47,399 bases of DNA from Candidatus Njordarchaeota archaeon (GTDB lineage Archaea; Asgardarchaeota; Njordarchaeia; Njordarchaeales; Panguiarchaeaceae): positions 1 to 47,399 of the forward strand of contig JAHKKZ010000004.1 of assembly GCA_029856685.1 (NCBI GenBank), given 5' to 3'. The notes beneath the pieces are model-generated. The model made no database searches and was not told the origin of the DNA. It saw nothing but the letters and a program-made list of their open reading frames with translations. A program made the position numbers and the translations under genes. Positions 1 through 47,399 of this stretch are shown piece after piece; within the stretch, counting starts at the first letter, position 1; each line of letters starts with the position of its first letter.

Positions 1-2
1 GA

Positions 3-458
3 GAGTTACCGAGTGAAGAAGCAGAGTTTGTGTGGAGATGTCTTGGGGTTGAGGTAGACCTAATGAACATCTCTATAGTTCTTGGGCCTATGAAATATGG
101 GTTCTCAGTTGATTACCTAGATCGGATGCTCATCGAGAAATCCTATAGAGTCATGATATCAGAGCTTAGAAAAATATATGGGCTTGAGCCACGCTTAGCA
201 ACGAGAGTAGTCCCAGAAGTATATCGTGAAGTCGTAGAACAGTATCTGATTGGTGCTGATTTCTATGCTAAGACTCTGGGAGAACGTATAATTATGAAGG
301 AAGTTCTTAATATACTGCCAAGGGATCCTATCGGATTTGGATATGTGTTCGGTATACTCAAACTATTTGAGTTTGAATTCGAGAATCTACGGGTTGTCGT
401 GGAAAGCATAGTTAAGGGGCTCAGAAAGGATATGATCCAGCGGATGGTCATAATATAG
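3..458 (+). CDS. V/A-type ATP synthase subunit C (C-terminal part; frame open at the window's 5' edge)
   Basis: Frame is open upstream of the listed GTG at 30 (ELPSEEAEFVWRCLG...). C-terminal pattern DPIGFGYVFGILKLFEFEFENLRVVVESIVKGL resembles the V-ATPase subunit C/AC39 end. Confidence 0.55.
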   Translation, partial: ELPSEEAEFVWRCLGVEVDLMNISIVLGPMKYGFSVDYLDRMLIEKSYRVMISELRKIYGLEPRLATRVVPEVYREVVEQYLIGADFYAKTLGERIIMKEVLNILPRDPIGFGYVFGILKLFEFEFENLRVVVESIVKGLRKDMIQRMVII

Positions 459-473
459 CAAATTTTTGCTTAC

Positions 474-1439
474 GTGCCAACCCCATGCATAGCTTCCCAC
501 TTTTTGGGGAATTCGGATATTTGGTTGTTCTTCATGAGGAGAAATCTTGAAACATGGAGAACTGTCGGAAGAATAGCGAGGGACATTCTTAATGTTGGGA
601 CAAAACTTGTAAAGCCTGGAGCTAAGATATTTGAGATATGCGAGAAAATAGAGAACATTACTAGGGATATGGGTTATAACCCAGCGTTCCCAGTGAATAT
701 AGGCATAAATAGCGTTGCTGCTCACTATACAGCAGTGCCCTATGATCCCTCTAGGATCCCGAATGTTGCATTAGTTAAATTGGATATAGGTGTTCTGTCG
801 GCAGACGGCGCGATAGCTGATACTGCGATCACTATACCGATAAATGTTAACAAGAAACTGAAGTTGTTGGTTGAGGCTACAAGATGCGCACTTGAAAAAG
901 CGATAGATGCGATAAAAGATGGTATCAGAGTCGGAGAGATAGGTTCCATCATATGGAAAACCGCTCATAGCGAGGGGTTTGGTGTGTTAGAGGATCTCGG
1001 CGGACACACATTAAGTGAGTGGAAGCTTCATGGAGGAATAACAATACCCAATGTCCCTCGAAGGTTTACCCCAAAGTTGAGAGCGGGTATGATAGTTGCA
1101 ATAGAACCATTTCTTGTTGCCTCGTCGGAAGACAGTCATACAAAACTGAATATGGCACAGATAAACATATACTCGATAAAAAATCCCTATGATGATAGGG
1201 TATTAGAACTCCTATATCGTAGATTTAGGAGCCTGCCATTTACACTTAGGTGGCTTGAGAGAGCAAAAACAGACAAAAGATTTTATAGCTCTATGCACGG
1301 ATATTTGATGAGGCGATACATGGAGGGAAAAGTGATAGTATATCCAACACTAATCGAAGCCCATAATAACTGGGTTGCCCAATTTGAACATACGGTTCTC
1401 GTAAAAACGAATTCTGCAGAAATATTGACTGGCGAATAA
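474..1439 (+). CDS. map: Methionine aminopeptidase, type II (likely start at the internal ATG at 534)
   Basis: Motifs FPVNIGINSVAAHYTA, VKLDIGVLSADGAIADTAIT, GHTLSEWKLHGG, IAIEPF-like and QFEHTVLV. Confidence 0.93.
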   Translation: MPTPCIASHFLGNSDIWLFFMRRNLETWRTVGRIARDILNVGTKLVKPGAKIFEICEKIENITRDMGYNPAFPVNIGINSVAAHYTAVPYDPSRIPNVALVKLDIGVLSADGAIADTAITIPINVNKKLKLLVEATRCALEKAIDAIKDGIRVGEIGSIIWKTAHSEGFGVLEDLGGHTLSEWKLHGGITIPNVPRRFTPKLRAGMIVAIEPFLVASSEDSHTKLNMAQINIYSIKNPYDDRVLELLYRRFRSLPFTLRWLERAKTDKRFYSSMHGYLMRRYMEGKVIVYPTLIEAHNNWVAQFEHTVLVKTNSAEILTGE

Positions 1440-1552
1440 AAATTGTTTAGCAACATAACTAAATAGGAATCCACATTCAGCAACAACTACACGGTAGTTA
1501 TTAACTATTTTTTAGTTACTAAATGGGGAAAAAGCTACTAGTCTAAAATTCG

Positions 1553-2929
1553 GTGAAAGTTTTGTCTGGAAATGTCTTCTCGTTAGCAACGATACTCGAG
1601 GAGTTAGCCTCAGAGGCGGGGATTGATTGCATATTCTTTGCCCTGGATCCCATATCACTCAAAATAGCATCCCAGATAACGCTTCGGAGGATAAGAAAAA
1701 AGTTTATTAAGTCCTTAGAGGAGTTCTTAAAGGAGTGGATTAAGGATCCCAGAAAAGCGATTATCTTACTTTCACCAGAGAGAGAAGAAATCAGAAAAGT
1801 TCTTATTCAACTAGAGGGCTTTCTCCCCATTTTATTGCGAAATGAGGCTAGCTGTGTGTTCATAATATTGGCTAAGGAAAGAAATGTTATGAAAGAGATA
1901 CTGAGTTTTTCCTTTGAATCCAGCATTGAGTTTGTAATCCCTCCAGATCTCAGTTCTCTAGTGAAATTTCTTTTTAGTTTTGTGGAAGCTAAGAGGTGTG
2001 GTGTTATTGTATGTGAGCCCATGCTTATAGAGGAGGGTCACATAGGTTTTTCTTATGGTTTAAGAACCTCGGAAGCTATAGGCGTAGAGTCATCAGCAAC
2101 CGAGATAGGGCATGGCCCTGTCGCTATTCTAACTCTTGGGGCGATGTTTAGATTCGCTGCAAACATTATTTTTGAGCAAGGGATGCTTAGTGATGTAAAA
2201 CTTATAGGCTTTCTAAAGCTTGGCTCATTCGTAAGAGAGAACTTAGTGTCAATACTTAGGAGATATAGATATGTCATCATTATGGACTACACAGGAACTA
2301 TTATTCCAATAGCGAGTTCGATTGCATATAATCTTGTATCTCGGAGTGAGATTGAGTGGGTGCCAGAAATTGTTGATCTGCTAGGGGATTTGGGTTCAGA
2401 AGAGGCTATGGATCTCATGGGGGTCACAAATATGCTGAGAGGCTTTCTAGGCCGCGGCCCCAGAACGCAGTCTGAGAATATCATAAAGATGCGCAATGAA
2501 ATAATATTCCTGCTGTCTGAACATACCGAAAGTTTTATTGATTATATGAATAGCCAGACAGATTTTGAGGTATTATGTGTTAAACCATTTATCTCGAATA
2601 ATTCCGGGATCAGAAGGATAAGAATTCATGAGTTGATGCGTCTTCCTTTAATCGGCAAAGATCTTATTGTCGTCACACACATATCCTATCTAATCCGCTT
2701 TTTTGATTCTTTCAGACCTCTGATTGAGCTGAAGGATGGTCGGTCGACTGTTATTGTGGTAGATACTACGTTTGTTGAAAGAAGTCTCCTAGATAAGCTA
2801 TTGGGTATCCTAGACAACATGTTGATGGGTCTTAAAGAAAGGATTTCTATTCTAAATCTCAAGGAAGACAGTTTTGAGGATATCGTAAATAAGCTTAAAA
2901 AAACAGGGAAGGTCATTGTCTTAGCATAG
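1553..2929 (+). CDS. Divergent IorA-like (indolepyruvate/2-oxoacid:ferredoxin oxidoreductase alpha) protein, probably non-catalytic
   Basis: Segments resemble the 2-oxoacid oxidoreductase layout: VIPPDLSSLVKFLFSFVEAKRCGVIVCEP; GPVAILTLGAMFR...VKLIGFLKLGSFVRENLVSILRRYRYVIIMD; STVIVVDTTF vs GDSTF. No Fe-S cysteines. GTG start. Confidence 0.45.
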   Translation: MKVLSGNVFSLATILEELASEAGIDCIFFALDPISLKIASQITLRRIRKKFIKSLEEFLKEWIKDPRKAIILLSPEREEIRKVLIQLEGFLPILLRNEASCVFIILAKERNVMKEILSFSFESSIEFVIPPDLSSLVKFLFSFVEAKRCGVIVCEPMLIEEGHIGFSYGLRTSEAIGVESSATEIGHGPVAILTLGAMFRFAANIIFEQGMLSDVKLIGFLKLGSFVRENLVSILRRYRYVIIMDYTGTIIPIASSIAYNLVSRSEIEWVPEIVDLLGDLGSEEAMDLMGVTNMLRGFLGRGPRTQSENIIKMRNEIIFLLSEHTESFIDYMNSQTDFEVLCVKPFISNNSGIRRIRIHELMRLPLIGKDLIVVTHISYLIRFFDSFRPLIELKDGRSTVIVVDTTFVERSLLDKLLGILDNMLMGLKERISILNLKEDSFEDIVNKLKKTGKVIVLA

Positions 2930-2939
2930 GTGTTTCTGA

Positions 2940-3440
2940 ATGGAGCTGACCCTATGCATAGTCTCTGATGAGGATGTTTGGATGTCTCTGTACAGTATTC
3001 TAGTAAGATTGTTGTCAGCGTCCAAGCTTAGGGGAACTGTAAGAAAAGTAGTATTTGAGTCGAATGATGTTGTGGTTCCTCTATATGTACTGAACATCGG
3101 GGGCCACATAGAGAGGTATTGTATCGAACCTAATAGTGTCGACGTAATCTTTATTTTTTCTAGCAATATTGCCAGAGAAGTTGTTGAAAGTCTTCAAACA
3201 GTTATTAAAGATGAGGGTAAGATATTTGTTTCTGATGAGATATTCGCTGGTGGTAATTTAGAGGATGTTAAGCAGGAGTCTCAAACTATATGTGCCATAG
3301 CATATTTTCTATATATACTCTCAAAATATTTGTCTCTAAGCAAGAGGTTTGTTGTTAAGGTGCTGAAATCCATTAGCAATGAAAATATCAATGAACTTAT
3401 TGAAAAATATCGTTTGGTGAGTAGAAATGAGAGGGTCTAA
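2940..3440 (+). CDS. Divergent IorB/2-oxoacid oxidoreductase gamma-like protein
   Basis: Fold pattern SVDVIFIFSSNIAREVVESLQTVIKDEGKIFVSDE resembles the gamma subunit; immediately follows the IorA-like gene. Confidence 0.4.
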   Translation: MELTLCIVSDEDVWMSLYSILVRLLSASKLRGTVRKVVFESNDVVVPLYVLNIGGHIERYCIEPNSVDVIFIFSSNIAREVVESLQTVIKDEGKIFVSDEIFAGGNLEDVKQESQTICAIAYFLYILSKYLSLSKRFVVKVLKSISNENINELIEKYRLVSRNERV

Positions 3441-3738
3441 GGGTCCACGATCTGGAACAAGGCAATTGCTTTCGAAAGGTCCTAAAGAGCGTGGTCTTCC
3501 TCCTCTATCAGTTATACTATACGATTATAAAATCGGGGAAAGGGTCGTAATAAAAATAGATTCCTCGGTGCATAAAGGTATGCCTTTTAAGAGATTTCAT
3601 GGCAAGGTTGGAACGATAATTGAGAAGAGAGGCAGAGCGTATGTCATTTTAGTTAGGGATGGAGGGAAATATAAGAAAGTAATTGCTAGGCCGGAGCACA
3701 TCCGTCCAGCAGATACAAAATTGCCAACTAAGAGCTAA
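3427..3738 (+). CDS. rpl21e: 50S ribosomal protein L21e
   Basis: KGPRSGTRQLLSK...YKIGERVVIKIDSSVHKGMPFKRFHGKVGTIIEKRGRAYVI; overlaps the upstream ORF end. Confidence 0.95.
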   Translation: MRGSKGPRSGTRQLLSKGPKERGLPPLSVILYDYKIGERVVIKIDSSVHKGMPFKRFHGKVGTIIEKRGRAYVILVRDGGKYKKVIARPEHIRPADTKLPTKS

Positions 3739-3864
3739 TCCCTTACTTTCCATATACTCTCCTTTTCAGACAAACGAACAGTGTCACATGGGTATTACCA
3801 AGTTTTTAATATCTATCCAGATAAAGAAAAATTAGGCTATTCCTCATCCTGCTGGGGTGTTGAT

Positions 3865-4092
3865 ATGAGCCATAAATATTTAATCTTGCAAGGAACTACG
3901 AAACTCGATCTTGTCTCAAAGTATGAAATTTGTAGATGTCCTGATGGTAAAGGCCGTTTACTGTATGATTATCGCAAAAAAGATTTTGTACGGGAAGGTA
4001 AATGTAAATTGTTTTTGTTGTGCACAATCGTACATACAGTTACTTTTGAGCAGAAATTGAAGAGGGGAGAAATTTTCGTTAGCTTCTACTAA
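3865..4092 (+). CDS. Small Cys-containing protein, possibly a degenerate TFIIB-type zinc-ribbon fragment (listed ORF starts at GTG 3781)
   Basis: CRCPDGKGRLLYDYRKKDFVREGKC resembles the CPxC..LVYDYxxGEVVCxxC pattern. Confidence 0.35.
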   Translation: MSHKYLILQGTTKLDLVSKYEICRCPDGKGRLLYDYRKKDFVREGKCKLFLLCTIVHTVTFEQKLKRGEIFVSFY

Positions 4093-4107
4093 TTAGACGC
4101 CTCATCA

Positions 4108-4836
4108 TCAGCTTTTTTTCTTATTAATGAAGGAATCTAACTTAGCTTGCTGTGTTTTCCTTAGGGTTCTCCAGCTTCTTCTTATAATCTCCGGTTTCAC
4201 TTTAAGAATCAGAGGTAGTGCTTCTCGTGTTTTAGGGTCTGATGGGTATCCGCTTCCGAAGTCGATACCAATATCCCTTTTTAGATCCTCAATTGCTCTA
4301 TCGCGGAGAACCTTAGCTATTATTGAGGCTGCAGACACAATCGGATATTTTTTGTCAGCTTGTTTTTCGATTATTAGTTGTGGTAAGGGTTCTCTATATA
4401 GATAGTGTAGGACTTTCTTTCTGAAATCCTCTGATGAGGATGGTGCGTCTATATATGCAACCTCAATATTCGGTATCGATGTGAGGAACATAGATACTAT
4501 TTTTGCCTCGAGATAATTATATTTCTTCTGATAAACCCATTCATCAATTATACGAGGGGGGATATAGGCGGCAAATACCAATGCTGAAAGCTCTACTATT
4601 TTCCCAAAGAGCTTCTCTCTTTCTTCCCTTGTAAGCAATTTGGAATCCTTTATTCCTAATTCCATAAAAGCCTTATCTATCTGACTATCCTTTGGTGCGG
4701 CGACGCATGCCATTACCATTGGTCCCAGAACCGGGCCTCGTCCCGCCTCATCTATTCCTACGATCAGCGGCAGGTTTATTTCCTTTCTCGTTATTGTTAT
4801 GAATTCGATTTTCTTTTCCATGTCGATCGGCATCAA
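4108..4836 (-). CDS. rnhB: Ribonuclease HII
   Basis: VGIDEAGRGPVLGPMVMA, GIKDSKLLTREERE, YIDAPSS, ADKKYPIVSAASIIAKVLRDR, GSGYPSDPKT. Confidence 0.96.
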   Translation of the reverse strand: MMPIDMEKKIEFITITRKEINLPLIVGIDEAGRGPVLGPMVMACVAAPKDSQIDKAFMELGIKDSKLLTREEREKLFGKIVELSALVFAAYIPPRIIDEWVYQKKYNYLEAKIVSMFLTSIPNIEVAYIDAPSSSEDFRKKVLHYLYREPLPQLIIEKQADKKYPIVSAASIIAKVLRDRAIEDLKRDIGIDFGSGYPSDPKTREALPLILKVKPEIIRRSWRTLRKTQQAKLDSFINKKKS

Positions 4837-4876
4837 TAATATTCTTCCGAGTTGTTGAGATGCTTTTTGCTACTTA

Positions 4877-6898
4877 CTATGTTTTCAGCAAATAGCGAAG
4901 TTTTCTTTTTGCGACTAAAAGCTGAAGACTAGATACTCTCTTTCCTAGATACTCTTCGAGTCTCTTATCTAAATTTAGCTTGATGTTGGAGTCTTCAATA
5001 CGAATTATTCTATCAGCAGCCAGAGATTCTATTATCTCCTCCGAAACATATTGGAGAGCCTCTTCGATGGGTATACTGTCATTAGAAAGGAGTGCATAGA
5101 TTAGGTTAAGGATATCGCTTCCATAACCTTTAATCTGAGCTGCTATCGTGGAAATCGCATAGTTAAATCTTTCCTCAGCAGTTAATCTTCGGGGAGGAGC
5201 TGGTCTTTGGGGCGCAATTACTTGCTTGGTTTGGTTTGCTGCTGCCCGCGTCTCTGTTTGGGTGGGGGGCGGAGTTGATGGTCTGGGTATAGTAGGTTGT
5301 GCAGGTTTTTGTTCAGGAGGGAGTACTTTTTCAGCTGGTTTTGGTTCTTTCTTTCGTACTATACGTTTTTTAAGTTCAAGTATTAGTTTTCTTGTTTTTA
5401 TAGCTACCTCCTTTATCTCCTTTTCTAATGCTTCAACATCAACTCCTTCACCCTTCAGCTCAGATGATTGTCGGGGACGTATTCTAACCATAAGTGGTAT
5501 TGTGAATGATGGCGCCCTGATGAAGCACTCTCCTGGCTGAGTTTTGGTTAGGATCTCCGCAAGGCTCTTAGGTATGCCAAAGAGCTGTGTAAGACGAGAA
5601 ATATCTCTTCTCTGCATCTTGAGTGCGATTACTGTAGAACAGTTAATTATGATTTCATCACTAAGATCTCTCGGAGATTGTGTTGCTAGTATCAACCATA
5701 CACCCATTTTTCTTCCTTCGCGTGCTACTCGGATAAGTATCTCTCGGACGGGATCATTTTTTCCCTTAGCGGGTGCGAATAGATGTGCCTCGTCCACAAT
5801 GAGTATGATATTTTGCTTAAGAGTACCCCTCTTTTTTGCTTCGAAAACTTGGCGTACTATATCAGCAACAAAAAATCTTATCCCTAAATCACCGAGAGGT
5901 GTCCCCACTAAGCGGAAGATTGTCACTTTGCCTGGGACACAGAACTCTCTAGGTACTATATAATCCTCAGCGAGAAATCCACTATCTCTCAAAGACCCTA
6001 TTCTGCTGATGAGCGCCTGCCGTGTCTGGAAGTGTAGGTCGCTTATACTAACTAGATGAAACAGATCGTCTATGTGCATTTCTGTTCGATCGCCCATCAG
6101 TTGTTTTAATTGAAATGCGAGCCTAAGTTCCTTCATGGAGAATATAAACATGAGCCTATCTGGGGTTAAGTGCGGGCTCAGGTGTGGGGGATTATTTTCC
6201 CAATCGAAAATTAATATATGTTCTTTGAAGCCAGTCGGCTCTAAACCGAATTCCTTTAGGGCTTCTACTTGCCTTTTATTTCTATTCTCGGCGATAAGAC
6301 CTGAATATTCATCGTGCACATCAAATATTAGGATTGATGTGTCTTTGCGTCTAATATTTCTCTTAATAAGTTCTTCTATGAAGACGCTAAGCGTATATGA
6401 TTTTCCCCCTCCTGTGGTTGCGCTAACTAGGACATGGACACGCAGATCTTTTGGATTATAGTATACTGGTACAAAATCAGGGTGGGTCAATATTTTCCCT
6501 ATATAGAGACCCTCCTCCTTAGACGTTCTAGTAATCACATTACTTAGAAAATCGCCAGTTGGGTTATATACTTCATATCCAGCTCGTACCGGCTTAGTAT
6601 TTTGGACTAATTGTCGCTCTTTAATCTCACCCAAAATTTCGCAACGTGCCAGCGTCTCAGTCATCCTGGTTTCTAGATCTACAACTCGGGCTAATAAGAT
6701 GCGGTTGTCTCCGACGACTACAAGGAATTGGCCCTTCTGAATAGTCTTATTTTTTTCAACTTGCATTGAGAATTCAGAAACTCCTGCTCTGCCAAATATT
6801 GATCCGACTTTATCTCGTACAATACCCTCAAGATTCAACTTATGACTCCCCCTTAAAGTGTCTACATAATCGAAATTCAATAATTCCAATCGAGACAA
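4877..6898 (-). CDS. HerA/DUF87-family ATPase with Pro-rich linker and extra C-terminal domain
   Basis: Walker A VSATTGGGKSYTL, ILIVDEAHLFAP, NCSTVIALKMQRRDI; linker PAQPTIPRPSTPPPTQ. Confidence 0.88.
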   Translation of the reverse strand: MSRLELLNFDYVDTLRGSHKLNLEGIVRDKVGSIFGRAGVSEFSMQVEKNKTIQKGQFLVVVGDNRILLARVVDLETRMTETLARCEILGEIKERQLVQNTKPVRAGYEVYNPTGDFLSNVITRTSKEEGLYIGKILTHPDFVPVYYNPKDLRVHVLVSATTGGGKSYTLSVFIEELIKRNIRRKDTSILIFDVHDEYSGLIAENRNKRQVEALKEFGLEPTGFKEHILIFDWENNPPHLSPHLTPDRLMFIFSMKELRLAFQLKQLMGDRTEMHIDDLFHLVSISDLHFQTRQALISRIGSLRDSGFLAEDYIVPREFCVPGKVTIFRLVGTPLGDLGIRFFVADIVRQVFEAKKRGTLKQNIILIVDEAHLFAPAKGKNDPVREILIRVAREGRKMGVWLILATQSPRDLSDEIIINCSTVIALKMQRRDISRLTQLFGIPKSLAEILTKTQPGECFIRAPSFTIPLMVRIRPRQSSELKGEGVDVEALEKEIKEVAIKTRKLILELKKRIVRKKEPKPAEKVLPPEQKPAQPTIPRPSTPPPTQTETRAAANQTKQVIAPQRPAPPRRLTAEERFNYAISTIAAQIKGYGSDILNLIYALLSNDSIPIEEALQYVSEEIIESLAADRIIRIEDSNIKLNLDKRLEEYLGKRVSSLQLLVAKRKLRYLLKT

Positions 6899-6976
6899 AT
6901 TCCTATACTCATAAAATAATTTTATATGGTCTGATATGCGAATAAAAGCATATGGAATAATTTCTGGGGGTTACCT

Positions 6977-7492
6977 TTGGTTGTAATCGCGATCTGTGGT
7001 ACACCCGGCACGGGCAAATCCGAATTGGCAAAACTATTTGGCAAAAATGGCTTTTGTGTTATCCATCTAAGCCGCTTTGTAATTGAAAATATGCTTTATC
7101 AAGGCTACGATAAGAGGCGAGGAGCATATATAATTGATGAAGAAAGGCTCGTTGGGAAGCTTAAAGACATCCTTAGCAAATATAAGGATGTTGTTATAGA
7201 GGGTGTTGGGGCAGAAGCTATACCGAGTAAGCTAGTAGATATCTGCATAGTTCTTACATGCGAACCATTTATGCTCGAGAGAAGACTCACAGAGCGTGGA
7301 TTTCCATATGAGAAAATTCAGGAAAATCTTGAGGCGGAAAGATTTGGAATAATATTAGGCGAAGCAATAAGTAATTATGGTAGGTCCAAGGTTATGGTAT
7401 TTGATACAACATATACGTCTATCGAGGAATTATATCGAGTGGTTGTTGATGAACTCAGAAGGAGAGGCATTAAGATACGGAACACCCCCTAA
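6977..7492 (+). CDS. Putative adenylate kinase, AK6/Fap7 family
   Basis: AICGTPGTGKSELAK; IILTCEP-type motif; C-terminal FDTTYTSIEE. Confidence 0.85.
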   Translation: MVVIAICGTPGTGKSELAKLFGKNGFCVIHLSRFVIENMLYQGYDKRRGAYIIDEERLVGKLKDILSKYKDVVIEGVGAEAIPSKLVDICIVLTCEPFMLERRLTERGFPYEKIQENLEAERFGIILGEAISNYGRSKVMVFDTTYTSIEELYRVVVDELRRRGIKIRNTP

Positions 7493-8315
7493 AATCATTA
7501 TTTTCGTCTCACCACGCGAGGAGGCTAATAAGTATCTAGAAAGGTTAAAAAGAATTCTTACAGAGCGAGGCTGGGAAATTCTTCAGATAGTAAGATTAGG
7601 GAAAAATGTCGATAAGGGATCCTTGATGGTATGCGACTTTGTTCTGACTTTAGGGGGCGATGGAACAATACTTTATGCGTCCAGAGAAGTGAGCAAGTAT
7701 GGGAAACCGATATTAGGCATAAATCTTGGCAGAGTGGGGTTGCTCACAGAGCTCTCCCCAGAAGAATTTTTGGAGAAAATAGACGGGATTGAAAGAGGAG
7801 AGTTCAGAGTAGTCGAAACAATGAAGATCATAGCTAGGGTTTCTAATGAGATGCTTCAACCAGTTCTTAATGAGTATGTTCTAATGACGAGTAAACCAGG
7901 TAAGATCATAGGACTGCAGATATTTGTCGACGAAGAGTTTATAGCAAAGGTTCTATGTGATGGTCTAATAGTATCTACACCGATAGGTAGCACATCTTAT
8001 GCATTATCAGCTGGAGGACCTGTGGTCAGCGACCAGATAGAAGCAATGATTATAGTTCCGATAGCCCCTTTGTATAGGGCTATGTATCCGCTCTTGGTAC
8101 CATCAAGATCTATCATCAAAGTAAAGATTGAGACTGGGTGGGCGGATGCATGGCTTATAGCTGATGGTAATATTATCAGGAAAGTCAAGAAGGGCTGTGA
8201 GGTGGTGTTTAAGAGAGCGGATGAGAAGGCAAGATTTATCAGGGTTCGGCATTCGCTAAGTCGAATTAGGAAAGTTATGAGCCTCGTTGGTCTCAATGTA
8301 AGAGGTAAACCATAG
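7449..8315 (+). CDS. nadK: NAD kinase (listed ORF from 7377; likely start 7449, overlapping the upstream gene)
   Basis: LTLGGDGTILYASRE, GINLGRVGLLTE, DGLIVSTPIGSTSYALSAGGPVV. Confidence 0.95.
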   Translation: MNSEGEALRYGTPPKIIIFVSPREEANKYLERLKRILTERGWEILQIVRLGKNVDKGSLMVCDFVLTLGGDGTILYASREVSKYGKPILGINLGRVGLLTELSPEEFLEKIDGIERGEFRVVETMKIIARVSNEMLQPVLNEYVLMTSKPGKIIGLQIFVDEEFIAKVLCDGLIVSTPIGSTSYALSAGGPVVSDQIEAMIIVPIAPLYRAMYPLLVPSRSIIKVKIETGWADAWLIADGNIIRKVKKGCEVVFKRADEKARFIRVRHSLSRIRKVMSLVGLNVRGKP

Positions 8316-9268
8316 TGATGCGCTTATCAGATCTAGGTGAGAGAAAGCTTCTAAAGGAAATAGTCTTCAAGTATCTTGAATCACCTGATTTTGAAGATGA
8401 GGACGCGGCGATTTTAAGGTTTGGAAATGAATTTTTTGTAATAAATGTTGATACTCTCGTGGAAAGTACGGATATGCCCAGAGGGATGACCTATTATGAC
8501 GTGGGCTGGAAATCTGTCATGATGGCGGTAAGTGATATTGTAGCGAAGGGAGCTATGCCGAAGGGAGTTCTCGTATCTATAACCGCATCCAAAAACCTTG
8601 ATGTGTCAGCATTTGAATATATCCTCAGAGGGATTAGAGCCGCATGTGATTTCCTAGGCTGTTGGTATGTCGGAGGTGACCTCGGAGCTGGGAAGGATCT
8701 CGTTGTGTCTGTAGTTTGTTTTGGCTTCACAAAAAAAGTTATTAGACGCAGCACCGCGAAAGTGGGGGATTCCGTGTGGGTAACAGATCTATTTGGTATA
8801 AGCGGTTTAGCTCTCCATTATTTACTACGCGATGGCATACCCATAGAAAATATAGATAATATCTTACAGAACTTCTTTAGGCCACGAATTGATATTAAGT
8901 ACGCCTTGGCATTACAATCTTTGGCGACGGCGAGCATGGACTCGTCGGACGGTCTAGCAGTAACACTTAATGATATCGCATCTGCAAGTAATGTTGCCAT
9001 AAATCTTCATAAAATTCCTATTTCGCCACTAGCCATAGATTATGCAAATAGAAATGATTTGGATCCGATGGATTTGGCTTTATTTGCTGGTGAGGAGTTT
9101 ATCATTGTTTTTTCATCCGATCGGCCAGACAGCGAGATATTTGAAGTGTTCGAAAAGTTAGGCTTGAGGAAACCAATCAAAATCGGTGAAGTTGTGGAGG
9201 GAAGAGGTGTATTTTTTGAAGAAAAGAAAATTCCAAGGAAAGGCTGGGAGCACTTCTCGAAGGAGTAG
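8315..9268 (+). CDS. thiL: Thiamine-monophosphate kinase
   Basis: N-terminal ERKLLKEI, VNVDTLVESTDMP, VMMAVSDIVAKGAMP, MDSSDGLAVTLNDIA, GEEF. Confidence 0.95.
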   Translation: MMRLSDLGERKLLKEIVFKYLESPDFEDEDAAILRFGNEFFVINVDTLVESTDMPRGMTYYDVGWKSVMMAVSDIVAKGAMPKGVLVSITASKNLDVSAFEYILRGIRAACDFLGCWYVGGDLGAGKDLVVSVVCFGFTKKVIRRSTAKVGDSVWVTDLFGISGLALHYLLRDGIPIENIDNILQNFFRPRIDIKYALALQSLATASMDSSDGLAVTLNDIASASNVAINLHKIPISPLAIDYANRNDLDPMDLALFAGEEFIIVFSSDRPDSEIFEVFEKLGLRKPIKIGEVVEGRGVFFEEKKIPRKGWEHFSKE

Positions 9269-9269
9269 G

Positions 9270-9719
9270 AGGGTAATTCTCTTAGATTCATCGATTCTCA
9301 TGTACGCAGTAAAAGGAAAAAAGAAGCTTCCAATAAATATTGAGGAAGCATTAAGAGAAGTATCCGAAGGGGCTGAACTCGCTGTCCTTGATACTACGAT
9401 AAATGAACTTCAGTTCCTCAAAGAAAAAGCTAAAGGAAAAACACGTATAGCAGCTGATTTCGCCCTAGAATTTATAGATAGACTAAATATAAGAATTATC
9501 CATGTTAGTAGTAGGATAATAGAGGATGTCTCGAGAGAACTCCGAAGAGGAAAAGCTAAAGATTTTCATGATGAGATTCTCATAAGAGCAGCAAAAAAAC
9601 TGAATGCCGCTGTTGCTACGGTAGATTTCGGCCTAGTTAAAAAATTAAGAAAAAACAACGTTACATGTTATTTTCTCTCTGGCCGCAATTGGATCATGAT
9701 TTCTGGATACTTCGACTAG
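9270..9719 (+). CDS. PIN-domain protein (Fcf1/VapC9-like); listed ORF starts at 9186, probable start near 9270
   Basis: VILLDSSILMYAV, VLDTTINELQFL, KDFHDEILIRAAKKLNAAVATVDFGL. Confidence 0.8.
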   Translation, partial: RVILLDSSILMYAVKGKKKLPINIEEALREVSEGAELAVLDTTINELQFLKEKAKGKTRIAADFALEFIDRLNIRIIHVSSRIIEDVSRELRRGKAKDFHDEILIRAAKKLNAAVATVDFGLVKKLRKNNVTCYFLSGRNWIMISGYFD

Positions 9720-9918
9720 AAGCTTTGTTCTGTTCTAATTCGAGGAATTTCCTCATTTCTCTTAGAAAATCTCTTATGGCGACACGGATAGCTTCGCTTC
9801 TATTGGGATACCAACCCCTCGCAACGAGCTCGTCAAGAGCCTCGATAAACTTTTGAGGGACATGGAGGGTAATCAGTTTCATGTTTGATGTCTGGACCTG
9901 GATACTCATGACTATCAC
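9694..9918 (-). CDS. Ribbon-helix-helix (CopG-like) DNA-binding protein
   Basis: MKLITLHVPQKFIEALDELVARGWYPNRSEAIRVAIRDFLRE. Confidence 0.85.
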   Translation of the reverse strand: MIVMSIQVQTSNMKLITLHVPQKFIEALDELVARGWYPNRSEAIRVAIRDFLREMRKFLELEQNKASSRSIQKS

Positions 9919-10044
9919 CGAAATAGCTATATCGGGGTATTACATATAAAGCGTGATATTGAGCTATGCATATGGGCTTATTATTGTCATATTAGTAGGG
10001 TATTACCTAAAATTCGAATCGATGAATAGCGATTCGGGTAATCG

Positions 10045-10599
10045 ATGATGTTACAAAAAAATCGATTAAAAACGGACAGCAGATTATTGAAAGTAGTATG
10101 CGTAGTGAATTGGCAACAATTTTTTGACATTATGGAGGAACTAGAAAGAGAGGGGGTCATGATTCAAGCTATTCCATGTGACTTAGTAGTCTGCGATGAA
10201 ATTCTAGACTTTGTCCTAGATTTAGTTATAGAGATGTTTAATTCTGGAAAAAATATAGCGAAGAAGATATATATGGAGTATATCCTTAGATTTCTCGCCA
10301 AAACCCAGATAAGGGAAGTAATTAGCATAATGGAAAAAATCCCAGCTCGAGCATATTGTCTTATAGTCTATTCACGAAGTAATAGAGCATCAGTAGTTTA
10401 TGAAGACCTATTAGGCAAGGGTATTATAAAGGAAGTCCCCATTAAGTTGTGCAAAACAAATATTGACAGAGTCGTAGAGGTCTATGAGCTAGATAAGGAT
10501 AGGTTAGCTCTTCAAGCAAAATTCAGGAATCAATCATTCGAAGAAATATTATGCAAGGCAATTCTAGAAAAAATTTCCCTTAGCCTTATATCAAAATAG
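10045..10599 (+). CDS. cgi121: KEOPS complex subunit Cgi121-like
   Basis: Helical core NSGKNIAKKIYMEYILRFLAKTQIREVISIM resembles the Cgi121 EiLLylagtrQIseAI motif. Confidence 0.65.
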   Translation: MMLQKNRLKTDSRLLKVVCVVNWQQFFDIMEELEREGVMIQAIPCDLVVCDEILDFVLDLVIEMFNSGKNIAKKIYMEYILRFLAKTQIREVISIMEKIPARAYCLIVYSRSNRASVVYEDLLGKGIIKEVPIKLCKTNIDRVVEVYELDKDRLALQAKFRNQSFEEILCKAILEKISLSLISK

Positions 10600-10616
10600 A
10601 AGATGATAAGATAATA

Positions 10617-11951
10617 CTAATAATAAAGCTTTCCATACCCAACAAGACGAAATTCTCTCTCAATTTCTCTTAATATTGCGACTCTCTCTCCCTTTGGCAT
10701 CGCTATAGGTCGCGCTAGTACAATCTCGGCTTCATCGTCGTGTGTTGAGTCGACTACGCCTAGAGCCGTTGTGGTACCTATATTCAAGAGTATTTCCTCA
10801 TTTTTTCTAAGTGGATAATTTTTCATCTCAACTTTTGTACCTATTATCTTGTCGAACATGTATATCTCTTTGACTATGATTTTATCGACAATCTCTGGCA
10901 GATCTGCTGGGCGACCAGCTATATTTCCAACCAACCCATCCGACTTTGTAAGAGCTGGGTCGAGGTTAGTGGCAATTCCCACGAGTATATGGGGCTTAGC
11001 TTTTTCTAGTGGTTGCCCTGCATCACTACGTATGCTTGTTATTTCGGATACCAGTGGTATCACCTCGTTATTTTCAGTGATGACTCCTGGCCGGATTTCT
11101 ATCTCATCGCCTACTTTCAACTCTCCACTTTTAAGCGCCCCTCCGATGACCCCTCCAATAAGTTTATCTATGGGCGTTCCTGGTTTATTTGGATCGAAGG
11201 ATCTCGCGATGTACATTAGAGAGGGGCCACCTGTATCCTTCTTTAATGGTGGAAAGTATTCCAAAATGGCGGCTAGAACTAGGTCTATATTTATCTTTTG
11301 TGCCGCGCTCACAGGTATTATTGGTGGTATACCATAATTTGTTTCTTTCTCAAAGAACTCTACGATCTCCCTGTAGTTTTCTATTAGCCTTTTTTCGTCC
11401 ACAAGTTCTATCTTATTTTGAGCAACTATTATTCTGTCCACCCCCATAGCCTCCAACGCTGCGACATGCTCTCGTGTCTGAGGCATTGGGCATGGTTCGT
11501 TAGCAGCTATAACAACAAGTCCATAGTCAATTATCGAAGCTCCAGAGAGCATTGTTGATAGCAAAATTTCATGTCCAGGATGGTCAAGGATAGAGTAGCA
11601 CCGGATATGATGTCGGCTTGTTCTTGATGGACATTTCTTACTAGCGTTTGAGGTAAGTGTGACTATGTCATCCCCCCTGCAACACGAGTAAATATCTAAG
11701 TGTGTGTATCCAAGAAATATTGTTATTCCACGTAGAATCTCCTCGCTGTGGGTTGAAGGGAATTTCCCTGTCAATGCCTCAGCGAGTGTGCTCTTTCCGT
11801 GATCTACATGCCCAGCTGTTCCTATGATAGCCACAGATTCGTGGTTTTTAGGCTCTTTTGGAAAGTCCTTTACCATGGGGATTTCGATGTCAAGAGATTC
11901 GAGGATTTTATCAAATAGTGGCATAATTTCTTTCGTTTTACCCATTACCAT
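10617..11951 (-). CDS. eif2g: Translation initiation factor aIF2 subunit gamma
   Basis: GTAGHVDHGKSTL, DHPGHEILLSTMLSGASIIDYGLVVIAANEPCPMPQTREH, QNKIELVDEKRLIENYREI, RSFDPNKPGTPIDKLIGGVIGG. Confidence 0.97.
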   Translation of the reverse strand: MVMGKTKEIMPLFDKILESLDIEIPMVKDFPKEPKNHESVAIIGTAGHVDHGKSTLAEALTGKFPSTHSEEILRGITIFLGYTHLDIYSCCRGDDIVTLTSNASKKCPSRTSRHHIRCYSILDHPGHEILLSTMLSGASIIDYGLVVIAANEPCPMPQTREHVAALEAMGVDRIIVAQNKIELVDEKRLIENYREIVEFFEKETNYGIPPIIPVSAAQKINIDLVLAAILEYFPPLKKDTGGPSLMYIARSFDPNKPGTPIDKLIGGVIGGALKSGELKVGDEIEIRPGVITENNEVIPLVSEITSIRSDAGQPLEKAKPHILVGIATNLDPALTKSDGLVGNIAGRPADLPEIVDKIIVKEIYMFDKIIGTKVEMKNYPLRKNEEILLNIGTTTALGVVDSTHDDEAEIVLARPIAMPKGERVAILREIEREFRLVGYGKLYY

Positions 11952-12084
11952 ATCACCACAAACTTAAGAACTTAAATTAAATCCCTTTAATTATATCGCG
12001 ATTCATTCCTCTCCAAAGCTTCATGTTGATTGACTCATTATAAACTTCCTGAACATTTCTAAGAGGAAAGCATCGTGATGGTAT

Positions 12085-13077
12085 ATGACTAAATATCAGC
12101 TAAGAAAAGTACTTGTGTTGGGCCCCGCAAATGCGGGGAAGACATCCATAGCTAAGTTTATCTCAACAATTAATAAGCAATATGCATTAAAAGTCTCCCC
12201 ATCAACATCTGTTGAAAAATTTAGGCTCTCAATTTTTTCGTTTCGAATAAATGTATTTGTAACTCCTGGTCAAAAACGTTTTCAGAGTAAAAATCTTGAG
12301 TACCTAAGTAGGATCCTCGACCCTAGCACAATAGTTTTGTATGTCATAGATGCCTCGGAAAGACACAAAATAAGGGATTACTTGGAGGAGTTCGTAGAAA
12401 TCTTACGTAGGATTAATAAGATTTTTTCCAGTCACTTTCCAAATGACAAGATCGATGTTGTTTTTCTTGCGCACAAACAAGATTTAGTTGGAGCTATTAG
12501 TGTTCGGAGTATACTGAGCAAAGGTGTTAGAAAAAAGATAGCTAGACTCTTCCCTCAAATAAATCTGCGTGGATATGATACTAGTATCTATATGCCATCG
12601 TCTCTGCTAAGAATGTTTCGCGACACAATACTCTCAAAAATAATTCCAGTTGATTCTATAGAGGCATTGATAGCTCGACTGAGGGACTACGCGAAGGCAG
12701 AAACAGTGACTTTGGGAGACGAGATGGGTCTGCCTATAATCTTCGAGGGCGATCTAAATATGGCATCATGGTCGTCATCATTCGCAGCGAGAATCATTGA
12801 ATCCCTAGAACGTGAGAGGGAGCTATCGGTGGATTTGGTAGAGGAGGCCAATAAGAAACTATTTAAAGGGAACAGTGATTTTCGAATATGCCTAAGACTA
12901 GTACTAGGGCAAAGAGAGATAGCCGTATACATATACAATAAGGATTGTCGAGCAGTAAGCCTAATATTGGTTGGCCCACAAAACGTATCAGAGGCTACAA
13001 ATGATTACATGCTAGAAATTACCGAAAGACTATTCTTCAAGATCCATCAGGGGCGGTATTCATATGTCGATTCTTAG
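12085..13077 (+). CDS. Ras-superfamily GTPase, Rag/Gtr1-like, with C-terminal roadblock-like region
   Basis: G1 GPANAGKTS; G3-like VTPGQKRF; G4 HKQDLV (Rag-type HKxD); G5-like DTSIYMPSSL; then SIEALIARLRDYAKAETVTLGDEMGLPIIFEGD. Confidence 0.72.
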   Translation: MTKYQLRKVLVLGPANAGKTSIAKFISTINKQYALKVSPSTSVEKFRLSIFSFRINVFVTPGQKRFQSKNLEYLSRILDPSTIVLYVIDASERHKIRDYLEEFVEILRRINKIFSSHFPNDKIDVVFLAHKQDLVGAISVRSILSKGVRKKIARLFPQINLRGYDTSIYMPSSLLRMFRDTILSKIIPVDSIEALIARLRDYAKAETVTLGDEMGLPIIFEGDLNMASWSSSFAARIIESLERERELSVDLVEEANKKLFKGNSDFRICLRLVLGQREIAVYIYNKDCRAVSLILVGPQNVSEATNDYMLEITERLFFKIHQGRYSYVDS

Positions 13078-13798
13078 ACATATAGAGAAGTTCAACTCAA
13101 GGATATTATGCTTTGTTGGGTTCGCCGAATTCGACGAGGTAGAAGGGCCTGTCGTCTCGAAGATAGTACCAGAGAGTTTCCCACTAGACCTAGAGATGAA
13201 TTATGTTATCGCCGATCATGCACTATATCCCAATAGCAAAGCAATCTATGAGGTACGATCTCTACTAATATTTGCGTATCCCTTTACAATAGAACATGAA
13301 GCCTTACCGCGAAAAACCAAAAAAGTCGCCGTGATAGTAGCATTTAGCAAAAAGGCAGATCGCGATATCATACTGAGGATAATATCAGACCTGGAACCTA
13401 AGATAGAACTAACAATTACCGAATTTCTATCGAGCATAGAACCGCCTGTTGATAGCCAAGCAGAAAAACTTGTAAAAACTATCTATCTGGCTGCAAAGAA
13501 AAGAATAAAGAACATTCTGCTTAACAGATTTAGTGAGTCAGGATCCCAGATTAGCGCTAAAAACCTAGATGAAATTTTGGAAAATTCGGCTATAATCGAT
13601 TTAGCATTTAATGTTGTCTTAACAAAGAACCAGCGAATCATCGATGATTTCATGGAGGATCCAGAAAATTATCTCGTTGTATGGATAAATACAAAAAAGA
13701 TTGCTATCATAAATAAATATATACTTCGAGAATATAATTCATATAGACTGGAAGAAATCCTTAGAGTTCTAGAGACCCAAATATACAAGTATAATTAA
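13064..13798 (+). CDS. Longin-like domain protein (Nprl2/DENN-type N-terminus), coupled to the upstream GTPase
   Basis: ILCFVGFAEFDEVEGPVVSKIVPESF and FAYPFTIEHEALPRKTKKVAVIVAF; 14-bp overlap with the GTPase ORF. Confidence 0.5.
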   Translation: MSILRHIEKFNSRILCFVGFAEFDEVEGPVVSKIVPESFPLDLEMNYVIADHALYPNSKAIYEVRSLLIFAYPFTIEHEALPRKTKKVAVIVAFSKKADRDIILRIISDLEPKIELTITEFLSSIEPPVDSQAEKLVKTIYLAAKKRIKNILLNRFSESGSQISAKNLDEILENSAIIDLAFNVVLTKNQRIIDDFMEDPENYLVVWINTKKIAIINKYILREYNSYRLEEILRVLETQIYKYN

Positions 13799-13858
13799 AA
13801 ACCTCCTAAAGGTGGTAGTCTATATAAAGAAGCTGTATATTAATAAGCTAGCTATAAA

Positions 13859-13874
13859 ACGTACTGTAGTACGT
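13859..13874. promoter_or_regulatory. Perfect inverted repeat ACGTAC-TGTA-GTACGT directly after a TATA-like element, upstream of an RHH gene
   Basis: Read directly; preceded by gctataaaa at about 13851-13859. Confidence 0.55.
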
Positions 13875-13940
13875 CAGTCATTCCTTTTTTAAAACAAATA
13901 TCATGGTAGTTTAGTGTTATGGCAAATCTTTTGGTGTTTT

Positions 13941-14195
13941 ATGCTTGAAGAGGTGTATGTTGTGTTTCAGAACTACACTAGAATCCTGACGGTTAAGGTG
14001 TCAAAGCAGCTGATTCAGCTTATAGATTATATAGTCTATGAACTGGGACTATATAGTTCCCGTTCGGAATTTATTCGGGAGGCTATTAGGCAACATATTC
14101 AAAGGATTCTGGAAAATAATAAGAAGCTGCTGGAGGAAGCCTCAGATAAGAAGCCGCTTAAAAAGCTCCTTAACGAAATACTATCATCCCCCTAA
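13941..14195 (+). CDS. Ribbon-helix-helix (CopG-like) DNA-binding protein (listed ORF starts at 13914)
   Basis: RILTVKVSKQLIQLIDYIVYELGLYSSRSEFIREAIRQHIQRI. Confidence 0.8.
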   Translation: MLEEVYVVFQNYTRILTVKVSKQLIQLIDYIVYELGLYSSRSEFIREAIRQHIQRILENNKKLLEEASDKKPLKKLLNEILSSP

Positions 14196-14304
14196 ATTTT
14201 TTATTTCTTCTCCAAAAATGGATTTCCATAAGTAGCCAAATAGCAAAAGTTATATTATGTCCCTACAACTTTAATAATATGTTAATTAGAAGGAAAATCT
14301 ATCT

Positions 14305-14387
14305 GCCGGGGTTGCCGAGCTGGTACGGCGTCGGACTCGAGATCCGATGGCGTTTGCGCCTCGCGGGTTCAAGTCCCGCCCCCGGCA
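14305..14387 (+). tRNA. tRNA-Ser(CGA)
   Basis: Acceptor gccgggg/ccccggc; D arm gcc...ggc; anticodon stem tcgga/tccga with loop ctCGAga; long variable arm ggcg/cgcc; T arm gcggg-ttcaagt-cccgc; no encoded CCA. Confidence 0.95.
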
Positions 14388-14400
14388 CTATCTCCTTAAA

Positions 14401-14483
14401 GCGGGGGTTCCGGAGTGGACAAACGGGCAAGGTTCAGGACCTTGTGGCGGATGCCTTCGCGGGTTCGAATCCCGCCCCCCGCA
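14401..14483 (+). tRNA. tRNA-Leu(CAG)
   Basis: Acceptor gcggggg/cccccgc; anticodon stem caagg/ccttg with loop ttCAGga; long variable arm; T arm gcggg-ttcgaat-cccgc. Confidence 0.96.
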
Positions 14484-14557
14484 TATAGCTTCTATCTTCA
14501 ATGATTTTTTTCTTCATGTCTTCTACCTATTTACAAAATTATTTGTGTGATAGTAGG

Positions 14558-15556
14558 ATGGACTTTGAATATATGGTTTATCCAGATGCAAGGTTGTCCT
14601 TTCTTTTTCCAGCAGAGTTAAAAGCGGTTATAAGTAGTTACTCAGAGAATTTTATCCTTAGGAAAGTGAATGGAGATGCTGTCATTATAGAATCTAATAG
14701 AGATCTCTCTGAAGCTTTTCTTCGTCTTGCCTCAGCAAAACAAGTTTTTCTAATGCTTAAGGATTTTTCCCAAATACATGAGTTACTGTTGCGGAAGTTT
14801 AGATCGAGAATTGGATACTACATTCCGTTTACAATCTCTATATTAAATTTCAATGAGAATCCGTCAAAAGCTGGCGAAGTAATTCGGGAAATAAAAGAAT
14901 TTTCTCCATGGATAAGAATCTCCCTAATCGCTCCACAACTGGAACTAAGATTATTCGATGATAGTATCGGAGTTAGAATGCCGGTTGGACGTGATATTAT
15001 TCTCGATAGAGATCCAAAGTACAGACCCTATGCCCCGCCCACGGCGATGGAGAGCTTGCTATCCAGAGCGCTTGTGAACTTAACAAGGCTTACACCTGGT
15101 CATATATTTCTAGATCCATTCTGTGGAACCGGTTCAATAGCCTTAGAAGCTGCGGAGATGGGGCTACGTGTCATATGTATAGATATAAATCCAAGAATTG
15201 TTGAAGAAGCAAAAATGCTTATACAGGAATATTATGGGCACCGCAATGTAGATATCAGCGTCGGGGATGCAAGAAGCCTAGATTTAGAGGATGAATCTAT
15301 TGATGGCATAGCAACAGACCCTCCCTACGGTATAAGTTCACCAACATACGGAACACCACTAAATCTTCTATACAGAGAATTCCTGTCTGAGGCTAATAGA
15401 GTTCTCAAACCCGATGCCTGTCTAGTTATCTGCCACACACCATCAATTCCTCTTGAAAAATATGCACTAGAAATGGGTTTTAGATATGAGTACTCATTTT
15501 CAATGAGAGTTCATTCTAGACTTACACGCTTAATATCTGTTCTAAGAGTCAGATAA
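14558..15556 (+). CDS. tRNA (guanine10-N2)-dimethyltransferase/Trm11-like THUMP methyltransferase (listed ORF from 14501)
   Basis: FLDPFCGTGSIALEAAEMG, TDPPYGISSPTYGTPL; N-terminal THUMP-like region. Confidence 0.88.
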   Translation: MDFEYMVYPDARLSFLFPAELKAVISSYSENFILRKVNGDAVIIESNRDLSEAFLRLASAKQVFLMLKDFSQIHELLLRKFRSRIGYYIPFTISILNFNENPSKAGEVIREIKEFSPWIRISLIAPQLELRLFDDSIGVRMPVGRDIILDRDPKYRPYAPPTAMESLLSRALVNLTRLTPGHIFLDPFCGTGSIALEAAEMGLRVICIDINPRIVEEAKMLIQEYYGHRNVDISVGDARSLDLEDESIDGIATDPPYGISSPTYGTPLNLLYREFLSEANRVLKPDACLVICHTPSIPLEKYALEMGFRYEYSFSMRVHSRLTRLISVLRVR

Positions 15557-16300
15557 TCTCTGAAGAATAATCCTAGTCAGCCCAATAAGACTATGAATTT
15601 CGCGTCCAGTGAGGAAAGCTCTTCGCACAAAATTTCGCAGTATGCCTCTGTAGATCCTCTTCTTAGGTTCTGGCATGGATTGGAAAACAATATCCAGTAT
15701 CTTGAATAGATTGCTGATAAGTATGTTTCTCTCTAAATGTGTTGCTGGTCTATATGGAAGTTCTCTAAAAGTTTTTAGAGATAGGGAGAGTTCGTAGGCA
15801 CATATAGCCACAGCATGGGATAGGTTTAACGATGGATATTGAGGACTTGTTGGTATTGTGATTACTAAGTCGCACTTAGCTAAGTCTTCGTTCCTTAGAC
15901 CGCTTTCTTCATTGCCAAAGAGGATTGCTATTCTTGAGTCTTGAGGGAAAACAGCATCTCTCAAACTATTTAATGGTATGGCAAGTCTAAGGGGGTTTTT
16001 CTCGCTTCCAACTCGGGCTGTTGTTCCAATAAGAAAATTTATTTTCTCTCTGTTCCTAAGCTCATCTATCGACCCATAAATTCTAGCATTTATGAGGATA
16101 TCCCTAGCATGCATAGCTCTAGCAAAAGCTTTCTCATCGACTTTAGCGAATGGTTTAACGAGAACTAAGTTTTTGAACCCAAAATTTTTAATCGCTCGGG
16201 CGGATAGCCCAATGTTTCCTGAATATTTAGTTTCCACTAATACAAAATAAATGTTATCTGGATGTAGTGTATTTTCATTGTAATTATCCATATGGCACAC
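15542..16300 (-). CDS. trmJ: TrmJ-like SpoU-family tRNA 2'-O-methyltransferase
   Basis: FVLVETKYSGNIGLSARAIKNFGF, ILFGNEESGLRNEDLAKCD, IPTSPQYPSLNLSHAVAICAYEL. Confidence 0.9.
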   Translation of the reverse strand: MCHMDNYNENTLHPDNIYFVLVETKYSGNIGLSARAIKNFGFKNLVLVKPFAKVDEKAFARAMHARDILINARIYGSIDELRNREKINFLIGTTARVGSEKNPLRLAIPLNSLRDAVFPQDSRIAILFGNEESGLRNEDLAKCDLVITIPTSPQYPSLNLSHAVAICAYELSLSLKTFRELPYRPATHLERNILISNLFKILDIVFQSMPEPKKRIYRGILRNFVRRAFLTGREIHSLIGLTRIILQRLSDS

Positions 16301-16315
16301 CGGAGATGACGATAT

Positions 16316-17419
16316 ATGGTTAGCAGTGTGATAATACGATACATATTTAATGAATTAGGCATCCTATACGAAATCCCAGATTTATATTCTATAGTTCTCC
16401 AAGCCCTATGCAGAATTCCGAGAGGTAAGATAACCACATATAGGGACATTAGCAAGGCGCTGGGGGATACTATCGCGGCTAGAGCCATTGGATATATCAT
16501 GAAGACGAATCCCTGCCCTGATCGATATCCATGCTATAAGGTTATAAGTTCTGATGGTAGCCTCGGGGGGTATAGCCTTGGTTCCGAAAGGAAATCGATG
16601 CTTCTCCAAAAGGAGGGTGTAAAGGTTATGGGGCAAAAGATAATTGATTTTGAGAAGCACCTAGTAGATATATCAGACCTCAGATTGCCCCCCGTCCTAC
16701 TCTCTATGAGAAGGCTGCAAGAATTTATATCAGATAGGGTATCTTTAATTACCGAAAGAAAAAATATTCGCTTTGTAGTAACATTTGATTTGTCATTTGT
16801 AGATGGTCCCCTAGACATAGGGATTGGTGTAGGATGTGCTTTTGATGTTGATAACGAAGAGCTTTTAGGAGTAGGGATAAGTTTTGTTCCTGTTTTTATG
16901 CCTTATATACCTACGTACCTTGCCTTTAGGGAACTACCGGCAATCTTAGGCAGTCTATCAGCAGTTATCGAATATATCCCCCGAATCGATGCTATAATTC
17001 TAGATGGGCAGGGCATTCTCCATCCAAGGGGCCTAGGAATAGCATCACATGCGGGGGTGATCACGAATATTCCGTCAATTGGTGTGGCAAAAAGCATATT
17101 GGTTGGAAGAATCTCGGGGAAGTGGACATATAGAGGTGATTTAAAGTATGCGCCAGTAGTATACAATAATAAGGTACTTGGATTCCTAGTAATTAAGAAC
17201 AAACATAAGATCGTAGTTTCTCCGGGACATAAATTCTCTGTTGATGATGCTCGTGATTTCGTCCTAAGCTTAGAGTGGCCAAGAAATGAGGCAGAGCCCC
17301 GCATAATAAGATTGCCCCACAAAATAGCATCGAGGATAAAAGAGTTTGTTAAAAAATATCCTAAGTTGCTAGAAAGTAGAAGTAAAGGGCAGAAATCACT
17401 AGACGATTTCTTCTTATAG
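16316..17419 (+). CDS. Bifunctional O6-alkylguanine-DNA alkyltransferase - endonuclease V fusion
   Basis: IPRGKITTYRDISKALG, NPCPDRYPCYKVISSDGSLGGYSLGSERKSMLL (AGT), then VVTFDLSFVD, FRELPAIL and ILDGQGILHPRGLGIASHAGV (EndoV). Confidence 0.9.
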   Translation: MVSSVIIRYIFNELGILYEIPDLYSIVLQALCRIPRGKITTYRDISKALGDTIAARAIGYIMKTNPCPDRYPCYKVISSDGSLGGYSLGSERKSMLLQKEGVKVMGQKIIDFEKHLVDISDLRLPPVLLSMRRLQEFISDRVSLITERKNIRFVVTFDLSFVDGPLDIGIGVGCAFDVDNEELLGVGISFVPVFMPYIPTYLAFRELPAILGSLSAVIEYIPRIDAIILDGQGILHPRGLGIASHAGVITNIPSIGVAKSILVGRISGKWTYRGDLKYAPVVYNNKVLGFLVIKNKHKIVVSPGHKFSVDDARDFVLSLEWPRNEAEPRIIRLPHKIASRIKEFVKKYPKLLESRSKGQKSLDDFFL

Positions 17420-17509
17420 CGAAGGCAGCCCACAAACCATTAATGTGTCTTTAAATTATGAGATAGAAAATATACAGTGTCTTAGGTCTAAGTCACCAAG
17501 GTATCTGAC

Positions 17510-18127
17510 ATGGGTGCCTACAAATACATACAGGAATTTTGGAGTAGCAAAAATTCAGAGGATTTTGAGAAACTTTTAAAAGAAAGACTAATCCAGTGGC
17601 GAAGAGAGCCTGCAGTAGTAAGGATAGAGAGGCCAACAAACCTGCCTAGGGCGCGAGCCTTAGGATGGAAACCAAAACAAGGGGTAATAATGGTCAGAGT
17701 TAGGATACGGAAAGGTGGCCAAAGAAAACCGCGACCAAATAAGGGGCGAAAAAGCAAGAGGCTTGGGATAAAAGGCCATACAGTTGGTAAATCTCTTCAG
17801 TGGATAGCCGAGGAGCGCGCCGCGAGAAAATATAGAAATGCCGAAGTATTGAACTCATATTGGGTCGGCGAGGACGGCCAATATGTCTGGTTTGAGGTTA
17901 TCCTAGTGGAAAGGGATAACCCCGTGATAAAAGCAGATGAAAACTTGAATTGGATAACTAGCAATAAGCATCGTGGAAGGGTCTTTAGAGGTTTGACGTC
18001 AGCTGGTAAGAAGGCAAGAGGTCTGAGAAACAAAGGTCACGGAGCTGAGAAAGTCCGACCTTCTCGTAGAGCTCGCCGTAAGAAGAAAGCGAGGAAGAAG
18101 AGTCCAACAAAAGTCAATTTTGTCTAA
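17510..18127 (+). CDS. rpl15e: 50S ribosomal protein L15e
   Basis: [54 protein letters not shown]. Confidence 0.97.
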
Positions 18128-18169
18128 TCACGACAAAGCTATTTGGTTAGTGTTTTGGTCTGAAACATA

Positions 18170-18766
18170 ATGCCTAATTACGATGAACTTATTCCTTCTA
18201 ACACTAAGTTTCTGATCACATGTCAACAACGTTATGAGCTGGACGCGGCCTCGGAAGTTTGGCATTGTTTATATGCGGTAGGATATGGCGAAGATATAGA
18301 GGTATATTTTATAAGGAAACGAGATAGGACGATAGCGGGACTTATCGCGATTGTTTTTAATGGAGATCCGATAGAGGCTGTGCAGAAAATTCGCAACTAT
18401 CTTTCTAAAAAGCCCTGGATTCTCAGATACACACATAAAATAATTCCTGTTGAGCTCGTGACATCTTCGCTGGAAACATTACTAGAATTTGTTTCTGAGA
18501 GAGCTAGGCTTCGAATATCTGATAAAGATACGTGGAGAATTACAGTCTCCAAGCATGCATCGAAGATATCGTCACGAAAAATGATTGAGCGTATTGCAAC
18601 AATCATTAATCGTGGGAAGGTATCGTTAGAGAAGCCGCAATGGATAATAAACATCGAGATAATCAGAAACACATTTTTAGTTGCAGTAGTAAAACCAGAG
18701 TGGATAATCCGCAAGAAAGAATTTGCTGAGATTATCCGAAGAAAAAAACCACTAGACTATCTTTAG
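18170..18766 (+). CDS. THUMP-domain protein (Tan1/THUMPD1-like)
   Basis: FLITCQQRYELDAASEVWHCLYAVGY, DTWRITVSKHASKISSRKMIERIA, VSLEKPQWIINIEII. Confidence 0.75.
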   Translation: MPNYDELIPSNTKFLITCQQRYELDAASEVWHCLYAVGYGEDIEVYFIRKRDRTIAGLIAIVFNGDPIEAVQKIRNYLSKKPWILRYTHKIIPVELVTSSLETLLEFVSERARLRISDKDTWRITVSKHASKISSRKMIERIATIINRGKVSLEKPQWIINIEIIRNTFLVAVVKPEWIIRKKEFAEIIRRKKPLDYL

Positions 18767-18790
18767 CTAAAATAGAGATAAGCATAAAAA

Positions 18791-19429
18791 CTATATGGTT
18801 TCGCCGAGGGCGATTTGAAGAGATAACTTTAATCTTGATTTTCTACTAGTCAAATCCTCATATATCTTGATGTATCCCAAGGCTTTCTCCGGGTAGCCAA
18901 GCAGATAGCTTGTGATTGCTAGGTTTATCAACACACTTACTAGATTATATCTCTCCCTTAAGAGAAGTAGTAATGCGTCATAAGCTAAATCTACGCAGCC
19001 CACCTCAATGAGAATGTCAACAAAGTACGCTAAAAGGTCCAGATTTCTTTTGAAGAACCTTATTGCTTTCTTTCCAAAATCTGTATTGAATATACTTAGG
19101 CATCCAATCAAATAAACATTCTTAGCAAATTCGAGCCCCAACTCCTGTTTTGAGGGATCCTTGAGAAGACAATTGATAATTTTTTCGATAACTGGACAAT
19201 ACTTGGCTATATCTGCGAGAATTTTTCTTTTCTGACTTATCTTTATATTTGTTGTAAAAATTATATTAGAGAGATTCCTACTGACTCTTAGAAGAGCATA
19301 AATACTTGAGTAGATGGTGTTTTCTTCTTTCCGTCTTATAGCTCTCTCCAGGATATTTAGGAGTTTTTTGAATGAGTTTAAAGCTTGGTGAACATCAATC
19401 CCAGTTATTTCAGAATCCCCATTTCTCTA
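18791..19429 (-). CDS. Hypothetical helical-repeat protein; listed ORF starts at TTG 19141, but the frame is open to the stop at 19427-19429
   Basis: Reading frame open over about 210 codons; upstream part reads IDVHQALNSFKKLLNILERAIRRKEENTIYSSIYALLRVSRNLSNIIF... Confidence 0.5.
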
Positions 19430-19875
19430 GCTAATCTGGTGGCAACTCTATCGAGGAGGGACTGTCCAGCTCTAGTGAGTCTTCTCCCAATACAAATTTG
19501 TTGGAGTTTGGGATGAGGCTTGTAGCATTTCTCTACGAGTCCTGCTTTCTCAAGTTGCTGTAGTATTGTTCTGATAATCTTAGCTCCAGCCTTAGCCTTT
19601 ACCTCTGGTCTGTGGCCTCTATCTTTGCGTCCACCATAGTGATCCCTAAGTTCGCCTACACCTGAGATTCCACGCTTATAGAGCTGATATAGGATTGATG
19701 CTGCTCGATAGTACCACCAATCAGGTTGTTCTGGAGGCCTTTCTCTATGCACGCCTGTTTTCACAAATTTTGCCCATTCGGGAGGTGAGATTTCTTTCAC
19801 AGTTTTTAGTTCGTCTTTAAGTTTTTCTATGAATGCGCTGGGAGGTACATCGAAAGGTGTCGCCATATAATTCAC
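19405..19875 (-). CDS. rps19e: 30S ribosomal protein S19e
   Basis: PPEWAKFVKTGVHRERPPEQPDWWYYRAASILYQLYKRGISGVGELRDHYGGRKDRG. Confidence 0.97.
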   Translation of the reverse strand: MNYMATPFDVPPSAFIEKLKDELKTVKEISPPEWAKFVKTGVHRERPPEQPDWWYYRAASILYQLYKRGISGVGELRDHYGGRKDRGHRPEVKAKAGAKIIRTILQQLEKAGLVEKCYKPHPKLQQICIGRRLTRAGQSLLDRVATRLAREMGILK

Positions 19876-20174
19876 CTTTTCAATTCAAGTTTTTTCATTC
19901 GCTGTCCCAACGATTTGTGATGAACCTTATTGCATTCTGAGCATTTAAGGACAAGCACACCTCTCTTTGTTACTTTTGCGTGCGTCTTTATTTGAGTTAT
20001 AGGTTTCTTAGAGTACCGACCTTTATTTCCATGACCCTTTCTATGTCTTTTAGCCCTTCTCTGGCCTTTTGATAGAGCCCGTCGCTTGGGTGCTATCTTA
20101 TATATACTAACGGTATGTTTGGTGTGTCTCCGGCAGTAGGGACAATATGTTCTTATTGTCTTTGGAACGATCAT
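19872..20174 (-). CDS. rpl44e: 50S ribosomal protein L44e
   Basis: PKTIRTYCPYCRRHTKHTVSIYK, GQRRAKRHRKGHG, KCSECNKVHHKSLGQRMKKLEL. Confidence 0.92.
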   Translation of the reverse strand: MIVPKTIRTYCPYCRRHTKHTVSIYKIAPKRRALSKGQRRAKRHRKGHGNKGRYSKKPITQIKTHAKVTKRGVLVLKCSECNKVHHKSLGQRMKKLELKR

Positions 20175-20318
20175 CTAAACCCCCACAATTATTAATGAAG
20201 TACCTAGATGGACATACTAAATTTACAACCAAATGACTAATTTTAATACTTCCAACAAGTATCTGATTATTTGAGGTGTCACTATACTCAGGCAGAAGAA
20301 AATTATGGTGAGAGACCC

Positions 20319-20663
20319 ATGGCATCAGACGAGGAATTAGAGTTATTGCTCAGGAAAAGAAGACAGCAATTGGAACAAATGCTTGCAAGGCAGCAGCGGG
20401 AGGAAGAAGAGAAAATGCGCCAAGAACTTCAGAGAGAAGCAATATTACGACAAATACTTACAAGCGAAGCCCGCGAAAGACTAGTTAGAATAAAGATGGT
20501 TAGACCAGAGTTTGGTCGTTTTGTTGAGAATCAGCTCATAGCCCTTGCTCAAGCGGGCAGAATTCAGAGAATGATTACTGATAGTGAATTAAAAGAGATT
20601 TTAAGGCAGTTCCTTAAGCATTTTTCAAGTCGTGGTGGCAAGGTTGAGATAAGGCGAAAATGA
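20319..20663 (+). CDS. PDCD5-family DNA-binding protein (listed ORF from 20271)
   Basis: [41 protein letters not shown]. Confidence 0.93.
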
Positions 20664-20818
20664 TGGCAAGGATCAAACCCTTAGCAAAAAAACTTAGACT
20701 TGCAAAAGCTCTGAAATCGAATAGGATGCCTCCCCTATTTGTCAGGATAAAAACAAATTTTAGAGTTCTAAGATCCCCCTCTCAGAGGCATTGGAGACGA
20801 ACAAAGATAAAACCATAG
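20660..20818 (+). CDS. rpl39e: 50S ribosomal protein L39e (absent from the ORF track)
   Basis: Own translation: [52 protein letters not shown]; start overlaps the PDCD5 stop. Confidence 0.95.
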
Positions 20819-20825
20819 GTGATTT

Positions 20826-21395
20826 ATGATGGCGAGTCAGAAGGCTATTGAAATCGGGAAGGCGGCTACCGAATCGGAAACTGCTGAGGAAGAGAAGAAA
20901 GAAGAAAAACCAGCCGAGGAGGTAGCCGAGAAGCTACCAGTAAAAAGGAGAGTTCGTCGGCGAGGCCTTAAAAAAATACCAGAAATCCTGTATGAGAAGT
21001 ACGAAGACTATGATGACGAGCGGTTTTTAACACTTCGATTCTCACCGAAGATTCTGAAGAAAGCTCCTCGTTGGAAGAGAGCGAAAAGAGTAGCTAAATA
21101 TGTGCGGGAGTTTGTTGCGAAGTATGTAAAGTATGTTGAGGGCCCAATCGAAAGTGAGGGAGGGGTCAAGAAAAGAGCGAAACTTAGGGTAATCGAACCA
21201 AGGATATGGATAAGCCCTGAACTTAACGAGGTTATATGGTCGAGAGGAGCAGAGAATCCACCGAAAAAGTTGAGGCTTCGAATCCTCATAAAGGTCGAAG
21301 AAGTTGTGCGTGATGTCGAACAAAAACCGATAGGCTTCAAGGCAGAGCTACGTGTGCTTCCTTTGGTATCTAAGAAGATACCCGTAGGGGAGTAG
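20826..21395 (+). CDS. rpl31e: 50S ribosomal protein L31e with long N-terminal extension
   Basis: FLTLRFSPKILKKAPRWKRAKRVAKYVREFV...WISPELNEVIWSRGAENPPKKLRLRI. Confidence 0.88.
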   Translation: MMASQKAIEIGKAATESETAEEEKKEEKPAEEVAEKLPVKRRVRRRGLKKIPEILYEKYEDYDDERFLTLRFSPKILKKAPRWKRAKRVAKYVREFVAKYVKYVEGPIESEGGVKKRAKLRVIEPRIWISPELNEVIWSRGAENPPKKLRLRILIKVEEVVRDVEQKPIGFKAELRVLPLVSKKIPVGE

Positions 21396-21397
21396 AT

Positions 21398-21937
21398 GTG
21401 TCCTATCCTGTCAATGAATGGCTTAGATATATGAGAGAAAGGATAAGCGAAATAAATATATTGCTAGATAAGCTAGAGAGACTTACCAAAAGCTCTGGGA
21501 AGCGCAAATCAAAAATCATTGACAAGGAGCTGTACCAGCTTGAGGTAATCATTGATAAGATAAATGATGAATTAGAGGTTAGAATGTACATGTCACCTAA
21601 GGTAGACATAGATCCGAAATATGTTTTTCTAATATATTTCACAGAGTTTTTCCCCGAGATCTCGACATCATTGATAGACCCAAATAGAAGCGAGATGTAT
21701 ACCAATAGAATAATTCTCTCATTTAGGGTATCACCAGAATTTTTTGATATCGATATGCAGCGAATTCTAACTAAAATAAATAGGTTTTGGAGAAATCTTA
21801 ACAACCCCGAGATAAGAGCCAAACTCGATGAGATAATACCGGAGCTTTACGAACTGGTAAAGAAAACAGATCCAGAATCTCAGCGAAAATTAGCGTTGCT
21901 GAGAATGAAAGTAAACGATCTTTTACTATATGAATAG
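21398..21937 (+). CDS. Hypothetical protein downstream of L31e
   Basis: Uninterrupted ORF 2 nt after L31e; no recognised motif. Confidence 0.6.
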   Translation: MSYPVNEWLRYMRERISEINILLDKLERLTKSSGKRKSKIIDKELYQLEVIIDKINDELEVRMYMSPKVDIDPKYVFLIYFTEFFPEISTSLIDPNRSEMYTNRIILSFRVSPEFFDIDMQRILTKINRFWRNLNNPEIRAKLDEIIPELYELVKKTDPESQRKLALLRMKVNDLLLYE

Positions 21938-22035
21938 CTCGTCAACAAGCTCAGCCAAAATATTTTACATTTCTACTATTCTTTCTGAAAAATCCGCAGA
22001 TTAGGGGTGGGCTCAAGTTTTTTGAGGGGGATAAT

Positions 22036-22914
22036 ATGACTAAGTGCGCTGTTATTCCTGCCGCAGGATACGGGACTAGGCTGCTTCCCATAACACGTAT
22101 TCTCCCCAAGGCGGTCTTACCCCTGGGTACTATTCCCATACTAGTTGATATTCTATGGGAAGCAAAATTTGCAGGAATCCGTGATGTTATATTGATAACA
22201 CATTGGAGGGAGAAGGTCATTAGATACGTATTCGAGGATGGAGTCGAAGAACTTGTAGAGTGGTTAAAATTAAGGGGACGCGAAGATCTTGTCAAAAGAT
22301 TGGTGGAGTCCCTACCACAATTAAATATTGTCTTCGTTCATCAGCCTAGACTAAATGGCTTAGGAGGAGCTATTCTATTAGCAGAAAAATATGTTGAAGA
22401 CATATTCGTGGTTATGCTTGCAGACAACATAATAATTGAGAGAGAAAAAGGAAGTCTCCTAAGAAAGATGCTCAAGGTACAGAAGCTGACTAAAGCCGAC
22501 ATAGTACTATCAGTCGCAGAGGTTGAGCCTAAGGAAGTCTCTAGATTTGGAGTAATAAAATTCAGCAAAGATGGGCTTATTGATAGAACTAGAATATTTT
22601 ATGTAGAAGATCTCATCGAAAAGCCTCCTATAGATAGGGCGCCAAGTAATATGGTTATTGTTGGACGCTATGTGTTTACACCTGAAATATTTGAGTATCT
22701 ACGTAGAGTCCCTGAAGAAAAGGGCGAAATTGATGAAACGAAAGCATTTAAGAAACAGATACTAAGTGGAAAAAAAGTTGTGGCTGTAGATCTTGGTGAT
22801 AGGATATGGTTTGATGTGGGGAATGTCGAGGGCTACTTTAAAGCCTTCCTAGCATTCATAGCCCAGAAGGAGGGGGAGGAGAAAGTCAAAAGATGGATTC
22901 GTGAAGTACTTTGA
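22036..22914 (+). CDS. galU: UTP-glucose-1-phosphate uridylyltransferase/nucleotidyltransferase
   Basis: VIPAAGYGTRLLPITRILPKAVLPLG, GLGGAILLAEKYV, VMLADNII. Confidence 0.92.
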   Translation: MTKCAVIPAAGYGTRLLPITRILPKAVLPLGTIPILVDILWEAKFAGIRDVILITHWREKVIRYVFEDGVEELVEWLKLRGREDLVKRLVESLPQLNIVFVHQPRLNGLGGAILLAEKYVEDIFVVMLADNIIIEREKGSLLRKMLKVQKLTKADIVLSVAEVEPKEVSRFGVIKFSKDGLIDRTRIFYVEDLIEKPPIDRAPSNMVIVGRYVFTPEIFEYLRRVPEEKGEIDETKAFKKQILSGKKVVAVDLGDRIWFDVGNVEGYFKAFLAFIAQKEGEEKVKRWIREVL

Positions 22915-23672
22915 GGATGCTTATAAGCAATACAATCCCAATCTCTATGAATGATGTTATTGGCGAAGTAAGCTTTGTTATATTTTTCTGTGGATGTAAT
23001 TTCAAATGTCCTTTCTGCCAAAACTGGCCCCTCGTTACTCGAAAGAATGAGATCTGTAAAGTAAGAGAAATAGAAGGTGTGATTGAAGAAATAAAAAGCG
23101 TAAAGCAGTACATTACCCATGTTCAAGCAACGGGTGGGGAGCCTACCCTCCAGGGAGAAGCTGTGAGGTCTTTGTTTAGCCGAATTAAGTCATTAGAGTT
23201 GAGAACATCTCTTGACACCAATGGTTCAAACCCAGAGATAATAAAGATTCTAACTGAATGTAGGATCTTAGATCATCTTGCGATGGATATAAAGGCCAAG
23301 CTAAAGCTCAAGGACTACTCTAAAGTAACAGGTCTTCCGACGAAAATAGTAAAAATTTATATCAACAAGATTCTAGAAAGCCTTGAAATCGCAAGCAAGC
23401 TAGACTTTGTAGAGATAAGAACAACGTATGTTCCTCTAATTTTACGCAGAGAGGATATATTCGAGATAGCTGATTTTCTATCATCGTACCTTACGAAGAA
23501 GAAGCACTTCTATGTAATTCAGCAATTCATTCCGAGCAAGAATGCGCCGGACCCTAGATTCAGAATAGGGAAACCCCCAGCCGTAGAAGAACTTAGGGAA
23601 ATAGCTAAGAGAGTAGCAGAAAAACTTCCTAACGTCGCAATAAGGCATATAGGAGGCGTGGACTATATGTAA
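22911..23672 (+). CDS. Radical SAM activating-enzyme family protein (NrdG/PflA-like)
   Basis: FFCGCNFKCPFCQNW (CxxxCxxC), ATGGEPTLQ, LDTNGSN. Confidence 0.88.
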   Translation: MRMLISNTIPISMNDVIGEVSFVIFFCGCNFKCPFCQNWPLVTRKNEICKVREIEGVIEEIKSVKQYITHVQATGGEPTLQGEAVRSLFSRIKSLELRTSLDTNGSNPEIIKILTECRILDHLAMDIKAKLKLKDYSKVTGLPTKIVKIYINKILESLEIASKLDFVEIRTTYVPLILRREDIFEIADFLSSYLTKKKHFYVIQQFIPSKNAPDPRFRIGKPPAVEELREIAKRVAEKLPNVAIRHIGGVDYM

Positions 23673-23848
23673 AAATAAGATTCCACAAGCTATCTCCATT
23701 AAATCCATATACGTATCTCACATAGTTTTGGTTCTATGAAAAATAGGAACTAAGAATAATAACCAAAATGAAAGACTCCTCTACTGGGTATTCAAGTAGA
23801 GATCATTATCCGCAATAACAATTTTTCAGTATGATGAGAATATGAAGA

Positions 23849-23904
23849 TATCAGCGCTCCAGACTTATCATCAACAAAATCAGAAGCGCCTTCTCATCAC
23901 CAAA
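23849..23904 (-). ncRNA. Box C/D sRNA candidate
   Basis: Minus strand: C GTGATGA (23894-23900), guide GAAGGCGCTT, D' CTGA (23880-23883), C' TTGATGA (23868-23874), guide TAAGTCTGGAGCG, D CTGA (23851-23854). Confidence 0.82.
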
Positions 23905-23928
23905 AATGCTAGGAAGACGAGATTTTAA

Positions 23929-24003
23929 TGCCCCGGGCGGGATTTGAACCCGCGATCTCCGGCTTGAGAGGCCGGAATGCTTGGCCGACTACACCACCGG
24001 GGC
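23929..24003 (-). tRNA. tRNA-Glu(CTC)
   Basis: Minus strand GCCCCGG...CCGGC-CTCTCAA-GCCGG...GCGGG-TTCAAAT-CCCGC-CCGGGGC-A. Confidence 0.96.
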
Positions 24004-24125
24004 ATATAAGTTTCGCATCTTTCGGCATCTAGACATTTTATATTCTATCTATTGCATGAATATTTTTAAAGATTGAGATGGCAAAATAGATGATGCGTTT
24101 TTCGATCCATATCGATTAGAAAGAC

Positions 24126-26087
24126 CTAATCTCGTTTTTGGTGTGTTTCTAAGAACCTTGTTATTTCATTAAGTATTTCCCTAAGCTGTCTTATGCCTCT
24201 ATAGGGCTCATACAGTTGCCATGGGGTTCTAGGAAAATACGGAGAGTATCGGCCGAATCTCCTATCTAGAATAATTACAGTTCCACGATCCTTTTCGCTT
24301 CTCAGCAGTCTTCCAGACGCCTGTAGGATCCTTCGAATCATAGGTGCTATTGTTGTGATAAATATCGCTAAATTCTTATCTCTAAACTGACGTTCATAAT
24401 ACTCCTGTCTTCTTATGAGATAGACGTTGTACTCGGGAAATGGTAGCCCAGCTACTACCACAATTTTTATCAATGTTTTACCGCCATGCGTGTAGTCTAT
24501 TCCCTCCGCCAATTTTCCTCCCGCGACGGCGAATATGATGCCGTCTGGGTTCTGAAGTAGAAATCGGATCACATCTGATAGTTTTGTCTTTCTCGTCTCA
24601 ACAAAAACTTCTCTCTGAAGCGGACCTAATAGCTCAGATATCGAATTTAGGATCGAATAACTAGGAAATATTACTAGGATTCCGCCTGTTCTTGGTGCCT
24701 CTGTGGCTATTATCCTTAATCTTTGTGCATATGTGTGAAACATTTGTGGTGTTCTTTCATCATACTTAGTGCTTAACTCTGTGTCAACATAGACTCTCAG
24801 GTTCTTAGGAGAAAAAGGATTTGGTAGCACTATTGCTTCCGTTCTACTATACAGCGGTTCCGCATTGAGTCCCAGTGACAATCGGTAATATTCGAGAGGG
24901 TGCAGACTTCCAGATATAAGCACAACGCTTTTTGCTTGCTGAAGTATTCTTATTGCTTGTTCAGATGGATCCAAGAGGTTTATCTGATATATGAAGTGTT
25001 GTTTGCCGCCAACATATACGGTTTGGAGCGTCGTCATATACAATTCATCGACATAGTACTTCATGTAATAATCAGCAAAATCGTAGATTCGTAGCAAGAG
25101 AGATGAGAGATAGGGATTATCATTAAATAGCAAATATGAAGCTTCAGCCAGCGGCTCTAGTCCTCTAAGATCTATTGCAGAGAATATATCGGATATGTCT
25201 ATCTCCCTCATACGGTGAGAAAATTCTTCTTGTCCCCGATGTCTTAAGTCCATTAGTAGAGTATAGATAAAGCCTATTGCCAAGTCTAATATCTCGGCAA
25301 GATTCTGCTCCTCGGTCCTTACATATATCTTTCTTAGTTCCTCATATGCAACTTCAAGACTTCGTGTACTTAGCTTCTTTGCATGATGGCTGAGTATAAA
25401 TTCTGGGAGATTATGTGCCTCATCAACAACCACTCTTAGATCTGAGAGGGTAGCATCTATACTTGTCAAGAAATTTTCTCTAGTTGTATCATCGAAGATA
25501 TAAGGATAAGTCCCAACAACGATATTTGAGATTCTAGAGAGATAACGAGCAATCTCATAAGGACATAGCCCCCTTTTTATTCCAGCTTTAACTATTCTTC
25601 TAACAGTAGCACCTCTCTCTAACAATCGCATGGAAATATTGACATGCCGAGGAGTATAACCCTCTTCGTAAGTACTGCCTTTGAAATAAGGACATTTTCC
25701 TCGTCGTTTAAGAGCTTCGCATATCTTAATAAAAACCCCATAGGGTATTCTGCTTAATTTCTTGGATTTGTGTGCAAGTGCACATAGTTCCTGTTTTGAT
25801 CTTAGAAAAACATATGTTACATTAGGTATGTTTTTCTTCAATTTTCTTAGCTCTCTAGAATAGATCTTAGACTGGCTTCTAGTGCGGGTTAGGACAAATA
25901 ATTTAGACTCTGGGTCAAGTAGGTGTGCCGAGAGAACAGATATTGTTTTTCCAAGACCTGTAGGAGCATAGACCAAACCTATTTTTTCCCTAAGAAATAT
26001 ATCATATATAAACTCTATTAGGCGTCTCTGGTAGGGTCTAAAGGAGCTATACGGAAAGAAATCTTCGAGTCTTCTCATCCAAATCAC
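24126..26087 (-). CDS. xpd: XPD/Rad3-family Fe-S DNA helicase
   Basis: GLVYAPTGLGKTISVLSA, VVDEAHNLPEF, QASGRLLRSEKDRGTVIILDRRF; Cys residues in ELCA, ICEA, KCPY and LCPY for 4Fe-4S. Confidence 0.94.
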   Translation of the reverse strand: MIWMRRLEDFFPYSSFRPYQRRLIEFIYDIFLREKIGLVYAPTGLGKTISVLSAHLLDPESKLFVLTRTRSQSKIYSRELRKLKKNIPNVTYVFLRSKQELCALAHKSKKLSRIPYGVFIKICEALKRRGKCPYFKGSTYEEGYTPRHVNISMRLLERGATVRRIVKAGIKRGLCPYEIARYLSRISNIVVGTYPYIFDDTTRENFLTSIDATLSDLRVVVDEAHNLPEFILSHHAKKLSTRSLEVAYEELRKIYVRTEEQNLAEILDLAIGFIYTLLMDLRHRGQEEFSHRMREIDISDIFSAIDLRGLEPLAEASYLLFNDNPYLSSLLLRIYDFADYYMKYYVDELYMTTLQTVYVGGKQHFIYQINLLDPSEQAIRILQQAKSVVLISGSLHPLEYYRLSLGLNAEPLYSRTEAIVLPNPFSPKNLRVYVDTELSTKYDERTPQMFHTYAQRLRIIATEAPRTGGILVIFPSYSILNSISELLGPLQREVFVETRKTKLSDVIRFLLQNPDGIIFAVAGGKLAEGIDYTHGGKTLIKIVVVAGLPFPEYNVYLIRRQEYYERQFRDKNLAIFITTIAPMIRRILQASGRLLRSEKDRGTVIILDRRFGRYSPYFPRTPWQLYEPYRGIRQLREILNEITRFLETHQKRD

Positions 26088-26205
26088 TTTACTCTTATAT
26101 AAATTATAGATAACATGAAATTAATATTATGCTTCCATTACGAGTTTCTAAGTATTATCGTGGAGAAGAAAGTATTCTTCGTCTTTTGTTTTCTTCTTTT
26201 TATTT

Positions 26206-26823
26206 GTGATGATATTTGTTTTCTTGATAATAACAATCAGATCCAACCTAAAATGTGTGAGAAGTATGGTTCTAAAAGATAATGAAAAGTTTTCTAGGAA
26301 AGCACCATCCCTCGAAGAAGTTGATAGAGTTGTGGAAAGAGCGCTTAAGGAGATTTTCCAAGAGAATTATCCGTTGAGCGTAATAAAATATAAGAAGGGA
26401 CTATACCTAATATTACCCGTTGAATTCTTTCATTTTCCTCCCGCCATACTTAGCTGCGAACCCGATTCTGACGATCCAACAAAAGTTCTTTATGTGATTG
26501 TCTCTCTGCGCATACCCGTCCCATGTGAAAATCTTGTCGAGGCCGTTATGAGACTTAGAAATGTTTTGATATTGGACATTGAGCAAGTACCGCTTGGTGA
26601 AGAAGGAGACGAAAAGATATGCTACCTTAATATAGGAATAAGGCTTCATAGCCTAGGCATTGTAAGCGATCCACGTTGGTTTCTAATGATGCTTTCAAGT
26701 GTCCTTAGGAGTCCTTTCATGATATATCCTAGAATCAGAGAAAAAGCTGCGACTAAGGAACTTAGTAAGCTAGAGGAAGCTGAGATTAGCACAAGAAGCG
26801 AGGATGAGTCCGCCATATGGTAG
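26206..26823 (+). CDS. Hypothetical protein
   Basis: Uninterrupted ORF; likely start at the internal MVLKDNEKF. Confidence 0.5.
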   Translation: MMIFVFLIITIRSNLKCVRSMVLKDNEKFSRKAPSLEEVDRVVERALKEIFQENYPLSVIKYKKGLYLILPVEFFHFPPAILSCEPDSDDPTKVLYVIVSLRIPVPCENLVEAVMRLRNVLILDIEQVPLGEEGDEKICYLNIGIRLHSLGIVSDPRWFLMMLSSVLRSPFMIYPRIREKAATKELSKLEEAEISTRSEDESAIW

Positions 26824-26928
26824 ATATGTTAGAAAAGCTTTTATTTGGTGATTGTTGTTTGTGTGATATTGCATCAAAATATTCAGTTGGCTAACAAGGC
26901 GTATTGCCAGAACTTATGGTGAAAAATA

Positions 26929-27276
26929 ATGGCATCATTAACAGAAAGAGAAATTAAGAAGCTAAGAGATGAAATAGAGAGACAAATACATGTTATTCAG
27001 CGAACAGGAAAATTGAGGTATGGAATACGAAATGTTATTCGCGCTTTACAGAGAGGAGAAGCAAAGGTAGTAATAGTAGCTACGAATATTCCTCATGACA
27101 TGAAAAGTCTCATTAGGTACTATTGCGCTCTTACGCAGACACCGGTTGTAGAATTTCCTGGAACTAGTGCCGAGCTTGGAGTCGCTTGCAGAAGACCACA
27201 TCTAGTATCTAGTGTGGTTGTACTTGATGTGGGTGCATCAAGTATAATGGATCATGCGAAAATTATTAGTATGTGA
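26929..27276 (+). CDS. rpl30e: 50S ribosomal protein L30e
   Basis: TGKLRYGIRNVIRALQRGEAKVVIVATNIPHDMKSLIRYYCALTQTPVVEFPGTSAELGVACRRP. Confidence 0.96.
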   Translation: MASLTEREIKKLRDEIERQIHVIQRTGKLRYGIRNVIRALQRGEAKVVIVATNIPHDMKSLIRYYCALTQTPVVEFPGTSAELGVACRRPHLVSSVVVLDVGASSIMDHAKIISM

Positions 27277-27316
27277 TTAGGTAAAAATTTAAATAGTAAG
27301 GTTATAGGGAATCGAT

Positions 27317-27742
27317 ATGGCACTAAAAGTCGATGACCCCAGATTGCTTCAAGTCATAACGTTTCTCGGCACGTTAGGGATATATCCACGCGATTTTTAT
27401 GAGACCGATGATAGGCTTTCAATACTGCTTGACGAAGAATACATATCCAATCTACCAGAGATGAAGAACTCACTGATCTATATACGCAAAGTTGTTCGAA
27501 AACAGGTGGATATCGTCTTCTTTTCGGAGAATCTAAAGCGTTTCTGCGAGTATCTTTTCTACCCAGCTAAGATAAGAAGAATAGAAATTCGAAGCTCAAG
27601 AAAAGGAAAAATTCTGATAGTACACGTAGACTTCTGGCAAAGAGGCCTAGCCCTTGGGGCAAAGTCATATAAACTCTACAGAGCCAGATACTTCATATCT
27701 AAATACTTTCCAGAAATAGAAACTGTTTATGTGCAGGCATAG
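27317..27742 (+). CDS. nusA: NusA-like KH-domain protein (archaeal NusA family)
   Basis: Follows L30e; KH-like IEIRSSRKGKILIVHVDFWQRGLALGAKSYKLYRARYFISKYFPEIETVYV. Confidence 0.65.
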   Translation: MALKVDDPRLLQVITFLGTLGIYPRDFYETDDRLSILLDEEYISNLPEMKNSLIYIRKVVRKQVDIVFFSENLKRFCEYLFYPAKIRRIEIRSSRKGKILIVHVDFWQRGLALGAKSYKLYRARYFISKYFPEIETVYVQA

Positions 27743-27747
27743 AGAAA

Positions 27748-28857
27748 ATGAAGATAAGGATTGACGGAAAAACTATTGATATGAGAGCTGTCTGGCTCGA
27801 AGACCCTACACGTGGAATAGTAAGAATGATAGATCAGCGATATCTTCCGTGGAAACTCAAATTTTATGACAGTATTTCCGTGAAGGAAACTTTCTATGCA
27901 ATAAAAAATTTCGTTGTTAGGGGAGCGCCGACGATTGGTGGGACAGCAATACTTGGAGCTTATCAAGCAGTCCTCGAGGCAGCACAAAAACCTAAAAAAT
28001 TTCTAAGAGAGTTTAGAAGACGCATAGAACTTCTTAAAAAAGCTCGCCCAACAGCATACAACCTTTTCCACGCACTAAACACCATGTACTCGCATGTAAT
28101 CGATCTATTAGAATCTGGCGAGTCTATCCCATCGATAGTAAGCTCAGCAAGGGAACTGGCGACCAACTATATTGAGGAAGAAATACTCGAGAAGAATAGA
28201 AGGATAGGAATACATGGAGAAAGAATATTAGATGATGGATCCAGAATATTAACACACTGCAATGCCGGAGCCCTAGCTGCAATAGACATTGGAACAGCAA
28301 CAGCCCCTATATACCATGCATATGAGAAGGGTAAAAGGGTGGTTGTATATGTTGATGAAACTCGTCCATGGCTACAGGGAGCGAGGCTAACAGCATGGGA
28401 GCTTTCTCAGCAAGGTATAGAAACATATGTGATATCTGATAATGCTGCTGGATATCTCATGTGGCTTGGTGAGGTGGATATTGTCATTGTTGGCGCTGAT
28501 AGAATAGCAATCAATGGTGACACCGCCAATAAGATTGGAACGTACAAATTAGCGCTTGCAGCACATGATAATAAGATACCTTTCTATGTCGCAACTCCAA
28601 CGACTACAATAGACCCAACAATAAACTCTGGTAAGGAAATACCGATAGAAGAACGATCTGAAGATGAGGTGCATTTTGTGTGGGGAGAACTAGATACTGG
28701 AGAACTTTCCCGCGTTCGAATAACACCCCAGGGGGTAAAAGCTCGTAATCCTGTTTTTGATATAACGCCATCTCACTTAATAACGGGTTTTATTACAGAG
28801 TTAGGTATCATCGCACCAAATGAGATAAGAAATCTTGTAAGTAAGTTAGTTCAATGA
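27748..28857 (+). CDS. mtnA: Methylthioribose-1-phosphate isomerase/eIF2B-like family
   Basis: FVVRGAPTIGGTAILGAY, ILTHCNAGALA, VDETRPWLQGARLTAWEL, GADRIAINGDTANKIGTY. Confidence 0.93.
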   Translation: MKIRIDGKTIDMRAVWLEDPTRGIVRMIDQRYLPWKLKFYDSISVKETFYAIKNFVVRGAPTIGGTAILGAYQAVLEAAQKPKKFLREFRRRIELLKKARPTAYNLFHALNTMYSHVIDLLESGESIPSIVSSARELATNYIEEEILEKNRRIGIHGERILDDGSRILTHCNAGALAAIDIGTATAPIYHAYEKGKRVVVYVDETRPWLQGARLTAWELSQQGIETYVISDNAAGYLMWLGEVDIVIVGADRIAINGDTANKIGTYKLALAAHDNKIPFYVATPTTTIDPTINSGKEIPIEERSEDEVHFVWGELDTGELSRVRITPQGVKARNPVFDITPSHLITGFITELGIIAPNEIRNLVSKLVQ

Positions 28858-29610
28858 TGAGTCTATAATTGTGAGGTACCACTGAGTTCTCTTTAACTCC
28901 TCCAAGCGCCCTTTATACTCTGAGATCAAGGGATCGAATATATTCAAAGGCGGAGGTGTCTCGTTGTCTTTTAACCATTCATGTAACTTCTCCAAGGATC
29001 TTCTGAGCAAATCTAACTTCAAAGAGTTCTTCTTCATCATGAAATTTGCGATTGTTATGGCTTCCTTAAGGTACTTATCGTCTATAATAATTCTTTTCCC
29101 TATACGTACTGGTAAGGACATTTTTTCCGTACTCATGAAGTCCATATAAATAAACCCAGCCCTCGGATTTATCGACCTAATTCCAGATTCTTTGAGATTA
29201 AGGTAGCGTGCAAGCTTTATAAAAAACATTGCCCATTCCGTAGAGGCAACAGAAAAAGCTATGATGAATGCATCAAACTTTAACCACAAAACGTTTTTTG
29301 GCTCATAGCGATGTATTGAATTTCTAACCTCACCAAAACTAACTGGTTCATGCCATCTCATAACCTTCTTGCTTTCTTTTTTCGGCCCAATCAACGGTGC
29401 GTCTATCAAGGCTATTCTACCAGAACATGATGAGGTTGTATAACAGAAAGGTAGGCTGTTTATTAGATTAAGATGCGGGAGAATCTGCCTATCAACCTCT
29501 CCTCTAAAGATGGCTTCTTTGAGCTTAGAAAGCATATGTTTCTTTCGACTCAAAAAGTTATTATAGTTGAACTCCAGCATACTAACTATCGTTCTCGCCA
29601 ACAACTTCAC
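28846..29610 (-). CDS. taw3: TYW3/Taw3-family wybutosine protein
   Basis: INSLPFCYTTSSCSGRIAL, VMRWHEPVSFGEV, WLKFDAFIIAFSVAS, GIRSINPR. Confidence 0.9.
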   Translation of the reverse strand: MKLLARTIVSMLEFNYNNFLSRKKHMLSKLKEAIFRGEVDRQILPHLNLINSLPFCYTTSSCSGRIALIDAPLIGPKKESKKVMRWHEPVSFGEVRNSIHRYEPKNVLWLKFDAFIIAFSVASTEWAMFFIKLARYLNLKESGIRSINPRAGFIYMDFMSTEKMSLPVRIGKRIIIDDKYLKEAITIANFMMKKNSLKLDLLRRSLEKLHEWLKDNETPPPLNIFDPLISEYKGRLEELKRTQWYLTIIDSSLN

Positions 29611-29727
29611 CGTTCACACAAATTTTATGCCTAGGAAGTATTGTTAGACTAGTATTATTTCTCTACAAATATATTTTGTTGAGTTAAATCGAAGTTTTGT
29701 TATGCTTTCCTTTTGGAGGGAGTGACT

Positions 29728-30966
29728 ATGCGCGTTTATTCTGTTCTTCCGCAGATAAGATATTCCAAGATTAGGGAAATAGCCGAGAAGGTAGCTATGA
29801 AAAATAGGCTTCTTCCACCAGAGGAGCGTGTGATAAATCTCACTATGGGACAAAACTTCATAGGGGACCCAACACCAGTAATCAAGAAAATAGGTCTTCT
29901 TTTTGGCGAAAAAATCCCCCCCTTTCTTTATGCCCCGTCGCTTGGAACATTTTCCGCTAGGGAATCTGTGGCGAATAACTTTTATTATCTGTGGTACGGA
30001 GCTAGGTTGGAGACTGATTGGGTGATGATAACTGATGGTGCTATGGGGGCTATTAGAAATGCCATGGGTGCTGTTGTTGAGGATGGGGACATCATTGTTG
30101 TAGATCCGATAACGTTTATATATTCGCTAACTACTCTTAGAATCTATGGTAGAAAATTTAAATTAGAGGTATTAGATGCTGATGAGGATACATACTTTAT
30201 TCCATCGCCTGACTACATAATAGAGTTTCTAGATACGCTCTCTCAGAAGAATAGTGACAAAAAGATAATCTATTATACGCAGTTCGGATTTAATCCATCT
30301 GGTGCTTTTAGATCCAAAAGCGACCTTAAAAAAATAGCGGAGCTTGTTGATGACTCTAAAAATATTATCCTGATAAATGATATTGTGTATCATCTAATAC
30401 GCTTCGACGGATTAGAGCTCCCTTTGGCTTCGCTTCTAAGTGACGAGGGACGAAACATTTTCGATTGCGATGCCCTCAGCAAACCATTCTCATTGATGGG
30501 GCTAAGAGTAGGTGTGTTGATTACAAGAGATAAGGAACTATTTGACGCAGCAGCAAAGATACAGCAATACTCAATAGTATCTCCTAATACGTTTGCTTGT
30601 GAAATATGGAACGTTGTAAGCGACCCAGAAAACTTTAGAGAGCTCAAAGAAACTGTGGAGAGACTCAACAAAAAGCTGAAGGAGAACTTTGAAATGACAA
30701 GAAAAAATCTGGGAAAACTGGGTATAGATATAGTATCTCCTGGACAAGGAACCCTATACGCCTTTATAAAGGTTCCCAATGGCGACTCTGAGAAGTTTGT
30801 GGACGACTTAATAGAACATGCTCGAGTTGCTCTAGTTCCAGGCACTGCTTTCGAAGTTGTCCCAAAGTATGGTAGGTATTACGCTAGAATGACAATTTCT
30901 GTCACGAAGAAGCAATTACAGGAGGCATTAGAGCGCATCGAAAAATTCTTAAGGCAACAAAGTTGA
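29728..30966 (+). CDS. Class I/II PLP-dependent aminotransferase (listed ORF from 29713)
   Basis: NLTMGQN, DGAMGAIRNAMGAV, YTQFGFNPSGAFRSKSDLKKIAEL, SKPFSLMGLRVG. Confidence 0.9.
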   Translation: MRVYSVLPQIRYSKIREIAEKVAMKNRLLPPEERVINLTMGQNFIGDPTPVIKKIGLLFGEKIPPFLYAPSLGTFSARESVANNFYYLWYGARLETDWVMITDGAMGAIRNAMGAVVEDGDIIVVDPITFIYSLTTLRIYGRKFKLEVLDADEDTYFIPSPDYIIEFLDTLSQKNSDKKIIYYTQFGFNPSGAFRSKSDLKKIAELVDDSKNIILINDIVYHLIRFDGLELPLASLLSDEGRNIFDCDALSKPFSLMGLRVGVLITRDKELFDAAAKIQQYSIVSPNTFACEIWNVVSDPENFRELKETVERLNKKLKENFEMTRKNLGKLGIDIVSPGQGTLYAFIKVPNGDSEKFVDDLIEHARVALVPGTAFEVVPKYGRYYARMTISVTKKQLQEALERIEKFLRQQS

Positions 30967-31042
30967 AACATATGTAGTTTTTAATTTGATATTTGATGCA
31001 CCTTTTTATTGTTGTTTTCAAGAAACTAAGCAGGTGAAGGAT

Positions 31043-31402
31043 ATGAGCGAAAAAGTCTGGGGCGCAGGATTCATTCTGCTGGCTATAATATTGGCTATAA
31101 CTTGGATGTTGGGCTTCATAGCACTAATAGCAATAACAATTGGGGGAGGCGACTTGCAACAGTTGATGTTCAGTGGAACGAATCTCTGGGGGATCCCAAT
31201 ACCACCACTCATATGGCTATGCTACTTCCCAATATGGATTGCAGTAATGTTAGTAGCAATAATACTAGGATGGGTCGGCGTATCATTGATCAGAACGCCT
31301 TCGCTCGAAGAAATTGATGTTGAAGAACTAGAAAAAGAAATTGAGAAGGAAGTTGAGAAAATAAAGGAGGAAGAGAAGCAAGGTGAAGAAAAAAGCGAGT
31401 AG
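31043..31402 (+). CDS. Small membrane protein with two TM segments and acidic coiled C-terminus
   Basis: Hydrophobic segments, then DVEELEKEIEKEVEKIKEEEKQGEEK. Confidence 0.6.
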   Translation: MSEKVWGAGFILLAIILAITWMLGFIALIAITIGGGDLQQLMFSGTNLWGIPIPPLIWLCYFPIWIAVMLVAIILGWVGVSLIRTPSLEEIDVEELEKEIEKEVEKIKEEEKQGEEKSE

Positions 31403-31463
31403 CTTAGCCAAAAGCTTAGCTTCTTATTTTTCCAAACTCTTTCAGTTCTTCTATTCGATAGGA

Positions 31464-31518
31464 GCTGATGAGGCGAACTCACTCGGAAATATGATGAAGA
31501 CGGCTGGTATCGCTGATA
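31464..31518 (+). ncRNA. Box C/D sRNA candidate
   Basis: C cTGATGA (31465-31471), 12-nt spacer ggcgaactcact, weak D' cgga (31484-31487), C' ATGATGA (31491-31497), guide agacggctggtatcg, D CTGA (31513-31516). Confidence 0.6.
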
Positions 31519-31522
31519 CTTC

Positions 31523-31768
31523 ATGAAGCCAACTGAAGCAAGACAGAAGCTGATGGGCATCTTAGGTAGCATTGGGGATAGCGCGCTTCGAAAGAAAGCC
31601 ATGAAAGCTCTTTCTGACTATCTGAGAACACATAGTATTGTTGAAAAGAAGGTATATAGAGCACGCATAATAACTTTTTATGCCGAATGGCTGAAGAAAA
31701 AGGGCAATAGTGATAGGAAAGAAAAAATCTTTCTGCTTAAGAAACTGCTGTTGATTGTCAGAAAATGA
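31523..31768 (+). CDS. Hypothetical small basic protein
   Basis: Uninterrupted ORF overlapping the downstream methyltransferase start. Confidence 0.45.
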   Translation: MKPTEARQKLMGILGSIGDSALRKKAMKALSDYLRTHSIVEKKVYRARIITFYAEWLKKKGNSDRKEKIFLLKKLLLIVRK

Positions 31769-32598
31769 AAATAAAGAAGAGACTTGTAGAAGAGCTAGAA
31801 GGAAAGATTCCAGAGTCATTCTTGAAAAAGCTTCCCTCACGATACCCTATACTAGGTGATGCACTAATTCTACGTCTAGATGAGGATTTATTGCCATATG
31901 GCAGAGAGATCGGTATGATTCTTCTTGAGATGCTTCCAAAAATCAAAGGAGTTTGGGCCATAATAACGACGAGAGGGGTTATGAGGCGTCCCCAAACAGT
32001 ATTCTTGGCAGGGAAAAAGAATCCCATTATTATACATAAGGAACTTAACACATTGTTTAAGCTGGATATCGAGAGGCTTACTTTCTCGCCTGGGAATAGG
32101 GGGGAAAGGAAAAGGCTAATAGAAATTGTTCGATCTTCTCAAACAGTAGTTGATATGTTTGCTTGTGTGGGCAACCTATCTCTTCCCATCGCCGTTAACG
32201 TTAATATAAGGAGACTATACGCACTAGAAATAAATCCCTACGCGTTTCGTTTTCTCATAGAAAACATAGTTATTAATGATGTCCAAAACAGGGTTGTTCC
32301 TATTCTTGGTAACAATGTAAGGTTTTTAAGAGAGGATTTAGGGGATCACGTATTAATGGGTTTTCTTCCAGAGCCTACCCAAGAACAATTGGTAGTAGCA
32401 CTAAAAATAGTTAGGAGTAGAGGGGTTATACATTACCACACACTCGTAAAGAAAGGAGAGGAAAAAAACAAGATGGATGAGCTACTAAAACATATAGAAG
32501 ACCTAGGCTACAAACCATCTATCGTCGAATACAGAATCATTAAGAGTTTCTCTCCATCAAAAAATCACGCTGTTTATAGAATTAGAATATACAAATAG
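31765..32598 (+). CDS. Taw2/Trm5-family tRNA modification enzyme
   Basis: LTFSPGNRGERKRLIEIV, VVDMFACVGNLSLPIAV, ALEINPYAFRFLIENI, MGFLPEPTQE. Confidence 0.85.
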   Translation: MKIKKRLVEELEGKIPESFLKKLPSRYPILGDALILRLDEDLLPYGREIGMILLEMLPKIKGVWAIITTRGVMRRPQTVFLAGKKNPIIIHKELNTLFKLDIERLTFSPGNRGERKRLIEIVRSSQTVVDMFACVGNLSLPIAVNVNIRRLYALEINPYAFRFLIENIVINDVQNRVVPILGNNVRFLREDLGDHVLMGFLPEPTQEQLVVALKIVRSRGVIHYHTLVKKGEEKNKMDELLKHIEDLGYKPSIVEYRIIKSFSPSKNHAVYRIRIYK

Positions 32599-32599
32599 C

Positions 32600-33661
32600 T
32601 TGGACATTGGTGAAAAGCTAATGGTATCGGCGCTTAATGAGCTACTTCCACCAGAATATCCATTTGATAGAGAGACTCTAGTTAGAAAAACACTTAATAT
32701 AGAAACCAACCCAGAATGGGGATGTGATCCAAGGAAACGCCCTATACCAGACCTGCTTCGCTTTGGTGTAATAATTTTAGATAAGCCCCCAAATATGACA
32801 AGTCATGAGGTAGCGGCTTGGGTCTCTAAGATACTTGAAGTAGAACCTGTTGGGCATGGAGGTACTCTCGATCCTAGAGTAACGGGGGTTCTGCCTTTAG
32901 CCCTAGGTAAAGCAACACCCCTCGGCCATCTTTGGCTTAAATCCGATAAGGAATATATATGTGTGATGAGGCTCCACGAGGATGTGCCAGAAGAGGAAAT
33001 TCTAAGAGTTTTCAGGGAGTTTACTGGGGAAATATATCAGAGGCCTCCTCTCCGGAGTGCTGTTAAGCGTAGAACTCGCAGAAGAAAAATATATGAGTTA
33101 GAGTTTCTTGAGAAAGATGGACGTGATGTTCTATTTAGAGTCAAGTGTCAAGCAGGAACATATATTCGTAAGCTGTGTGTGGATATAGGAGATGTCCTAG
33201 GCGTAGGAGCACACATGATCGATCTAAGACGTATTAGATCTGGTATTTTTGAGGAAAAATATGCCGTGATAATGCAACAAGTTGTCGATGCATACCTATT
33301 ATGGAAAGAAACAGAGGATGACTCAGAATTAAGAAATGTTGTCCTTCCAATGGAAGTGGGAACGCTCCACTTGAAAAGAATAATCGTAAGTGATAAGGCT
33401 GTCGGAGCAATAACGTATGGTGCTCAGCTATACGCTCCTGGTGTTGTTGCTTTTGACTACAACATAGTTGCTGGTGATACAGTAGCCCTATTAACAATAA
33501 AGGGAGAACTCATAGGATTGGCTACTGTTGATGTATCAGGGGACGATCTTGCTGTAATGAATCGTGGTCAAGTGACTAAGAGGATAAGAGTTTTAATGCC
33601 AAGGGATGTATACCCACCATTTTGGAAAGGAGAGTTCAAAAAGTCGAGTATGCATGTATAA
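32600..33661 (+). CDS. cbf5: tRNA/rRNA pseudouridine synthase Cbf5 (TTG start)
   Basis: ILDKPPNMTSHEVAAWV, VGHGGTLDPRVTGVLPLALG, RSAVKRRTRRRKIYELEFLE, PUA domain. Confidence 0.95.
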   Translation: MDIGEKLMVSALNELLPPEYPFDRETLVRKTLNIETNPEWGCDPRKRPIPDLLRFGVIILDKPPNMTSHEVAAWVSKILEVEPVGHGGTLDPRVTGVLPLALGKATPLGHLWLKSDKEYICVMRLHEDVPEEEILRVFREFTGEIYQRPPLRSAVKRRTRRRKIYELEFLEKDGRDVLFRVKCQAGTYIRKLCVDIGDVLGVGAHMIDLRRIRSGIFEEKYAVIMQQVVDAYLLWKETEDDSELRNVVLPMEVGTLHLKRIIVSDKAVGAITYGAQLYAPGVVAFDYNIVAGDTVALLTIKGELIGLATVDVSGDDLAVMNRGQVTKRIRVLMPRDVYPPFWKGEFKKSSMHV

Positions 33662-33687
33662 TGGTTAGTGTAGTTTTTCCTGTGAAG

Positions 33688-34032
33688 TCAAAACTGAAAT
33701 GTATGCACAAGTGCATGTGCGACCTTTCTATTGTTTTCGTCAATTAGGTACATCACAGCATCCTTATGAACTAAGCCCATCGATACGGCAAGCTCAACAA
33801 TGTTATTACCAATTAAATTTAAACTTGTTGCGTGGTGCATAAGATTTACAGCTTCTAGGGAATCGATCTTCTGCTCACAATAGAAATTTCTTGACACAAC
33901 AATTTCAACTCCTTCATACCAGAGTTTTTTTCCTACGAGCTCAATATCGCAGATAGCTACAATGACTCCATAGGCAGTTTTATATATCTTTGCGCAGAAC
34001 ATCTGCTTCTCGTTGTTAAATATTATTTTCAC
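33688..34032 (-). CDS. DUF424-family protein
   Basis: VIVAICDIELVGKKLWYEGVEIVVSRNFYCEQKI...ATSLNLIGNNIVELAVSMGLV. Confidence 0.75.
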   Translation of the reverse strand: MKIIFNNEKQMFCAKIYKTAYGVIVAICDIELVGKKLWYEGVEIVVSRNFYCEQKIDSLEAVNLMHHATSLNLIGNNIVELAVSMGLVHKDAVMYLIDENNRKVAHALVHTFQF

Positions 34033-34110
34033 CTCAAAACGGCCATAAAGTCTGTGACTAATACTTAATAAATAGATTATGATATGATACGTTATTTCTG
34101 TTAAAAACTA

Positions 34111-35013
34111 TTGGTGTGTGTGTTGAGCGAGGAAGAGAGTATTGTTGTAGCATCTCATAGGGATGACATTGATGGTATAGCCTCCGCAGCACTCATTCTA
34201 AAACTGTATCCCAATGCTATTCTGATATTCACAACACCAGATAAAATCGTTAAGATGAAAACAAGGTTCACGATTGTCGTAGACTTGCCTAAGCCTCCCT
34301 ACTGTGAGATCTGTATAGACCATCATCTTTCTAACTATGAGCGCCTAATGAGAACTGGGGCTCTATCAGAAAAAGATTTGATAGACCCAAATGCGCCCTC
34401 AGCAGCCTTTTTAGTTGCAAAATATTTCGGCCTTAGAGATAAAATTTCAAATGAGATAGTAGAGATGGCCAATAGAGCTGATTCTGGAGATATTGATGAA
34501 AAGCTGAGTCTACTAGATCTCTACATAAAACTTAATGCGTCGAACCAAGAGAAACTAAAATGGGTTGCTAGAAAATTAGCAGCTTGTGGAAAGGGAATAT
34601 TTGACGATGCCGAATTCAAAGAAGAAATTAGAATGGTGCGGCCTCTCCTAGAATTGAGAAACAAAATACTGAAACTTGTGGATGAACTCCTAGAAAAAAA
34701 CGTAGAAGTCGCAATATTTGATTGCCGCAAAATAAACTCTGCCCTAAGTAGGTTGCCACCTACGGTTTTTACAAAGCGTGGAGGGAAAGTTGCCATCAGT
34801 ATTTATTATATAGATTCGGGGGATCTGAAAATATCTATTAGAGTTGGGGCCACTGACTTTGAAGCCAATAAGTTCGCGGAACATTACGGAGGTGGAGGAC
34901 ACCCAAAAGCTGCGGGAATCGTCGTTAAAAATGAGTATGTCTTGGCACATCTTATAAGCGACTTTGTTAGCAAGTTAAAAGCATATACCGTAGCGTATGT
35001 TGAGGTCTCCTAA
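34111..35013 (+). CDS. DHH-family phosphoesterase
   Basis: ASHRDDIDGIASAALIL, CIDHHLSN, YGGGGHPKAAG. Confidence 0.9.
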   Translation: MVCVLSEEESIVVASHRDDIDGIASAALILKLYPNAILIFTTPDKIVKMKTRFTIVVDLPKPPYCEICIDHHLSNYERLMRTGALSEKDLIDPNAPSAAFLVAKYFGLRDKISNEIVEMANRADSGDIDEKLSLLDLYIKLNASNQEKLKWVARKLAACGKGIFDDAEFKEEIRMVRPLLELRNKILKLVDELLEKNVEVAIFDCRKINSALSRLPPTVFTKRGGKVAISIYYIDSGDLKISIRVGATDFEANKFAEHYGGGGHPKAAGIVVKNEYVLAHLISDFVSKLKAYTVAYVEVS

Positions 35014-36065
35014 CGTTTCTTATACACAAAGTTTTGAACTACTATTCTTTCTGTCTCATCTAATTCGTAGATGTCGAACACTATCTCGTTCAGTTCATGA
35101 GTAAGAAAACCTATTTCGCTCTCCAGTTCGCTTTTTGTTGTCTGCTCAGATTCTGGTGGCATAGATAGGTATTCCTGCATTTTCTCCGAAATTTTCTTGG
35201 CATATTTTATGACCTCAGCTCTCATAGGAGATTCCGCTATCTTAATTGGTAACATGTTGAGGTATGGAGGCATGTAAGAGTACCACCGACCTTTTTTCGG
35301 CCGTTTTGTCCGCTTCATAAGTCTCGGAGAGTATTGCTTAAAGAAGAACTCTAATGTTTCAGAGTTAAGGATTCCCAGAACATACCATAGTCCATTTTCA
35401 TCGTGACTTAGAAGCTTCCAAGCTCTCCTTCCGTTCTCTATAAACTCTTCTAGGTTGAGATTTTCTTCGTTAACCTTTTTCCAGTTTTTAGCATACATTT
35501 CCTGTTCTTCCTCATTAAGCCAAGGTCTTATCATTGTTGTTGAGTCTAATACGTAGTAAGCACCAGAATTGTCTATTGCAAAGCTCTGCTGTCGTGAAAA
35601 TAGAGGACTTAAAATCTTCCTCTGCTCAAAAACTGCTGGATCTAATGGATCCTCAAGTTCCCACCACTTCCGATTCCATGTAAAAACCGCGGAGCGTCTT
35701 TCTAGGATAAGTTTATGTCTCTCTAACCACCTCATTATGTGAGGATATCTGTTTGGAAAGTCTGGAATATGTCTTTCCGATGCGTAGATTATATAAAAGC
35801 CTCTCCAAATAAAGCCAAAAGGCTTGATATCTCTTCCTCGAATTGTGGGTTTGAGCGGTTCTTTCTCCATGGCATATTCATCAACAATGTTTTGTGGGAC
35901 AATATATACGTAGAGAGCCCCAGTCCATAGACCTCTATGAACTGCAAGTATCTGGTCGAGGCGTATAGTATCGGCTCTTATTTTTTCCCAGATTCTTCTG
36001 TATTTCTCCCGGATGATGGGAAATTTAAAAGCCTGTATGCGTGTCCATGAGTACTTAAGTTGCAT
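35010..36065 (-). CDS. Orphan TaqI_C-like specificity (target-recognition) domain protein
   Basis: HRGLWTGALYVYIV, PTIRGRDIKPFGF, FYIIYASER, YVLGILNSETLEFFFKQYSPR; no methyltransferase or nuclease motifs. Confidence 0.6.
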   Translation of the reverse strand: MQLKYSWTRIQAFKFPIIREKYRRIWEKIRADTIRLDQILAVHRGLWTGALYVYIVPQNIVDEYAMEKEPLKPTIRGRDIKPFGFIWRGFYIIYASERHIPDFPNRYPHIMRWLERHKLILERRSAVFTWNRKWWELEDPLDPAVFEQRKILSPLFSRQQSFAIDNSGAYYVLDSTTMIRPWLNEEEQEMYAKNWKKVNEENLNLEEFIENGRRAWKLLSHDENGLWYVLGILNSETLEFFFKQYSPRLMKRTKRPKKGRWYSYMPPYLNMLPIKIAESPMRAEVIKYAKKISEKMQEYLSMPPESEQTTKSELESEIGFLTHELNEIVFDIYELDETERIVVQNFVYKKR

Positions 36066-36286
36066 CTTGAGGCACCATGCAGCCTATTTTATCATTTTGA
36101 TAATGTCTCATAGTAGGCGTTAGATAAGACAAATACAAATTAATGATGGAATATGAAGATTCATCTAAAAGTGTTGTTTGTATGTCTAATCATGGCTATC
36201 CGATATGTATATGTAGTATTTATAAAGTGGATATCCTCATTATGTAAGGGTGAACTTTTTATTGATTTGTTGATGTGGGGGTCATT

Positions 36287-36538
36287 ATGCCTCTTCGAGC
36301 ATACATTTTCCTTAAGGTTAGACCGGCCCCAGTTGAGGATTTAAGAAAGGAACTTGGACAATTTCCAGAGATTATTGAGGGCTATGTCGTTACAGGAGAA
36401 GTTGATGTTGTTCTTAGTGTGGAGACAGCCGACACAAACGAGTTATTCCAGCTTGTGAAGAGACTAAGGACTCTGCCATTTGTTCTTGATACAAAAACAA
36501 GCATTGCAATTAGCGTTATTAAGGAGAAGACGGGTTAG
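36287..36538 (+). CDS. Stand-alone Lrp/AsnC ligand-binding (RAM) domain protein
   Basis: AYIFLKVRPAPVEDLRKELGQFPEIIEGYVVTGEVDVVLSVE...LPFVLDTKTSIAI; ORF listed from 36275. Confidence 0.85.
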   Translation: MPLRAYIFLKVRPAPVEDLRKELGQFPEIIEGYVVTGEVDVVLSVETADTNELFQLVKRLRTLPFVLDTKTSIAISVIKEKTG

Positions 36539-36643
36539 TCTATAACTTCTTTAATATTTTTAGAAGTCAGTCTCTTCTGGGTAACCATCTTACTTCCGTA
36601 TTTTTCAGTATTTCTTTTTCATGAAACAAAGATATGGGGGGCT

Positions 36644-37051
36644 ATGATATATTTCAAAAATCTCCTAGATATGACGTTCTATGCGTCTCTAATCGCCTGT
36701 GGAATAAGCGATTTTAAATCGAATAGGATCAACAACAAAGTAGTCCTATTGATGTTTTTATCCGTTCTCCTAGATCTGATAGTGAGTCGTCATACAAAAA
36801 CCTTTCTAGGATATCCCCTAGGCGTCATCATAGCCATCTTAGTTTTGCATATAATAGGGGTAATAGGCGGAGGAGACGCCAAAGTTTTTATTTTGTCAGC
36901 GCTATACTTCAGTACACGCATATTTTTGGTAGTCCTAAGCATACTGGTAAGTCTAGCATACCCTCTTACTTTAAGAGAAGAAGAGAGAAAGAAAGCTCCT
37001 CTCCTAACAATTTTTGCTATAATGATGGTTCTAGGAGAATTACTTATATAG
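36644..37051 (+). CDS. A24-family prepilin-peptidase-like membrane protein
   Basis: CGISDFKSNRINN and GVIGGGDAKVFIL (two-Asp signature). Confidence 0.75.
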   Translation: MIYFKNLLDMTFYASLIACGISDFKSNRINNKVVLLMFLSVLLDLIVSRHTKTFLGYPLGVIIAILVLHIIGVIGGGDAKVFILSALYFSTRIFLVVLSILVSLAYPLTLREEERKKAPLLTIFAIMMVLGELLI

Positions 37052-37112
37052 TTAAACAAACCGGTAGTGAAATCAAGGAGAAAAATGAACTCTTCTCTTG
37101 CAATAATGGTAC

Positions 37113-37940
37113 CTAAAAACTTCTTATCCTCCGAATCCTTCTGTAAAATGATATCAATACAAGTATAGCCCCCATAGAACCTATCATCAGCAGAATTAAT
37201 CCCACAAGCAGTAATGGCACCACTAAATCCTTTATTGGCAAGAATATTATAGCTATCGAAAAAGCTGTAGCAGCATTAAGGATGAAGTGTGCGAATATTG
37301 ATTCTAGTAGGCCAAAATCAATGAAAATATACGCCAAAATTATCCCAGCTACGAAAGCATTAACTACTCCAAGAAATCCAAGATACATATGAGGAATACT
37401 AAATATTATCGCCGATACCACCGCTAGTAACCCCGTGAAGAAATTCTTCTTTCGTATTCCTCCAAAGAACATGCGGGCCTTACCGTACCTAAATACGCAT
37501 GGTATCCCAACGAGAAAACCCCTAAAAAACAATTCTTCTAATATTGGGGCCCATAGAACTAAAGCAGGCACAAGAAGAGGAGATGGTGCCAGCTTTACTT
37601 TGCTATCCAAAAAAGAGAGTATTAGTGTTACTGCTATTTGGATAGATACAAGATCTAATATCAATCGATATTCGGTTTGTTGTTCCAGATAGTTCCTAAC
37701 AATTTGTATCAGAGCTATCAATAAGATTCCTAGATACACACCATTCAATATTGTTGCGGTCGCCCCTCTAATAATTTCTGGAGATATGAGCCAAGGGATG
37801 GCCAATAAGGAATAGTTTAGGATAACATTTATCATGATGCCAAGTGATGCTATTCCTATAGAAGCAAGAGACATTATCAGAATAAAGTTTATGGTTCTTA
37901 TGAATCCTAAATATTTGTTATTCCTTGAAATGGTGCTCAC
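37113..37940 (-). CDS. CPBP/CAAX-family intramembrane metalloprotease
   Basis: APILEELFFRGFLVGIP (EExxxR), FSIPHMYLGF, IFAHFILNAA. Confidence 0.85.
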   Translation of the reverse strand: MSTISRNNKYLGFIRTINFILIMSLASIGIASLGIMINVILNYSLLAIPWLISPEIIRGATATILNGVYLGILLIALIQIVRNYLEQQTEYRLILDLVSIQIAVTLILSFLDSKVKLAPSPLLVPALVLWAPILEELFFRGFLVGIPCVFRYGKARMFFGGIRKKNFFTGLLAVVSAIIFSIPHMYLGFLGVVNAFVAGIILAYIFIDFGLLESIFAHFILNAATAFSIAIIFLPIKDLVVPLLLVGLILLMIGSMGAILVLISFYRRIRRIRSF

Positions 37941-38647
37941 CTGTGATACCTAGAGAGCTATACGATTATGTGCTAATACTCGAGCTAAAATCCTTAAAGG
38001 ATCTTCTTCGACTAGTAAGATTTTTCTCAGAAAAAACTAAGAGAAAATTACCCTTATACAAGTACAATAACACACTTTTTACTGTTTTCAGACGTAAACT
38101 CGCATCGGAGAAAAAAATAGCAATAATAGCTGAAACTAATGTTAAGAGCGGGAAGATTTTAGAGAAAAACATTTTATACTATGATTATCACAAAGACAAA
38201 GTTTTAGTAGACATTGACCTGAGGCAAGTTGGCAATGAGATCATCCTAGAAGAGATTGTAGTCGAAAGTTATGAGCATTTCCCAAAGAAGAAATACTCCC
38301 TCTTAGACGGCCTCAAATCAACAGATTTACATCTAATTCATATGGTGTCCGTTTCTAGCTGGGAGGATCTAGTAAGACTTGCTTTTCTCTCTCGAGACTT
38401 ACTAATTAGAGCGGAGGTAGATAATGAAGCCGTGATGTTACTGACAGGTCTATTATCACATCTATTCATACCAGTAGAATTGTTCCTAACGATTTTCTAT
38501 GCCTTAACTGATAGAACCAATATTAATATGAAAGCAAATTATGTTGAGATTGGTGACAACCTAAAGTTTTTAAGAAGGGTATCGCTGAGGGTGATGCGTT
38601 TTATCCCAATAATCAATACCAGAGGGATAACGCTCTATGAAGATTAG
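37925..38647 (+). CDS. Hypothetical protein
   Basis: Long ORF; overlaps the downstream methyltransferase start. Confidence 0.55.
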   Translation: MKWCSPVIPRELYDYVLILELKSLKDLLRLVRFFSEKTKRKLPLYKYNNTLFTVFRRKLASEKKIAIIAETNVKSGKILEKNILYYDYHKDKVLVDIDLRQVGNEIILEEIVVESYEHFPKKKYSLLDGLKSTDLHLIHMVSVSSWEDLVRLAFLSRDLLIRAEVDNEAVMLLTGLLSHLFIPVELFLTIFYALTDRTNINMKANYVEIGDNLKFLRRVSLRVMRFIPIINTRGITLYED

Positions 38648-39293
38648 TCTCAAAGAACTAGAGATAATACTTAGCACGCTAGAGGACATATCTAACCCTA
38701 AACCCAATCTCGAACAATGGACTACGACACCTAGAATAGCAGCTGAAATGCTTCTATGTGCCTACAGAGAGGGGAATATAGCAGATAAGATATGTGCGGA
38801 TTTAGGCTGCGGGAATGGAATATTAACTGTTGGGCTCCTCCTCTTAGATGCCAAGAAAGTCTACGCAATAGACGTAGACCCAGATGCAATAGAAACGACT
38901 AGAAGAAACGTTAGAAGAATATCGGAAATTTATGGCCCGCAGGACCTGATAAACCGAGCCATATTAATATATGGTGATGTGAGAGAGATAGAGCCATTCA
39001 GCGTCGACACTATAATGATGAATCCTCCATTCGGTGTCGAGCCCCAAACAAAGCATGCTGATAGGTATTTCCTGCTTAAAGCATTTAAGATGGCGAATGT
39101 TGTGTATTCGCTTCATCACTCCTCCCAAAAGAGCAGAAAATTCTTGGAGAGATTAGCGAGAGAAAACTGCTTTGAATCAAGGGTGATAAAAACCTTTGAT
39201 TTTGTGTTGAGGGCTAGATTCTGGTATCATAGGTTGAAAAAGAAAATCATCAAAACAGATTTTTATGTGTTCCAAAGGAAATGTCTTAGTTAG
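38637..39293 (+). CDS. METTL5-like N6-adenine RNA methyltransferase
   Basis: LEQWTTTPRIAAEML, CADLGCGNGILTVG, IMMNPPFGVEPQTKHADRYFL. Confidence 0.88.
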   Translation: MKISLKELEIILSTLEDISNPKPNLEQWTTTPRIAAEMLLCAYREGNIADKICADLGCGNGILTVGLLLLDAKKVYAIDVDPDAIETTRRNVRRISEIYGPQDLINRAILIYGDVREIEPFSVDTIMMNPPFGVEPQTKHADRYFLLKAFKMANVVYSLHHSSQKSRKFLERLARENCFESRVIKTFDFVLRARFWYHRLKKKIIKTDFYVFQRKCLS

Positions 39294-39303
39294 CGGTGTT
39301 TAC

Positions 39304-40626
39304 ATGGAAAGGAAGGCTATAGTAAGAATAGAAAAATTAAGCCAGAAAGGATTTGGAGTAGCAAAGATAGGAGCCAGAAAGGTTGAGATACCAGGTGCTA
39401 TACCAGGAGAGACAGTAGTTGTTCGGCTAGGAAGGAAGAAACTCGGATATATAGTAAAATTCATCGAAAAAAGTAGTAGGAGAACAGTTCCTGTATGTCC
39501 TCATACCTATAGATGCGGAGGGTGTCTGTGGCAAGATATAAAATATGATGAGCAACTCAGATTAAAGCAATCCATGTTGCAGCAGATATATAGTTGCATA
39601 GAAGGGAGCTTTGAGATCAGGAAGATGCTTCCTTCCCCACAGATCTTTGGCTATCGAGGGAAAATGGAATTCGTCTTCGCAGAGGGGTCATCTGGCCTTG
39701 CTTTAGGCCTAAGAGAATACGGGTATTTTGATAGGGTTGTTGATATCCAGGCATGTTGGCTCCAGCCCCTCGAGGCTAATAAGGCCCTATTGGAATTCAA
39801 AACGAAGCTGAACATATTAGGCTACTCCCCATACAACATATACACACATAGGGGGTTCCTTAGGTATTTGGTAATAAGAACATCATCCTATAATGAGGAG
39901 GTGCTTGTTAATATAATCACAACGTCCCAGGGGGGTAGGGATCGCCCAAAGTTGGATTTCGAATTTTTGTTGGATGAAACGATAGCATCCACGGTTATAT
40001 GGTCGGTAAATGATTCCCTAGCAGATGTTGCGAGAGGAGAAATTAGGCAAGTGTATGGTAGAGGATACCTGATTGAGGAAAGTCTAGGTTTTAAATTTAA
40101 AGTTTGCCCGTTTTGTTTCTATCAGTCGAACCCAAACCAGGCAAAAATATTATTTAGACTAGCTAAAGAGTTGGGAGGCGAAGGAGAGGTAGCTCTTGAT
40201 CTATATTCTGGCATCGGAACGATAGCAATAATAGTATCAGAAAACTTTGAGAAAGTGGTAGGCATAGAGATCGAGGAGCACTCCATTAAAGTAGCAAAAG
40301 AAAATGCCAAAATGAACGACGTGCATAATGTTGAATTTTTTGTTGGTAAGGTTGAGGAGGAGCTAGGTAAAATCTCAGAGTCGTTTTCTAAGGTAGATAC
40401 CATCTTTCTTGACCCCCCACGAAGCGGAATACATAAAAACGTCAGAAAGATGCTTGCAAAAATAAAGCCAGAACGAATTGTTTATATCTCCTGCAACCCG
40501 CGTACTCAAGCTGATGACATAGACTACCTAATACACTCTGGGTACAGATTAGTAGTAGTACAACCAGTAGATATGCTCCCTCACACACCCCATATAGAAA
40601 CAGTAGCACTGCTTGAGAAAGATTAG
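39304..40626 (+). CDS. TRAM-domain RNA m5U methyltransferase (RlmD/TrmA-like); listed ORF from 39265
   Basis: CPHTYRCGGCLWQDIKYDEQL, ALDLYSGIGTIAIIV, IFLDPPRSG, VYISCNPRTQADD. Confidence 0.92.
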   Translation: MERKAIVRIEKLSQKGFGVAKIGARKVEIPGAIPGETVVVRLGRKKLGYIVKFIEKSSRRTVPVCPHTYRCGGCLWQDIKYDEQLRLKQSMLQQIYSCIEGSFEIRKMLPSPQIFGYRGKMEFVFAEGSSGLALGLREYGYFDRVVDIQACWLQPLEANKALLEFKTKLNILGYSPYNIYTHRGFLRYLVIRTSSYNEEVLVNIITTSQGGRDRPKLDFEFLLDETIASTVIWSVNDSLADVARGEIRQVYGRGYLIEESLGFKFKVCPFCFYQSNPNQAKILFRLAKELGGEGEVALDLYSGIGTIAIIVSENFEKVVGIEIEEHSIKVAKENAKMNDVHNVEFFVGKVEEELGKISESFSKVDTIFLDPPRSGIHKNVRKMLAKIKPERIVYISCNPRTQADDIDYLIHSGYRLVVVQPVDMLPHTPHIETVALLEKD

Positions 40627-40652
40627 AAAATAATGTATGCCGGGTTTCGTCA

Positions 40653-41441
40653 ATGCGAGTCATAGACTCACATGCACATCTAAGCTTCGATATATTTAGA
40701 AGAGATTTAGATAATGTGGTAGCAAAGGCCAGAAAGGCAGGTGTAGTAGCAGTAGTAAACCCCACAATAACACCAAGAGATTTCGAAAACGCGCTTAGGA
40801 TCGCGGAGAGATATAAGGACTATGTGTTTCCAGCCCTAGGCCTCGCACCCCAGATACTAAACGAAGAGTTATTCCAAAAATTTCTCCTAGCCCTAAAAAA
40901 TTTTGAAAAATCATACATTGCTGTGGGAGAATGCGGCCTAGATTTTCATTGGGTGCGAGATGAAGAGAAAGTAGATTTTATGAGAGAAAGCTTCAGAGAA
41001 GTTCTCCAAATCGTAGAGAAGCTAGGAAAGCCTATAATAATACATGCCCGCTCGGCACACCACAGAAACGCATATATAGAAATTGTAAGGGAACTAGAAG
41101 TACACAAAATAAAGAAAGCGGTTTTCCACGCTTTTCTGGGGTCTAAAAAAGATATCCGTATGATACTGAATGGTGACTGGCTGGTGAGCATACCTACTGT
41201 CTATGTCCGGAGAAGGGATTTATGGCATATAATCAGCAGTGTACCTCTTGAGCGAATGCTTGTTGAGACGGACTCTCCATATCTTGCTCCTAGGCGAGGA
41301 ATAAGAAATGAGCCCGCAAATGTCATCGAAGTAGTTAAGCTCATTGCGAGGATAAATAATATGGATGAAGAAGACGTAGCAGAAATACTGACTAAGAATA
41401 CAATAAATTTGTTTGAGTTAAGGATAATAGATATTGACTAA
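40653..41441 (+). CDS. TatD-family metal-dependent hydrolase
   Basis: IDSHAHLSF, AVGECGLDFHW, PIIIHARSAH, LVETDSPYLAP. Confidence 0.92.
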   Translation: MRVIDSHAHLSFDIFRRDLDNVVAKARKAGVVAVVNPTITPRDFENALRIAERYKDYVFPALGLAPQILNEELFQKFLLALKNFEKSYIAVGECGLDFHWVRDEEKVDFMRESFREVLQIVEKLGKPIIIHARSAHHRNAYIEIVRELEVHKIKKAVFHAFLGSKKDIRMILNGDWLVSIPTVYVRRRDLWHIISSVPLERMLVETDSPYLAPRRGIRNEPANVIEVVKLIARINNMDEEDVAEILTKNTINLFELRIIDID

Positions 41442-41471
41442 CCAATTTTACTCAAAATCATATTTCGCTGA

Positions 41472-42104
41472 GTGATCGGGATGCTTATAGTCCCTAAGAT
41501 ATATAAGGTCGTAGGCAATAAAGGCTGCAATAGTTACATACTTGATGCGGACGAAGGATTAATAATCATCGATGCGGGCTACCTAGGCTCCGAACAGGGA
41601 ATAGTAAAATATCTAGATGCTCAACTCAACGCATCACCAGATGATGTAGCATATATCATTGTGACCCACGCTAGAAGAAGCAATGCAGAAGCGGCACCCG
41701 ACCTTCTAGCATATTGTGAAAATGCTAAGATAATCATACATAAAGATGAGGTTCCAATATTTAAGCGCATCGCATTTATAAGTGAGGGCCTAGATCTACT
41801 AATCATGAATTCCGATGTGATAAAAATCGGTAGAGACATAAACGTAATTCACATTCCTGGACACACACCAGGCAGCATAGCAGTATTTTTTGAGTCCTCA
41901 ATATTCGTAGGTGGCTCCATATATGTTGACATAAAAGGCAACTTTAACCTGCCAACACAGGTATATGATCAAAAACTTCTGATAGAGTCACTTAGAAAAC
42001 TAGCTAATCAGAAATTCGAAAACATATTTCCTGCCTATGGAAGATATCTCCTCGGTAATGCGCACATAAAACTCAGAGCATTCTTAAAATCTATAGTAGT
42101 ATAA
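41472..42104 (+). CDS. Metallo-beta-lactamase-fold protein with degenerate metal-binding motif
   Basis: IIIDAGYLG...YIIVTHARRSNAEAAPDLLA...VIHIPGHTPGSIAVFFESSIFVGGSI. Confidence 0.75.
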   Translation: MIGMLIVPKIYKVVGNKGCNSYILDADEGLIIIDAGYLGSEQGIVKYLDAQLNASPDDVAYIIVTHARRSNAEAAPDLLAYCENAKIIIHKDEVPIFKRIAFISEGLDLLIMNSDVIKIGRDINVIHIPGHTPGSIAVFFESSIFVGGSIYVDIKGNFNLPTQVYDQKLLIESLRKLANQKFENIFPAYGRYLLGNAHIKLRAFLKSIVV

Positions 42105-42106
42105 TA

Positions 42107-42129
42107 TTACCCAGAACCCGCTTGGGTAA
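42107..42129. repeat. Inverted repeat TTACCCA-N9-TGGGTAA after the MBL-fold gene
   Basis: Perfect 7-bp arms read directly. Confidence 0.5.
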
Positions 42130-42216
42130 CCCTACTAAATTATGTAGACTTTCAGATTATTCTGGCTTTTGCTATTATAGTGTGTTAAATTGAAATGAAT
42201 ATTTAGGGTCCCCGCA

Positions 42217-43926
42217 ATGCCGGTATTAGACACAACTCTTATGAGACTGAGACGATATTTAGGGATGGACATATCGCTTGATGATTTAGAGGATTTGCTA
42301 TTTCGGATTGGCTTCGAATTAGACTCCGCAAAGAAGCAAGAGGATGATTATCTGCTGAAAATTGAGGTAACTCCGGACAGACCAGATTGTTTGTCAACTG
42401 TTGGTCTAGCAAGAGTATTGAGGCTATATCTAGGGAAGGAGAAACCTAAGGAGTATGTAGCCCGTGGCGAAGAAGAATATAAAATAATTGTGGATAGAAG
42501 CGTTAATGAGGTCAGACCCTATATTGCTGCGGTAGTGGTGAAGGGGCTCAGACTAACAGAAGATGACCTTGTGGAGTTAATATGGACCCAAGAAAAGCTC
42601 CATACGACGTTCTGCAGAAACCGTAGAAAAGCTTCCATAGGTTTCTATCCTCTGAATGCTATAAAGTGGCCTCTGAGATACTATGCTGAGGATCCAGACA
42701 GAATAAGGTTTAGGCCATTAGGTACAGAAAAAGAAATGACGGGTAGAGAAATATTGATGGAGCATCCCACCGGAAGGGAATATTCCTTCATACTAGAAGG
42801 TAAAGAAAAATACCCTCTATTTGTCGATAACGATGGAAAAATACTATCAATGCCACCCATAATAAATTCTGCTGATTATGGACAAGTCGGCACGAAGGAC
42901 CAGGATATACTACTGGAAACAACGGGAACGCATAAAGAAACCATGAAAAAAACCATAAACATTATCGCCACGATACTAAGTGATATGGGCGGAGAACTCT
43001 ACCAAGTGAAAATTCTGTATCCAGATGGCACAACGGATATTTCCCCCTACTTTCATAAGAAAACACGAATGGTAACCCCCCAACAAGTAGAAAAAATACT
43101 AGGAATACGTCTTAAGTGCCGTAAAATAAAGCAACTATTAGAGAGAATGGGATACAGGGCAAAGCTGAAAGACTCATCATTAATAGTTGTCGAGATCCCG
43201 CCCTACAGAACTGATATATTCCATGACATAGATATTATAGACGATATCGCGAGGGCCTACGGTTTTGATAACTTCGAACCCGAATTAACACCAGTATTTA
43301 CTGTTGGTGGTGCCCTAGAGGACAATGATAAAGTTGACTTTATACGGGAAATCCTCGTTGGTCTGGGATTCGTCGAGGCATTTACTTTCTCTCTCACAAA
43401 TGAGCAGGACCAATTCGAAAAAATGCTTATAGATGTGCCTAAAGAAAAAATTGTCCGCATAGCTGGCGCAAAAGAAGCGAAAATAAGCATGGTTAGGTAC
43501 TGGCTTCTTCCCGAACTTCTAAAGATGTTGTCTGAGAACAAGGCGGCTGAATATCCCATCAAACTATTCGAGATAGAAGACGTCGTCGAAATCTGTCATG
43601 AGCTCTCCGCCAAAGCACGGAATCTTCGCCATCTCGCAATAGTAATCTCCGATACCTCCGCGAATTACACGGAACTGAAATCCACCATCGAATATATTTT
43701 CTCATCGCTAGACATACTAATAACGATCAAACGTGATTCTCATCCATCATTCATCGAGGGTAGGTGCGCAGCGATATTTGTTGGTGGCAAAAAGATAGGT
43801 ATCTTAGGTGAACTACACCCACAGGTTTTACTTAATTTCGGTCTTACAATGCCTACTGTCGCTGCTGAAGTAGACCTAACTGAGGTATTAGGGTTAGGTA
43901 TCAGCGAGGTTGAGTATGCAGAGTAG
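42217..43926 (+). CDS. pheT: Phenylalanyl-tRNA synthetase beta subunit
   Basis: VTPDRPDCLSTVGLARVLR, INSADYGQVGTKDQDILLETTGTH, GFVEAFTFSLTN, GILGELHPQVL. Confidence 0.95.
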   Translation: MPVLDTTLMRLRRYLGMDISLDDLEDLLFRIGFELDSAKKQEDDYLLKIEVTPDRPDCLSTVGLARVLRLYLGKEKPKEYVARGEEEYKIIVDRSVNEVRPYIAAVVVKGLRLTEDDLVELIWTQEKLHTTFCRNRRKASIGFYPLNAIKWPLRYYAEDPDRIRFRPLGTEKEMTGREILMEHPTGREYSFILEGKEKYPLFVDNDGKILSMPPIINSADYGQVGTKDQDILLETTGTHKETMKKTINIIATILSDMGGELYQVKILYPDGTTDISPYFHKKTRMVTPQQVEKILGIRLKCRKIKQLLERMGYRAKLKDSSLIVVEIPPYRTDIFHDIDIIDDIARAYGFDNFEPELTPVFTVGGALEDNDKVDFIREILVGLGFVEAFTFSLTNEQDQFEKMLIDVPKEKIVRIAGAKEAKISMVRYWLLPELLKMLSENKAAEYPIKLFEIEDVVEICHELSAKARNLRHLAIVISDTSANYTELKSTIEYIFSSLDILITIKRDSHPSFIEGRCAAIFVGGKKIGILGELHPQVLLNFGLTMPTVAAEVDLTEVLGLGISEVEYAE

Positions 43927-46075
43927 CTTTTTTGTCCTGTCATTATTACTTCTTAGTCTATCTCTAGTTTTTCCTCCCCAACACTTAGCCGAAGTCACCA
44001 GAAAAACAGGTATCGTAGATTCAACATATCTATACAGAAACTACCTTTTCGCCAAGGACAAAAACAGAAATAATGTGTCCGATACCCTAGAACTTAGCCT
44101 CAGCAACACCAAAAAATCATTCATCGATATCCTCTTAGCTACGACTAGAAGAACCCTACGAAGAGTAGAAGCCATACTAAAGAAGCTAAAGGCGAGTAAG
44201 ATTGAGGTTTTCCCGCATATCAACATGATTCATACTGTCATACGGAGAACAAAGCTGATACAAGCTCTAAATATACTTGCCCATAAAGTCTGGATAGAAG
44301 AAAACATCAGAGTCTTTCCCACAGCGAATAAAGCTGTTTTTTCTTTACCCAGCTTGTTTCCATATGACCACATCAATATTGGATATAACGGTTCCAGAGC
44401 TTTAACTGTTGGTATCATAGACACGGGAATATGTGTCAACAATCCATGGCTTGCGGATAAAGTTGTGTATTTCAACGATGTCACGGGAGAACTCAGAGCT
44501 CCGGGAGACTGGATAGGCCACGGAACAATGATAGCCTCCATAATCGCTGCGAGAAGAATATCTCTAGAGACCCCACAAATCCTTGTCCATTGGGGAAAAA
44601 TAGGATTATCGGAACAATACCCAATTTCAATTTTGGTTAGAGAAACCCAGAAAATAGGCTTCAGAGTAGACACACGGAATCCAGACGGGATTGTCTTGCT
44701 GAGAATAATCCACGAAAATATGTCGGCATATGAAGTAAGATGCGATGCTTTTCCTTTCTGGTACAATATTACTCTCAGCAAGGGCTACATAAAAGTGTAT
44801 ATAAGAGCAGAGAATGCAAGCACTGATTTCCCTTACATACTACACATATTGTTCTCCAAATCTAAGGCATACTGGGGCGGCATCGCTCCTAACGTAAAAC
44901 TGGCCGTATGGAAAGTATTTAGAGAAGCGGAGTTTGAAACAGATGTAGCTAAGATTTTGAGGGCGATTGACGACCTACTAGGCGTATACAAGCAGCTAAA
45001 TCTAACAATACTCAACCTGAGTATATCGACGGACAAAGAAAGTGCACTTCTAAATGTTGCTATCGATCAACTAGTTCAGAGAGGGATACTAGTGGTTGCG
45101 GCCGCTGGAAACGATTATATGAAGTACGGAGCAGAAAAGCAAAATCAAATAAAATCACCTGGATCAGCAAAATATGCAATAACAGTAGCCGCACTAAACG
45201 AAATGCATGGAATAGCAATATACTCGTCCAGGGGAGGGATATACGGAGAGTACTTAGAGTATATAAAACCAGATATCTCCGCATTTGGGGGCGGACTGAT
45301 CTATGGGTCCTGGATAATGGCTGTGGATTCTGATGACAGCGATTTTATCTTCAATGATGCGTTCGGAAATGATTTCTTCCTAGGAGTCGGAACAAGCTTT
45401 GCTTCCGCATATGTCTCAGGAATATTGGCTCTGATAGTAAGCAAGATATTTGAGACTAAAGGTTGGAACTGGTCACTTGAACAGGCACTCCACATAAAAG
45501 CCATACTCTTAGGATCAGCCTTCGAAACAGCACTAATAGGAACACATGAAACTTCATTCAGAGGTATTCAGAGGCCCCCTCCCCCACTCTCACATGGAGA
45601 AAAAGACTATGATGAGGGCTTCGGAGAAATCTTTCCCCTAGAAACATTTAGAATTGCCACCCAACAGGGCATAACAATGGATACTGAGATAGAAATAAAC
45701 CTGAATAGTAGCTATCCCGTTTTTGGATTGGTACTAAGATCAGACGGTCTTATCAGAATAAGCGTTAAGATGAGCAGAGTAGATGTCGCAGACCTAGTGA
45801 TTTACGACTTAGCGAGTACCGATGGGAGCCCCCTAAGGTACTGGTCTACATCGAGTAGCAATAGCAAGATTTTCCTTAGCTCTGGCAATATGCTTGTTGT
45901 TATCAAGCTATATCGAAGCGGCGAAGTCCATGTAGAACTTACAGTAAGGATTCTCGCAGGGAGAGAGTCAATAGTAGCCATAACTATAGGGATGGCAACG
46001 ATAGTCTGGATCCTAGTAGCATACTCATTATACCTAATCGCCAAAAGAATAGTTAGGCTAATTAAGAGGCGATAA
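43916..46075 (+). CDS. Membrane-anchored subtilisin-like (S8) serine protease with insertion
   Basis: TVGIIDTGI, GHGTMIASII, AAAGNDY, GVGTSFASAYVSGILAL; N-terminal signal; C-terminal TM followed by RIVRLIKRR. Confidence 0.93.
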   Translation: MQSSFFVLSLLLLSLSLVFPPQHLAEVTRKTGIVDSTYLYRNYLFAKDKNRNNVSDTLELSLSNTKKSFIDILLATTRRTLRRVEAILKKLKASKIEVFPHINMIHTVIRRTKLIQALNILAHKVWIEENIRVFPTANKAVFSLPSLFPYDHINIGYNGSRALTVGIIDTGICVNNPWLADKVVYFNDVTGELRAPGDWIGHGTMIASIIAARRISLETPQILVHWGKIGLSEQYPISILVRETQKIGFRVDTRNPDGIVLLRIIHENMSAYEVRCDAFPFWYNITLSKGYIKVYIRAENASTDFPYILHILFSKSKAYWGGIAPNVKLAVWKVFREAEFETDVAKILRAIDDLLGVYKQLNLTILNLSISTDKESALLNVAIDQLVQRGILVVAAAGNDYMKYGAEKQNQIKSPGSAKYAITVAALNEMHGIAIYSSRGGIYGEYLEYIKPDISAFGGGLIYGSWIMAVDSDDSDFIFNDAFGNDFFLGVGTSFASAYVSGILALIVSKIFETKGWNWSLEQALHIKAILLGSAFETALIGTHETSFRGIQRPPPPLSHGEKDYDEGFGEIFPLETFRIATQQGITMDTEIEINLNSSYPVFGLVLRSDGLIRISVKMSRVDVADLVIYDLASTDGSPLRYWSTSSSNSKIFLSSGNMLVVIKLYRSGEVHVELTVRILAGRESIVAITIGMATIVWILVAYSLYLIAKRIVRLIKRR

Positions 46076-46154
46076 ACCATATGGAGTTGTCTATTTGTCA
46101 TGACTATTTTATAATTTTATTTGCTTTCAATCTTTGAATACGCGGTGAGGCGGC

Positions 46155-47399
46155 TTGGCAAAAAAAGAAGTCCTCATAGCAATCCTAGCATGCCTTATAG
46201 TCTCACAAACGCTAATACTTTCTCTCCTAAATCCAAACAACACAGTGAAGGAGACCCTCCAAGAGAAAAAAACCTACTTGGAACACCACGCAGATAGACA
46301 TATTGTGGTATCAGCCCAAAGCAATGTGCTAAGCAACATATCAATAACACAGCATCCGGTTCTCTGTGATATCGATAAGGATGGTGTATTCGAATTATTG
46401 GTCCCGCAGAATGACACTCTAGTAGCATACAAATATAACGCGACACAGAACACATTCTATGAGCTTTGGTCAGCAAAAATAGGTACATCAAGATACCTCA
46501 CATACAAACCCAACACAAAGAATTGGACGGTCACATACACAATAAAATATCCGCCTCTCTACGCAGATTTCGACGGTGACAACAACATAGAAATAGCAAT
46601 AATCGCCAACGGCGCAGTAGTATTTCTTAATAGTAACGGTGAAATAATAAGGATAATTCCCACAAATAAAGATATATTGAATGCCTCAATCGCGGACATA
46701 GACCTAGATGGAACACTCGATGTTGTGATGAAGACAAGTAAATCTACCGAACCAATAATATACATCGATCTACTACGAAACCCGCCGAAATTTGAGACAA
46801 TATATGAATCTGGAATACCTAAATACACAATACAGGTAGTCCCCATAGCTGAGACACCAACACTACAGAAACCAATATTCAGATTAATCTACATAGTTGC
46901 GGACAGACTAGTAGCGGTATACAAAAAATATGGCGTTCTCTACAAGACCCAATGGACATTTCCAAAGGAAAAAACATTGTTCTACCCCCTATACGGAAAC
47001 TTCACAGGACACACGAACAACATATCAGAGTTCCTCCTATTCTTCGAAAGCAAAATATCCCTTGCAGTACTACCAAACAAAACAATACCTCTAAACATAA
47101 CCCTAGAAGATATATTTGCCTCCGCTCCAAACATTAACATATCAGAGATAACGTTCTCGAATCTAGTAGCCCTACCCATAGTAGCCGACTATGATAATGA
47201 CGGAAAAGAAGACGTCTTCCTATGGTTTGACCTAGGCTCCACAGAAAACAACACAAAGCTTAGAACAAACATAATCACATTCGTCGGAAACTTGACATAT
47301 ACCAACGACCCACAAAAAACAATAGTATCAACCATACAAAATATAACACTAGAAGGCAACATAACACCCAGAAAAATCATAAGCCTAAACCTAAACAAC
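46155..47399 (+). CDS. Secreted FG-GAP/VCBS-like DxDxDG-repeat protein, 3' truncated by the window edge (absent from the ORF track)
   Basis: Own translation from TTG: (M)AKKEVLIAILACLIVSQTLILSLLNPNN...DIDKDGVFELL...DFDGDNNIEIAI...DIDLDGTLDVV...DYDNDGKEDVFL; no stop to window end. Confidence 0.75.
   Translation, partial: MAKKEVLIAILACLIVSQTLILSLLNPNNTVKETLQEKKTYLEHHADRHIVVSAQSNVLSNISITQHPVLCDIDKDGVFELLVPQNDTLVAYKYNATQNTFYELWSAKIGTSRYLTYKPNTKNWTVTYTIKYPPLYADFDGDNNIEIAIIANGAVVFLNSNGEIIRIIPTNKDILNASIADIDLDGTLDVVMKTSKSTEPIIYIDLLRNPPKFETIYESGIPKYTIQVVPIAETPTLQKPIFRLIYIVADRLVAVYKKYGVLYKTQWTFPKEKTLFYPLYGNFTGHTNNISEFLLFFESKISLAVLPNKTIPLNITLEDIFASAPNINISEITFSNLVALPIVADYDNDGKEDVFLWFDLGSTENNTKLRTNIITFVGNLTYTNDPQKTIVSTIQNITLEGNITPRKIISLNLNN

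Follow-up and report, generated by a model that had tools for sequence, protein, structure and literature searches.

A Rag-type GTPase and its probable off-button, a pairing familiar from eukaryotic nutrient signalling, may already stand together in an archaeal operon

The window considered here, by which we mean the whole stretch of 47,399 nucleotides that was analysed, corresponds to contig C187 in the MAG of an archaeon, which comprises 252 contigs with 1.93 Mb altogether and is about 79% complete. It carries two overlapping genes on the same strand, a Rag-like GTPase and a longin-domain partner, whose features are collected in Table 1. The start of the second gene 14 bp within the first, already pointed out in the first-pass annotation, is confirmed by the ORF coordinates, and the partner peptides quoted there match the sequence exactly. 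The genes around the pair belong to translation and housekeeping (eIF2 gamma, Cgi121, tRNAs).

Table 1. Features of the GTPase-longin pair, with positions in the window
Feature	Position	Strand	Basis
Rag-like GTPase, 330 aa: G domain (about residues 7-185) and C-terminal roadblock	12085..13077	+	Pfam, AF2, Foldseek
P-loop GPANAGKTS (residues 13-21)	12121..12147	+	G13, G18, K19 and S21 invariant in 19 GTPases
Switch II VTPGQ (residues 59-63); Asp of G3 DxxG replaced by Val, Gly and Gln kept	12259..12273	+	alignment A8
G4 HKQD (residues 130-133), Rag-type HKxD, not NKxD	12472..12483	+	alignment A8
Predicted roadblock domain (residues 189-321), a-b-b-a-b-b-b-a	12649..13047	+	AF2 secondary structure
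Longin-domain partner, 244 aa, ATG start	13064..13798	+	AF2 pLDDT 80; best Foldseek PDB matches are GATOR1/SEAC chains; 43% identical ortholog in G001
ORF overlap, 14 bp, probable translational coupling	13064..13077	+	ORF coordinates; orthologous pairs overlap by 26, 11 and 4 bp
Predicted longin domain (residues 14-123), b-b-a-b-b-b-a	13103..13432	+	AF2 pLDDT about 81-93 over most of it; profile A4 against PDB
Arg83 codon, b4-b5 loop, aligned to NPRL2 Arg78 (arginine finger)	13310..13312	+	AF2 strands and NPRL2 alignments
Partner C-terminal region (residues 124-244): long helix 129-158, then small alpha/beta unit	13433..13795	+	AF2, lower confidence

Some other genes of the window deserve a brief mention. 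Cgi121 encodes a KEOPS subunit (window 10045-10599; L048 2409-3011) and is found close to the pair in G000, G001 and G005; the surroundings are partly conserved. Just downstream of the pair (13914-14195) is a small ribbon-helix-helix protein of the CopG type, weakly similar to the aCcr1 family of cell-cycle regulators (E 2e-6, under the cut-off). Further on are an endonuclease V fused to an O6-methylguanine methyltransferase domain (16316-17419) and a CAAX-type, Rce1-like membrane protease (37113-37940).

The identity of the first protein as a Rag-like GTPase, proposed earlier from the letters, is well founded. It scores 62.8 bits against Pfam Gtr1_RagA (E 4.1e-17, cut-off 22), and its AF2 model, built with 19 homologues (pLDDT 82, pTM 0.80), predicts with good confidence a Rag fold that includes a C-terminal roadblock. 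When this model is compared by Foldseek with the whole PDB, ranks 1-19 are all Rag, Gtr or LokiRagO chains (E 7.6e-16 to 5.8e-12), with LokiRagO 8yl2 at the top and RagA/RagC and Gtr1 also present; these matches span about 320 columns at TM-scores of about 0.6-0.7, and Arl3 ranks behind them. At the position of the roadblock, Pfam Robl_LC7 gives a match in a homologue from the distant family f23, under the cut-off (E 0.0088). HKxD in G4, found here as HKQD, is a hallmark of Rag GTPases. We nevertheless say "Rag-like", since the G3 motif reads VTPGQ and not DxxGQ. The PGQ of this motif is no proof of RagC over RagA, and we reject that argument because RagA/Gtr1 chains are matched at least equally well in structure.

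In alignment A8 the site of the G3 Asp is occupied by V, I, A or F in the order to which the window belongs, in f23 and in the small paralogs, whereas other Asgard Rag-like GTPases have D. The loss (window 12259-12261) thus extends over the whole clade, in which switch II always reads Pro-Gly-Gln or Pro-Gly-His, and with this Asp missing the handling of Mg2+ and GTP may be unusual. Rag GTPases form obligate heterodimers by way of their roadblock domains, and two more related GTPases are encoded in the window's own genome. Among phylum-mates the number of Rag-like GTPases in a genome reaches 17, and one phylum-mate protein finds its best match in Lokiarchaeota GTPase structures; we take the archaeon, a deep-branching one, to be probably of Asgard lineage.

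For the partner, the AF2 model (nine homologues, pLDDT 80, most of residues 16-123 at 81-93) has the order of strands and helices of a longin, and we conclude with good confidence that the first 125 or so residues are predicted to form such a domain, as had been supposed. Foldseek against the whole PDB places GATOR1 or SEAC chains at ranks 1-5 (E 5e-5 to 1.2e-4), a Lokiarchaeota longin domain at rank 6, chains of the FLCN-FNIP complex at ranks 7-8 (E 4e-4 to 1e-3 for the FLCN-FNIP/Lst4-type matches), GATOR1 complex chains at ranks 9-10, the Lst4 longin at rank 11 and 6ces_N, which is NPRL2, at rank 12; for some of the other chains the GATOR1/SEAC assignment is at the level of the complex. All of the 13 best matches are thus GATOR1/SEAC, FLCN-FNIP/Lst4 or Loki longin, and Sec22b and Vamp7 come behind. 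The overall TM-scores are modest (at most 0.38 on the query), as expected when a single domain is shared. No transmembrane segment is obvious in the window partner, and its C-terminal region finds no match in Pfam.

The likeness to NPRL2 was also followed at the level of sequence. Searches with the single partner sequence (Pfam, PDB by phmmer, NCBIfam) gave nothing credible; a bacterioferritin identity was dismissed, being a sub-threshold match only. With profile A4, made from the N-terminal domain of nine archaeal sequences, two NPRL2 sequences rank first and second among 177,635 PDB sequences, with an alignment that keeps register along almost all of the domain, but at an E-value that is weak (0.077; the next match is at 0.73). 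This result leans on the window protein and on L005, its 43% identical ortholog in genome G001, since profile A5, which omits both, finds no NPRL2 match in PDB; in hhalign, A5 still aligns its first motif to NPRL2, and A4 aligns in register to the NPRL2 stretch with P 7e-4, against 0.016 (over a short stretch) and 0.18 for control families. Because of this dependence we ran shuffle tests sequence by sequence. Residues 14-112 of the window protein score 53 against the NPRL2 longin stretch, compared with 25.6 ± 4.5 for the shuffles, of which 1 in 2000 is as high. L003, a divergent ortholog (24-27% identical to the window partner) that lay outside the material of the first-pass annotation, scores 48, again with 1 of 2000 shuffles as high, and the f23 member L049 scores 42 (8 of 2000). 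The corresponding z values are 6.0 for the window, 4.9 for L005, 5.3 for L003 and 3.9 for L049, as against -1.3 to 3.3, mostly near 0, for 16 other Asgard longin domains.

The NPRL2-like N-terminus that had been noticed therefore stands, by shuffles above chance and by fold matches to GATOR1/SEAC. We do not class the partner as NPRL2, since Pfam NPR2 (PF06218) matches neither the window protein nor its homologues and IML1/DEPDC5 was not found; no NPR2 match exceeds the cut-off in 99 genomes, and the sub-threshold matches there are all at places other than the pair. That it works like NPRL2 is at best an analogy.

In the model b4 covers residues 67-77 and b5 residues 85-95, with Arg83 between them, and this residue is paired with Arg78 of NPRL2 in the profile, hhalign and single-sequence alignments alike, its position having been recomputed. 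In GATOR1 the catalytic residue is this Arg78, with Npr2 Arg84 as the yeast equivalent (PMC10316081, PMC9646525), and in longin-type GAPs the arginine finger sits between b4 and b5 (PMC12803157). Of 13 loci compared, 12 have the loop arginine: the window, L005, L003 (where it reads YSR and is displaced by two columns in the MAFFT alignment) and the nine of f23. It is missing in L009, the partner of G003. The residue before it varies (P/T/A/S). Other longins that adjoin Asgard GTPases (the A10 family and f14) do not have it. We also considered Loki family A9, in whose corresponding loop RR is invariant, as a further NPRL2-type case, but it aligns with NPRL2 over a short stretch only and with A4 over 24 columns, and its arginines were not counted.

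The two genes are conserved as neighbours, and with the longin fold this means that two of the conditions by which the first-pass annotation would have been refuted do not apply. Every one of the 13 genomes in which a partner was found, four in the order and nine in f23, has them adjacent and on one strand; in f23 the GTPase likewise precedes the longin directly and, outside the order, is the GTPase that matches best. Within the order the overlaps are 14, 26, 11 and 4 bp in G000, G001, G005 and G003, which represent three families, and the paired proteins stay together at 15-49% identity in differing surroundings. In genus g2 one of six genomes has the pair, and MAG gaps or misbinning are possible there. 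In MK-D1, by contrast, small GTPase genes are generally outside operons with longin or roadblock genes (PMC10933270).

Other longin-GTPase neighbours occur in f5, f14, f15 and f10 and among membrane-anchored paralogs. In L047 (2295-3904, G001:C24) and L043 (1787-3423, G003:C295, minus strand) a second kind of pair is found, in which a small Rag/Arf-like GTPase gene overlaps by 4 bp with the gene of a protein that seems to be anchored in the membrane by its N-terminus and is longin-like at its C-terminus (GVVYFHERKGPML; ISLSFIEISSEIGPRF); the L047 protein has a homologue with 49% identity, L127, in the window's genome. In L114-L119 and L125 (f5, Loki-like) a Rag-like GTPase of about 399 aa adjoins a longin (about 290 aa) whose likely b4-b5 loop has an invariant "RR" (L-D-R-R-T-Q-K-E-G-I-L-G), and the two are a further candidate longin GAP pair. 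L102-L113 belong to a longin family (about 360-400 aa) that is widespread in Asgard archaea, present in many families (71 of 118 genomes matched) and mostly without the loop arginine; in some genomes it adjoins an N-terminally extended GTPase (L104, L108, L109). Finally, fusions of a longin N-terminus to a Rag-like G domain are seen in L017 (1021-2421), L091 (7247-8662), L025 and L030, and in L017, L025 and L091 a conserved gene for a protein of about 210-230 aa comes next.

What, then, might the pair do? The partner is most likely a cis-encoded regulator of the adjoining GTPase and, by analogy with NPRL2, probably a GAP. In the scheme that we favour, its longin domain would bind the GTP-bound G domain, Arg83 would enter the active site beside switch II Gln63, and GTP hydrolysis would be speeded; the overlapping start would hold the two proteins at a fixed ratio. 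We infer the complex, its chemistry and its stoichiometry from the observations above, and to the full statement, that the locus is a two-gene operon of a Rag-type GTPase and a dedicated longin regulator acting as a stand-alone GAP, in the manner of NPRL2 within GATOR1 and with neither DEPDC5 nor TOR, we would give about an even chance. Against it stands that the known longin GAPs of Rags act as heterodimers, a second longin gene being absent from the pair's operon, and nothing cautions more strongly against a plain GAP than the missing G3 Asp. The proposal of a GTPase-regulator pair in one operon thus gains from the conserved coupling, the Rag-type GTPase and the NPRL2-like longin, but the "nutrient sensing" that was attached to it is unsupported: IML1/DEPDC5 (PF12257) gives no match over the cut-off in the genomes of 39 relatives (the window's own genome being about 79% complete), the Pfam NPR2 cut-off is not reached, and the neighbours are translation and housekeeping genes.

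The main rival to a GAP is a partner that serves as binding platform, exchange factor or effector, like MglB, Ragulator or the TRAPP longins, with a loop arginine that is incidental or for binding only, and we regard this as a serious possibility. Longin and roadblock proteins are mainly GEFs or scaffolds and only sometimes GAPs (PMC10933270), the longins beside the GTPases of A10, f14 and G003 are without this arginine, and with the G3 Asp lost, GAP chemistry could be less probable. The fold matches, however, favour Rag-GAP longins over those of TRAPP, SNARE or Mon1 type, and the arginine is at the right place, invariant in the nine f23 genomes and present in three of the four of the order.

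If the G3 replacement by V, I, A or F throughout the clade is given more weight, one may think of the pair as a static adaptor, for membrane or assembly, whose Rag-like protein is degenerate and hydrolyses slowly, with marginal nucleotide cycling, and the paralogous pairs of G001 and G003, with their apparently membrane-anchored longins, would agree with it; we hold this to be improbable, considering the intact P-loop, switch II Gln and HKQD and the lack of an obvious transmembrane segment in the window partner. It is more improbable still, to the point of being hard to credit, that the adjacency is historical only and the partner a longin of unrelated function. Longin domains do have many roles and the interface between the two proteins is hypothetical, but the pair is together in 13 of 13 genomes, at low identity and in differing surroundings.

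Of the elements discussed here, the NPRL2-like longin as an Asgard family, the Rag-like GTPases and the GTPase-longin fusions are already known; the conserved overlapping operon, the loop arginine and the G3 Asp loss are new. An "NPRL2-like longin domain" asCOG is listed among the Asgard eukaryotic-signature families of Ca. L. ossiferum in PMC9834061, the only place in the literature searched where Asgard and NPRL2 are mentioned together. The question behind the pair is how eukaryotic Rag GTPases came under the control of longin GAPs. It is tempting, and we offer it as a speculation that we ourselves find rather doubtful, to think that pre-eukaryotic archaea had a two-gene Rag switch, made of a roadblock-tailed Rag GTPase and a stand-alone longin GAP with the arginine finger of GATOR1, to which DEPDC5, the pairing with NPRL3 and the control of TOR were added later. 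The scarcity of operons has been given as the reason why Asgard GTPases are difficult to match to their regulators (PMC10933270). Where an operon is conserved, it points to the GTPase, to the regulator and to a residue for mutation, so that the question becomes directly testable with two small proteins, and the arginine-less longin families beside other Asgard GTPases are a natural control set.

It remains to set the pair beside the systems that it recalls. With NPRL2 (Npr2) of GATOR1/SEACIT the partner shares the N-terminal longin, an E-F-(D/H)-x-x-x-G-P motif after b1, the arginine of the b4-b5 loop at the Arg78 site and the company of a Rag-type GTPase, by gene adjacency here and by site of action in NPRL2; it differs in length (244 aa against 380), in remaining under the Pfam NPR2 cut-off and in its C-terminal 120 residues, modelled with lower confidence where NPRL2 has a C-lobe. 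Unlike GATOR1, the operon has no NPRL3 gene and the search gave no DEPDC5 match. FLCN-FNIP and Lst7-Lst4 (GAP for RagC/Gtr2) likewise put a longin on Rag GTPases and resemble the partner in fold, but they rank under the GATOR1 chains and no sequence match to them was found. The asCOG is likened to the partner by name, the gene pairing and the catalytic arginine not being described in the available part of its source (PMC9834061). LokiRagO (8yl2) and LokiRagM (8zla) have the same Rag G domain followed by a roadblock. Fusions of longin or roadblock domains with GTPases have already been described (PMC10933270), whereas the longin of the window pair is a separate, overlapping gene. Finally, MglA-MglB of Myxococcus also places a small GTPase under a regulator of the longin/roadblock superfamily (PMC10933270), but MglB forms a roadblock homodimer that has GEF/GAP activity, and its GTPase belongs to another family.
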